Virus record (IMG/VR): IMGVR_UViG_3300032144_000023
Coordinates: 1 to 44,708 of that record
Length of the DNA stretch: 44,708 bases
Strand: one strand, 5' to 3'
Source: a virus
This document shows positions 1 to 44,708 of the stretch, one piece after another. The notes under the pieces are model-generated. The model made no database searches. It was not told where the DNA came from and saw only the letters and a program-made list of their open reading frames with translations. The translations under genes were made by a program, and so were the position numbers. Every line of letters starts with the position of its first letter. Positions within the stretch are counted from its first letter, which is position 1.

Positions 1-531
1 GTGTATCTCGCGGACGTTGCGTGGTGGCTACCACGTGAGAGCGGCACGATCGCGCAGGCCGCGATCGAAAGTGCGCTCATGCGTGACGCTGGAACTGGCC
101 TCTACATGGCAGGCAAGATTCTGTTGAGCGTTGGCGCGCCAGTGTCGGCAGATGACGCAGCGACAAAGGGATACGTGGACGCTGTGGCCGGCGCGGTCAG
201 CAGCACCTTCGCTTGGGCGAGCAACGCAGCCACGATCGCAGTCACTGGCACCGGCGCAGTAGCTGCAGCATCGAACACGATGACTGGCAACTGCACGCTG
301 ACCCTATTGGGCGGCGTCGATGGGGTGCGCGGGACGTTCTACGTCAAGCAGGACGGGACCGGCAGTCACACGCTGACATTGACCGCGTCAGGTCGCACGA
401 TCCTACGCGACACGGGCGTGACAGATGACAACCCGAGTGCCGGCGCCAACACTGTCACTGGGTACGAATACGAGTTCGTGACCGTCGTTGGCACCGCGTG
501 CGTACGCGTGAGGAAGATGCCGCTCGTATGA
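1..531 (+). CDS. C-terminal part of a tail fibre protein (5' end missing), alternative haplotype
   Basis: The reading frame is open from the first base, so the start lies outside the window and only the last 176 or so residues are seen. [11 protein letters not shown] motif near residue 50 is typical of phage fibre proteins and resembles [12 protein letters not shown] in the large fibre at 40683-43520. It is followed by a beta-rich domain of about 110 residues full of Thr, Gly and Val. Its stop overlaps the start of the collagen-like protein by 4 bp. The large fibre holds the same place before the other collagen-like copy, but the sequences otherwise do not match. It is therefore probably the equivalent gene from a related phage in the same sample, not a second gene of this phage. 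Confidence 0.7.
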
Positions 532-1622
532 CTGACTTCGTTGTCGTCGTACCGTCTGCGCCGCTGCCGCCAAGCGTGATTGTCACGCCCACGAAGGCGC
601 TGACGGTCGACGTCACGCAGGAGCAAGGGCCGCAGGGACCCACGGGCGCGACTGGCGCGCAGGGGCCACAGGGTGAAGTCGGGCCGCAGGGCGAGACCGG
701 AGCGCAAGGGGAGCAGGGGCCGCAGGGTGACGTGGGGCCCGTCGGTGCCACGGGACCGCAAGGCGAAGTCGGCGCTACTGGTGCGCAAGGCCCGCAGGGG
801 GAGACGGGGGCTCAGGGGCCGCAGGGTGACGTCGGCGCTACCGGAGCGACAGGGCCGCAAGGTGAAGTCGGCCCGCAAGGCGAGACAGGCGCAACGGGGG
901 CAGCTGGGCCGAGCAATGTGATTCGAGAGTCAGGCGGTCCGACGGATCTAATCGTGGGGCTGTGGGCGGACGGGACATGGCTCAGGCGGTCAGGCGCAAC
1001 AGCAATCGGCGCGACGCCTAACGCGAGTGATGTGGGCGCAGCCGCAGCCACGCACGGAACGCAACACGCGCGTGGTGGCTCGGACATCGTGGTGGCGAGC
1101 AAGCTTTCGGAGTCGAGCGGGCCGACGACGTTGGACATAGGTGCCGTAGCGAGCGGCGAAGTGCTCACGCGCTCGGGCAGTAACGTCGTCGGAGCGAGCG
1201 CCACGTCTGTGGTCACGAGCGGGTGCATCAAGGCGCTGATTTACCTGAGCGCTGCCGCGAACTCTCACAACACCAGCGCGTGGGGGAAGGTGCCGCTCAA
1301 TGCGGTGTCGTTCGACACGGCGTCTTGCTGGAACGCGGCCAATTTGCGGTTTGTGCCTAACCGCGCAGGCTACTACATGGTGACCGCGCGGGTTCGGCGC
1401 AACAGCGCGGGTACACTCATAGTAGGGGTGTACCGAAGCGGCTCGTTCGGCTTGGCTGTCGGTGACGACATCCCGTCGGTAGCGTTGGCGTCGGCGGGCT
1501 CGGCGCTCATGTTCTGCAACGGCAGCACAGACTACATCGAGATGTATTGTTACAGCGCCGCGACGATAGCCTATACGACAGGGCTGTTCGACACGTACAT
1601 GACTATTGTCGGTCCGTTCTGA
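528..1622 (+). CDS. Collagen-like tail fibre protein with C1q-like C-terminal domain (variant A)
   Basis: A 364-residue protein. Residues 1-32 form a short N-terminal segment, about 33-130 are uninterrupted Gly-X-Y triplets ([12 protein letters not shown] type) that should form a collagen triple helix, and the last 230 or so residues are a linker plus a beta-sandwich resembling phage C1q-like tips. ATG 528 sits in the 4-bp overlap with the preceding stop and is preferred to an upstream GTG at 498. The protein at 43526-44611 is a close relative. The two are almost identical in the C-terminal half, while the N-terminus and the order of collagen triplets differ. Likely role: distal host-recognition fibre, inferred from position and architecture. 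Confidence 0.85.
910..1622 (+). repeat. Near-identical repeat of 43899-44611 (linker and C1q-like domain)
   Basis: The 3' two thirds of the two collagen-like genes match almost base for base, with scattered substitutions (most visible between about 1210 and 1300), while the 5' collagen part is shuffled and the genes upstream are unrelated. Such a conserved 3' end next to a variable 5' end is a common anchor for fibre exchange by homologous recombination. Confidence 0.85.
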
Positions 1623-1719
1623 AGCGCACCACCATGCTGACACTCGACTTCACCCCTCCAAGCATCACCGTCCGCACCATCGTCGGAGCCTCGGTCGCGT
1701 TCAGCCTCACCGCGAAGAA
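1593..1719 (+). repeat. Exact 127-bp repeat of the contig end (44582-44708)
   Basis: Base 1592 (C) differs from its counterpart 44581 (T); from there to the last base of the window the sequences are identical over 127 positions. The repeat covers the end of the collagen-like gene and the start of the next gene. The exact length fits an assembler k-mer of 127, so it most likely marks the circle junction and not a biological duplication. Confidence 0.9.
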
Positions 1720-1987
1720 CGCCGATGGCTCGCTGTTCCCGCTCGCCGGGTACACGGTCACCGCGCCCTTCCTGCCGCGCGATGGGGTGGCGCCACCGGT
1801 CGATTCGCTGACCGTCGAGCTCACCGACGTCGCGACGCTGACATGCACGCTCACGGGTGAGCAGACGCAGCAGCTCGCCGCTGGCTACGTGCAGATGCCG
1901 CTCGTCTGGAACTGGGTCACCTGGCTTGTCAACGACGTTGAGCGCATCGCCCTGGTTCGCGGGGGGCTCTCACTCACGCTTCCCTGA
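1634..1987 (+). CDS. Small beta-rich protein at the end of the late operon
   Basis: A 117-residue protein starting at ATG 1634, 11 bp after the stop of the collagen-like gene. It is rich in Thr, Val and Leu in alternating hydrophobic strands (for example VAFSLTAKNADGS) and has a C-terminal segment with several Trp residues. This profile suits a compact Ig-like or fibre-associated domain. I do not recognise a named family. It is the last rightward gene before the integrase promoter region, and its first 86 bp reappear at the end of the window, so it belongs after the fibres in the closed genome. It could be a fibre chaperone or baseplate accessory. Confidence 0.7.
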   Translation: MLTLDFTPPSITVRTIVGASVAFSLTAKNADGSLFPLAGYTVTAPFLPRDGVAPPVDSLTVELTDVATLTCTLTGEQTQQLAAGYVQMPLVWNWVTWLVNDVERIALVRGGLSLTLP

Positions 1988-2008
1988 TCGAGTCAACGAC
2001 TTGTATCC

Positions 2009-2040
2009 ATGGTGACTTCACCATAACGTGTGACTTCACC
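2009..2040 (+). promoter_or_regulatory. Tandem operator palindromes in front of the integrase
   Basis: ATGGTGA-CT-TCACCAT (2009-2024) is a perfect palindrome with 7-bp arms. A second copy with one mismatch, TGTGA-CT-TCACC, follows at 2029-2040, 18 bp further on. The TCACCATA octamer recurs at 9887-9894 and 10923-10930. CATAAC at 2022-2027 could serve as a -10 box, but no good -35 is seen. Probable repressor sites controlling integrase expression; the identity of the repressor is inferred. Confidence 0.6.
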
Positions 2041-2081
2041 TGTCTCACTTCAGAGGCAGGCAACACAGAGTCACACGGACA

Positions 2082-3476
2082 ATGAGCAAAAAAAGCACTG
2101 GCACACGGACATACGCGACAGACGGTACGGTCATCCTGCGAATCAGCCTCCGGGGCGGGGTGAAGATCTCGGTGAGCCTGCTCCGCACCCTGGGCGACCC
2201 TCAGCTGGACTGGCTACAGAGCACCGTAAACGACTATGCCCGCGAGCTACACGCGGGTGGGGCCCTGTCGCGCAGCGGCATTCACGATGCCCTCGAGCGA
2301 GCTCTCACCGCTACCCGGGGCGTGCCCCCGGAGAAGCTGCGCGGTACCTGGCAGCGGATGATGGAGCGGGGGCTGCTCAGTACCCCCACGGTGGCCGAGG
2401 GTGAGGCAGCGCGGTTCGTGGATGGCAAGGTCATCGGACGGCCCACCGTGAAGGACATCGCGGGCTGGTGGCTGTCAGGTGACATCACCAAGCACCACCC
2501 GAAGATCGTACACCCCAAGCGCCACGACTACATCAAGCGCACGCTGGAGCTGTACGTGTACCCGGAGATCGGGGACATGTACGCTGACCAGGTCCAGGTG
2601 GAGCACTTCAACACAGTGTTCACCGCGCCCCGCCAGGCTCACCTCATGCGCAGCTCGCGCATACTCACCTGGCGATACATGACTCAGCTGATGTCACTGG
2701 CTGAGTACCCCTTGAAGGTCATTGAGCGCCGACCTAACTCAGCCGCGGCCAAGCCTGAGGAAGACACACGTGTGAACGCCTTCCTCCAGCCTGCCGACGT
2801 CAGCATCGTGTGCGGGTGTCAGAGCATCTCGGTACATGACCGGGTGTTCTACGGGTTCCTCGCTCAGGAGGGCACACGTGTGAGCGAAGCGCGTAGCCTG
2901 CGGTGGATGGACGTCTCTCTGATGGGAGCCACCGCGGTGCCGATGGTCAACGTGTACCGCACGAAGACAGACACCCGGGGGCGCTGGATCCTCGCCCCGG
3001 GAATGTGGGATGCGCTGCAGCGCTACCGGGAAAGGTTCCGCCAGGGTGAGCCTGACACCGCGCTCGTGTTCCAACCTACGTTTGCCCCCACCGACGAGGC
3101 ATGGGCCTTCCGCCGCCACCTCTGGCACGCCGGTGTGCGCCGCCCCGATCTCTTCGACCACGACCCCGCACGTCAGCAGTACCGGGTGCGCGCACATGAC
3201 CTCCGGGGTCTGTTCGTGACCGTGTGCTACGCAGCCGGGCAGACCGATGAGTACGTGCGCGCACGCACCGGCCACGCCGACGTCAAGATGCTTGACCTGT
3301 ACAAGAACCAGTCTGAGCTCCTGGTCGCCATGGGTCAGACGGCCTTCGCCCTGCTGACCGAGGTCATCCCGGAGTTGAGGACGGTCCCGGTACCCGCGGT
3401 GGCCATTAGACGTATTCAGACACCGAGGTGGAAGCTGCGAACTCAGAACCTCGAGATTCAGGCCGATCCAGCGTGA
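2082..3476 (+). CDS. int: Tyrosine-family site-specific integrase
   Basis: A 464-residue tyrosine recombinase that would insert the phage into the host chromosome at attB. The C-terminal catalytic domain holds the full set of active-site residues: Arg266 (GTRVSEARSLRW), Lys295 (RTKTDTRGRW), His372 and Arg375 (HDLRG), His398 (TGHAD) and nucleophile Tyr407 (LDLYKN). The middle third (about residues 125-230) looks like a SAM-like core-binding domain (DYIKRTLELYVYPEIGDMYADQV), and the Lys/Thr-rich N-terminus may bind arm sites. The gene stands alone, with two operator palindromes upstream and an attP candidate plus a terminator downstream. No clear Shine-Dalgarno precedes ATG 2082. Confidence 0.95.
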   Translation: MSKKSTGTRTYATDGTVILRISLRGGVKISVSLLRTLGDPQLDWLQSTVNDYARELHAGGALSRSGIHDALERALTATRGVPPEKLRGTWQRMMERGLLSTPTVAEGEAARFVDGKVIGRPTVKDIAGWWLSGDITKHHPKIVHPKRHDYIKRTLELYVYPEIGDMYADQVQVEHFNTVFTAPRQAHLMRSSRILTWRYMTQLMSLAEYPLKVIERRPNSAAAKPEEDTRVNAFLQPADVSIVCGCQSISVHDRVFYGFLAQEGTRVSEARSLRWMDVSLMGATAVPMVNVYRTKTDTRGRWILAPGMWDALQRYRERFRQGEPDTALVFQPTFAPTDEAWAFRRHLWHAGVRRPDLFDHDPARQQYRVRAHDLRGLFVTVCYAAGQTDEYVRARTGHADVKMLDLYKNQSELLVAMGQTAFALLTEVIPELRTVPVPAVAIRRIQTPRWKLRTQNLEIQADPA

Positions 3477-3587
3477 CCCTCAGTACTTCACGATGGAGCA
3501 TCTACAGCATACGAAGCCCGAGCAACTGCGGGAACTTACCCGAGATACACGCGTCCAGGAACTCCATAGTCACCCCTAGTGAACCCT

Positions 3588-3611
3588 GATTAGACTCGTA
3601 CACGTCTAATC
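3588..3611. other. Candidate attP core (inverted repeat with 8-bp spacer)
   Basis: GATTAGAC (3588-3595) and GTCTAATC (3604-3611) form perfect 8-bp inverted arms around an 8-bp spacer, 112 bp after the integrase stop. This geometry (short inverted core sites flanking a 7-8 bp overlap) is typical of tyrosine recombinase crossover sites. The sequence just beyond (CGATTCCCC) loosely resembles a tRNA T-arm, a usual attB target, but I could not complete a tRNA 3' end. The assignment is an inference from geometry and position. Confidence 0.45.
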
Positions 3612-3636
3612 GATTCCCCTGGACACCTGGAAAAAC

Positions 3637-3672
3637 ACGACCCCGGCTGGTCTCACGATCAGCCGGGGTCGT
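3637..3672. terminator. Strong bidirectional hairpin terminator downstream of the integrase
   Basis: Perfect 13-bp arms ACGACCCCGGCTG (3637-3649) and CAGCCGGGGTCGT (3660-3672) enclose a 10-base loop. An A-run (3631-3635) before the left arm gives a U-tract for leftward transcription; rightward, a T-containing stretch follows. It separates the integrase unit from the leftward gene at 3840-4157. Confidence 0.75.
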
Positions 3673-3839
3673 CTGTCAATAGGGGTCACGGTGGTGCAGG
3701 ATGCGCGGGATGCGGTTCCTGGGGATATGGCAGTCGCTCGTACTCAGTGCGCGGCAAGCTGAGCTCGCTCACCTGGCCGAGCTCAGGCGCCTGCGGGGGT
3801 CCCTGTACTCCCTGCAGTGCCCGCTGAGCACCTCCGCGA
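3673..3839. other. No confident gene
   Basis: Two weak frames overlap here: a rightward one from ATG 3701, which would run antisense through the conserved leftward gene, and a leftward one from ATG 3874 ending at 3686 (62 residues, Pro-rich). Neither has a convincing ribosome binding site or recognisable sequence. Nothing else is seen. Confidence 0.4.
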
Positions 3840-4157
3840 CTACACCAGCTCCTGCGCCGGCAGGCTGGCCACACATGCCTGAGCCAGCGACTCTGGGGCG
3901 CCGATGTGCTGCGCTACGCGCCTAATCGCGGCAGCGACGTCCTCCCGGGGGTCGAGGCGCTCACCGCCAGCGATCTCCCGCTGACCGCCCACGTCGTGGG
4001 TCCCGTACACCAGCTTCCGCCCATCGGCGTGAGCGCGCACGTACAGCGTGTGGGTCCGGGCTGCATCGCGGTGCGTCGCGCGCGCGACCGGTGGCCAGTT
4101 GTCCTGCTCGATGCGCACCGGGGGCTCGTGTGTGAGCGTGATGATCCGTGTAGTCAC
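3840..4157 (-). CDS. Conserved phage hypothetical protein
   Basis: A 105-residue leftward protein. The segment EQDNWPPVARA followed by LYVRAHADGRKLVYG resembles a small protein often seen in Gram-negative prophages, in which a 'DNWPVIA' stretch precedes a 'VRxHADGRxxVYG' stretch. No function is known to me. The mix of a beta-rich middle and a helical C-terminus (DVAAAIRRVAQHIGAPESLAQAC) suggests a compact soluble protein. It diverges from the lipoprotein gene at 4227 and points toward the terminator at 3637-3672. The resemblance is from memory of the family. Confidence 0.7.
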   Translation of the reverse strand: MTTRIITLTHEPPVRIEQDNWPPVARATHRDAARTHTLYVRAHADGRKLVYGTHDVGGQREIAGGERLDPREDVAAAIRRVAQHIGAPESLAQACVASLPAQELV

Positions 4158-4226
4158 TGTGTAGCTCCTGTGTATCGCGTGAGCGATGCTTCCAGCCTAC
4201 CGGGGTTGGACGGTACGATCGAGGCC

Positions 4227-4913
4227 ATGCAGTACCGCCACGTCGCCACGCTCCTCCTCCTCACCGCATGCGAAGCCGCTGACCCCACCGCCGCTGAGCC
4301 CGAGCCCGACCTCACCGAGCTCACCGGCGCTGCCGGCGCCCCGGCCACCGCCACGGTCACCGACCCCGCGACCAGCTGCCCGGTGTGTCCGGCGCCGGCC
4401 AAGCCCACGGTGTGCCCCGCCCCGGCTGCCGCTCCTAGCTGCCCGGCGCAGGTAGAGTGCCCAGCTCCGGTGACGTGCCCGGCGCCGGCAGCGCCCACGG
4501 AGTGCCCTGACCCGTACCCCACGATGCCCACGACGTACGGGGCGGCGGACGCCTGGCCGGTGCCGACCGATCACCCTCACGGGCTCAGCACCTTCTGTCA
4601 CGTGACAATACCCACCCTCGAGCTGAAGCGCCCTGATGGGACCGAGGGCACCACGGTGGTCGACGTCGGCTGCGGTGAGGTCAATGACCCGCGCTGGAAC
4701 CACCTCAATATCCGCTACTCACAGACCCGCACGCGCATCGACCCCGACACCGGGGCTATCAGTCAGGTCACCTCAGAGCGCGGCTGCTACGGGCCCCACG
4801 GCGCCGACGCTGCGGACACCTGCGTGGCGGGGACGAAGTGTTACGTCGACTACTGGATCCCCACCTCCGGGCTCGCGATGCGTACAGCGTGGGGCACCTG
4901 TCTGGCGCGGTGA
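4227..4913 (+). CDS. Predicted lipoprotein with Cys/Pro repeats (lysogenic-conversion candidate)
   Basis: A 228-residue protein starting at ATG 4227. Translation upstream of this ATG in the same frame has no coding character. A short hydrophobic stretch (VATLLLLTAC) ends in a lipobox with lipidated Cys15, so the mature protein should be anchored in the envelope. Residues about 35-100 are a low-complexity linker of repeated CPAPA/CPAP units with regularly spaced cysteines. The C-terminal 120 or so residues look like a compact secreted domain with further cysteines (FCHVTIP, DVGCGEV, RGCYGPHG, DTCVAGTKCYVDYW). It lies outside the structural and replication modules next to the integrase, which suits a gene expressed in the lysogen, perhaps altering surface receptors or excluding other phages. 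That role is inferred. Confidence 0.75.
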   Translation: MQYRHVATLLLLTACEAADPTAAEPEPDLTELTGAAGAPATATVTDPATSCPVCPAPAKPTVCPAPAAAPSCPAQVECPAPVTCPAPAAPTECPDPYPTMPTTYGAADAWPVPTDHPHGLSTFCHVTIPTLELKRPDGTEGTTVVDVGCGEVNDPRWNHLNIRYSQTRTRIDPDTGAISQVTSERGCYGPHGADAADTCVAGTKCYVDYWIPTSGLAMRTAWGTCLAR

Positions 4914-4978
4914 CCGGCGCTCACCGAAGTCGTGTGACTACCGTTGTGTTCTCGGGGGACCGAAGAGAACGTAGTCAT

Positions 4979-5332
4979 ATGACGAAGTCACGCCGCCTCA
5001 AAACCCCCACTAACAAGTACGCCACGTACACCGACTCCGACCTGCATCTCATTGCCACGCAGGGCGGCAGTAACGACGAAGCCCGGCTGGCTGCCCGCGC
5101 TGAGTTCGAGCGCCGCGCAGCTCAGCGAGCGACCGACCGCGCTGACACGCAGCGCCGGGAGACAGCCGCGCTCGACGTCACGATCCTCGAGATCGCGCGC
5201 AGGTTCTGCCGACAGGACCTCGACACGCTGAGCATGCGCAACAGTGACCGCCTCGACTTTATCGAGGTCAGCCGCGCAGGGCTCGCCGACGCACTCCGGG
5301 CAGCCTACGCAGCGGGGCGCGCAGCCAAGTAG
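4979..5332 (+). CDS. DUF6900-type small protein
   Basis: A 117-residue protein. ATG 4979 is preferred to an in-frame start at 4838 because the upstream stretch overlaps the lipoprotein gene and lacks coding character. The N-terminal half is basic and helical (AARAEFERRAAQRATDRA). The C-terminal 50 residues match the DUF6900 pattern seen in many phage and plasmid proteins: ILEIARRFC, DTLSMRNSDRLDFIEVS, then LADALRAAYAAG. The domain has no established biochemical role that I know of. The gene ends 19 bp before a convergent terminator. Confidence 0.75.
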   Translation: MTKSRRLKTPTNKYATYTDSDLHLIATQGGSNDEARLAARAEFERRAAQRATDRADTQRRETAALDVTILEIARRFCRQDLDTLSMRNSDRLDFIEVSRAGLADALRAAYAAGRAAK

Positions 5333-5350
5333 CTCACGGCCCACCGGGCT

Positions 5351-5383
5351 CAGCGGGGCGCCTCTCACCGGGGCGCCCCGCTG
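5351..5383. terminator. Convergent bidirectional terminator
   Basis: Perfect 12-bp arms CAGCGGGGCGCC (5351-5362) and GGCGCCCCGCTG (5372-5383) around a 9-base loop, between the rightward gene ending at 5332 and the leftward operon ending at 5398. The U-tract is weak (CCGTTTC on the right). Confidence 0.7.
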
Positions 5384-5397
5384 CCGTTTCGGGCCCC

Positions 5398-5616
5398 TCA
5401 GTCCTGCGTTCCCCCGGGGTCCGTGCGGTGAGACAGGGCAGCCCGTACAGCCGCGTCCTTCGCCTCGAGGAGCTTCCTCAGCGCCACCGTGCGCTCCGGG
5501 CTCCGCGCGATGGTGCGCACCACCCACTCAGCGAGTGAGGCGAACGGGGCGCTGTACTGCTGCAGCTCAGCGGGCAGGTGCTCGTAGCGGAAGAACTGTT
5601 CGATCTGGTCAGCCAT
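5398..5616 (-). CDS. Acb2/Tad1-like small helical protein (candidate anti-CBASS/Thoeris sponge)
   Basis: A 72-residue protein with a good Shine-Dalgarno (AGGAGA, 5 bases before the ATG). IEQFFRYEHLP is followed by two predicted helices, the second reading ERTVALRKLLEAKDAAVRA. The layout of a short aromatic N-terminus, a helix LAEWVV and then an (E/D)RT.ALRKL.EAK.A..RA helix matches the Acb2/Tad1 hairpin family as I remember it. Characterised members (for example phage T4 Vs.4) bind cyclic dinucleotides or gcADPR and blunt CBASS or Thoeris immunity. It is the last gene of the leftward early operon, a suitable place for an early-expressed counter-defence protein. Ligand binding here is inferred from family resemblance only; some relatives are annotated merely as hypothetical. 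Confidence 0.55.
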   Translation of the reverse strand: MADQIEQFFRYEHLPAELQQYSAPFASLAEWVVRTIARSPERTVALRKLLEAKDAAVRAALSHRTDPGGTQD

Positions 5617-5625
5617 GTATGTCTC

Positions 5626-5865
5626 CTAGCGTAGTAGTCCACAGTCAATCAGGATCTGGTCGTATTCATCACGGGGCGCCACGCTGGGCGCGCTGCGGGT
5701 GGTGCGCACCGCCGCCATGAAGACAGCCGCGTCCACCCCGGAGCAGCGCCGGCTGAGCTGAGCCATGCGGATGCCGTTGGCCTTCGCGAATCGCTTCACC
5801 GCAGCCCACGGCATACCCGTGACCGCCTCGGCGTTGCGCGCTGTGATGATTAGCGGCTGAGTCAT
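5626..5865 (-). CDS. Small DNA-binding protein (excisionase-like HTH candidate)
   Basis: A 79-residue protein whose ATG overlaps the stop of the RecD2 helicase part by 4 bp (ATGA). Residues 5-35 (LIITARNAEAVTGMPWAAVKRFAKANG) read like a winged or MerR/AlpA-type helix-turn-helix. The remainder is short and polar, and the C-terminus ends DEYDQILIDCGLLR. Size and fold would fit a recombination directionality factor or a small regulator. It is not next to the integrase, so excisionase is only one option. Confidence 0.6.
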   Translation of the reverse strand: MTQPLIITARNAEAVTGMPWAAVKRFAKANGIRMAQLSRRCSGVDAAVFMAAVRTTRSAPSVAPRDEYDQILIDCGLLR

Positions 5866-6989
5866 GCTGCCGCCCCACGGAGGCGGTCAGCGAGCCCGGT
5901 GAGGCGGTGGCCGCCCTTCGAGCGCAGCCCCGTGTTCAGACCCCGCATGTCGCCCACCAGGGTCACGTGCACCTTCGCACGCGTGATCGCGGTGTACAGC
6001 AGTGTTCGGTCGAGCATGTGACTGTGACTCGAGTGCGCTACGACAATCACACGCTCGTATTCGCTGCCCTGCACCCGGTGCACGCTGAGCGCATACGCGA
6101 GCTCCAGATCCCGCGGGCTCGAGCGGGTCACGCGCTCGAGCTCAGGCCAGCGCACCACCAGCTCGCCGCCATCGCTCGGGCCCACGATGACTCCGATCTC
6201 GCCGTTCATCACGTCCAGGTCGTAGTCGTTGCGCGTCTGAATCACGCGGTGCCCGGGGCCAGGCATGTGATCGGGCTGCCCGTCGACCGCGGGTGCGAGG
6301 CAGCGGTTTAGCGCGTCGATGCCGCAGGTGCCGCTGTACATCGGGGCGATGACCTGGGCGCCTTCGGGCAGCGCGCGCGCGGACACCTCCGCCACCACGC
6401 GCTCGGCCGACTCGCACTCGACCCAGGTATCCGGGGTGAGCTCGGGGACATCACCCTCGAGCACGCGCGGGGCGTTGCGAACTACCCAGCTGCCGGCAGC
6501 CGCGCGATGCTGTGTGGCCAGCCGGCAGACGGGCACACGCCCCGATGCAATGAGGTCACGGAAGAAGGTGCCGAGCCCCACCGGGGGCAGCTGGTCCGCA
6601 TCACCGACCAGCACCAGGCGACTCTGTGAGGTCCCGTTGAGCAGCGCCACCGTGAGCTCGTAGTCGAGCATGGATGACTCGTCGACGATGACCCAGTCAG
6701 CGCGCAGCGGGTTCCGCAGGTTGAATGTCCACCCGTGGCTGCCCCGCCACCCGAGCATCCGGTGCAGCGTGCGCGCAGGGAACCCGGTGGCCTGAGCCAT
6801 CCTGCGCGCAGCCTTCCCGGTGGGCGCGGCGAGCTCGATGACCGAGCCCTGCGGCAGCGCTGCGATCGCTGCGCGCATGGTGGTGGTCTTGCCTGAGCCC
6901 GGTGGTCCGGTGATCACCACCAGGCGTTCGCTGAGAATGGCCGCTACCGCAGCAGCCTGTTGAGGATCGAGGTCACCCGAGCCGATCAT
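5862..6989 (-). CDS. RecD2-like helicase, ATPase/helicase half (separate gene)
   Basis: A 375-residue SF1B helicase motor. It has Walker A GPPGSGKTT near residue 27, Walker B IVDESSML, motif GDADQLPPVG, SVHRVQGSEYERV (motif V region) and LLYTAITRAK (motif VI). In ordinary RecD2 these follow an N-terminal OB/HhH part in the same chain; here that part is encoded by the preceding gene. ATG 6987-6989 has a good Shine-Dalgarno (GGAGG, 6 bases upstream) inside the end of the upstream frame, with a 17-bp overlap. Two coupled polypeptides are therefore more likely than a frameshifted single protein. Expected role: 5'-3' DNA unwinding in replication, repair or recombination, with the RecB-like nuclease of the same operon. 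Confidence 0.85.
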   Translation of the reverse strand: MIGSGDLDPQQAAAVAAILSERLVVITGPPGSGKTTTMRAAIAALPQGSVIELAAPTGKAARRMAQATGFPARTLHRMLGWRGSHGWTFNLRNPLRADWVIVDESSMLDYELTVALLNGTSQSRLVLVGDADQLPPVGLGTFFRDLIASGRVPVCRLATQHRAAAGSWVVRNAPRVLEGDVPELTPDTWVECESAERVVAEVSARALPEGAQVIAPMYSGTCGIDALNRCLAPAVDGQPDHMPGPGHRVIQTRNDYDLDVMNGEIGVIVGPSDGGELVVRWPELERVTRSSPRDLELAYALSVHRVQGSEYERVIVVAHSSHSHMLDRTLLYTAITRAKVHVTLVGDMRGLNTGLRSKGGHRLTGLADRLRGAAA

Positions 6990-7848
6990 TGATTGCCTCC
7001 ACGATCGTCTGCTCGAGTGAGTCGCTACGTCGCGAGTAGACGTAGCTGCCGCGCTTGACGAGCAGACCTTTGTCAAGCGCGCGCATGAGCCCAGCCAGCA
7101 CCACACTGCGGTCGCAGTTCAGCAGCGCCTCACACGCGACCTGGAACAGCCCCGCGCGCATCCATGCGTGACCTTCCGTGTGATGGGTGTCGATGGCGTG
7201 CTGGATCCCCGCATCGATGCGGGTGGGCGCATCGAGCGGCAGCCCGGTGCGCCGCGCCACCACGTCGGCACGTAGCCACCCGAACCCCGGCACGTTCCGA
7301 ACGAGCACGTAGGGGTCCTCGCGGATGTCTTGTGAGCTGACACCGGCAGCGGCGCACTTGGCGATCTGGTTAGGTGTCATGCCCCAGCTGGCCATGGTCA
7401 CCTGCTCAGCCCGACTCATGCGTACCTTACGGTAGGCTTGGTGTAGCTCGTCTGCGCGGGTGGGCGTGATGCCGTCCAGCTCGCACAGCCGCTCGGGCTC
7501 GGAGTCGAGCACCTGCCAGGTGGCCTCGGCCGAGCCAAAGTGAGCGAGCATCGCACGCGCGCGCGTGGTGCCCACATACGGCAGCGTGGCCGTGAGCCAG
7601 GCGCACGCCCCGTCCACGGAGGTCGGTGGGCTCAGCTCCGCGCGCGCGATCACGAGCTGCTGACCCCACCGCTCGTGCGTCTCATACACCCCCTCGATCT
7701 CGATGCGGTCACCGGGGCGAGCTCCGGGCACGAGCCCCACGATCGCGACCTCGCGCGCATCCTCCGAGCGCATCGCCCCGGTGCCCCAGCCGCGCGAACC
7801 GTATGCCGTCCAGCGCACGATCTCACCGCGCTCTGTTACAACTTGCAT
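6973..7848 (-). CDS. RecD2-like helicase, N-terminal OB/HhH half (separate gene)
   Basis: A 291-residue protein. The first 75 residues look like an OB-type fold (VGLVPGARPGDRIEIEGVYETHERWGQQ). Helix-hairpin-helix segments follow (LPYVGTTRARAMLAHFG, LDGITPTRADELHQAYR), then the RecD2 middle region (VPGFGWLRADVVARRTGLP), ending in a winged-helix-like stretch (LMRALDKGLLVKRGSYVY). This is the usual N-terminal half of RecD2, stopping exactly at the linker before helicase domain 1A. It overlaps the upstream small gene by 13 bp. It should pair with the ATPase gene at 5862-6989; whether the two form one complex is inferred. Confidence 0.8.
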   Translation of the reverse strand: MQVVTERGEIVRWTAYGSRGWGTGAMRSEDAREVAIVGLVPGARPGDRIEIEGVYETHERWGQQLVIARAELSPPTSVDGACAWLTATLPYVGTTRARAMLAHFGSAEATWQVLDSEPERLCELDGITPTRADELHQAYRKVRMSRAEQVTMASWGMTPNQIAKCAAAGVSSQDIREDPYVLVRNVPGFGWLRADVVARRTGLPLDAPTRIDAGIQHAIDTHHTEGHAWMRAGLFQVACEALLNCDRSVVLAGLMRALDKGLLVKRGSYVYSRRSDSLEQTIVEAINDRLG

Positions 7849-8063
7849 ACGACCCCCAGGTCATCGCAAACCGCGAGAAATGCCGCGCGGGAGCCCCCTC
7901 GCTTGGCGTAAATCGCGAGCAGCAGTTCGAGCGCGAGCACGGTCACCCGCTCGTCTGCAGCAGGGCCCTTGGCGATGTACTCAGGGCCCGACTCCAACGG
8001 GAACACGAGCGTGACCGTGTACTCACCGGGGCTCGTGATCAGCGCGCTGATCGTCGGGGTCAT
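7836..8063 (-). CDS. Small hypothetical protein of the leftward early operon
   Basis: A 75-residue protein starting in a 4-bp ATGA overlap with the upstream gene and ending 13 bp inside the RecD2 N-terminal gene. The first half is beta-like (GEYTVTLVFPLESGPEYIA), the second a helix (VTVLALELLLAIYAKRGGSRAAFLAVCDDLG). The tight coupling supports expression, but I do not recognise the family. Confidence 0.65.
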   Translation of the reverse strand: MTPTISALITSPGEYTVTLVFPLESGPEYIAKGPAADERVTVLALELLLAIYAKRGGSRAAFLAVCDDLGVVCKL

Positions 8064-8842
8064 GTCTGAAACTCGTCGGGGTTGAAGGAGGTGTCGTCCG
8101 CCACCTCAGCCTGCCCACCGGCCATGGCCTGGCGCACGGTGCCGATGATCTCCATGGCCTCACGTGCCTCGGGTACGGTCATCGGTCGCAGCTTCTCGAT
8201 CACCGGTATCGCGTAGCGGTGGTTGTCGCTGAGCTTGAGCGTGAGGCGCACCCGGTAGGACCACAGCGGCTGGTTACCCGTGGGTCGTCCGCTCGCCGCC
8301 TTGCGCTTCAGGATGTGGTGCTTGTTGAGGTGCGTGAGCCACACGGGCTCGGAGGTGCGCTTGAATGTAATGATGAACGGGACGTGCTCCCGGAGGTCCA
8401 CGCAGAACACCTGGTACACCTCGTGGCAGTTCACGCCACGTTTGCCGTTAGGCATGGGGCGCCACTGCGCATCGGGGCACGTGGCGCACACGCGCACCTC
8501 ACCCGAGTCGGCGAGCACACCGGTGACCTTGTCGGGGCTCGAGCACAGGACCTGCGTACGGTCCTCCGCATCGAGGTAACGCGTCCACGCTCGGGACCCA
8601 TGTGTGTCTACTAACACCGCTTCAATGTCAGGCATCGTCACCTCACTCACGGTGTCGTAGTAGACGTTAGGCGGGATCTTATTCCCGGCTGAGTCGAGCC
8701 CGGGTGTGTTGAAGATGCGTCTGGCCACGCGGATTTTGTCCGCGCCCACCGCGTGCGAGTAGCCATCCGGTGCGTCGGGGAACGCGTCTAACAGTTCATC
8801 TAATGTTGGCTCGGCGTTAGGTACTGTCAGGTCATTATTCAT
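8060..8842 (-). CDS. Cys-cluster phage protein, possible ssDNA-binding or recombination accessory
   Basis: A 260-residue protein with a 4-bp overlap at each end. The centre carries CATCPDAQW and then NCHEVYQVFCVDL, giving a CxxC...C...C set that could bind zinc. Around it are beta-rich segments (YQVFCVDLREHVPFIITFKR; LWSYRVRLTLKLSDN) and a helical acidic C-terminus (EAREAMEIIGTVRQAM ... DDTSFNPDEFQT). An acidic tail plus a beta core next to a RecB-like nuclease and a RecD2 helicase would suit a single-strand DNA-binding or annealing factor. I cannot place it in a named family and the role is inferred from context. Confidence 0.7.
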   Translation of the reverse strand: MNNDLTVPNAEPTLDELLDAFPDAPDGYSHAVGADKIRVARRIFNTPGLDSAGNKIPPNVYYDTVSEVTMPDIEAVLVDTHGSRAWTRYLDAEDRTQVLCSSPDKVTGVLADSGEVRVCATCPDAQWRPMPNGKRGVNCHEVYQVFCVDLREHVPFIITFKRTSEPVWLTHLNKHHILKRKAASGRPTGNQPLWSYRVRLTLKLSDNHRYAIPVIEKLRPMTVPEAREAMEIIGTVRQAMAGGQAEVADDTSFNPDEFQT

Positions 8843-9864
8843 GGTGTGGGGTTCTCCAGGGCAGCTAGTTGTTTGAGCAGCGCGATCTCAGCGGGGTCGG
8901 TGGCGTCGTAGCCCGTGGCGAGGCAGGGCTTGCGGTACGGGCAGCGGTCACACTGGTCGGTGATCCGATCGGGGAACGCGCCCATCCGTACTGGGCCCAC
9001 GGTAGCGCGCAGCCGCGCAGCCAGCCGCTGCAGGTCGCCTTCGTGCAGGGCCACGGGCATCCACGCTCCGCCTCGGCGGTCCTTCGCCTTATACGCGTGC
9101 TGGCAGGGTTGGGCATACCCGAACAGCCGGAGGTCCTCAGCGCGACTCACCCATCGCGAGCCCGCTCTCACATAAGGCACGTAGTCACCTAAGTGGACTT
9201 GATAGACCTCAGACGGGAACACGCCATAGGTTGGAGTGATAGATCCGGCCAGCGCGGCATCGATCAGCACACGCTCGGTGGCCTCACGGCTCTCACCCTC
9301 GGGAATGAACAGCCCGTGGCGGAGCCCGGCGCTGTACACGCCAGCCTCCCAGCCGTGGTCGAGCTCAACCACCGCAGGCTTCTGCGCGCCAGTCTTCCAG
9401 TCGGCCATGCCGATGGTGCCCGGAGCGACAATCGGCTCGTACACAAGATCGATGTGACCGCTAAGCCAGTAGCGATCGAACGCAGCGATGAACGCGCACT
9501 CGCACGCGATCACGCGCAACACGTATCGCTCCAGCTCCGTGAGTACACCGCGAATCATCTCCGCGCGATCTGTGATCAGACGGTGTGGGTTCTCATCGTA
9601 CCATTCGATCGCACCCTCTACGTCGAGCGCCTCTCGCAGCTGCGCCTCGTAAGATGCGCTGGATGCACGAGTAGTTAGAGCCCGAGCGAGCACTGCGTGT
9701 GTCGCGCTGCCGAGTGCAGGCTTCCAGCTCGTAATCTCTCTCGCATCTGGTCGAGTGCGCTGGTAGTAATAACGCTTCGGACAGCTGTATGGTCCGTTCA
9801 GCGTCATGAGGTGAGACTTATGGATGGGGTCTCGAACCCCTCCGTACGTTCTGTGTGACCACAT
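8839..9864 (-). CDS. RecB/Cas4-type PD-(D/E)XK nuclease with Fe-S cysteines
   Basis: A 341-residue exonuclease, first gene of the leftward early operon. Nuclease residues are visible in order: His56 (GSATHAVLA), Asp139 (SGHIDLVYEP), Asp155 and Lys157 (ADWKTG), and a following Gln/Glu-rich helix. Cys28 (SCPKRYYYQ) and a C-terminal CDRCPYRKPC (Cys305, 308, 314) match the split four-Cys Fe-S cluster of AddB/Cas4-like nucleases. It likely resects DNA ends for recombination or replication, with the RecD2 pair downstream. The HKSHL segment before the first Cys is typical of the family's N-terminus, so the first ATG (9864) is kept. A -10-like box ends only about 9 bp upstream of this ATG. Confidence 0.88.
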   Translation of the reverse strand: MWSHRTYGGVRDPIHKSHLMTLNGPYSCPKRYYYQRTRPDAREITSWKPALGSATHAVLARALTTRASSASYEAQLREALDVEGAIEWYDENPHRLITDRAEMIRGVLTELERYVLRVIACECAFIAAFDRYWLSGHIDLVYEPIVAPGTIGMADWKTGAQKPAVVELDHGWEAGVYSAGLRHGLFIPEGESREATERVLIDAALAGSITPTYGVFPSEVYQVHLGDYVPYVRAGSRWVSRAEDLRLFGYAQPCQHAYKAKDRRGGAWMPVALHEGDLQRLAARLRATVGPVRMGAFPDRITDQCDRCPYRKPCLATGYDATDPAEIALLKQLAALENPTP

Positions 9865-9872
9865 AAGAAGTC

Positions 9873-9904
9873 ATCATATAGAGAGTTCACCATAAGCCAC
9901 GCAA
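9873..9904 (-). promoter_or_regulatory. Leftward early promoter with operator half-site
   Basis: On the minus strand a TATGAT/TATATG -10 box lies at 9873-9880, with a weak TTGCGT -35 at 9899-9904. The sequence TATGGTGA-AC-TC lies between them; its plus-strand reading is TCACCATA at 9887-9894, the same octamer as at 2018-2025 and 10923-10930. The left arm (9880-9884, AGAGA) is degenerate. The predicted transcript start falls about 2 bases before ATG 9864, so the message would be almost leaderless. Confidence 0.55.
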
Positions 9905-9915
9905 GCGAATACGAA

Positions 9916-9934
9916 CAGGTACACTCCGTACCTG
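9916..9934. promoter_or_regulatory. Inverted repeat upstream of gene 9957
   Basis: CAGGTAC (9916-9922) and GTACCTG (9928-9934) form perfect 7-bp arms with a 5-base spacer, 22 bp before ATG 9957. It could be a second operator type or a 5'-leader hairpin; its sequence is unrelated to the GGTGA sites. Confidence 0.45.
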
Positions 9935-9956
9935 CGCGTATTAGGAGGGACTACAC

Positions 9957-10304
9957 ATGACCGGGTTAGAATGGGCTATACAGCTGGGACTAAGTCTCGA
10001 CCCGAGCGACGGCATACCGGAGCCGAAACCTGACGGTTTAGCGCTCTGGTATGATGCCGGGAGAAGCGCGCTGCTCGTGAGCGCAGCGACCAAGCTCGCG
10101 TGTCTAGCGCATGTGATGGATCACCCGCATCGCGCGATGGTCCTCACTGCCGGCGTTCACCGCGGGATCATCACGACCCCGGAGGCACACGCGTGGTGGG
10201 GAGCTTGCGCCGGGGGCGCTGTGCTCGCCGTCGTTTACCGGGTGCGCGATGGTCGACCGACTGTGCTTGGTCTTGCGGGGCATGCGTACCATCGGTCGCG
10301 TTAG
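9957..10304 (+). CDS. Small hypothetical protein convergent with the repressor
   Basis: A 115-residue protein with a very good Shine-Dalgarno (TAGGAGGGA, about 6 bases before the ATG). It has an N-terminal amphipathic helix (GLEWAIQLGLSL) and an alternating Ala/Val/Leu-rich middle (SALLVSAATKLACLAHVMDH, GAVLAVVYRVRDG) without a clear membrane segment. Its 3' end overlaps the 3' end of the repressor gene by 134 bp on the opposite strand. Standing alone in the control region, it may be an immunity- or lysogeny-related gene; no family is recognised. Confidence 0.6.
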   Translation: MTGLEWAIQLGLSLDPSDGIPEPKPDGLALWYDAGRSALLVSAATKLACLAHVMDHPHRAMVLTAGVHRGIITTPEAHAWWGACAGGAVLAVVYRVRDGRPTVLGLAGHAYHRSR

Positions 10305-10812
10305 TCACTGCGCCGCGCAGCGCGAGCTGGTTCACCACGTACGTGTGAGCGCGCTTCGAGGCATCGCTCGGAGTCAGCCCGTCCGCCAGCGCTGCCTCGA
10401 AGCCCTGGGCCCACGTCTGCACGAAAAAGCCGCTTGTCACCTGCAGCGCCCCGCTCGGCGAGTCGAGGTACTCACCGAGCATCGTGCGCGTGAGCGCGGT
10501 GGCTTCGATGTCATCGAGCGCCGCACGTATCGCTGCGTAGTCGCGCCCTGCCGCGACAGGCGCTGGGCGACCCTCGTCACCGAACACCATCTGATCGATC
10601 GAGACCCCGAACAGCTTCGCTGCCTGAGCGAGCTGCGGGAGCGAGATGCTCCACCTGCCGGTGTCCCATGCGTAGACGTTCGAAGGGTCGAGGTCGAGCG
10701 CGCGCGCCAGCGAGGAGCGGGTGTATCCGAGACTCAAGTACAGCGCACGGAACCTCAGGTTGAGCGTGGGCGCGCTAAGGGGTCGATCGAGGTAGGGCTC
10801 TAGCTTAGCCAT
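10171..10812 (-). CDS. CI-like phage repressor with HTH_XRE domain, no protease domain
   Basis: A 213-residue protein. Residues about 18-75 are a Cro/CI-type helix-turn-helix: YTRSSLARALDLDPSNVYAWDTGRWSISLPQLAQAAKLFGVSIDQMVFGDEG. The following helical part (residues 90-160, AIRAALDDIEATALTRTMLGEYL) may dimerise. No S24/LexA-type serine-lysine autoprotease is present, so induction would not work by RecA-driven self-cleavage. The last 45 residues are Arg/Pro-rich and coincide with the antisense overlap with gene 9957. It diverges from the early rightward operon across a 126-bp control region that contains a GGTGA-N2-TCACC palindrome, which it probably binds. A -10-like box (TATATG on the minus strand, 10820-10825) lies so close to ATG 10812 that its message may be leaderless. 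Confidence 0.8.
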   Translation of the reverse strand: MAKLEPYLDRPLSAPTLNLRFRALYLSLGYTRSSLARALDLDPSNVYAWDTGRWSISLPQLAQAAKLFGVSIDQMVFGDEGRPAPVAAGRDYAAIRAALDDIEATALTRTMLGEYLDSPSGALQVTSGFFVQTWAQGFEAALADGLTPSDASKRAHTYVVNQLALRGAVTNATDGTHAPQDQAQSVDHRAPGKRRRAQRPRRKLPTTRVPPGS

Positions 10813-10843
10813 AACAGGTCATATACTGGATGTTGTAGTGGCG

Positions 10844-10855
10844 GCGCTATAGCGC
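10844..10855. promoter_or_regulatory. 12-bp palindrome in the repressor control region
   Basis: GCGCTATAGCGC is a perfect palindrome midway between the diverging repressor and early genes. It differs from the GGTGA operator, so it may bind the second regulator (the HTH protein at 10939-11358) or lie within the -35 region of the repressor promoter. Confidence 0.4.
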
Positions 10856-10903
10856 ATCTTTCGGCACACGCGTGAGAGGCATCTGCGTCTGACCTTCGTG
10901 GTG

Positions 10904-10932
10904 TTGACAACCTACGGTGATCTCACCATACC
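10904..10932 (+). promoter_or_regulatory. Rightward early promoter with embedded operator
   Basis: Consensus -35 TTGACA (10904-10909), a 17-bp spacer and -10-like CATACC (10927-10932). The spacer is filled by the perfect palindrome GGTGA-TC-TCACC (10916-10927), whose right half continues as TCACCATA into the -10. A bound repressor would block RNA polymerase directly. A start 6-8 bases after the -10 falls at 10938-10940, on ATG 10939, so the transcript would be leaderless. Confidence 0.7.
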
Positions 10933-10938
10933 GGCAGG

Positions 10939-11358
10939 ATGGATTTACTCACCTGGATTCGAGAGCACGGATGGTCGACCGCTGCGGACGGTCGACGCAT
11001 CCCAACTAGCATTCCGCAGTGTGCAAAAGCCTGGGGGATCTCGTCTGAGCGCCTGCGCTCGATCGCTCACCGGCGCAGCCGCGCAAGCTACCGAGTCGGC
11101 AAGCTGATCGTCGACATGACCGGTGGCCTCGTCGACATCGAGACGCTGTGCGGCGAGCTGCCTGGCAAGCGCCGCACCCGAGCTCCGCTCACCGCGCCCC
11201 CACCGCCTCCCAGCGCTGCTGCTGCAGCTCGTCCCGTCGTGGCGGTCAGCGCGCCCACCGTCGCGTCACCCGCACCCGCACCCGCAGCACCGCGTCGGCG
11301 CTCGCCGCGCACGGCTCCGCCACCGGTAGCTGCTGCGGGGGCGCCCAATGGCCGATGA
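10939..11358 (+). CDS. Early regulator: HTH domain with Pro/Ala-rich tail (Cro-like candidate)
   Basis: A 139-residue protein, first gene of the rightward early operon. Residues 1-65 hold a helix-turn-helix-like region (IPQCAKAWGISSERLRSIAHRRS) followed by a small beta/helix segment (KLIVDMTGGLVDIETLC). Residues 75-139 are low-complexity Pro, Ala and Arg, probably a disordered DNA- or partner-binding tail. Position directly behind the operator-controlled promoter and opposite the repressor is where a Cro-type protein is expected. No usable Shine-Dalgarno stands at normal spacing, consistent with leaderless translation. Confidence 0.65.
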   Translation: MDLLTWIREHGWSTAADGRRIPTSIPQCAKAWGISSERLRSIAHRRSRASYRVGKLIVDMTGGLVDIETLCGELPGKRRTRAPLTAPPPPPSAAAAARPVVAVSAPTVASPAPAPAAPRRRSPRTAPPPVAAAGAPNGR

Positions 11359-11767
11359 ACAGCGCACCCTCGAGTGCATCCTGTCTGAGCCCGAGAAGCT
11401 CGTGCGTGCAGACGCGATGTCCGATGCGGAGCTGGAGATCGAGCGCCTGCAGATGCAGCGCAAGGGGCTCAACGGTGAGATCGCTGCCCTCCGGGAGCAG
11501 CGCAACAAGCTCGCCCACACCATCGACACCGGTCGCGAGACGCGTGCGGTCGCCTGCCGCTGGGAGCCTGACTACCAGCACAGCGTGACCCGCTGCGTGC
11601 GCCTCGACACTGGCGAGATGATCGAGGAGCGAGTGCTCACTGCGGAAGAGATGCAGGTCGACATCTTCAACGGTGAGGACGTTCCCGCTCCCGCAGCTCC
11701 CGCAGCTCCCGCCCCTCGCCGACGCACGCGCCGCACTCCCGCCCACCACGAACATGTGAGCCAGTGA
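11348..11767 (+). CDS. Coiled-coil early protein of unknown function
   Basis: A 139-residue protein overlapping the preceding gene by 11 bp. Residues 20-62 form a long helix with heptad character (DAELEIERLQMQRKGLNGEIAALREQRNKL). A small domain with the pattern ACRWEPDY...VTRCVRLDTGEMIEERVLTAEE follows, a motif common in short phage early proteins, and the Pro/Ala/Arg tail resembles that of the gene upstream. It is followed by the replication protein with a 4-bp overlap. A partner or loader for replication is possible; nothing more specific can be shown. Confidence 0.65.
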   Translation: MADEQRTLECILSEPEKLVRADAMSDAELEIERLQMQRKGLNGEIAALREQRNKLAHTIDTGRETRAVACRWEPDYQHSVTRCVRLDTGEMIEERVLTAEEMQVDIFNGEDVPAPAAPAAPAPRRRTRRTPAHHEHVSQ

Positions 11768-14277
11768 CAGGACCCACCGGTAGCCCTCCCCACACCCCGC
11801 TACGCACGCTGAGCCCCGAACACTGCGAACACCTCGCAGGCTCGGGGCTCAGTGCTATTACGGTCGCAAGCGCCGGTCTGTACACGATCCAGGGCAAGGC
11901 GGAGATCTGCCAGCACCTGCGGCGTGAGTACGCACTGCCGCACGGCTCGGCCATCGTGTTCCCCTTCGTCGAGCCCGGCGCCACCGAGCCCTATGGCTAC
12001 CGGCTGCGCCCCGATCACCCGCGGCTCGACTCGAACAAGAACCCGCCTCGCGCGATCAAGTACGACCAGGCAGCCGGGACCAGCACCGGGCTGCTCGTGT
12101 ACTTCCCACCAGGCTCACGCGTGCGTGGCTACGCAGAAGACAGCCTGGCCATGCTGGTGTGGGCTGAGGGTGAGAAGAAGGCCCTGGCGCTCGACCAGGA
12201 GGGGTACCTGGTCATCGGGCTCACCGGGGTTTGGAACTGGCTCGACCCCGAGCTCAGGCGCGAGACGGGTGCGTATGCGCTGAACCCCCGTATCCTGCGG
12301 CACGTACCCATCGCGGGGCGCGCGCATCTGATCGTGTTCGACCGCGATGCGCGCGCGAACTCGAACGTGATGTCCGCAGCACGCAAGCTCGCCGGCGTGC
12401 TGCTCGCTGCCGGCGCCACCAGCGTCTCGTTCGTCGCGCCCCCCGACTGGTCAGAGTCCAAGGGCATCGATGACTACCTGGTGGCTCGTGGCGCTGCCGA
12501 GCTCCACACGCTGCTGAGCGTTGAGGCATACCCGCTCGACCCCCGCGACCCCTCTGACCGTGGGGCGAGCGCGCTCGGCTCGCACCCGTATCTGGTCGGT
12601 GCCTCGGGGCTCGACGGGCTCGCACTGCCCGCTGGGTACGAGCTCACTGAGTACGGGTCGGTGATGGCGCTGGGAGGCAAGCGTGCGGTCGAGGCGCTGG
12701 CCAGGGTGATGTTCATCCGCAGCCGCTCGGAGGACATCGCTACCGGGGAGTTTTGGGTTGATGTCACCTATCGCAACCTGCGCGGCTGGGTCACGCACAC
12801 GGTCCCGCGCAGGGCGCTCGTCGACCAGCGCGCGATGGTCACCGCGCTCGGCGCACTCGGCGCCCCGGTGACCTCACAGTCCGCTCGCGCAGCGGTGGAG
12901 TGGTTCGGGGCGCTAGAGCTCGCGAACGAGGCGGTGCTCACGCCCAGGCGCATCGCCACGCGCTGCGGCTGGTACGGGGCGATCTTCATGTCCCATCGCG
13001 GCATCGGCACGACCGACCTGGCGGCTGGCGGGGAGCTGCTCGACGTGGCCGGGGCGCTCACTCCGCGCGGCAGCTTCGACGCTCACCTCGAGGCGCTCCG
13101 TGAGGCGTGGAGCGCGAGCCCGGTGCTGCGGCTGCTGATCTGCGCTGCGCTCGCGGTGCCGATGCTCGAGCGCCTCGGGGCGCCGAACTTCGCGGTGCAT
13201 CTCTGCGGTGACTCGTCGCGCGGGAAAACCACCATGCTGCGCGTGGCGGCGAGCATCTATGGCGACCCGCACGCGGGGTCGTGGGTCGGGAGCTGGAACA
13301 CCACCGCGAACGCTGCCGAGTGGCGAGCGCGAACGCTGTGCGACATGCCGCTCTTCTTCGACGAGCTCGGCGTGAGCACGCTCGAGACCGTGCAGCGGCT
13401 GATCTATTCGCTCGTGAACGGTGAGGGCAAGGGGCGACTCACACGCGATGCGAACCCTCGACGCGTCCAGCGCTGGCGCACCGGGGTTATCAGCAGTGGT
13501 GAGATCCCCCTGGGCGATGAGACTGCAGCCACCGGGGCGCAGGCTCGCGTGACGAATGTGGAGGTCAGTGACTGGGGCACGCTCGATGGGCAGCGTGTGG
13601 CCATCGATGCGCTCGTGCAGCGCTGCGCAGACAACGCTGGCTCGTTTGGTGAGGCCTGGCTAACCACACTGGTCGGGCTCAGCGCCGACCAGTGGCACAG
13701 CATCAAGAACCTGATGGCTCAGCTCAATGCCGAGTCGGCACCGCTGCTGGGCAGGCTCACCGCGCAGTCAGCGCTGTTCCGCACAGTGGCTCAGCTGCTG
13801 GTCGCGACGTGGCAGTTCCCCGACCTGCCGATCGATGAGGTCAGTGAGGATGGGGGTAGCGAGGAGTCGCTCACGCGCAGCGAGGTCATCGCTTCGACTG
13901 ACTACATGCACGACGTCCTGGCGGACTGGATCGCAGCGAACCCGCTCGCGTTCCCCCGCGCTGACCTCATGCCCTCCGGGGGATTCCGCATCCGAGCTGG
14001 GGGCAGCCACAGCCCGGTGAGATATGGGGTCATCGTCTGCGACGACCGAGACCAGGTCACAGAGACGCTGCTGGTCCGCACCGAGCTGGCGAAGCTGTTC
14101 CGGCATCACAATCGAGTGCTGGCGAGCGTGCTGCGTGACTGGGCGAAGCGCGGTCAGATCCTGACCCAGCGCGAAGGCGGAAAGCTCCGCTACACGGTGC
14201 GCCGGAGCGAGCACTGCATGGGTCAGGGCAAGTGGGTCGTGTGGCCGGGAGCGGTGAGCGCGGAGCCCGACGAGTGA
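11764..14277 (+). CDS. Replication protein: toprim-like (DUF3854) plus DUF927 helicase
   Basis: An 837-residue protein starting at GTG 11764 in a 4-bp GTGA overlap. Residues about 125-240 form a toprim-like DUF3854 domain: VWAEGEKKAL (Glu135), LIVFDRDARAN (Asp193/Asp195) and SKGIDDYL. Residues about 290-620 match DUF927, an SF3/AAA-like helicase: Walker A GDSSRGKTT at 482-490, Walker B MPLFFDELG near 530, and a sensor-like VISSGEIPL. A C-terminal winged-helix-like part follows (RTELAKLFRHHNRVLASVLRDWAKRGQIL). It should unwind, and perhaps help prime, the phage origin; an AT-rich origin candidate lies just behind it. No phage DNA polymerase is seen, so the host enzyme is presumably recruited. 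Confidence 0.85.
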   Translation: MTGPTGSPPHTPLRTLSPEHCEHLAGSGLSAITVASAGLYTIQGKAEICQHLRREYALPHGSAIVFPFVEPGATEPYGYRLRPDHPRLDSNKNPPRAIKYDQAAGTSTGLLVYFPPGSRVRGYAEDSLAMLVWAEGEKKALALDQEGYLVIGLTGVWNWLDPELRRETGAYALNPRILRHVPIAGRAHLIVFDRDARANSNVMSAARKLAGVLLAAGATSVSFVAPPDWSESKGIDDYLVARGAAELHTLLSVEAYPLDPRDPSDRGASALGSHPYLVGASGLDGLALPAGYELTEYGSVMALGGKRAVEALARVMFIRSRSEDIATGEFWVDVTYRNLRGWVTHTVPRRALVDQRAMVTALGALGAPVTSQSARAAVEWFGALELANEAVLTPRRIATRCGWYGAIFMSHRGIGTTDLAAGGELLDVAGALTPRGSFDAHLEALREAWSASPVLRLLICAALAVPMLERLGAPNFAVHLCGDSSRGKTTMLRVAASIYGDPHAGSWVGSWNTTANAAEWRARTLCDMPLFFDELGVSTLETVQRLIYSLVNGEGKGRLTRDANPRRVQRWRTGVISSGEIPLGDETAATGAQARVTNVEVSDWGTLDGQRVAIDALVQRCADNAGSFGEAWLTTLVGLSADQWHSIKNLMAQLNAESAPLLGRLTAQSALFRTVAQLLVATWQFPDLPIDEVSEDGGSEESLTRSEVIASTDYMHDVLADWIAANPLAFPRADLMPSGGFRIRAGGSHSPVRYGVIVCDDRDQVTETLLVRTELAKLFRHHNRVLASVLRDWAKRGQILTQREGGKLRYTVRRSEHCMGQGKWVVWPGAVSAEPDE

Positions 14278-14279
14278 CA

Positions 14280-14625
14280 GGGGTATCTCGTACTTCTACC
14301 TACATGGGGCGGAGTGAGCAGACCACTTCGGTCAGAGACAAGTGGGCAGGTGAAAAATGAAACAATGTCAAGCTGTTAGGTCCAAAAAACCGGGTAGCTC
14401 ACTCACTCACCGCTTTTCTCACCGCAGAGAGCCGTATGGGAAAAGCGACCAAAATCCTAACTTAGGGGTCCTAAAGCTGGGATTTTCATATACAGAGTCT
14501 CTGATACAGAAGTGGACTAGTGTACTAAGTGTACTAGTATATATATATCTATATGTAATCATTCAGAATCTCTGCAGCCCCCTCGGTAGTCCCCTCACGT
14601 CAGTTAGCTCACTCCGGGGTCGAGC
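14280..14625. other. AT-rich island with nested inverted repeats: candidate replication origin
   Basis: This 350-bp stretch breaks the high-GC pattern. Inverted pairs: CGCTTTTC (14411-14418)/GAAAAGCG (14440-14447) and AAAATCC (14451-14457)/GGATTTT (14480-14486), with CTTAGG...CCTAAAG between. CAGAG-T-CTCTG follows near 14493-14503, then a direct repeat AGTGTACTA twice in tandem (about 14518-14536). Beyond this lies an alternating TA run TATATATATAT around 14537-14553, a natural melting element. A frame open from ATG 14357 to 14629 has no coding character. Position after the helicase gene supports an origin; a terminator or leader function for the genes behind it cannot be excluded. Confidence 0.55.
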
Positions 14626-15138
14626 ATGACCCAGATGCTCATCCCGGCAGCGCCCACCCGTGCTCCCGCCCCCGCAGGAACCGCTCCAGCCGCTCGCAGG
14701 TGGTCAGAGACGAACGCCCCCGCTACCTCGGTGGCGGGGCGAGAGATCGGGGCGCTCAGAGCCGACCTGGTTGAGCACCTGCCGCTGCCGGTGGCGCTAC
14801 GCTTCGCGCGCGCGAAGGTGCCCACTGTGACTTACGTGTGGGTTGCGTGGGGCACAGAGAACTACTCACACCTACGTCAAGCGCGTGTACCCGTCCTCAG
14901 TCGTGACGAGTGGTCAGTGCTCGTGCTGGGTACGTCGGTGGATGTCGCATCCAGTAGACACTTGGAGGCGCAGGTGAGCATCAAGGCGCGAGCGCCGCAC
15001 GTGGCCCTCACCCGTGAGTGGCTATGTGCGGGGTATGCACACACGCCCGTAGTCATAGCGTATCCGAGTGTGAATACGGTCAGCAGGAGCTGGGGCTTAG
15101 TGCTCACAGGCTACGGTGCCTGCGTTGGTCCGGCCTGA
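14626..15138 (+). CDS. Hypothetical protein after the origin candidate
   Basis: A 170-residue protein starting at ATG 14626. The first 40 residues are low-complexity Ala/Pro/Thr. Residues 45-170 look like a folded alpha/beta domain (LVEHLPLPVALRFARAKV, YVWVAWGTENY, VPVLSRDEWSVLVLGTSVDVA). No signal peptide or membrane helix is evident. It lies between the origin candidate and the RuvC-like gene. I do not recognise a family. Confidence 0.6.
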   Translation: MTQMLIPAAPTRAPAPAGTAPAARRWSETNAPATSVAGREIGALRADLVEHLPLPVALRFARAKVPTVTYVWVAWGTENYSHLRQARVPVLSRDEWSVLVLGTSVDVASSRHLEAQVSIKARAPHVALTREWLCAGYAHTPVVIAYPSVNTVSRSWGLVLTGYGACVGPA

Positions 15139-15159
15139 TCTTGTGGGGTCGGGAAACCG

Positions 15160-15747
15160 TTGAGAAACAAATCAACCCCCACCGTTAGGGGGCGCGCAAA
15201 GGCTCAACTCCAACGTATGGGACGCAAAGTCAAAAAAAATCTACCAGTCAGGGACGCACTGTCACCTGCCGGAAATAATAGCACCGTACTGGGGATAGAT
15301 ACGGCCAAGAACAGCGGGTACGCCGTCCGCATCCGGGGGCGCTTGATATTCAGCGGTGAGGTTAACACGCTGCGTCACGACCTGGTGACCGCGGTGGTGT
15401 TAGATGCGCTCGACGTAGCAGCCGAATCTAACAGTCGCCTGAGTGTCATATTCGAGCGCGCCTACGGGGGTCCTCGCTTCACCATCGAAGGGCTCGCGAT
15501 GGCGCGCGAGAGGTGGCTCGTGGTATTGCGTGATCACCGTAGTGTGGAATCACATACGGTCATGCCTAACAGGTGGCGACAGGACCTGTTCGGGAAACGG
15601 AAGGGCATGCGCCGGGCTGGCTGGCGCGCGCTCGAGATGGCATCGGCCCAGGCTGAGGTTGCGCGCGAGTGCAGACTGGGTCCGGACGAGGCAGCTGCGA
15701 TCTGCATCTCGCGCTGGGGGTCGGTATGGATATCAAGCGGGTACTAA
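15160..15747 (+). CDS. RuvC-like Holliday junction resolvase
   Basis: Up to 195 residues from TTG 15160; ATG 15217 is an alternative that would remove 19 basic residues. RNase H-fold resolvase signatures are in order: VLGIDTAKNSGYAV (catalytic Asp47), IFERAYGG (Glu99) and LGPDEAAAICIS (Asp176, Glu177). The expected role is to cut branched DNA intermediates during recombination-dependent replication or to debranch concatemers before packaging. A run of lysines (GRKVKKN) before the fold may help bind DNA. It belongs functionally with the RecB-like nuclease and RecD2 pair of the leftward operon. Confidence 0.8.
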   Translation: MRNKSTPTVRGRAKAQLQRMGRKVKKNLPVRDALSPAGNNSTVLGIDTAKNSGYAVRIRGRLIFSGEVNTLRHDLVTAVVLDALDVAAESNSRLSVIFERAYGGPRFTIEGLAMARERWLVVLRDHRSVESHTVMPNRWRQDLFGKRKGMRRAGWRALEMASAQAEVARECRLGPDEAAAICISRWGSVWISSGY

Positions 15748-15914
15748 GCAGTATGCGACTTGCGTGGCCACACTTCGATCGCTGGACGATCGCGCGCATC
15801 ATCGGCAGCGACGCTGAGACAGTGCGTCGCATTGAGTACGGGCACCTGGCTCCGCCCCCGGAGCTCCAGGAGAGCATCGAGAAGCTTGGTCGGCGCTGGG
15901 GGCGTTTCGTATGA
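15726..15914 (+). CDS. Small HTH protein
   Basis: A 62-residue protein starting at ATG 15726 inside the end of the resolvase gene (22-bp overlap). WTIARIIGSDAETVRRIEYGHL reads as a helix-turn-helix resembling sigma region 4 or a small Cro-like fold. Its stop overlaps the next small gene by 4 bp (ATGA). Possible transcription switch for later genes; function inferred only from the fold-like pattern. Confidence 0.6.
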   Translation: MDIKRVLSSMRLAWPHFDRWTIARIIGSDAETVRRIEYGHLAPPPELQESIEKLGRRWGRFV

Positions 15915-16057
15915 GCCCGATCTCGCGGCTGTTCGTGCTCACCTGGGCCGTGTGCGGGAGTTATGCCGCGCAGCGTCTCTGGCCGGGGGTCGTGATCACC
16001 CTGCTGGGCGGGGCGCTGGATATGGTGATCGTCTATGCAGATCAGCGGACAAAGTAG
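15911..16057 (+). CDS. 48-residue membrane protein (holin-like candidate)
   Basis: A short gene starting in an ATGA overlap with the preceding stop. The product has a short basic N-terminus (MSPISR), a hydrophobic stretch LFVLTWAVCGSYAA, a break with QRLWP, then a second hydrophobic stretch GVVITLLGGALDMVIVYA and the tail DQRTK. One or two transmembrane helices are likely, so it should sit in the inner membrane. Size and topology would allow a small holin, but it is far from the endolysin gene, so this is only a possibility. It overlaps the next gene by 23 bp. Confidence 0.55.
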   Translation: MSPISRLFVLTWAVCGSYAAQRLWPGVVITLLGGALDMVIVYADQRTK

Positions 16058-16526
16058 ACTGCGTGTCACGTGCGGGATGCCCGGGGCTGGCAAATCAACC
16101 TGGGCAGCGAAGCAGGATGGAGTAGTCCTGTCTGCAGACATCATCCGTACACAGCGGATGGATCCAGCGTTCGTGTTCGAGCGACTGTACCAGCGCTGCC
16201 GCGAGGAACTGCGGCGTGGTAGCATCGTGATCGTGGACACGTGCGCGCTGCGCGTGAACGATCGGATGGCGCTGCTCCGGATGGCCAGCGAAGCGCGCGC
16301 ACGCACGGAGGTCGTGGTGTTCACGACGCTCTGGCATGAGTGCAGGGAGCGCGACGTGCAGCGCGGTCAGCGCGCCAGCGGGGTGTCGTGGGACGAGACG
16401 CGCAAGCGCATGGCCGAGTCGCTGCGAGCGATCCCGGGTGAGCAGTGGGACGTGCGCACCTTCGTCCCGTACGCACGTCGAGTGTCCTTGGTATGTTGGT
16501 CTAGACCTATGTTGCGATCCTCATAG
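16035..16526 (+). CDS. P-loop polynucleotide-kinase-like protein
   Basis: A 163-residue protein with Walker A GMPGAGKST at residues 14-22, SADIIRTQR where PNK and zeta-type kinases hold an acidic/Arg substrate pocket, VIVDTCAL as Walker B-like strand, and a C-terminal Arg-rich lid (CRERDVQRGQR). This matches the kinase half of phage T4-type polynucleotide kinases without the phosphatase domain. Such enzymes phosphorylate 5'-OH ends of DNA or RNA and may repair nicked tRNA or DNA ends made by host defences. No RNA ligase partner is seen. Substrate is inferred. Confidence 0.7.
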   Translation: MQISGQSRLRVTCGMPGAGKSTWAAKQDGVVLSADIIRTQRMDPAFVFERLYQRCREELRRGSIVIVDTCALRVNDRMALLRMASEARARTEVVVFTTLWHECRERDVQRGQRASGVSWDETRKRMAESLRAIPGEQWDVRTFVPYARRVSLVCWSRPMLRSS

Positions 16527-16546
16527 TGCGAGCGTATGGTACACGC

Positions 16547-16828
16547 ATGTCAGACACCGCTAAGGTCGTACCGATCAGGTCCCGTAAGGCCAAGCACCGC
16601 GCTGAGCATTACGACAAGCGCAGTGAGCGCTACCAGCTCGAGATCACCGAGCGCGAGCTCAAGCGCCTGCGCAAGTTCGTCGAGGTCGAAGGCGCGGCTG
16701 AGATCGCGGGCAGCATCGACATCTCGGAGAACACGCTGATGAAGGTGTGTGCTGGGTTCATGGAGCAATGCCGGCTGAGCACGAGGCAGAAGGTGCGGGA
16801 GTTCTTCGGCGCGTGGCGGGAGCCGTGA
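16547..16828 (+). CDS. Small HTH regulator
   Basis: A 93-residue basic protein; ATG 16547 is chosen over GTG 16526, but neither has a good ribosome site. Residues about 35-75 form a helix-turn-helix-like unit: RELKRLRKFVEVEGAAEIAGSIDISENTLMKVCAGFM. The N-terminus is Lys/Arg-rich. It begins a series of short overlapping genes and could regulate them or the late operon. The family is not recognised beyond the DNA-binding pattern. Confidence 0.6.
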   Translation: MSDTAKVVPIRSRKAKHRAEHYDKRSERYQLEITERELKRLRKFVEVEGAAEIAGSIDISENTLMKVCAGFMEQCRLSTRQKVREFFGAWREP

Positions 16829-17496
16829 GCGGCGCAGCGTGGAGCGTTGAGCTGCTGCGCCATGTGGCGCGCAACGCTGAGCGGTACGAATACTGGGTGG
16901 ACCGCTGTGATCCCGTGAAGGGGCTGATCATCACGAAGTCGAGCGCAGCGCCCCGCCTCGATCACGAGACGATGATCATCATGGGGCTCGTGGGGACGTG
17001 GGTTCGGTCGGGGTTGCCCACGGTGCGCATCGAGAATGAAAAGAGGCTCACTCGGCTGGGCGTTTCGAAGCCCGAGCAGCGCCCCGCTGAGCCTTGGGAG
17101 GGCTGGCTCATTGAGTACCCGCGGGACCAGCGCACCGTGATGTTACTAGGCTCAGATGGCAACGCTGACCCTGTTAGAATGACACTAGTCATCAACGTAA
17201 GCGGGCTGTGGTCTTACTTCAGCATGTGTCATCGCGTTGACTTCAGTGAGTTCGGTCGGACCGCTGAGTACCTGCGCGATAGCGTTCCCGATGCGGAGAA
17301 CTGCTGGAAGGGGATGGCCACCATGCCCGTGACCCCGGAGGACCGTCGCGCGTGGCAGCTGATGAACAACGTGGTGCTCAACTCAGCGATCGCCCTGGGC
17401 GAGATCGAGGGTGTGCGCCGCCAGGGGCCCGAGCGCGCTGGGCGGGTGCGTGGGCGCTATCCTGCGGGTGACTACGTGCTGGAGGCGGTACCGTGA
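16825..17496 (+). CDS. Hypothetical early protein
   Basis: A 223-residue protein starting at GTG 16825 in a 4-bp overlap; the longer frame from 16747 would run antiparallel to no known domain and overlaps the HTH gene. Features: an N-terminal segment VELLRHVARNAERYEYWVDRCDPVKG, a middle beta region (WEGWLIEYPRDQRTVMLLG) and a basic C-terminus (RRQGPERAGRVRGRYPAGDYV). No catalytic motif is visible. It is translationally coupled to the gene downstream. Function unknown. Confidence 0.6.
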   Translation: MSGAAWSVELLRHVARNAERYEYWVDRCDPVKGLIITKSSAAPRLDHETMIIMGLVGTWVRSGLPTVRIENEKRLTRLGVSKPEQRPAEPWEGWLIEYPRDQRTVMLLGSDGNADPVRMTLVINVSGLWSYFSMCHRVDFSEFGRTAEYLRDSVPDAENCWKGMATMPVTPEDRRAWQLMNNVVLNSAIALGEIEGVRRQGPERAGRVRGRYPAGDYVLEAVP

Positions 17497-17846
17497 GCGA
17501 GATCAAAGGCTGGGAGGTGGAGTGGGCGAAGCTGCTGGCGGGGATGGGTTCCGCGTGTCGTGAGCTCGCCGAACGCTATCCGGCTGTACGCAACGGGCAT
17601 GTGGCATGCTACCGCTCCACCGAGAATCCTCGGCACCACTATCGAATCTACTCCTACAATGAGAACCTGACTGTAACCTTGATACACGGAGATGACAGCT
17701 CACTGCCGGGGGTGAACACGTTCGGGCAGCCGGCTGAGCAGCTGATCGCGTGTGACTGCGGGAAGTGGGAGTGGCCGACCGAGGAGAACATTGCTCGCAC
17801 ACGCGAGCGCACGGAGCGGACGGGGGCGAAGCGCCGTGGCAACTGA
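17493..17846 (+). CDS. Hypothetical early protein
   Basis: A 117-residue protein in an ATGA-type overlap with the preceding gene. The centre is beta-like (HYRIYSYNENLTVTLIHGDDSSLPGVNTFG), followed by a CDCGKWEW motif and a Lys/Arg/Glu-rich C-terminal helix. I recognise no family. Coupling to both neighbours supports its reality. Confidence 0.6.
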   Translation: MSEIKGWEVEWAKLLAGMGSACRELAERYPAVRNGHVACYRSTENPRHHYRIYSYNENLTVTLIHGDDSSLPGVNTFGQPAEQLIACDCGKWEWPTEENIARTRERTERTGAKRRGN

Positions 17847-18336
17847 ACCCTGGATGACCGAGCCGAGCGCGAAGGCGTTCGAGTCGAGCGGGTATCTCTG
17901 CGAGATGCTCCGTAACATCGCAACGGGCACCTGGGCGGGGTATGTGACGGTGTCCGATGGCCACCCGTGGTACGGGCTCGATGCTCACGCGAGCGTGACT
18001 CCGCTGGGCGACGTCTACCTCACCGAGCGCACTGGTCCGCTGGACGTGATGATCGAACTATTCAGCAGCGAGCAGCGTGAGCTCGGGAAGCTCAGCCTCA
18101 CGCTCGCGCTCGACGTGCACGGGGGCGTGACGTATGCGAAGGGGCAGCCGGATGCGGAGTGGACGTTCGGCTTCCACTGCGCGCACGCGGGTGACTTCAT
18201 GCCCGGGCTCGTGCGCCCTGGTATGACCGATCGACTGTTCGATGGCTGGCCGTATCGCGACATCGACTACGTGACAGGGCAGTGCGCGCGGCTGGCGGCG
18301 CAGCTGCGCCTGGTCGCGACGAGGGGGACCCGATGA
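17836..18336 (+). CDS. Conserved phage hypothetical protein
   Basis: A 166-residue protein from GTG 17836 (ATG 17854 is an alternative 6 residues further in). The C-terminal part, FGFHCAHAGDFMPGL followed by WPYRDIDYVTGQCARLAAQLR, matches a pattern common to small phage proteins in which 'GFDCAHAGD' precedes a 'YRDxxYVxxxCxxLA' helix. The N-terminal part has a beta region (WAGYVTVSDGHPWYG). Those relatives have no known function. Its stop overlaps the next start by 4 bp. Confidence 0.7.
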   Translation: MATEPWMTEPSAKAFESSGYLCEMLRNIATGTWAGYVTVSDGHPWYGLDAHASVTPLGDVYLTERTGPLDVMIELFSSEQRELGKLSLTLALDVHGGVTYAKGQPDAEWTFGFHCAHAGDFMPGLVRPGMTDRLFDGWPYRDIDYVTGQCARLAAQLRLVATRGTR

Positions 18337-18740
18337 CCGACGTATACGACGAAGTGATGATGGACATCCCGGACTGGGCGTACGGGCTGTTCCCGGAGGC
18401 GCCGATCGCGTTCCAGCGTGAGCCTGACAGACTGTTCGGGCCCTGGTGCTACCGTGAGATCGGGCTCAGGCGCATGGCTGCGCTGTATGTCATCTGCACC
18501 GCGCGGCTCGAGCGCGATGGCCGGCGCTGGATGCATGTGTCCTGCTCGAGGCGCACCGGGCTGCCGACCTGGCGCGACCTCACGCTCGTCAAGCACACGT
18601 TCGTCGGTGACGAGCGCGTGGCCGTGCAGGTGTTCCCTGTCGCAAGTGAATACGTCAACTATGACGCTAACACCTTGCATCTGTGGTCGTGTCTGGACGG
18701 GGCTGTGGTGCCCGACTTCCGAGCGCAGGGGGTCATATGA
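18333..18740 (+). CDS. DUF7694-like small phage protein
   Basis: A 135-residue protein from ATG 18333. The second half reads WMHVSCSRRTGLPTWRDLTLVKHTFVGD, then VQVFPVASEYVNYDANTLHLWSC. This follows the pattern of a widespread phage family: 'HVSxSxxxRxPTWxxLxxVKxxFxGxxxxAxQVxPxxxxYVNxxxxxLHLW'. The function of the family is unknown to me. It commonly sits among small early genes, as here. Confidence 0.75.
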   Translation: MTDVYDEVMMDIPDWAYGLFPEAPIAFQREPDRLFGPWCYREIGLRRMAALYVICTARLERDGRRWMHVSCSRRTGLPTWRDLTLVKHTFVGDERVAVQVFPVASEYVNYDANTLHLWSCLDGAVVPDFRAQGVI

Positions 18741-19006
18741 GAGACAAGCTCGCACACGAGTGTCTGCAGTGCATGTCGCTCGGTCGGTCTGGCGATGCCG
18801 AGCTGTATCTGTGCCGAGCGGCTGCGGAGCCCTGTCTGATCGCGCGCAAGGGCACGAGCCCGAACGACTACGAGGCGCTGTCGCTGCGCGATGCGGTGGT
18901 CAGCGGGGATCTGTCAGGTCGGCTGCTCGAGGCGCTCACGCGGGCAGCACGGCGTGGCTACGTACCGAGCTGGATGGTCCGGGCTGCCGGCAGGAGGAGC
19001 AACTGA
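18737..19006 (+). CDS. Small Cys-motif protein, paralogue 1 of 3
   Basis: An 89-residue protein in an ATGA overlap with the preceding gene. The N-terminus has HECLQCMSLGRSGDAELYLCRAA, then VIAR-like CLIARKGTSPNDYEAL and a C-terminal helix LLEALTRAARRGYV. The same layout (H-x-C-x-x-C, D-x-x-L-Y-x-C, I/FAR-x-G, rAxaRGl) is found in the genes at 20464-20673 and 20670-20927. The three or four Cys/His residues could bind one zinc ion. Function unknown. Confidence 0.65.
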   Translation: MRDKLAHECLQCMSLGRSGDAELYLCRAAAEPCLIARKGTSPNDYEALSLRDAVVSGDLSGRLLEALTRAARRGYVPSWMVRAAGRRSN

Positions 19007-19488
19007 TGCCCGCGATCGAGCCTACACACACGTGCTTCGATGATGCGCTCGAGTTCTTTGAGCTGCTCAGGCTGAGCGAGCCCGAGGTTCAGTCGTACGT
19101 GCGCGAGTCGCTCTGCATCGCGCACGGGATCTGTGAGAGCGCCTCCGGGGAGCGATGGGTGCACGCGTGGGTCGAGGAGATACGTGACGACGACCCAGAC
19201 CGAGCCGACTGGCCCCGCCACGTCGTCTGGCAGGGCATGCGGTGCGGCTCAGGCAAGGGCTGGTTCGCGGTGGGCGCTGAGTGGTTCTACACGGCCTTCC
19301 GCGTGCAGGAGCGCGAGCTCTACCGGGTCGAGCAGTTCGGCATGCTCAACCTGCTGAGCGGTCACTATGGGCCCTGGAACCCGCGCTACCTGGCGATGAT
19401 GGGTGGAGGCGGTCGCGTGCTGGGCACCGTGGAGGGGGCATCACCGCTGGGCTTCGTGCTGCCGGACGGAGCGCCGGACCCCGTATGA
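19006..19488 (+). CDS. Hypothetical early protein
   Basis: A 160-residue protein starting at ATG 19006, which shares one base with the preceding stop and has a good Shine-Dalgarno (AGGAGGA). It is acidic at the start (CFDDALEFFELLRLSEPEVQ) and Trp/Gly-rich in the middle (GERWVHAWVEEI, GSGKGWFAVGAEWFYTAFRVQ). GSGKG lacks the spacing of a true Walker A. No family is recognised. Confidence 0.6.
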   Translation: MPAIEPTHTCFDDALEFFELLRLSEPEVQSYVRESLCIAHGICESASGERWVHAWVEEIRDDDPDRADWPRHVVWQGMRCGSGKGWFAVGAEWFYTAFRVQERELYRVEQFGMLNLLSGHYGPWNPRYLAMMGGGGRVLGTVEGASPLGFVLPDGAPDPV

Positions 19489-19724
19489 GCGCACGCAGGG
19501 TCACGCTGGAGCTGGATGGAGTGATCTATCAGCTGGGCTTCGATGAACGGCGTGATGCTGCGCGCTTCATGGTGTCTAACGCCGGACGCATCGTCGCCCA
19601 GGGGCTGATCACCACCGACTGCTTCGAGCCAGCGCTGCAGCTTGACGAGCCCGAGCGCCCCCTGGACCCGCGCATCGCGGATGCCCTGCTGAGCGCGTGG
19701 CTGGTCATGAGAGCGGGGCTATAG
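19485..19724 (+). CDS. Small hypothetical protein
   Basis: A 79-residue protein starting in an ATGA overlap. It has a beta N-terminus (RRVTLELDGVIYQLGFDERRDAARF) and a C-terminal helix (PRIADALLSAWLVMRAG). Coupling to the upstream gene supports expression; no function can be assigned. Confidence 0.55.
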   Translation: MSARRVTLELDGVIYQLGFDERRDAARFMVSNAGRIVAQGLITTDCFEPALQLDEPERPLDPRIADALLSAWLVMRAGL

Positions 19725-19726
19725 GC

Positions 19727-20032
19727 ATGGTGCGCGTGCATTACTCTCACGTGGCGGCGCAGCCATGTCCGTGCCCCACGTGCAGGGCAGTCGTCGAGGT
19801 CGCTACTAACACAGGTGAAGGTGACTCCTCACGACCTGAGCCAGGGTCGCTAGTGCTCTGTCTCAGGTGCGGTCACCCGTCGGTCTTCGCTGCTGACATG
19901 ACGCTCAGGCACCTGTTGTCTGCTGAGCTTAGAGACGCATGTCGGGACCCCGGGTTCACGCGCGCGCACCTGGGCATGCTGAGCAAGCGCCGGCAGCACC
20001 GTCGCACGCACGGGGGTGGGGGCGATGACTAG
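19727..20032 (+). CDS. Zinc-ribbon protein
   Basis: A 101-residue protein from ATG 19727. CPCPTC near residue 15 and LCLRCGHPSVFA near residue 46 form a CxxC...CxxC zinc ribbon, followed by a helical basic tail (RAHLGMLSKRRQHRRTHG). Such small zinc ribbons in phages often bind DNA or RNA polymerase. It overlaps the next gene, itself a Cys-motif protein, by 8 bp. Confidence 0.65.
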   Translation: MVRVHYSHVAAQPCPCPTCRAVVEVATNTGEGDSSRPEPGSLVLCLRCGHPSVFAADMTLRHLLSAELRDACRDPGFTRAHLGMLSKRRQHRRTHGGGGDD

Positions 20033-20483
20033 AGCACGCAAGCGCCGGCTGCCATGCCCGCACTGCGGTCGGCCACGTGTGTGTACGGATGCAGCGCGCG
20101 CTGAGAACCCGTATTGCGCGTCATGCCTACATGAGCGCATGGACACTGCGCGTGTGCACGCGAATAAAGGCAACTCCTCAGACGAGGACTGCGACAAAGG
20201 CAACTGCTGGGTAGGCGTTGGCACGCGTGGCGTAACGTCGCGAAAGAACTCAGGAATCCGCCTCGGGCATGGGGGGCTCTACAGTGACAGGGGCCGCAGC
20301 GCCGGGGGACGGTCAGCCGAAAAACCGGCCAAAAAATCGGAGAAACTGAGAAGCGTGTACGATTTTCGAGACACCCTGGGAAACCTGGAATCCCAAACCG
20401 CGGACAGTGCGGCGAGTCTGGAAGTTGCTTTTGTGGGGTGCAGTTGCCATAAGGAGGTGCGCAGTGCCACGACATACGCATGA
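20025..20483 (+). CDS. Cys-motif protein with low-complexity C-terminal half
   Basis: A 152-residue protein from ATG 20025. Residues 8-45 (LPCPHCGRPRVC ... NPYCASCLHERM) form a convincing zinc ribbon. From about residue 50 the sequence becomes Ser/Gly/Lys-rich and unlike a fold. The DNA there (20160-20460) has A-runs and a 10-bp direct repeat, AAAGGCAACT at 20166-20175 and 20196-20205. The true gene may have been shorter and extended by a lost stop, or this region may be a non-coding insert. The frame ends 20 bp inside the next gene. Confidence 0.5.
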   Translation: MTRARKRRLPCPHCGRPRVCTDAARAENPYCASCLHERMDTARVHANKGNSSDEDCDKGNCWVGVGTRGVTSRKNSGIRLGHGGLYSDRGRSAGGRSAEKPAKKSEKLRSVYDFRDTLGNLESQTADSAASLEVAFVGCSCHKEVRSATTYA

Positions 20484-20673
20484 CTGCGGTGAGTGTGTGT
20501 TCCTCGGGGAGTACGTTGACTTCGACCTGTACTGCTGCGCCGGGGCCACGCTGTTCGCGCGATACGGCAGCGTGCCCGGTGACTGCATCACACGCTCAGC
20601 TGAGCGCGCTCCCGGTGGTCCTGCGCCGATCACCGAGGCTGCCCGCCTGGCGCGCGCGAGGGGGCTGCTGTGA
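20464..20673 (+). CDS. Small Cys-motif protein, paralogue 2 of 3
   Basis: A 69-residue protein from GTG 20464, chosen because a very strong Shine-Dalgarno (AAGGAGGT) ends 5 bases before it. It reads HDCGECVFLGEYVDFDLYCC, then LFARYGSVPGD and a C-terminal RLARARGLL. The next gene shares HDC..CVFLGE....DLY.C almost exactly, so the two are a tandem duplication; the gene at 18737 is a more distant copy. Possible single zinc site. Confidence 0.7.
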   Translation: MPRHTHDCGECVFLGEYVDFDLYCCAGATLFARYGSVPGDCITRSAERAPGGPAPITEAARLARARGLL

Positions 20674-20927
20674 GCCGCTACGAGCACGACTGTAGTGACT
20701 GTGTGTTCTTAGGTGAACACGAAGACTATGACCTGTACGTGTGCGAGCGGAACCCGGTGGCGGCTGAGCGGTCGGTGATCGCGCGCTTCGGCAGCGCCGG
20801 GGACTATCTGTCGATGCGAGCGCGCTACCTGGCGATGGTCCCCGACGTGACGATGCCTGGTGACGTCGCCCTGGTGGAGGCGCTACGTCGGGCTCAGGCG
20901 CGAGGACTGGTGACGACGCGGCAGTAG
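20670..20927 (+). CDS. Small Cys-motif protein, paralogue 3 of 3
   Basis: An 85-residue protein starting at GTG 20670 in a 4-bp overlap with paralogue 2. It reads HDCSDCVFLGEHEDYDLYVCERN, then VIARFGSAGDYLSM and a C-terminal LRRAQARGLVTT. It is slightly longer than paralogue 2 between the Cys part and the helix. Relatives of this layout occur in many phages without a known role. It is the last gene of the rightward early operon, before a large hairpin. Confidence 0.7.
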   Translation: MSRYEHDCSDCVFLGEHEDYDLYVCERNPVAAERSVIARFGSAGDYLSMRARYLAMVPDVTMPGDVALVEALRRAQARGLVTTRQ

Positions 20928-20940
20928 CGGTACGCTGCCT

Positions 20941-21024
20941 GAGCTCGGCCACTGGGCCCCACGTACAGCGTGCGCCGGGGCCTTCGGTGTGTATGCGGTG
21001 GGAAGGCAACCCGTGGCCGAGCTC
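20941..21024. terminator. Large structured intergenic hairpin between convergent operons
   Basis: Perfect 12-bp arms GAGCTCGGCCAC (20941-20952) and GTGGCCGAGCTC (21013-21024) close an 84-base element. Inside, GGCCCC (20955-20960) pairs with GGGGCC (20977-20982) and GGG (21000-21002) can pair with CCC (21010-21012), giving a three-way-junction-like shape. It lies between genes that converge on it, so a bidirectional terminator is the simplest reading, though the internal structure is more elaborate than one needs. Confidence 0.6.
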
Positions 21025-21052
21025 TCTCAAACGCGAGCACATGCGCTCACAT

Positions 21053-21583
21053 TTAGGCGCCGACGAGGCTGAGGAACAGGTTCCGCGTGGCCGTGTTCCG
21101 CGCTGGCCGGACGGTGGGGCGTGAGCTCGCAGCGGCAGCATCCGCCCAGCGGCGCTCGCTCACCGCAGCCCGGAGTCTCACGTTCCTGTGGAGCCCGACC
21201 ACCCCCGGGGTCATTGCCATATCGAGCAGCGCCACGCGGGCAGCGTTCGGCAGCGCCGGCAGCTCCCAGGCACGCATGAGGGGGTCGGAGGCGAGCGCCT
21301 GTACGTGGCTGTCGAAGTGCTGCCGCACGTTCTCGGGGACCATCTCCGCGGTGCACAGCGTGAGGTAATAGCGCGAGACGTGCCCGGGCTCCGCTCGCCG
21401 CACACGATCGTAGTCTTCGTCCGCAGCCAGCACGTCAGGCTTCCACGCGTAGCGATCTAACGCTGCTTTGTTAGGGATGAGAAACCTAACACCACACACA
21501 ACGCTGCCTCGCTCGTCAAGACACAGGTGGTAGGTGATGCCCTCGAAGGGAGCGCTGAACTCCCATTGTGTCATCTCACTCAC
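21053..21583 (-). CDS. Endolysin, lysozyme-like muramidase
   Basis: A 176-residue protein from GTG 21583, in a 4-bp overlap with the methyltransferase stop; ATG 21574 is an alternative. The N-terminus has FEGITYHLCLDERGSVVCGVRFLIPN, which aligns with the lysozyme core E-x8-D...G-x-V-T-x-G: Glu of FEG and Asp of LCLDERG are present, but the usual Thr position is Val. The C-terminal ARVALLDMAMTPGVVGL, LRAAVSERRWADAAAAS and ARNTATRNLFL follow the typical 'ALLDMAFNLGxxGL ... DWxxAA ... RNxxTxxLF' layout of phage muramidases. It should cleave host peptidoglycan at lysis. No signal sequence is seen, so a holin is needed. It lies on the strand opposite to the late genes. Confidence 0.75.
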   Translation of the reverse strand: MSEMTQWEFSAPFEGITYHLCLDERGSVVCGVRFLIPNKAALDRYAWKPDVLAADEDYDRVRRAEPGHVSRYYLTLCTAEMVPENVRQHFDSHVQALASDPLMRAWELPALPNAARVALLDMAMTPGVVGLHRNVRLRAAVSERRWADAAAASSRPTVRPARNTATRNLFLSLVGA

Positions 21584-22773
21584 TGTGCCACCTCGACCGT
21601 TGCGCCGGTGATTCGTGTCGCCTGAGCACCGGTCAGCGTCTGCCACCGGTGGACAATCGCGTCGCAGTACGCAGGCGAGATCTCGACCGCGTAGCAGGTG
21701 CGCCCCATCTCCTCGCACGCGATGAGTACGGAGCCGCTGCCGGCATAAGGATCGAACACATCCCCGGGGCACGCGTCCAAGCAGAAGCGCATGAGCGCCA
21801 CCGGCTTCTGCGTCGGGTGTATCCGCTTCGTGTGCTCACCCTCACGCATGAGCCCGTTCCACAGCTGGTGGTGCACGCGTGCTTGGCCGGTGAGGTTCGT
21901 CCAGGCGAGCTCACAGTCAGCGAACGAGTTGACGATGCCGGAGTCGACGCGCTTGTCCCAGACGAACCAGCAGCCGTTCGCGGGCAGCTGATCAGCGAAG
22001 TACTGGCCGCCCCAGATGATCGCGCGGGTAGCTCGCTCGGGGATCCAGCGCACGTCGGGCACCGCCTCGTCACCGTGGACCTGCGGGTACGTCGGAGGCT
22101 TGGCCAGCTTGCCGAACTTGGAGCGCTTGCCGAAGTGTGATCCCGCAGCGCCGACGAACCCGTCCTTCGTCACCACCGAGATACCGTACGGTGGGTCGGT
22201 GAGCACGAGGTCGAACTTGCGCGGAGGAGCCCAGCCCCGGCAGTCGGCGCACACGAGTGTGTGACGACCGAGCTGCCAGACGTCGCCCAGCTTCGACACA
22301 GTCTCAGCGGGCACTTCGACCGCAGGCTCCTCGGGCTCTCCAGCGAGGCGGATGGCCGCGACCTCACGGTTCAGGCGCTTGAGCTCGTGGTCCGACCAGC
22401 CGAGCGCCGGCAGCTCGGTGGGCTGCAGCTCGCTCAGCAACGCGTGCAGCTTGGTAGGGTCCCACTCTGACAGTTCATACAGCTTATTGTCAGCCAGGGC
22501 TAACTTGTGAGCCTGTGCCTCGGTGAGGTCTATAAACCTAACAGGTACTAACGCCAGGCCGAGACGCTGTGCTGCCTGCCACCGCGCGTGACCCGCGATG
22601 ATCTCACGCGTGGCAGCGCGCGCGACAATCGGGGCAGCGAAGCCGAACTCGGTGATGGACGCGGCAACCTTGTCGATCGTGGCGTCGTCACGACGACGTG
22701 GGTTGGCTGCCCAAGGTTGTAAGGTGGATGGATCGACCCACTGGGCCGGTGGCGGGGATTGCTTTGGAGCCAT
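21580..22773 (-). CDS. ParB-domain DNA methyltransferase (DPPY, N4/N6 type)
   Basis: A 397-residue protein. Residues about 10-100 are a ParB/sulfiredoxin-like nuclease-type domain (WAANPRRRDDATIDKVAASITEFGFAAPIVARAATREIIAGHARWQAA and ALADNKLYE). Residues 160-390 are a beta-class amino-methyltransferase: catalytic DPPY at 193-196, HPTQKP at 319-324 and the SAM-binding DPYAGSGS at 341-348. Such ParB-methylase fusions are common in phages and methylate adenine or cytosine N4, protecting phage DNA or marking it. No partner restriction enzyme is present. It is first of a two-gene leftward unit with the endolysin, starting from a divergent region shared with the terminase operon. Confidence 0.9.
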   Translation of the reverse strand: MAPKQSPPPAQWVDPSTLQPWAANPRRRDDATIDKVAASITEFGFAAPIVARAATREIIAGHARWQAAQRLGLALVPVRFIDLTEAQAHKLALADNKLYELSEWDPTKLHALLSELQPTELPALGWSDHELKRLNREVAAIRLAGEPEEPAVEVPAETVSKLGDVWQLGRHTLVCADCRGWAPPRKFDLVLTDPPYGISVVTKDGFVGAAGSHFGKRSKFGKLAKPPTYPQVHGDEAVPDVRWIPERATRAIIWGGQYFADQLPANGCWFVWDKRVDSGIVNSFADCELAWTNLTGQARVHHQLWNGLMREGEHTKRIHPTQKPVALMRFCLDACPGDVFDPYAGSGSVLIACEEMGRTCYAVEISPAYCDAIVHRWQTLTGAQATRITGATVEVAQ

Positions 22774-22783
22774 GGTGTATTCA

Positions 22784-22801
22784 TATTATGTTGAGTTCAC
22801 C
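22784..22801. promoter_or_regulatory. Operator-like site in the divergent methylase/terminase region
   Basis: GTTGA-GT-TCACC (22790-22801) matches the GGTGA-N2-TCACC palindrome with one mismatch. On the minus strand CATAAT (22784-22789) is a good -10 box about 10 bp before ATG 22773. The site ends 2 bp before ATG 22804 of the late operon, where a bound protein would obstruct rightward entry. Only 30 bp separate the two start codons. Confidence 0.5.
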
Positions 22802-22803
22802 CC

Positions 22804-23181
22804 ATGGCCGCCAAACCAAAGCTGCAGCCTGAACTGAATCAGGACATCCGCATGCGTCTCATCGAGGCGTTCCGTGCGGGTGCGTTCCGCGAGCACGCTG
22901 CTCACCTGGCGGGGCTCATGCTGTCAGAGCTCGAGGAGTGGCTCGCTGCAGGTGAGCAGGGGCAGGAGCCCTACGCGACGTTGCTGCGCGACGTGAACCG
23001 TGCGATCGCGGACGACGCGCTGCGTAACCAGATCGTAGTCACACGCGCAGCTGCGGGTCAGCCGACCGAAGGCGACTGGCGCGCGGCAGCGTGGAACCTC
23101 GAGCGCAAGTATCCCCGGCTGTATGGGCGGAGCGCGGTGGCGCTGGCGAACAACGAGCGCCCCGAGAGCCCCTGGAAATGA
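22804..23181 (+). CDS. HTH protein, terminase small subunit candidate
   Basis: A 125-residue protein from ATG 22804, first gene of the late operon. RAGAFREHAAHLAGLMLSELEEWLAAGEQG is a helix-turn-helix like those of phage small terminases or the phBC6A51-type HTH proteins placed just before them. It is followed by a helix (YATLLRDVNRAIADDALRNQIVVTRAA) and WRAAAWNLERKYPRLYGR, a segment shared by many such proteins. It would recognise the packaging site and present DNA to the large subunit. The next gene also has an HTH, so one of the two could be a regulator. Confidence 0.65.
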   Translation: MAAKPKLQPELNQDIRMRLIEAFRAGAFREHAAHLAGLMLSELEEWLAAGEQGQEPYATLLRDVNRAIADDALRNQIVVTRAAAGQPTEGDWRAAAWNLERKYPRLYGRSAVALANNERPESPWK

Positions 23182-23756
23182 GCGACGCTCCGGAGCTGCG
23201 GAGCGAGGGGCAGCGGATGTTCCTGCACGTGACAGGTTCGTTGCAGGCGATCGCACGTGAGCTTCACATGCGCAGTCCGCAGTCGATCGCGGACTGGAGG
23301 CATGGTCGCAAGGTGCCCGGAGTCGAAGCGCGCGCGCGCATCGAGAACGTGTTCGGCATCCCGCAGCACACCTGGCTCGTGCGTCCCGGGGTCACCGCTC
23401 AGCCACCTGCGCCGGCGCCACCGCTGACAGAAGGCAGCGTCCCCGCCACCACGCTCGACGACTGCATGATGCTGCTCACGGCCATCCGTGCTGACCGCGA
23501 CCAGCGCGAGCTGATGTCACCCGATCGCATCCGGCTGGCTGAGGTCGAAGCGAAGGTGCTCACGCTGCGCATGCGCCTCGAGGCTGCTGCCGAGCTCGCC
23601 GAGGACCGCTACGTGCGCGACCACCCGGCGTGGCACCGCCTCGAGCGCTGCATCCTCGTCGCCCTGGAGCCATACCCCGAGGCCAGCCGCGCTGTGGCCA
23701 CGGCCATCATGCGCGTATTCGGCGAGGCGCCTAGTGACCAGCAGCCGAGCCACTGA
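23178..23756 (+). CDS. Second HTH protein before the large terminase
   Basis: A 192-residue protein from ATG 23178 in a 4-bp overlap. Residues about 14-60 (SLQAIARELHMRSPQSIADWRHGRKVPGVEARARIENVFGIP) form a Cro/YdaS-type HTH. After a Pro/Ala linker, residues 95-192 are a helical domain (RIRLAEVEAKVLTLRMRLEAAAELAEDRYV) that may oligomerise. DNA-binding plus oligomerisation immediately before the large terminase is the usual small-subunit layout, so this may be the true small terminase, with the preceding gene an accessory. Confidence 0.6.
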   Translation: MSDAPELRSEGQRMFLHVTGSLQAIARELHMRSPQSIADWRHGRKVPGVEARARIENVFGIPQHTWLVRPGVTAQPPAPAPPLTEGSVPATTLDDCMMLLTAIRADRDQRELMSPDRIRLAEVEAKVLTLRMRLEAAAELAEDRYVRDHPAWHRLERCILVALEPYPEASRAVATAIMRVFGEAPSDQQPSH

Positions 23757-25395
23757 GGTCGAGGAGCGGCGCGACCAGCTGCCCACGCCCACGCTCTGGA
23801 CGTTCGCGGAGTCGTTCCGGCGCAAGCTAGTCCAGCAGATCGAGCTCACCTCACACCTGCGCTTCCCGAACCCGAAGTACGCTCAGGATCCCGTAGCCTT
23901 CTTCCGCGACATCCTGGGGCAGCAGCCGTGGGAGCGGCAGATCGAGGTGCTCGAGGCGGTGCGCGATCACAAGCGCGTGGCCGTGTGCAGTGGACACAAG
24001 GTCGGGAAGTCGAACAGCGCGGCTGGGATAGCGCTGTGGTTCTACTGCAGCTTCGAGGACGCACGCGTAGTGATGACCTCGACCACCTCACGGCAGGTGG
24101 ATCAGATCCTGTGGCGCGAGCTGCGGATGATGCGCGCGCGCGGTGGCCGGTGCATCGACTGTAAGCGTGCCGACCCGAGCGGCATCAAGATCCCACGCCC
24201 CTGCCCGCATTCAGCGGAGATCGAAGGCTACCAGGGAGAGCTCGCACGCACCGGGCTCAAGAGCCCCGACTTCCGTGAGATCGTGGGCTTCACCGCACGC
24301 GAGGCGGAAGCGGTCGCGGGCATCTCCGGACCCACGCTCCTGTACATCGTCGACGAGGCGAGCGGCGTGGACGATCAGATCTTCGAAGCCATCGAGGGCA
24401 ACCGCGCGGGTGGTGCTCGCATCCTCTTACTGTCAAACGGCACACGTAACGAGGGTGAGTTCTACGCAGCCTTCACCGAGAAGTCGGAGTACTACCATAC
24501 ACTCCGCATCTCCAGTGAGGAGTCGCCTAACGTTGTCACTGGACGCAATGTCATTCCCGGGCTCGCGACGAAAGAGTGGATAGAAGAGAAGCGTCTAGAG
24601 TGGGGGGAGGATTCTCCCCTGTACAAGGTGCGCGTGAAGGGGCTGCACGCGGAGCTCGAGGACGCGAAGATCTTCACGATCCATGCGATCGAGCTGGCCG
24701 AGCGCCGGTGGGCTGACACACCCCCAGCGGGGCGCCTGTTCATCGGGCTGGACCCCGCTGGCGAGTCGGGGATCGGTGACGAGACATGCTTCGCAGCACG
24801 CCGTGGGCTCAAGCAGCTCGGGCTGCACCCGCAGCGTGGGTTGAACGAGGACCAGCACCTGGTGCAGCTGCTCGTGCTGCTGGCGCGCTACCGGCTGCCG
24901 CGCGAGGTGCCCGTGGTCGTGCTCGATCGCGAGGGCTCCATCGGCTCAGCGCTGTTCGGGCTGCTGCGCCACTACTCTGAGCTGCACCCGGAGGCGTTCG
25001 AGCTGGTGGCGGTGCGCGCGAGTGATCGCGCTGTGCGCCGACCGCAGGTTTACGATCGCATGCGCGACGAGCTCGCCGCGAACCTCGAGCACTGGTTCCG
25101 GGATGGCGGAGCGATCCTCGAGGACGTGAAGCTCGCGAACGAGCTGCACGCGATGGAGTGGAAGCAGGCTGTCACCGGTAGACTGAAGCTCACGCCGAAG
25201 GACGTGCTTAAAAAGCGCATTGGCAGGTCGCCCGATCGCTTCGATGCCACCTCGCTCAGCGTGTGGGAGCCGCTGAGCCTGACCGATCACGACCAGCCGC
25301 CACGGGCTGCAGCCGCCCCGCCCCCGAGTCAGCCGGCCTATGCTGAGCACACCTTCGACCCCTACGCAGCGATGGATGCGTGGCGATCCCGGTGA
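23734..25395 (+). CDS. terL: Terminase large subunit
   Basis: A 553-residue packaging motor starting at GTG 23734, overlapping the upstream gene by 23 bp. ATPase part: Walker A-like GHKVGKS (residues 87-93), Walker B YIVDEA (204-209) and coupling motif LLLSNGT (231-237). Nuclease part (RNase H fold): IGLDPAG with Asp340, VVLDREGS with Asp398 and RSPDRFDA near residue 510. A CxxC-like pair (RCIDCKRAD) near residue 140 is unusual and may be a small zinc insertion. The Pro/Ala-rich C-terminus (PPRAAAAPPPS) probably docks on the portal. Confidence 0.92.
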   Translation: MTSSRATEVEERRDQLPTPTLWTFAESFRRKLVQQIELTSHLRFPNPKYAQDPVAFFRDILGQQPWERQIEVLEAVRDHKRVAVCSGHKVGKSNSAAGIALWFYCSFEDARVVMTSTTSRQVDQILWRELRMMRARGGRCIDCKRADPSGIKIPRPCPHSAEIEGYQGELARTGLKSPDFREIVGFTAREAEAVAGISGPTLLYIVDEASGVDDQIFEAIEGNRAGGARILLLSNGTRNEGEFYAAFTEKSEYYHTLRISSEESPNVVTGRNVIPGLATKEWIEEKRLEWGEDSPLYKVRVKGLHAELEDAKIFTIHAIELAERRWADTPPAGRLFIGLDPAGESGIGDETCFAARRGLKQLGLHPQRGLNEDQHLVQLLVLLARYRLPREVPVVVLDREGSIGSALFGLLRHYSELHPEAFELVAVRASDRAVRRPQVYDRMRDELAANLEHWFRDGGAILEDVKLANELHAMEWKQAVTGRLKLTPKDVLKKRIGRSPDRFDATSLSVWEPLSLTDHDQPPRAAAAPPPSQPAYAEHTFDPYAAMDAWRSR

Positions 25396-25470
25396 GTGTT
25401 AGCCACTACTACTTCGAATCTGACAGTAGACTGTTTGCGTCATGATCTGACACGTGGCTGACTGCCCGGC
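25396..25470. other. 75-bp spacer between terminase and portal
   Basis: The only sizeable gap between terminase and capsid genes. It is less GC-rich than its flanks and includes TTGCGTCATGATCTGACACG, which could contain a weak promoter, but no convincing -35/-10 pair is seen. Confidence 0.3.
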
Positions 25471-26808
25471 ATGAGCTTGCTGGGGCGGGCTACCGAGTGG
25501 CTGCGCGGCGTGAGCGTTTACCAACCGCTCACGCCGCTGTCGTCCTCACCGGACATGGCGATCGATTCACCGATGGTGGAGCGATTGCGTCGCGCGCTGG
25601 GCGGGCAGCTGCAGCTCATGCCGTGGGTCCGCACCCGCTGGTACTTCGCAGACCTCGAGGCAGCCGAGCGCAACGCCGACGCTGGCAACCTACGCACTGC
25701 CGGCCAGCTGATGACCTTCGCTCGTCGCGATGGCGTGATGTCCGGTGTTCTCAGCACGCGCACCGGTGGGCTCGTTCGGCTGCCGCGGAAGTTCCGTGGC
25801 GACCCCGAGGTCATCGAGGCGCTCGAGCTCGGGCACAGCTCGGTGCGCAGCGTGTACGACGAGATGCTGCCCCCGGGTGAGCTCGGGCTGCTCGCTGCGG
25901 ATGGCGTGCTGTTGGGCATCGGGGTCGCTGAGTTGTGTCCTGTACGTGGCCGCGACTATCCGGTGCTGATTCGATTAGACCCCCAGTTCATCCAGTACGT
26001 GTGGAGTGAGGACCAGTATTACTACTGCGCTGCCGAGGGGCGGCTGCCTATCACACCCGGGGATGGTCGGTGGGTGCTGCACCAGCCCGGTGGCCGCATC
26101 GCTCCGTGGCAGAACGCGCTGTGGCGCTGCGTCGGCGCGAACGTGATTCGCAAGTCACACGCGAACCTGCACAAGGACAACTGGGAGGCGAAGCTCGCGA
26201 ACCCCGCGCGCGTGGCGGTCGCACCGCAGGGCAGCGCCGAGGCTCAGAAGGAGTCGTGGTTCCAGACCATCATGGCTTGGAACCTGAACAGCGTGTTCGG
26301 GATGACCCCGGGCTACGACGTGAAGCTGCTCGAGTCGAATGGCGTGGGAGCTGAGTCGTTCGCTCGCACGATCACCGAAGCGAACAATGAGATCGTGATC
26401 GCGATCGCGGGTCAGACTGTCACCACGACTGGTGGCGCCGGATTCCAAAACTCCGACATCCACAAGACCATCCGCGCTGACCTGATCAAGGAGACTGCTG
26501 ACGGTCTCGCATACACCATCAACACGCAGTGCATACCTGCCTTCGTCGCGAAGCGGTACGGCACTGCAGCAGTGGTCACGCGACCCTGCGTGGTGGAGTA
26601 CGACGTCACGCCACCGAAGGATCGCAACGCGGAAGCGACCTCACTGGTCACTGCAGCCAACGCGATCTCGATGCTCGAGCAAGCGCTGGCGCCGACAGGC
26701 AAGCAGCTCGACGTGCAGACGCTGTGCGACCAGTTCGGTGTGCCGCTGCTGAATCCGGAAGTCGGTGACGTGGTGCAGCTGCGCCCCGTGAACACGGAGG
26801 CAGCATGA
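25471..26808 (+). CDS. Portal protein, Mu gp29/DUF935 type
   Basis: A 445-residue portal. The order of segments follows DUF935: RDGVMSGVLSTRTGGLVRLPRKF, VYDEMLPPGELGLLAADGVLLGIGVAEL, then PQGSAEAQKESWFQTIMAWN and the conserved ANNEIVIAIAGQTVTTTGGAGFQNSDIHKTIRADLIKETAD. The product forms the dodecameric ring at one head vertex through which DNA passes and to which terminase and neck proteins bind. The match to Mu-type portals agrees with the Mu-like capsid and neck genes downstream, although no Mu transposase is present. Confidence 0.85.
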   Translation: MSLLGRATEWLRGVSVYQPLTPLSSSPDMAIDSPMVERLRRALGGQLQLMPWVRTRWYFADLEAAERNADAGNLRTAGQLMTFARRDGVMSGVLSTRTGGLVRLPRKFRGDPEVIEALELGHSSVRSVYDEMLPPGELGLLAADGVLLGIGVAELCPVRGRDYPVLIRLDPQFIQYVWSEDQYYYCAAEGRLPITPGDGRWVLHQPGGRIAPWQNALWRCVGANVIRKSHANLHKDNWEAKLANPARVAVAPQGSAEAQKESWFQTIMAWNLNSVFGMTPGYDVKLLESNGVGAESFARTITEANNEIVIAIAGQTVTTTGGAGFQNSDIHKTIRADLIKETADGLAYTINTQCIPAFVAKRYGTAAVVTRPCVVEYDVTPPKDRNAEATSLVTAANAISMLEQALAPTGKQLDVQTLCDQFGVPLLNPEVGDVVQLRPVNTEAA

Positions 26809-28187
26809 GCGTGGTCGCCAAGCAGTACGAGCGCCGGGGCTTCCTCGCGATCGACCCCGCAGCGTTCGGGATGATGTTCATGATGGGTCCCGACGCCACC
26901 GCGAATCGCGACGTTGGCGTGGCCACCATCGTGACGATCAGTGGACCACTCGAGTCGCAGGCTGGCTGGGGCTGGGATTCGTACGATGGCATCCGTGACC
27001 GTGTGGCCGCAGCGCTCGCAGCCGCAGCGCCGGTGGTGCTGCTCGAACTCTCGAGCCCGGGTGGCGACGCTGCTGGCTGCTTCGAGCTCGCGCGATGGAT
27101 ACGTGCGAGCGCGGAGCCTGCAGGCAAGCGCGTGGTGGCATACGTGCGGAGCCGCGCGTGCAGCGCTGCCTACGCGATCGCGTGCGGGGCCAGCGAGATC
27201 GTGCTCAGCGACAGTGCGCTCGTGGGCTCCATCGGGATCCTCGCGACACGCATGGACTACTCAGCACGCAACGCTGCCAATGGGGTAGCGGTCGCGTTCA
27301 TCGGTAGTGGTGCACGCAAGGCAGACGGCAATCCCGATCAGCCCATTACACCCGACGAGCTCGCGGCTCAGCAGCGCATCGTCGATAGCATGGCTGCTGT
27401 GTTCTTCGACGTCGTGCGTGAAGCACGCGGCATCGATGCGTCTGAGTTGCAGGCAGGCGTGTTCCACGGTGCCGAAGCAATCTCACGGGGCTTGGCTGAT
27501 AGGCAGCTACCCCTAGATGAACTGTTAGTGTCATTAGGGGGCAATCCCATGGGTGCGATGGATGAAGCGCGCAAGGCGCTCAAGGGCCTGGCGGAAGGCG
27601 ATGGCGACGAGAAGGAGCGCGACGCAGCGAAGCGTGCGCTGGCGGCGCTCGACGAAGAGCGTGATCCCGGCGCCGAGGACGACACCGAGGCGGAAGGCGA
27701 GGACGACGAGGAGCCAAAGCCGAAGCCCAAGCCAGAACCAGAAGGCAAGTCGGCCGAAGCTGCGGCAGCCTACAAGAAGGCTGGCGAAGCGATGTCCGAG
27801 GTGCAGCGGCTTCGCGCGGAGCTCGCTGAGCGTGATGCGAACGCCGAGCGCGAGCGGATCATCGCTACGCGCCCCGACCTGACAGCCGACTTCGTCGACG
27901 TGCTGCGCAAGCTGCCTGTCGTGACAGTGCGGGACCTCGTGGCGAAGACTCCGCGCGTGCAGGGCGGAGTGAGCGCCGGGGATGCGCTCGCGTCTACCGG
28001 GGCACGACCCACGCGCGGTGAGGACACTTCCTCCGGCGCCGGCAGGCTCCCGCCCACCGAGAAGCTGGAGCTGGATAAGCGCATGGGTCTCACGACTCAG
28101 AGCTCCGAAGTAGTCCAAACACCATACAGCATGGTCCTCGGGGCGACTGTCTCGAAGGCGACTGCGGGGGCAGGGGTGAAGCCGTGA
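26805..28187 (+). CDS. S49-family head maturation protease fused to a scaffold-like domain
   Basis: A 460-residue protein in a 4-bp overlap with the portal gene. Residues 40-245 are an SppA/S49-type serine peptidase: SSPGG at 83-87, nucleophile Ser120 in ACSAAYA, DSALVGSIG near 137, and base Lys172 in SGARKADG. Residues 260-330 are an acidic and then Lys/Pro-rich linker, and residues 325-395 a coiled coil (AMSEVQRLRAELAERDANAERERI) typical of an internal scaffold. The protease would trim the scaffold and capsid proteins during head assembly. Two rare-codon clusters around 27514-27535 encode LDELLVSLGG. Confidence 0.85.
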   Translation: MSVVAKQYERRGFLAIDPAAFGMMFMMGPDATANRDVGVATIVTISGPLESQAGWGWDSYDGIRDRVAAALAAAAPVVLLELSSPGGDAAGCFELARWIRASAEPAGKRVVAYVRSRACSAAYAIACGASEIVLSDSALVGSIGILATRMDYSARNAANGVAVAFIGSGARKADGNPDQPITPDELAAQQRIVDSMAAVFFDVVREARGIDASELQAGVFHGAEAISRGLADRQLPLDELLVSLGGNPMGAMDEARKALKGLAEGDGDEKERDAAKRALAALDEERDPGAEDDTEAEGEDDEEPKPKPKPEPEGKSAEAAAAYKKAGEAMSEVQRLRAELAERDANAERERIIATRPDLTADFVDVLRKLPVVTVRDLVAKTPRVQGGVSAGDALASTGARPTRGEDTSSGAGRLPPTEKLELDKRMGLTTQSSEVVQTPYSMVLGATVSKATAGAGVKP

Positions 28188-28618
28188 CCGAGCGACTTGT
28201 CACACAAGCCAACTGGGCGTTCTACGACTTCGTGCTGAAGTCAGGCGTGCTCGCCGAGCGCGGGACCATCGCGGTGATCGACACCGCGGATGGTTCTGTC
28301 ACCAAGGCTGGCGCCGCCACGGGGCTCATCCCGCTCGGCATCTTCCAACAGACAGTCACCGGTGATGGTGTGCTGACTGTACAGGTCAAGATGTTCTACG
28401 AGCTGGTGTCGTACTGGTACGACAACGATACAGCCGGGACACCGGTGACGATCGCGATGCGTGGCCAGCTCGCCTATCTCAAGGACGAGCACACGGTCAC
28501 TGCTGCCGCCACGGGTTCGGTGGCCGGGATGATCCTCAACGTCCTCGCAGCCAAGGGTGTCCTGGTCGCATTCGGATATCCAACGTTCTCCACCCCTGCA
28601 CCGGTTGCGGAGGTCTAG
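28184..28618 (+). CDS. Head decoration-like protein
   Basis: A 144-residue protein in a 4-bp GTGA overlap with the protease. It is beta-rich with Gly-rich turns (KSGVLAERGTIAVIDTADGSVTKAGAATGLIPLGIF, YDNDTAGTPVTIAMRGQ), a profile like phage capsid decoration or stabilisation proteins (DUF2190-like), and it sits right before the major capsid gene as those do. Family assignment rests on composition and position. Confidence 0.6.
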   Translation: MTERLVTQANWAFYDFVLKSGVLAERGTIAVIDTADGSVTKAGAATGLIPLGIFQQTVTGDGVLTVQVKMFYELVSYWYDNDTAGTPVTIAMRGQLAYLKDEHTVTAAATGSVAGMILNVLAAKGVLVAFGYPTFSTPAPVAEV

Positions 28619-28620
28619 TC

Positions 28621-29643
28621 ATGCCTGCTGTCACACCATCATTTCTATACGATCTAGAGTCCAACATGCGCGTGATCACCGCGCAGGACTATCAGCGTCT
28701 CACCCAGAATCTGTGGTGGACCAAGCTCGCGAAGACGATGCCGAGCGGTGCGAAGAAGGAGCGCGTGAGCTGGCTGCTCGACTCAGCGCGCATCCAGCGC
28801 ACCGGGCACGGTGGCAACCTCGAGTTCGAAGACGTGGTGGCGCTCACCACCGAGGTCGAGAACCTCAACGCAGCTGCGGGGCTCAACGTCAAGAAGGAGC
28901 AATTCGAGGACCTCGATGGCAACGGCATCGACACCGCCTCGCACTGGTCACGCACCATCGGTGCCTATGCGAGCTACTGGCCGCAGAAGTGCATCGCGAA
29001 GTCGATCCTGGCGAACGGCAAGACGTACGACGGGAAGGCGTTCTTCGCGGTCGACCACCCGGTGAACCCGTACAACCTCGCCGCGGGCACGTTCACTAAC
29101 ATCTTCACAGCGGGTGCTGGCCCTGGTGCATGCCCGATCGGTGGCGCTACCACCGTCGACGTTGCGGTCGCGAACCTGGCGAAGGCCATTGCATATATCT
29201 CGACGATCAGACTCCCCACGGGTGAGGACCCACGCTTCCTGCGCGCACGCTATTTGTTCGTGCCTCCGGCGCTGTACGCACGAGCGGCGCAGATCACGCA
29301 GGCGAAGTACATCGCGCAGGCTGCTGCGGCAGGTGGTGGCAGCGGTGACGTGGAAGCGATCATCCGCTACTTCGGTTTCGGCGAGCCCGTCGAGGCGCCG
29401 GAGCTCAGCGCCGGATTCTCCGGTGGTGCGGACGACTGCTACTACATCGCCTGCGAGGACGTGCTGAGCAGCGAGCTCGGAGCCTTCAACTATGTGAATC
29501 GCGAGCCCTTCTCGATTCTCTACTACGGGCCCCAGAACGACGCAGATCTCGCACGTATTCGTGTCTTTCAGTGGACCACCGAAGGCCGGAACAACGTGCT
29601 CAACGGACACCCGTACCTGTTCTTCAAGTGCCCTGCGACCTGA
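28621..29643 (+). CDS. Major capsid protein, Mu gpT type
   Basis: A 340-residue protein from ATG 28621. It has the Mu-like head subunit pattern: RVITAQDYQRLTQNLWWTKLAKTMPS at the N-terminus, NVKKEQFEDLDGNGIDTASHWSR, FFAVDHPVNPYNLAAGTFTN in the middle, and DADLARIRVFQWTTEGRNNVLNGHPYLFFKCPA at the C-terminus. It should assemble the icosahedral shell in the HK97 fold. A perfect 17-bp inverted repeat begins 10 bp after its stop, which probably uncouples its high expression from the genes behind. Confidence 0.88.
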   Translation: MPAVTPSFLYDLESNMRVITAQDYQRLTQNLWWTKLAKTMPSGAKKERVSWLLDSARIQRTGHGGNLEFEDVVALTTEVENLNAAAGLNVKKEQFEDLDGNGIDTASHWSRTIGAYASYWPQKCIAKSILANGKTYDGKAFFAVDHPVNPYNLAAGTFTNIFTAGAGPGACPIGGATTVDVAVANLAKAIAYISTIRLPTGEDPRFLRARYLFVPPALYARAAQITQAKYIAQAAAAGGGSGDVEAIIRYFGFGEPVEAPELSAGFSGGADDCYYIACEDVLSSELGAFNYVNREPFSILYYGPQNDADLARIRVFQWTTEGRNNVLNGHPYLFFKCPAT

Positions 29644-29652
29644 GTAGTTAGG

Positions 29653-29705
29653 CATGGGAGGCGGTCTCTAATCGACCCTCCTATTGCGAGAGACCGCCTC
29701 CCATG
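29653..29705. terminator. Perfect 17-bp inverted repeat after the capsid gene, covering the next start codon
   Basis: The arms at 29653-29669 and 29689-29705 pair without mismatch (core GGGAGGCGGTCTCT with AGAGACCGCCTCCC) around a 19-base loop. The right arm ends with the ATG (29703-29705) of the next gene, so that codon is buried in the stem. There is no U-tract. It may act as a partial terminator, an mRNA-protecting 3' end for the capsid message and a translation gate for the following gene. Confidence 0.7.
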
Positions 29706-30185
29706 TCCACTGTCGCCTATCAGACACTCGCGGAGTTTCGCTCGGCATCCATCATGCCCGGGGCGTTCATCGATCAGCTGGAGCAATCGGAGCCAGGCTG
29801 GATCGCGGGGCGCCTCGTCTATGTGTCAGCACTGATGGATGCGCGGCTCGCGAAGCGTTATGCTGCGCCGTTCAAGGCACCCTATCCAGTCGCGGTGTGT
29901 GACTGGCTCGCTCGCATCGTCACGTACGAGTCGTGGCTGAAGCGCGGCATCTCTCCTACTGACCAGGAGGCGAGTGAGTACAAGACACAATCGGACAATG
30001 CTTATGCGGACCTGAAAGAAGCAGCGAACTCTGAGACTGGACTGTTCGAGCTCCCGCTCCGCAGCAACACGGATGCGAGCGGGATCACGCGCGGCTTCCC
30101 GCACGGGTACAGCGAGTCGTCTCCGTACGTCGCGTTCGATGACCAGGCTCGCCGAGGTCACCAGGAGGACGCCAGTGGCCGGTGA
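29703..30185 (+). CDS. Head-tail connector, Mu gp36/DUF1320 type
   Basis: A 160-residue protein from ATG 29703. The pattern VAYQTLAEFRSASIMPGAFIDQLEQSEPGWIAGRLVYVSALMDARLAKRY and WLARIVTYESWLKRGISPTDQE follows DUF1320 proteins, which sit between capsid and tail genes in Mu-like phages and join the head to the neck. It has no normal Shine-Dalgarno, and its start codon is enclosed by the hairpin described at 29653-29705. Confidence 0.75.
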   Translation: MSTVAYQTLAEFRSASIMPGAFIDQLEQSEPGWIAGRLVYVSALMDARLAKRYAAPFKAPYPVAVCDWLARIVTYESWLKRGISPTDQEASEYKTQSDNAYADLKEAANSETGLFELPLRSNTDASGITRGFPHGYSESSPYVAFDDQARRGHQEDASGR

Positions 30186-30567
30186 GTTCGACGAGCTAAC
30201 ACGCAAGCTCAAGGGGCTGCCCGAGGCGCTGATTCAAGGCTCAGGGCCCGAGCTCTCTGCGGCGCTGCGTGAGGTCATCACGAAGGCGATCAGGGAGCAG
30301 CGCGCCCCGCAGGACGGCACGCCGTGGGAGCCCCGTAAGAAGGGCACGAAGCCGATGCTGCAGGGCGCAACGGAAGCATTCGGCGTGGCGATGATCGGCA
30401 ACACGGTGTGGGTCCGCCTCACGGGTATCGAAGCTCGTCACCACCGCGGCTGGGTTCGCGGGGCCACCGCACGTCCGCAGATCTTCGAAGACGACCTGAG
30501 CCCCGCTGCGGTGGACGCGATCTCCGCGGTGCTCGAGCGGCGCTTTACCGAGGAGATGGAGCCGTGA
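30175..30567 (+). CDS. Virion morphogenesis/tail completion protein (Mu gpG-like candidate)
   Basis: A 130-residue protein from GTG 30175 with a good Shine-Dalgarno (AGGAGGA); the long frame upstream of it is antisense-like noise. It reads AALREVITKAIREQRAPQDGTPWEPRKKGTKPMLQG, then TGIEARHHRGWVRGATARPQIFEDD. The order 'DGTPW-P-KKGTKPML ... HH-G ... ARP' matches tail completion proteins of the gpG/HK97 gp10 group. It overlaps its upstream neighbour by 11 bp and its downstream neighbour by 4 bp. Confidence 0.65.
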   Translation: MAGEFDELTRKLKGLPEALIQGSGPELSAALREVITKAIREQRAPQDGTPWEPRKKGTKPMLQGATEAFGVAMIGNTVWVRLTGIEARHHRGWVRGATARPQIFEDDLSPAAVDAISAVLERRFTEEMEP

Positions 30568-31124
30568 GCTCGCAACTCGCACTGCTCTGGTTGTTTGACC
30601 AGGTGGAACTGCGCTTCAAGGCGGACGGTGTCCCGGCCACCAACCTGTTCGGCTGGCGCATCCCCGCTCAGCACGCGATCGGAAACCGCGTGGCCTGGGT
30701 ACCGGGGGATCCCACCGGAGCCTTCGGACAGGTGGTCGCAGCGCGCAATCCCGGTGGCTACCCGCGCTCGCTCGCCACCACGCGCGAGGTGTTCACCGTG
30801 ATCATCAACGGGCAGGACCCCGACGAGCCCGAGGACGAGCGGCTGCAGTATCAGATCGTCAGGTTCCTCCGCGACGCATGGTACCGGGCTGTCTATCAGA
30901 CGGTGCACGGGGCGTGGTCGCTCAAGGCTGAGCAGTGGCTAGTCGACCGCACCGAGCGCCGCTACGGGGCTGCGCTGCGCATCGTGGCCGACATCGAAGC
31001 CACGGTGCCTGACCTGCCGTGGTCGCAGAACCCACCGTGGGCGGACGCACCTGCGGACACCACCGTGAGCATCGACGTTACCGAACTAGACGTGACCGAA
31101 AACATCCAGGTGAAGCGGACATGA
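30564..31124 (+). CDS. Neck/tail terminator-like protein
   Basis: A 186-residue protein from GTG 30564 in a 4-bp GTGA overlap. Features: LLWLFDQVELRFKADGVPATNLFGWRIPAQHAIGNRVAWVPGDP, TTREVFTVIINGQDPDEPEDERLQYQIVRFLRDAWYRA and TERRYGAALRIVADIEATVPDL. A protein of this size, placed between the completion protein and the tail sheath, is expected to cap the tail at the neck (Mu gp37 region). Assigned mainly by synteny. Confidence 0.6.
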   Translation: MSSQLALLWLFDQVELRFKADGVPATNLFGWRIPAQHAIGNRVAWVPGDPTGAFGQVVAARNPGGYPRSLATTREVFTVIINGQDPDEPEDERLQYQIVRFLRDAWYRAVYQTVHGAWSLKAEQWLVDRTERRYGAALRIVADIEATVPDLPWSQNPPWADAPADTTVSIDVTELDVTENIQVKRT

Positions 31125-32584
31125 CTCAACCTAGTGTCAACATCACAGAGTTAGATGGTGCGTTAGGGGTCATCCCCAGCACCGCTGGCAAACTAACAGC
31201 GTTCATCGGATGCGCCACCGCGGGACCGCTGAACCTGCCGGCAGCGTTCGCGCGCGTGGTCGACCTGCAGACGAACTACGTCGGGGGGCAGCTGGTGGAG
31301 GCAGCCGGCAGCTATATCTACACCACCGGTCGCCCTGCGCTCGTGGTGCGCGCGGGTGCCTCGACAGATCCCGTCCTGGGCCCTGTCACCACCACGATCG
31401 CTGGCACGAGCGTGGTGACCGCAGCGGCGGATGGCGACGGTCCGATCGATGACTACGAGCTCGTCGTGAAGTTCCCGGTGGGCGGCACCATCGGCGCTGC
31501 CGGCATCCTGTACCAGGTCAGCTATGACGGTGGTCGGAACTGGAGCGCGAGGCAGGCGCTCGGCACAGAGAACTCGATCGTGGTGGGCGGCGTGGAGTTT
31601 ACGTTCGCTGCGGGCACGTTCGTCGCTGGCGACATGTTCGCGTGCACGGTGCACCCAGCGCAGTGGGGCGGGACCGAGCTGCAGGCAGCACTGACGGCGC
31701 TCGGGTACAGCGCGGTGCAGTGGGAGCAGCTGTCTATCGTCGGCGTGCTCGACGCCACTAACGCCGGGCTCGTGGACACCTGGTGCGCCGGCATCCGCAA
31801 CAGTCAGCACAAGTACCGGAGCTGGATCGGCTCGGCACGTGTGCCCGATCGTGACGACCCCGAGGCCATCGAGACCGAGGCTGAGTACCTGGCGGACATG
31901 GCCGGCGTGTGGAGCAGCTTCTCGACCACGCGCGGAACCGTGGGCGCCGGCGCGTGCAGGCTGATCTCTGGTGTCACGGGACGCAACTACCGTCGCCCCT
32001 TCGGCTGGCCGGTGGTCAACGCATCCGGCGCTGTGACCGAGGAGGTCGACATCGCGGACGTGAACCTGGGGCAGCTGCCGGGAGTGACCATCCGCGACCC
32101 GAACGGCAACGTCGACGAGCACGACGAGTCGATCAATCCCGGGCTCGATGATCTCGGGCTGTGCGTCGCGCGCACGTGGGATGCCTACGATGGCACGTAC
32201 ATCAACCTGCCGCGCATCAAGTCGCCAGCGGGATCTGACTACTCGATCATCCCGTATCGGCGCGTGATGAACCTGGCCGAGCAGGTGGCGTACGTCTACT
32301 TCGTGCGCCGGCTGAACAAGCCGATTCGTGTCGACGCGAACACCGGGTTCATCCTGCCCAGCGAAGCCCTCGAGATTGAGGCGGGGGCGAACGCGGTGCT
32401 CGGGGCGGCGCTGCTCGCGAAGCCGAAGGCATCGAGCGTGTCGTTCGTGCTCTCTCGCACCGACAACGTTCTGTCGACGAAGACGTTGTCCGGAACCATC
32501 CGGATCACGCCGCTCGCCTACCCCGAGCAGATCGATCTCAACACCAGCTACTTCAACCCTGCACTCGTAACAAGGGCGGCATAA
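31121..32584 (+). CDS. Contractile tail sheath protein (DUF2586-like)
   Basis: A 487-residue protein from ATG 31121 in a 4-bp ATGA overlap. Sheath-like features: N-terminal SVNITELDGALGVIP, KLTAFIGCATAGPLN, a variable beta insertion in the middle (residues 100-180), and RTWDAYDGTYINLPRIKSPAGSDYSIIPYRRVMNLAEQVAYVYFVRRLNKPI near the C-terminus. The last is typical of sheath subunit interaction domains. It forms the outer contracting tube and makes this a myovirus. The N-terminal 70 bp have a cluster of rare TTA and CTA-type codons. Confidence 0.82.
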   Translation: MTQPSVNITELDGALGVIPSTAGKLTAFIGCATAGPLNLPAAFARVVDLQTNYVGGQLVEAAGSYIYTTGRPALVVRAGASTDPVLGPVTTTIAGTSVVTAAADGDGPIDDYELVVKFPVGGTIGAAGILYQVSYDGGRNWSARQALGTENSIVVGGVEFTFAAGTFVAGDMFACTVHPAQWGGTELQAALTALGYSAVQWEQLSIVGVLDATNAGLVDTWCAGIRNSQHKYRSWIGSARVPDRDDPEAIETEAEYLADMAGVWSSFSTTRGTVGAGACRLISGVTGRNYRRPFGWPVVNASGAVTEEVDIADVNLGQLPGVTIRDPNGNVDEHDESINPGLDDLGLCVARTWDAYDGTYINLPRIKSPAGSDYSIIPYRRVMNLAEQVAYVYFVRRLNKPIRVDANTGFILPSEALEIEAGANAVLGAALLAKPKASSVSFVLSRTDNVLSTKTLSGTIRITPLAYPEQIDLNTSYFNPALVTRAA

Positions 32585-32587
32585 GCC

Positions 32588-33067
32588 ATGTCAGACAGCA
32601 TCCGAGTCAACGGTAACCAGCTCAGCTGGGGCTCCATTCGGCTGAAGCTCCAGGGCGAAGAGTTCACGGGATTCACCGCGATCAGCTTCTCGGACAAGCG
32701 CGAGCGCGTGAAGGCATACGGCATGGGTCGACACCATGCGCCGCGCGGTCGCAGCCGGGGCAAGTACACGATCGAGAACGTGAAGATCACCGGGTGGAAG
32801 AGCTCGGTGTCCATCTTCCGCGATGCGCTCGCCGAGCAGTCGTTCAACGGCCAGTATGGCGACGTCGAGTTCCAAGCGGTCGTGATGTACAGCGAGCCCG
32901 ACGAGCCATCGGTGGTCGTCGAGATCAACGGCTGCGTGTGGGCTGCGAACACGACCAGCGACGAAGAGAGCCCCGATCCACTCAAGGAAGAGTTCGAGGT
33001 CGACGCGATGTACATCAAACGTAACGGCATGGTGTTGTACGACAACAGTGAGGGGGCTCCGGTATGA
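32588..33067 (+). CDS. Tail tube protein
   Basis: A 159-residue protein from ATG 32588, directly after the sheath gene as in most contractile-tail phages. The beta-rich sequence (IRVNGNQLSWGSIRLKLQGEEFTGFTAISFSDKRERVKAYGMGR, KYTIENVKITGWKSS) suits the inner tube fold, and GMGR-type turns near residue 50 are common in these proteins. It should stack as rings around the tape measure. It overlaps the chaperone gene by 4 bp. Confidence 0.8.
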   Translation: MSDSIRVNGNQLSWGSIRLKLQGEEFTGFTAISFSDKRERVKAYGMGRHHAPRGRSRGKYTIENVKITGWKSSVSIFRDALAEQSFNGQYGDVEFQAVVMYSEPDEPSVVVEINGCVWAANTTSDEESPDPLKEEFEVDAMYIKRNGMVLYDNSEGAPV

Positions 33068-33486
33068 GTACGGTCGAGGACCAGCTTGCGGAGATTCGCG
33101 CGCGCAGGGAGCAGCTCGCCGCTGAAGCCGAAGCCACTGAGGACACACCGGAGGTGGTGCTTGCACGTGAAACGAAGGCGCTGGCAGCCGAGGAAGCGCT
33201 AGCGGCTGCGCGCAAGGAGTTCGGCAAAACACGTGTATCGCTCGTCCAGACTGACGAGGGTCCGGTGGTGCTGCGCTGCCCGCACGTCGCTGCCTACCGG
33301 AAGTTCCAGGACTCCGAGGAGATCAACACTGACAAGACACTCGAGCTAGTCAGGGGTTGTGTCCTGCACCCGTCGAAGCCCGAGGTGAGCCGCATGCTCG
33401 AGGTGCAGCCGGGAGCGCTCACGCTGCTGGCGAACGAGGTGGTCAGACTGGCCGGCCACAGGAAGAGCGACGCGAAGGGAAAATAG
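33064..33486 (+). CDS. Tail assembly chaperone, short form (gpG-like)
   Basis: A 140-residue protein in a 4-bp overlap with the tube gene. The N-terminus is a Glu/Ala-rich helix (EIRARREQLAAEAEATEDT) and the rest a compact domain ending RKSDAKGK. It lies between tube and tape measure, the fixed place of tail assembly chaperones. The last two sense codons before its TAG form a slippery heptamer, so a longer frameshift product is also expected. The short form should coat the tape measure during tube polymerisation. Confidence 0.8.
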   Translation: MSTVEDQLAEIRARREQLAAEAEATEDTPEVVLARETKALAAEEALAAARKEFGKTRVSLVQTDEGPVVLRCPHVAAYRKFQDSEEINTDKTLELVRGCVLHPSKPEVSRMLEVQPGALTLLANEVVRLAGHRKSDAKGK

Positions 33487-33683
33487 AAGCGCTCCATCGC
33501 GCTGCCCGCGGAGACGATGGTCTGGCCGCGGAGTGTCTGTTGGAGGCGATGGGGCGCAGCGGTTCAGACTCGAACAAGCAGCACGCACGTCGGGTGGTGG
33601 GCGCACTGTTAGTGGTCGGCATCCTGCGTGAGCTAACAGCACTGAGACGCATGTTGCAGAGCCTAGGAGGCAGCCGTGGCTAA
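33064..33683 (+). CDS. Tail assembly chaperone, -1 frameshift long form (gpGT-like)
   Basis: Slipping back one base at GGGAAAA (33477-33483) continues translation as IEALHRAARGDDGLAAECLL... to a TAA at 33681-33683. This gives about 206 residues: the 140 of the short form plus 66 in the -1 frame. The -1 segment has no start of its own with a ribosome site, is coding-like (VVGALLVVGILRELTALRRML) and ends 8 bp inside the tape-measure gene. This is the classical arrangement of lambda G/GT and many phages. The frameshift is inferred, not shown. Confidence 0.75.
33477..33483 (+). other. Slippery site GGGAAAA for -1 ribosomal frameshifting
   Basis: In the zero frame it reads aaG GGA AAA followed at once by TAG, the canonical X-XXY-YYZ pattern. 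GC-rich sequence downstream contains CCGCGG twice (about 33510-33535), which could form a stimulating hairpin. Confidence 0.75.
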
Positions 33684-35682
33684 CACAGTCACCTTCGGCG
33701 TGACCATGGTGGACGGGGTCAGTGGCCCCGCGGACGAGGCAGCCGACTCGCTGGCGAACCTCCAGGACGAGATCAACGGAGACGTGGCGGCGCTCGCACG
33801 GATGCAGAAGGCCATGCGCGAGCTCAAGGCGCCGGTCGACGCTGAGGTGAAGAACCTGACAGCCCAGCTCAAGGCGCTCAAGGCAGCCGCCACTCCGGAT
33901 GCAGACGCGATCGGCAACCTGACAAAGCGCATCGCGGAGCTCAAGGGCCCCACCGGACCCAACGCCGAGGCCATCGCGAAGCTCGGCAAAAGCATTCAGC
34001 TCACGCAGGACAAGATCGCTTCTGGTCAGGCTAAGTTCGTGTCGCTCGGTGGCACCTTCGAGAAGGCCAAACCGAAAGCCAAGTCGCTCGAGGCAGCGCT
34101 GCGCGGTGTCAGCGCGGGTGCAGCCACCGTCGAGAAGGCAGCTCCGAAGATGAAGGGCTTCGAGGCTGCGCTCCAGGGGCTCAGCGCCGGTGGGGGACCG
34201 CTCGGAGCACTGGCTTCGAAGCTGAGCTTCGTGGGCGGGCTGCTCAAGAACAAGACGGTGCTGCTCGCCGCAGCCGCAGCCGGGTTCGTGGCGTTGGGCT
34301 ACGCGGTCGGTCGCGCGGTGGTGTCGATGACTCAGATGGCGGTGGCGAGCGCGAACACTCGCCGCGCTCAGCTGCTCGAGCTCGAGGGGCTCACCCGCAT
34401 CCGCACTGCGTACACGATTGCGTACGGAGTGGGCGCGGACAAAGCGAGCGACCTGCAGCGCACGATCGACGAGGTCAGCGGGTCAGTGTCGATCAGCCGC
34501 GAGCGCGTGGCTGCGTACGCACGCGAACTCTACATGGCCGGCGCTCGTGGCGACCGCTTGAAGTCAGCGCTCAAGGGCACCGCCATCGTCGCGAGCGCAG
34601 CAGGTGAGGAGCAGGCCGGCATGTTCAAGCAGATGGCCGGCGCACTCGCGCTCACCGGTGGCAACGTCGACAAGCTCACGCAGCGCGCGAAGAACCAGTT
34701 CGGCAAGGTCGTGGCCGCGCAGATGACTGACCTAAACGTGCAGGCTCAGAAGCTCAAGGAGTCGCAGGACTCACTGTTCGATGGGTTGGATATCAGCGGG
34801 TACGCCAACGCGAACAAGGCACTCAACGACTTGTGGAGCAACACCACAAACGCAGGCAAGTACATGCGCGACCTGCTGGGGCGTGTGTTCCAGCCGTTCG
34901 TCGACGCAGGCACGTTCGCGTTCCGCTCGCTCAAGTGGTGGTTCCAGGAAGCCATCATCCGGGAGCTGCAGCTCGAGATCGCTTACTATCGATTGCGGAA
35001 GGCGCTGCGCGAAGCGTTCGCGGGTGACTGGCAGAAGGCACTCAAGAACCTCGACTCGGGCTTCGCCACCGTCGCATTCGGCATCGGCGTGGTGGTGACC
35101 GCATTGGTCATCTCACTCGTCCCCGCACTCGTCTCCGCCACCGTCGCTTTCGGGTCGCTCGCCGCAGGTGCGATCGCGGCTGGGTTCGCGGTGGCCTGGC
35201 CGTTCTTACTCGCTGCAGGCGCTGTGTGGGCATTCATCGAGCTGCTGCAGATCGACTGGTCTGACTTCGGGCTGGCTATCAAGCAGGGGATCATCGAACC
35301 GCTGAGCGGCATCGGTGACTGGTTCGCGGGGCTCGGTGGCGACATCAAGAACAGCTTCAAGCGTGCGCTCGGCATCGCGAGCCCGTCGAAGGTGTTCGCT
35401 GAGTACGGGGAGGACATCGCGCTCGGCATCAAGATCGGCGTGGATGCGAAGTCCGGTGAAGCACAGGGCGCGGTGAACAGTGCCGTGGGGGCGCCGAGCA
35501 GTGGCGGTGGTGCGGGAGGTAGCTCGGGTGGCGGCGTGACGATCGGCGAGCTGCACCTGCACGTCGGCGAGGCGAAGGGCGCGCGCGCACTCGGCGAGTC
35601 GGTGAAGCGCGAGCTCGAGCGCATCCTGCAGGGCGTGGCGATGCAGATGGCTGCGCCGGCGCCGGAGGGTGGCACGACGTGA
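33676..35682 (+). CDS. Tail tape measure protein
   Basis: A 668-residue protein from GTG 33676, with Shine-Dalgarno TAGGAGG and an 8-bp overlap with the frameshift product. Residues 1-170 are helical with heptad-like Ala/Leu/Lys repeats (ALARMQKAMRELKAP, VKNLTAQLKALKAAA). A hydrophobic segment (NKTVLLAAAAAGFVALGYAVGRAVVSM) lies near residue 200. A second, strongly hydrophobic stretch near residues 465-530 (FGIGVVVTALVISLVPALVSATVAFGSLAAGAIAAGFAVAW) probably inserts into the host membrane. The C-terminus is Gly/Ser-rich. By the usual rule of about 0.15 nm per residue the tail would be near 100 nm. Confidence 0.85.
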   Translation: MANTVTFGVTMVDGVSGPADEAADSLANLQDEINGDVAALARMQKAMRELKAPVDAEVKNLTAQLKALKAAATPDADAIGNLTKRIAELKGPTGPNAEAIAKLGKSIQLTQDKIASGQAKFVSLGGTFEKAKPKAKSLEAALRGVSAGAATVEKAAPKMKGFEAALQGLSAGGGPLGALASKLSFVGGLLKNKTVLLAAAAAGFVALGYAVGRAVVSMTQMAVASANTRRAQLLELEGLTRIRTAYTIAYGVGADKASDLQRTIDEVSGSVSISRERVAAYARELYMAGARGDRLKSALKGTAIVASAAGEEQAGMFKQMAGALALTGGNVDKLTQRAKNQFGKVVAAQMTDLNVQAQKLKESQDSLFDGLDISGYANANKALNDLWSNTTNAGKYMRDLLGRVFQPFVDAGTFAFRSLKWWFQEAIIRELQLEIAYYRLRKALREAFAGDWQKALKNLDSGFATVAFGIGVVVTALVISLVPALVSATVAFGSLAAGAIAAGFAVAWPFLLAAGAVWAFIELLQIDWSDFGLAIKQGIIEPLSGIGDWFAGLGGDIKNSFKRALGIASPSKVFAEYGEDIALGIKIGVDAKSGEAQGAVNSAVGAPSSGGGAGGSSGGGVTIGELHLHVGEAKGARALGESVKRELERILQGVAMQMAAPAPEGGTT

Positions 35683-36203
35683 CCTGGAACCCGCTCACTC
35701 AGCCCACGGACAAGCTCACGCTCGGTGGCCGCGAGTCACCGGGGCTATGCGAGGTCGTGGGCGCGGCGAGCGGTCGCAAGTGGGACGAGCTCGCTGGCTA
35801 TGCAATGAGCGGGGCGATCCTCGTGTACCGCGGCATCAAGCTGAGTCACTTCAACATCCGGCTGAAGCTGCTCACCGAGAAGGACTGGGATGACTGGGAG
35901 AAGTTCCGTCCCGTGCTCATGCGCCCACCGATCGGCAAGATCGCGCGCACGCTCGATATCGTGCACCCGCAGCTAGACGAAGTGGACATTCACCACTGCG
36001 TGATCGAGGAGGTCAAGCAGCCGGTGCAGGAGGACGACGGGGTCTGGATCATCGAGATCGCGTGCATCGAGTCACGCGTGCACAAGAAGTCCGTATCGCA
36101 GCCCGATGCCGCTGAGAATACACCCGTCGACCCACGCGACGTGGCCATCGGCGAGCTCAAGGGGCAGCGTGATGCGCTCGCTAACGATGCGGGGAACCCG
36201 TGA
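35679..36203 (+). CDS. Tail/baseplate protein after the tape measure
   Basis: A 174-residue protein from GTG 35679 in a 4-bp overlap. Segments: LTLGGRESPGLCEVVGAASGRKWDELAGYAMSGAILVYRGIKL, a helix with many aromatic and charged residues, and LDEVDIHHCVIEEVKQPVQEDDGVWIIEIACIESR. By position it is a tail tip, LysM-type or hub-linking protein, as in P2 U or Mu gp43 regions. I do not see a LysM motif. Assigned by synteny. Confidence 0.6.
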   Translation: MTWNPLTQPTDKLTLGGRESPGLCEVVGAASGRKWDELAGYAMSGAILVYRGIKLSHFNIRLKLLTEKDWDDWEKFRPVLMRPPIGKIARTLDIVHPQLDEVDIHHCVIEEVKQPVQEDDGVWIIEIACIESRVHKKSVSQPDAAENTPVDPRDVAIGELKGQRDALANDAGNP

Positions 36204-37381
36204 GCTACATCACCGCTGCCGGGGTCGACTGCACGTGGGCGCGCGTGGTCATCGGGTACCAGGGCCCGTGGCACGCCGAGGTGAAGCTGTCGAGCGCCCA
36301 GTCGCTACCCGCTGAGCCCTTCGGCGTGGCGCTGGTGATCGGGGAGCTCACGCTCACGGGCACGCTGGTGGCGGAGTCAGACGGGACGCAGGCGCTGACC
36401 CGCAGCGCGCGCATCGTGGGGGGCGCAGGGGGCTGGACGAACCTCCTGCCGGCGCGTGGCTACCACAACGATGCCGGTGTCAAAGCGAGGCTCGTGGCGG
36501 AGGACCTGGCGCGCGAGACACAGGAGCGGCTGGGCGGGTTCGTTCCCCGGGCTGAGCGACTGGGGGTCGACTATGCACGCCGAGTGGGGGCGGCGAGCAG
36601 GGCTCTCACCGAGGCCATCGGGGGCGACGGTGTCGCGTGGTGGGTCGACTTCGCGGGTGTGACCCAGGTTGGCCAGCGCCCCCCGGCCACACCCGCTGCA
36701 TCTGACTATCAGGTCCTGGCGTACGACCCGAGCGAGCGCATGGCGACGGTCGACACGAGGCAGCCGGCCATTGTCGCGATCGGGGCGACGATCAGCGAGG
36801 GGCTCGATGCGCCGGGGGTGGTGCGTGAGCTCGAGTGGGAGGCCAGCGGCGAGTCGCAGTTCCGCGTGACCGCGTGGCTCGGGGGCACAGGGACACAACC
36901 TGGTCGGCTCGCCGGGCTCCTGACCACGATCGCGCAGCGTGCGCTCGATGGCCGGGACACAGCGCTGTATCGCTACCGCGTGGTGTCGCAGGCGACGGAT
37001 GGTCGCGTGAACCTGCAGGCAGTGCGCTCGCAGGCTGGCTACCCGGACCTCGCACCGATCAGCGTGTGGCCGGGCATCCCCGGAGTCTGGGCGAAGATCC
37101 TGCCGGGCACCGAGTGCATCGTGGCGTTCATCGAGGGGGCGCGCGCGCAGCCGATCGTCGTGGGGTGGATGCCGAACTCGAAGCCGATCGAGCTGTCGCT
37201 GGGTGACTCGCCGGACAAGCCCTATGCTGCGCGCAAGGGCGATGCGGTCGAGGTGACGATGCCCACGGGCACGTTCACTGGGACGATCGGCGGCGCCGAG
37301 GCCAGCGGTGAGATCACTTGGGCGGACCCCACCGCGGACGGCACGATCACCGGGGGCTCGACGAAGGTGAGGATCGGATGA
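36200..37381 (+). CDS. Baseplate hub protein with spike-like OB domain
   Basis: A 393-residue protein from GTG 36200 (4-bp overlap). The N-terminal 230 residues are beta-rich (VVIGYQGPWHAEVKLSSAQ, ALVIGELTLTGTLV) as in gpD/gp44-type hub proteins. Residues about 255-335 (YRYRVVSQATDGRVNLQAVRSQAGYPDLAPI...PGIPGVWAKILPGTECIVAFIEGARAQPIVVGW) look like the OB-fold of gpV/gp45 spike proteins. A terminal repeat-rich tail follows (GTFTGTIGGAEASGEITWADPT). Hub and spike base seem fused in one chain. No lysozyme domain is present. Confidence 0.65.
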   Translation: MSYITAAGVDCTWARVVIGYQGPWHAEVKLSSAQSLPAEPFGVALVIGELTLTGTLVAESDGTQALTRSARIVGGAGGWTNLLPARGYHNDAGVKARLVAEDLARETQERLGGFVPRAERLGVDYARRVGAASRALTEAIGGDGVAWWVDFAGVTQVGQRPPATPAASDYQVLAYDPSERMATVDTRQPAIVAIGATISEGLDAPGVVRELEWEASGESQFRVTAWLGGTGTQPGRLAGLLTTIAQRALDGRDTALYRYRVVSQATDGRVNLQAVRSQAGYPDLAPISVWPGIPGVWAKILPGTECIVAFIEGARAQPIVVGWMPNSKPIELSLGDSPDKPYAARKGDAVEVTMPTGTFTGTIGGAEASGEITWADPTADGTITGGSTKVRIG

Positions 37382-37857
37382 GCGTTGTGTCAGATGCCAT
37401 CGACGCACAGATCGAGCTGCTGCCGGAAGCCCCGCGCGCAGCCCCGCTCGAGCTCGCATGGGGCACCGACCTGTGGTGCGTGCTCGACGTGACAGAGTCC
37501 CTGCGTGAGGTCGACCCCACGCGCCCCGTCGCAGTCGGCCAGCGCATCGCACGCAGGCTGATCACTCCTCGGGGCGGGCTCGTCGATGATGCGAACTACG
37601 GGCTCGACCTGCGCGGATACGTGAACCGCGCAGTCACACCTAACAGCCTGCTGCAGCTCTCCGCGCAGGTTCGAGCGGAGGCGCTCAAGGACGACGCGGT
37701 GATCGATGCCACGGTGGAGCTGACTTTCGACACGCGGTCGATGACAGTCGATCTCACCCTCGCGCTCGCAGACTACCCTTCGAATACGTTCGCACTGGTG
37801 TTCTTTGTCACGGCAGACGGCATCGAGCTGTTGGGGAGCATCGATCAGAATGGCTAA
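37378..37857 (+). CDS. Baseplate wedge protein, gp25/W-like
   Basis: A 159-residue protein from ATG 37378 in a 4-bp overlap. It contains VAVGQRIARRLITPRGGLVDDANYGLDLRGYVNRAV, the gp25/W signature of an 'RxxTPxGxxxxxxxYGxxL' segment, and a following Val/Thr-rich beta domain (TVELTFDTRSMTVDLTLALAD). It stabilises the first sheath ring and baseplate wedge. The following J-like gene overlaps by 8 bp. Confidence 0.8.
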   Translation: MSVVSDAIDAQIELLPEAPRAAPLELAWGTDLWCVLDVTESLREVDPTRPVAVGQRIARRLITPRGGLVDDANYGLDLRGYVNRAVTPNSLLQLSAQVRAEALKDDAVIDATVELTFDTRSMTVDLTLALADYPSNTFALVFFVTADGIELLGSIDQNG

Positions 37858-38998
37858 GTCGACCATCGATGATCTCACGACTCCGATGAGCCGTGAGGAG
37901 GTGCAGGCATCCATCTATCGGGTGCTCGCGAAGCTGGGCGTGAACACCACGGCGTGGAAGTCGGGGTCGGTCGTTCGGACGATGATCGCTGCGTGCTCGC
38001 TGGTGATCAGCGCGCTCACGCAGCTGGCAGCGGACATTACGAAGTCCGGGTTCCTCGCGCTGAGCTCGGGCCCATGGCTCACGCTCGTGGCGAAGTACGT
38101 GTACGGGGTCGACCGCATCGAGGCCAGCTATGCGTCGGGGGTCGTGACACTAACCAACGCTGCGGGTGGCATCTACATCATGGACCCCGGGGACCTCGTA
38201 GTGGCTAACACTGCGGGGCACACGTTCCGCAACCTTGAAGCCTTCACGCTGCCCGCGATGTCATCGCTGGCGGTCAGCATCCTCGCCACCGAGTCGGGAG
38301 CGGCCAGCACCTCGAACCCCGGGACCATCACACACCTGGTGACCACGCTGCTCGGCGTGACGTCGACCAACGACAACGCGGTGATCGGCACCGACGACGA
38401 GCTCGACCCTGCACTTCGCCTTCGTTGCTCGGAGCGCCTGGGTGCCTTGAGCCCGATGGGCCCCTGGGATGCCTACGGGTATGCCCTGCGCGGGGCCAAG
38501 CGTGCGGACGGCACGAATCTAGGCATCACTCGCATCCGCCTCGTGCCCGATGGCTTCGGACGCGTGTTCGTGTACTGCGCCACGGCCACCGGCGCATTGC
38601 CTTCTCCCGACCTGCCCGTGGCCGACGAGGCGGTGCAGCGGTGGGCGGCACCGCAAGCGATCACCGCGATCGTCGGCTCCGCCACCGAGGTCGCGATCAG
38701 CGTGGTCGCGCAGGTGTTCATGTACAACACCTCCGGGCTGAGCCCCGAGGAGATCGAGGACGCGCTCAACACCGCGATGACTGACTTCGTGAAGAAGCAG
38801 CCGGTGGGCGGAAACGAAGGCTTCGTCTACCAGGACGCGTTGCGGGCAGCGATCGTGAGCGCGCTGCCGGAGATCTATCACTCGGTCGTGACGTCCCCCG
38901 GAGACACCGCGCTGACTCCGACGCAGGCGCTCGTCTACTCGGGTGGCACCTGGACCATCACGCAGATCCCACCGCCGCAGGGGTACTTGTCCGCATGA
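37850..38998 (+). CDS. Baseplate wedge protein J-like
   Basis: A 382-residue protein from ATG 37850. It has the baseplate J pattern: RTMIAACSLVISALTQLAADITKSGFLALSSGPWLTLVAKYVYGVDRIEASYASGVVTLTN, a central Thr/Ala-rich beta part, and DDELDPALRLRCSERLGALSPMGPWDAYGYALRG followed by ITRIRLVPDGFGRVFVYCAT. Together with the gp25/W-like and gpI-like neighbours it makes the wedge. Order W-J-I is as in P2 and Mu. Confidence 0.85.
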   Translation: MAKSTIDDLTTPMSREEVQASIYRVLAKLGVNTTAWKSGSVVRTMIAACSLVISALTQLAADITKSGFLALSSGPWLTLVAKYVYGVDRIEASYASGVVTLTNAAGGIYIMDPGDLVVANTAGHTFRNLEAFTLPAMSSLAVSILATESGAASTSNPGTITHLVTTLLGVTSTNDNAVIGTDDELDPALRLRCSERLGALSPMGPWDAYGYALRGAKRADGTNLGITRIRLVPDGFGRVFVYCATATGALPSPDLPVADEAVQRWAAPQAITAIVGSATEVAISVVAQVFMYNTSGLSPEEIEDALNTAMTDFVKKQPVGGNEGFVYQDALRAAIVSALPEIYHSVVTSPGDTALTPTQALVYSGGTWTITQIPPPQGYLSA

Positions 38999-39663
38999 CC
39001 ACGCCACCCGACGCGATCATCATTACCCACCGCGACACGGTGCGGCGGTCCTCGCCACCGTGGCTGCAGCACGGGCTCGCCGAGAAGATCCTGTATGCGA
39101 TCACGGTGCAGCTCGACGCGCTGGGCGACGGCATCGTGGCCGGGGTCAAGATGCGCTTCCCCGGGGTGTATAGCTACGAGTCGCTGGGGCTCATCGGTCG
39201 CGAGCGGCGCATCCGGCGTGGCCTGTACGAGCCCGAGGCCAACTATGCCGCGCGGCTCACGCGGTGGTGGGAGGATCACTCGACCCGAGGTGGTCCTTAC
39301 GCACTCCTGAACCAGCTCTGGTATCACTACACACCTAACACGTTTCCGATCCACCTCGTGTACCGGTCGGGGATGCGCTTCATCATGGCGCCGGACGGCA
39401 CGATCACGCGTGACGTGGTGAGCTTCACGAACACCCCGCAGTGGTCGACCTGGCAGCTGCTGTTTTTCACCGACGATGCGATCGATCCTGTCGACGTCGC
39501 GATCGTCCCGCGCGACTGGATAGCGGCGCACGTGCTGGGCTGGATCAAAGTCATCCCCACTGGCGGCGAGCTCTGGAACTACCCGCCCGAGATGCTGTGG
39601 AACCAGTCGGGCACCTGGAACACCCCGGACACCGTGATCGATGTCCCTGTCTCTTCGAGCTGA
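38995..39663 (+). CDS. Baseplate protein I/gp48-like
   Basis: A 222-residue protein from ATG 38995 in a 4-bp overlap. Segments: PPWLQHGLAEKILYAITVQLDALGDGIVAGVKMRFPGVYSYESLGLIGRERRIRRG and ANYAARLTRWWEDHSTRGGPYALLNQLWYHY. Many phage wedge-tip proteins carry such a 'RxxRGxxExxxxYxxRLxxWxxxxxxxGxPxxLLxQL' stretch. It should link the wedge to the fibres encoded next. Confidence 0.75.
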   Translation: MTTPPDAIIITHRDTVRRSSPPWLQHGLAEKILYAITVQLDALGDGIVAGVKMRFPGVYSYESLGLIGRERRIRRGLYEPEANYAARLTRWWEDHSTRGGPYALLNQLWYHYTPNTFPIHLVYRSGMRFIMAPDGTITRDVVSFTNTPQWSTWQLLFFTDDAIDPVDVAIVPRDWIAAHVLGWIKVIPTGGELWNYPPEMLWNQSGTWNTPDTVIDVPVSSS

Positions 39664-39668
39664 CAGTC

Positions 39669-40673
39669 ATGCCTAAGATCCTCGTCGAAACCCCCTCGTT
39701 CGATCCTGACATCGTTGTCCCCGAGGGCACTGACCCGCGTGTCGATGCTGCCGACGTGGTCGAGGCGCTCGCGCAGAAGCTCGCGAACCGATCGCAGTTC
39801 GTGAAGGAGGTCACCGACAACGCTGCTCGGGTGGACACTACGAACACCTTCGAGGAGATCACCACGTTCCTCCAGCGGCTGCTTTTGTCGGTGATCGACG
39901 CAGCCCCGGGACACCCGGTGATGGATGTCCCGTACACAGCCAGCGAGGACTCGCAGACTTGGAAGCCGATCCTCCGCATGGCGCTCGTGCAGCGCACCTC
40001 GGGCTCGGCGAGCGCGACCCTTTACACACGTCACATCTCAGGCAACGAGCGACTCATCCTAGTCACGAATGCGGAGTGGACGGGTACGCAGTGGCACCAG
40101 AACGACTCGTCTAAGAGCAGCACCGCGATCCTGTTTACGTCGACGGGTTCGGAGGCGCTGCAGATCTGCCGCATGCCAGCCGGCGCTGCGAACTGGTCCA
40201 CCTGGAGCTTCGGCACGCTGGTGGCTGGTGACTTCGTCTACCAGAAGACACGCTCGATCCCGATCCCGCTCGGCAACTCGTCCACCGACTACGACAACAT
40301 ATCGGGCTCCACGTATGGCGGCGTGCTGGCGCAGTCCACCGGTGGAGCTCACCACTTCGCGCTGCGCTTCCCGACCAACATGGGCAGCGGTGGGCTCGAG
40401 ATCATGCATTACAAGGCGGATACAGCCGCCTCGGTGTTCGAGGTCATCGCGCTCACCGCACCATGGGGCTCACCGGGCACGGTCACAGTCGCGACCATGG
40501 GCACGCTGCAGAGCGTGACGACCAGCGGTTTCGTCACCACCACGATCTCAGTGGGCCCGTACGTCGTAGGGACCGAGTATCGGCTGCGCTGGGTGGCTGC
40601 GAACCTGGGCGATCGACTGCTGGCAGCGCGGGTCAACGGGGCGAGCGATGTCGGTCCACTCAATATGTTGTGA
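39669..40673 (+). CDS. Fibre or baseplate-periphery protein
   Basis: A 334-residue protein from ATG 39669, chosen because translation upstream overlaps the preceding gene without coding character. It starts with a helical part (AADVVEALAQKLANRSQFVKEVTDNAARVDTTNTFEEITTFLQRLL) that could trimerise. Beta-rich domains follow, dominated by Ser, Thr and Gly (TLYTRHISGNERLILVTNAEWTGTQWHQND, TVTVATMGTLQSVTTSGFVTTTISVG). The architecture suggests a first fibre segment attached to the baseplate. No chaperone motif is seen. Confidence 0.65.
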   Translation: MPKILVETPSFDPDIVVPEGTDPRVDAADVVEALAQKLANRSQFVKEVTDNAARVDTTNTFEEITTFLQRLLLSVIDAAPGHPVMDVPYTASEDSQTWKPILRMALVQRTSGSASATLYTRHISGNERLILVTNAEWTGTQWHQNDSSKSSTAILFTSTGSEALQICRMPAGAANWSTWSFGTLVAGDFVYQKTRSIPIPLGNSSTDYDNISGSTYGGVLAQSTGGAHHFALRFPTNMGSGGLEIMHYKADTAASVFEVIALTAPWGSPGTVTVATMGTLQSVTTSGFVTTTISVGPYVVGTEYRLRWVAANLGDRLLAARVNGASDVGPLNML

Positions 40674-40682
40674 GGTGTCACT

Positions 40683-43520
40683 GTGTCATTCCTAGATCCG
40701 ATCACTGCAGCTGGCCCCGCGACCGAGCTTGTCACGAAGGGCGCGAACGTCGACGTCTCAGCGTCGGACCCACCGAACCCCGGTGACGTGCTGACCGCGG
40801 TCGACGAGACGCATGCGACCTGGCAGCCCGGTGGTGGCGCTGGCGGCGCTGCGAGCGGGCTCGGGACCACCGGTGAGCCCGTCGACGTCGCGAGCGCGGC
40901 TCCGCCAGTGCCTGGTCAAGTGCTGACCGCGGAGGACGCGGAGCACGCGGTGTGGCGTGTGCCTGGGCTTCACTACGACCCCTCGATCAAGTTTTGGACC
41001 TCGAGCATCGGCTCAGCGACGATCCTGCCGGGCACTTGGGGCTTCATCCAGGCACCGGTGGACGGCACCGACCCCGTGGTCGTCTACATCGTGTCATCGC
41101 TCGAAGCGCCTCCAGTTGACGCACGCTTCGGCCTGTACGTTGGCCGCGACGTGGCGGTGCCCGTGACAGTCAACGTAGTCGGTGCGTCGCAGATCCAGGG
41201 CACCGATGGCGAGCTCGGCTCGAGCACGGTGCTGCTGCCGGGTGCCGACTATGAGTGGGTGTTCTACCACGAGGACTCCGCTGCGCTGTGGGGGCTCGTT
41301 AGCGATACTGCCGGCATCGCGAAGCGCCTCCCTGCAGGTGAGGGGCTCACCGCTCCGATCATCGTCGAGACAGAGCCTCCAGTCGGCAGCGTGCTGACAT
41401 ACCAGGGGGGCTATGCGAACTGGGCACCTGGGGGCGGCGGGGGCGGAGGGCTCGAGTATGCGGGGTCGAGCACCTCGCCTGCGTTTGGCACCTGGGTCTA
41501 TGCGGACGGTGCCGACGCATATCTACCCGAGGGGGAGGATTCACCGGGCTCGAAGACGGTGGGGATCTTCGTGGCTCCGTCGCGCGACGGGATGCTTCTG
41601 CATCCGAACACCGATCAAGCGGTGCAGATCGGCAACGTGCTGGTCGATAGCGGCAACACGCTTCCGCTGCGGTCAGGTGCTTACTATGAGTTTACGCTGC
41701 AGCAGGTCGGCGAGTCGATGCGGTGGCTGCCGCGCGGTATGTCGAGCGAGCAACCCGCACCGCTCGTGCGTCGCACAGCGGGTGCGGTCGCCCCGAATGA
41801 ATGGGTGCTCGCGAGTGACTACAGCGACGTAGTTAACTTCCCGCCCGACCCGCTCGACGGTGACTCGTTCGCGGTGTTCGTCGACGGAGAGGGGTGCTCG
41901 CTGGTGCCTGACACCGGGGACAACCTCGAAGCGCCGAACGGCGTGGACGTAGTGACTGGACCTGACACCTTGAATGTCCCGGGGTCGTCTTACTACGAGT
42001 GGATCTGGACCGCGGGTGACAGCACGTGGCATCCGCGATCGAACGTGCTCATGCTGTCACCCGCCGCGGTGGCCAGCGCGATTCGCGACGACGAGACTAC
42101 CGACGTATTCAGCGTCGGGGACAAGCTGGTCTCGAACGTCCTCGACCCCGTCGACCCGCAGGACGCAGCGACCAAGGCATACACGGATGCGATGGCGGCT
42201 GCTGCCGCTGCGGTAGCGACAGACTTGCTACCGCTCAAAACACCCGTTCGCGTGGTCGCAATCGCGAACGTTCCGACCGCGCTGACTGGCGGCGCAGTAA
42301 CCATCGACGGACGCCTACTATCGATCGGTGACCGGGTCTTGCTGACGCTGCAGTCAGATCCGACCACGAACGGGATACGTGTGGTGAGCGCAACCGCATG
42401 GCCACGCGCCGCTGATGCAGACACGTCCGCCAAGGTCTCGAGCGGCATGGTCGTGTTTGTGGCAGACGGCAGTGCATACGCTGAGACAGGATGGATCCTC
42501 ACGACAGACGGACCGATTACGCTCGGCACATCAAACCTGCTCTATGCGCAGGCGACGGGCAAACCATCGACATCGGCGCCAGCAGCAATCAGCATCGTTT
42601 CTGCTTCGTCTGTTCAAGGCACGACTCCGCGGTTCGCGCGCGAGGACCATACGCACGGCATGCCGGTCGTGGATCCTGCCATCAACGGCTTTCGGCTCAC
42701 AACCAGCTCGCTCAGCGGGATCCCCAGCGACGGAGTGTCCTACAATGCCGTGTACCTCACTCGGCACGTAAGTAATCGCATTGCTCTCTACTCAGGTTCG
42801 GTCTGGCAGCTGGTTACTGTCACCGGTGCAGATGTTGCTGGGTTCCCGACGGGCCAAACGGCAGGCATCCCGTGCGACGTCTTCGCGGTGTACAGCTCGC
42901 CGACCGTTGCTCCGACCATCGAGTTTACCGCATGGACGAACGCCACCACGCGCGCAACGGCGCTCGTCCTGCAGGACGGCGTGCCCGTCAAAAGCGGAGC
43001 CACCACGCGGCGCTATCTCGGAACCATCTTGCCCAACGCAGCGACGACGTTCGCGCACGTCGCTGCTGCCAGCGACGCCAACAGTCCGGTGTGTGGCATC
43101 TGGAACCAAGACAATCGCATCCGGGGCTCGTTCACATGGACCCCGACATTCGCGTCTTGGACACCTGCAGCAGCGGTGGGCACGTGGTCGCAGCTCAACG
43201 CGCAGACATCAGCGCGCATCCAGCTCGTGCAGGGGCAGTCGATCGATGCCATCAGCTGCGACCACGTCGGCACAGTCAACCCCAACGGCGCCTATGCAGC
43301 GGTCGCGATTGGCGTTGACAGCACAACCTCGCCTTCGGGCTTGCGCGGCATGTCGACGATCACGTCCGCACAGCAACCTGTGCACGCCACGCTGCGCACG
43401 CGCCTTGCTGCCGGGGCGCATGCCCTCAACGCCATCGCGGTGGCAGGCAACGCATCCGCCGCCTTCGTGGGCGACGACGGTCACACACTCGCCGGGATCT
43501 CCGCTGACATCTGGTTCTAG
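40683..43520 (+). CDS. Large tail fibre protein
   Basis: A 945-residue protein from GTG 40683. Repeated short units of the type '[28 protein letters not shown]' (three times: near residues 25-48, 62-85 and 220-250) form an N-terminal shaft. [12 protein letters not shown] near residue 497 is followed by a domain with [16 protein letters not shown]...[18 protein letters not shown], common in fibres, then the '[11 protein letters not shown]' motif near residue 655 and a C-terminal beta domain. Such proteins bind host receptors and trimerise. The collagen-like gene follows after 5 bp and may form the distal tip. Confidence 0.8.
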
Positions 43521-43525
43521 AACCT

Positions 43526-44611
43526 ATGACCGAGTTCGTCGTCGTCGTCCCGCGCGCCCCCTTGCCGCCCACCGTGGTGGTCACGCCCAAGCTCGCGGTG
43601 AGCGTCGACGTCACGAACGAGCAGGGGCCAGTCGGGCCCACAGGTGCCACCGGTGCGACAGGACCGCAGGGTGAGCAGGGTGAGCTCGGCGCCACCGGAC
43701 CGCAGGGCCCACAGGGCGACGTCGGGCCCACGGGTGCGACGGGACCGCAAGGCGACGTCGGCCCGGTCGGTGCGCAAGGACCGCAGGGTGAGACCGGCGC
43801 TCAGGGCCCGCAGGGTGACGTCGGCGCTACCGGAGCGACAGGTCCGCAAGGCAACGTCGGACCACAAGGCGCAACGGGTGCAACAGGGGCAGCTGGACCG
43901 AGCAATTTGATTCGAGAATCAGGCGGTCCGACGGACCTAATCGTTGGGCTGTGGGCGGACGGGACATGGCTCCGTCGATCAGGAGCTGCAGCTGTCGGCG
44001 CAACGCCTATCGCGAGTGATGTGGGCGCAGCCGCAGCCACGCACGGGACGCAACACGCGCGTGGTGGCTCGGACATCGTGGTGGCGAGCAAGCTCTCTGA
44101 GTCGAGCGGTCCGACGACGTTGGACATAGGTGTCGTAGCGAGCGGCGAAGTGCTCACGCGCTCGGGCAATAACGTCGTCGGAGCGAGCGCCACGTCTGTG
44201 GTCACGAGCGGGTGCATCAAGGCACTGATTTACCTCAGTGCGGCTGCAAACTCCCACAACACCAGCGCTTGGGGAAAGGTACCGCTCAACGCTGTGTCGT
44301 TTGACACAGCGTCTTGCTGGAACGCGGCCAATTTGCGGTTTGTGCCTAACCGAGCAGGCTACTACATGGTGACCGCGCGGGTTCGGCGCAGCAGCGCGGG
44401 CACACTCATAGTAGGGGTGTACCGAAGCGGCTCATTCGGCTTGGCTGTCGGTGACGACATCCCGTCTGTAGCGCTGGCGTCATCAGGCTCGGCGCTCATG
44501 TTCTGCAACGGCAGCACAGACTACATCGAAATGTATTGTTACAGCGCTGCGACGATAGCCTATACGACAGGGCTGTTCGATACGTACATGACTATTGTCG
44601 GTCCGTTCTGA
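43526..44611 (+). CDS. Collagen-like tail fibre protein with C1q-like C-terminal domain (variant B)
   Basis: A 361-residue protein. The N-terminal 32 residues ([26 protein letters not shown]) are related to, but clearly different from, variant A. About 100 residues of Gly-X-Y repeats follow ([13 protein letters not shown] type), then a linker and C1q-like domain nearly identical to variant A. Unlike variant A it is preceded by the intact large fibre gene, so it is the version belonging to the continuous genome in this window. Host-recognition tip is inferred. Confidence 0.88.
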
Positions 44612-44708
44612 AGCGCACCACCATGCTGACACTCGACTTCACCCCTCCAAGCATCACCGTCCGCACCATCGTCGGAGCCTCGGTCGCGTTCAGCCTCACC
44701 GCGAAGAA
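44582..44708 (+). repeat. Exact 127-bp terminal repeat of 1593-1719
   Basis: See the entry at 1593-1719. All 127 bases are identical and the position before it differs, so the contig end coincides with an internal position of its own 5' region. Confidence 0.9.
44623..44708 (+). CDS. 5' fragment of the small beta-rich gene (same as 1634-1987)
   Basis: The first 28 codons are identical to the gene at 1634-1987 and are cut by the end of the window. In the closed genome this is the same gene counted twice. Confidence 0.85.
   Translation, partial: MLTLDFTPPSITVRTIVGASVAFSLTAK

Follow-up and report, generated by a model that had tools for sequence, protein, structure and literature searches.

The stretch of DNA analyzed here (the window) is a complete virus record of 44,708 bases. 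The encoded phage carries an integrase, a repressor-like gene and a tail sheath, and from these it looks like a temperate myovirus; a megablast search of the first 12 kb of the window against phages returned no match. Elsewhere in the window a DNA methyltransferase fused to a ParB-like N-terminal domain (21580-22773, minus strand), collagen-like GPQGE repeats (498-1622, plus strand) and tail-fibre matches (43526-44611, plus strand) were observed. The gene in question is located on the minus strand at 5398-5616, where an open reading frame with an ATG start at 5616 encodes a hairpin protein of 72 amino acids. Its GC content at the three codon positions (0.71/0.48/0.85) fits coding DNA of such composition, and a ribosome-binding site AGGAGA (5622-5627, minus strand; AGGAG at 5627-5623) lies just upstream of the start codon. 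A preceding sequence-only reading had described an early, possibly counter-defensive gene with its own ribosome site at the end of an operon; the reality of the gene, its ribosome site and its position were all confirmed, the first by reading frame, coding-like GC and a match to PHROG 1761, a family kept in hundreds of loci.

The gene is the last of a tight seven-gene minus-strand operon reaching from 9864 to 5398, in which adjacent genes overlap or are separated by 9 bases. The operon starts with a PD-(D/E)XK exonuclease (8839-9864; PF12705 1.7e-18; phrog_69), followed by a gene for 260 amino acids (8060-8842; phrog_23155) and one for 75 amino acids (7836-8063) without family match. The RecD-like helicase that follows (5862-7848) is split into two overlapping genes, an N-terminal OB/HHH part (6973-7848; PF14490 1.8e-15), which covers 39-303 of phrog_4412 (length 743), and a C-terminal ATPase part (5862-6989; PF13604 1.3e-38), which covers 331-726 and, judged by start context, likely begins with the ATG at 6989; both parts occur in this order in the contig L049, too. 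Immediately upstream of the hairpin gene a gene for 79 amino acids (5626-5865) is found, which has no family match and a homologue in the contig L001. Conservation of the neighbourhood extends to L049, which shows the same succession of nuclease, 8060-type gene, split helicase and window-type hairpin gene, and to L001, where two of the neighbours are kept. From these recombination-type neighbours, early expression of the gene is plausible. Downstream, a convergent DUF6900 gene is situated on the plus strand at 4979-5332, the mechanical start of its reading frame at 4838 being probably too far upstream, and between the two convergent genes folding of both strands revealed a GC-rich inverted repeat of 12 bp (5351-5383; about -45 kcal/mol for 68 bases), which is a probable terminator that lacks a T-run and hence is not of the orthodox intrinsic type.

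The protein matches PHROG 1761 at 5.8e-26 and PHROG 5120 at 4.7e-19, which represent an abundant family without described function, its members being annotated as 'hypothetical protein'. At least 586 IMG/VR loci encode a member, as do 317 of 50,697 phage records and 195 loci in bacterial genomes of many phyla, and identity to the window protein reaches up to 73% in dozens of phage contigs. Searches of Pfam, NCBIfam and PDB sequences with the window protein and with the profile A1 yielded chance matches only (DHX37_C, ExsE and the like), and the annotations 'occludin homology' and 'anti-TRAP' found within the family were rejected as weak chance matches. Among 153 family sequences H13, L14, E41, R47, K48, L49, L50, E51, K53, D54 and R58 are invariant in rounded percentages, and residue 11 is aromatic or His (Tyr, Phe, Trp, His) in about 98%. 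Two stretches of the gene were delimited: the codons of residues 9-14, FRYEHL (5575-5592, minus strand), with F9, H13 and L14 conserved in the alignments and the aromatic residue 11, and those of residues 41-59, ERTVALRKLLEAKDAAVRA (5440-5496, minus strand), which form the second long helix in the AlphaFold2 (AF2) model and hold the invariant residues from E41 to R58 in the column counts of the 153 sequences. The product had been said to end in this helix, which is present, but 13 more residues (ALSHRTDPGGTQD) follow, mostly variable and of low confidence in the model. Some relatives are extended at the N-terminus, like that of the Erwinia jumbo phage pEa_SNUABM_30 (L555:3827-4261), where a stretch with a P-loop-like motif GDVGSGKSA precedes the hairpin, and those of L016, L067 and L070 with a recurrent extension MGQAFDxxGxxLG...REVFDKL or similar.

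Phages use the helical hairpins of Acb2 and Tad1 ('sponges') to soak up bacterial alarm nucleotides, and the sequence-only reading had placed the product close to these. The corresponding model PF24729, with a curated cut-off of 27 bits, did not match the window protein, and even the best relatives within the family, the cyanobacterial L186 and L197 with SRETAVALRKLLEAKDAAVRA, stayed below this cut-off with 18.3 bits (E 0.003), so that the direct profile match which that reading would lead one to expect did not appear; T4 Vs.4 as positive control reached 71 bits. In L186 and L197 these proteins were the top PF24729 match across their whole genome. When PF24729 proteins were collected, four types were obtained, and one of them, the SREKS subfamily (PHROG 1454; 74-86 bits with PF24729, 1e-20 to 1e-24), led to the family in question. 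In a search of 19,733 open reading frames of the fetched family loci with the SREKS profile, 125 of the 136 matches at E<=10 belonged to the PHROG 1761/5120 family, the best at 3.5e-4 and the first non-family frame at E 0.87; counted by members, 131 of 153 were found at E<=10 (Z=20,000; best 3e-4), and the reciprocal search of the SREKS subfamily with the family profile succeeded as well. Alignment of both profiles with hhalign (153 sequences) gave a probability of 68-89% and E 2e-6 to 5e-5, a score reached by none of 300 column permutations (best 18.3 vs 29.5) and not by the reversed profile (11.2), and the smaller alignments A1 and A2 gave weaker values (40%, E 3e-4). T4 Vs.4 was linked to the SREKS subfamily at a similar level (74-81%), so that the distance of the family to SREKS about equals that of SREKS to a proven sponge.

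The independently built PHROG models cross-match in both directions, the PF24729 member L425 with PHROG 1761 at 6e-4 and the family member L197 with the canonical PHROG 1454 at 3e-4 (and with PF24729 at 0.004), and direct BLASTP of L467 (PF24729) against L186 showed 37% identity over 49 amino acids (E 5e-7 for one comparison). The SREKS type in turn matches the solved 'Acb2 homolog 43' (2e-4) and, weakly, Tad1. Neither the separate profiles of RW-type and T4-type Acb2 nor a mixed profile of every Acb2 type reached the family, for which the SREKS subfamily is the sole bridge, and PF24729 searches in Actinomycetota and Alphaproteobacteria retrieved mostly chance matches in long proteins. Thus, undoubted PF24729 members are connected to the family via intermediate sequences, and judged by these profile comparisons the window family is very probably homologous to the Acb2/Tad1 hairpins, as a sister family. 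With its score below the curated threshold and its ligand residues changed, it is classed neither as Acb2 or Tad1 nor as PF24729.

The AF2 model of the window protein (pLDDT 90) displays helices at 3-8, 15-34 and 39-63 (71-residue numbering without the first Met), and that of the canonical SREKS protein L425 at 3-8, 18-39 and 44-67; the predicted topology is the same as that of the Acb2/Tad1 hairpin. Foldseek against BFVD retrieved the protein's own family and then many 'Acb2/Tad1 hairpin domain-containing' proteins, the first of them with a probability of 0.99, but with an E-value of 0.14. Against the PDB neither Acb2 nor Tad1 was returned for the window model, whereas in a control with the L425 model both the solved Acb2 (7uq2 / T4 Vs.4, probability 0.97) and Tad1 were found, so that the family has diverged further in structure and is not merely below the reach of the method. 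Of the proposed likeness to Acb2/Tad1, remote homology, topology and, as shown below, the linkage of family members to Tad2 and to domains that Tad1 and Tad2 also carry therefore stood, whereas the PF24729 match, the PDB fold match and the basic ligand residues did not.

As phosphate- or ligand-contacting basic residues of Acb2 we take K26 and R67 (PaMx33). The first of these positions (position 26 in PaP2) aligns with Ser22, a Ser in 97% of the 153 family sequences, and the second, the Arg of the RW/SRE motif, with Pro40 (82% Pro, 12% Ala), so neither basic contact is kept in the window family. In helix 2 the MWAN pattern is gone and K53, D54 and R58 are gained. With the two basic residues replaced and another set being invariant (H13, E41, R47, K48, E51, K53, D54, R58), a ligand other than cGAMP or cA3 is to be expected. 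On these residues, it is unlikely that the protein is a sponge sharing the ligands of Acb2, whereas it may be one for a different ligand, or it may bind a protein. The aromatic site, by comparison, is retained, as window Tyr11 matches Y8 of T4 Acb2 in the joint alignment, and the Y8A mutant of the latter lost cyclic dinucleotide binding (PMC12657218). The N-terminus had further been suggested to mark a subgroup whose ligands may be uncharacterised, and of the sequence-only reading this is the most defensible part.

Compared with known systems, the SREKS subfamily is most similar, with the same length and the same short N-terminal helix and long hairpin, an F-x-Y-H-x-P like the F-x-Y-x-H-L-P of the window family and a common motif LA..I....P.[SN].E[KR][ST].AL.KL.EA. 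The window family differs in a shorter stretch ahead of the first long helix and in the replacement of the SREKS invariants R26, R44, T51, E54, V57, W59 and N61 by S, P, R, L, K, A/C and V, respectively; no functional test of the SREKS subfamily was found in the literature searched. Acb2 (T4 Vs.4, PaP2 p26) shares the topology (reviewed in PMC12043709, PMC10419184) and, unlike the window protein, possesses longer helices as well as basic residues at positions K26/R67. Its C-terminal aromatic residue (T4 F82, PMC12657218) has no conserved counterpart in the window family; a significant direct profile match between Acb2 and the family was not obtained. The C-terminal hairpin of Tad1 (PDB 7uav, 8smd), with SREN.CALT.VEEA.MW, resembles the window hairpin, but the N-terminal beta domain of Tad1, which takes part in the gcADPR pocket, is missing in the window protein, a hairpin only of 72 amino acids. 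Tad2 (PF11195) has an unrelated fold, and its association with the window family is genetic, through genes lying next door to each other and through accessory domains found in both; PF11195 did not match the window protein, which is not a Tad2 member.

This sharing of domains concerns two modules, PF21825 (crAss001_48) and a YIGTK/SWSPK domain, for which no Pfam match was seen and which shows the N-terminal pattern YIGTK...GYxVxYxDGYxSWSPKxxFExAY. The latter is fused to the family hairpin in L176, L188 and the Vibrio phages 1.185.O and 1.205.O. In L512 (PF11195 1e-26), among others, its partner is Tad2, and in L507 it is a full-length Tad1 (8e-12 to Tad1 structures), so that Tad1 and a window-type hairpin both occur behind the same domain (L507 vs L176). 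PF21825 is fused to the family hairpin in L486, L487, L498 and L503 and to Tad2 in L520 and L554, and in Vibrio phage 1.205.O a PF21825 and Tad2 fusion is the neighbour of the family gene. The extension of L176 and L188 was also considered as a Tad1 beta domain and showed no sequence match to Tad1, and the YIGTK domain cannot be the Tad1 domain, since it precedes that domain in L507. The YIGTK/SWSPK domain likewise precedes PF13876, of unknown function, which marks the shared domains as promiscuous. Altogether, the two modules recur in changing combinations with Tad1, Tad2, PF13876 and hairpin proteins (L507-L552, L553, L554, L486, L503), and this shuffling possibly reflects a set of phage anti-defence modules. 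A PF11195 search of 116 whole viral records detected five Tad2 genes, none of them more than 1.5 kb away from a family gene, for which random placement has a chance of about 5e-6 (product of chances); the record L485 nearly duplicates the prophage of L133. The only Tad2 of the genome also adjoins the family gene in four bacterial genomes, which had been selected for this adjacency. Overall, Tad2 lies nearby in only a small minority of family loci.

Several explanations can be weighed against this background. A short amphipathic hairpin might resemble Acb2/Tad1 by convergence, as short helical hairpins yield weak and easily misled scores and the PF24729 and PDB searches were negative; this is improbable given specific, reciprocal profile matches that withstood column permutation, the existence of intermediates like SRETAVALRKLLEAKDAAVRA and SREKSIALRKLEEAVMWANASIA and the conserved N-terminal F-x-Y followed by His. 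An accessory virion or morphogenesis protein would suit Acinetobacter phage B1251, Gordonia phage Pimento and Vibrio phage 1.205.O, in which the gene is surrounded by head genes and the major capsid gene is close by, but elsewhere the gene is found among nucleotide-metabolism genes (RpAliso), near a genome end or, in the window and in the order kept in L049, at the end of the recombination operon. A position that changes in this way is the habit of accessory genes and counts against a structural component, for which we see only a small chance.

More serious, albeit still rather unlikely, is a hairpin homologous to Acb2/Tad1 which forms oligomers and inhibits a host protein, be it a defence effector or a regulator, with the invariant charged residues of helix 2 as its contact surface. 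That the K26/R67 positions no longer carry basic residues would agree with such protein contacts, as would the presence of R47, K48, E51, K53, D54 and R58 in 100% of 153 sequences from phages and prophages of many phyla and the adaptor-like fusion of the hairpin module to several different N-terminal extensions. However, the canonical SREKS hairpin is about equally rigid in conservation and its family includes proven nucleotide binders, and the idea presupposes that the targeted host protein is itself conserved between hosts as distant as Cyanobacteria and Actinomycetes.

Our preferred explanation, held with slightly more than even confidence as a whole, is a free-standing hairpin of Acb2/Tad1 descent that forms an oligomer sequestering an immune signal. 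The window protein would share a hairpin ancestor with Acb2 and with the C-terminal part of Tad1, would by analogy assemble as a small oligomer and could thereby sequester a host-made nucleotide or nucleotide-like immune signal, which would allow the phage to escape abortive infection. By this analogy the window family probably acts in counter-defence by sequestering a signal, at about an even chance. More tentatively, and with less than even confidence, PHROG 1761/5120 could be an unrecognised and very large sponge branch with a pocket rebuilt for a nucleotide that known sponges do not bind, belonging to a shuffling set of anti-defence modules together with YIGTK/SWSPK, PF21825, Tad1 and Tad2. 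Carriers of the gene number in the hundreds, both phages and prophages, and span Pseudomonadota, Actinomycetota, Cyanobacteriota, Planctomycetota and further phyla. The link to Acb2/Tad1 makes of a 'hypothetical protein' a small and easily tested counter-defence candidate. The network of modules around Tad1 and Tad2 offers a route to further candidates, and the altered pocket may be a hint of a so far undescribed immune signal.
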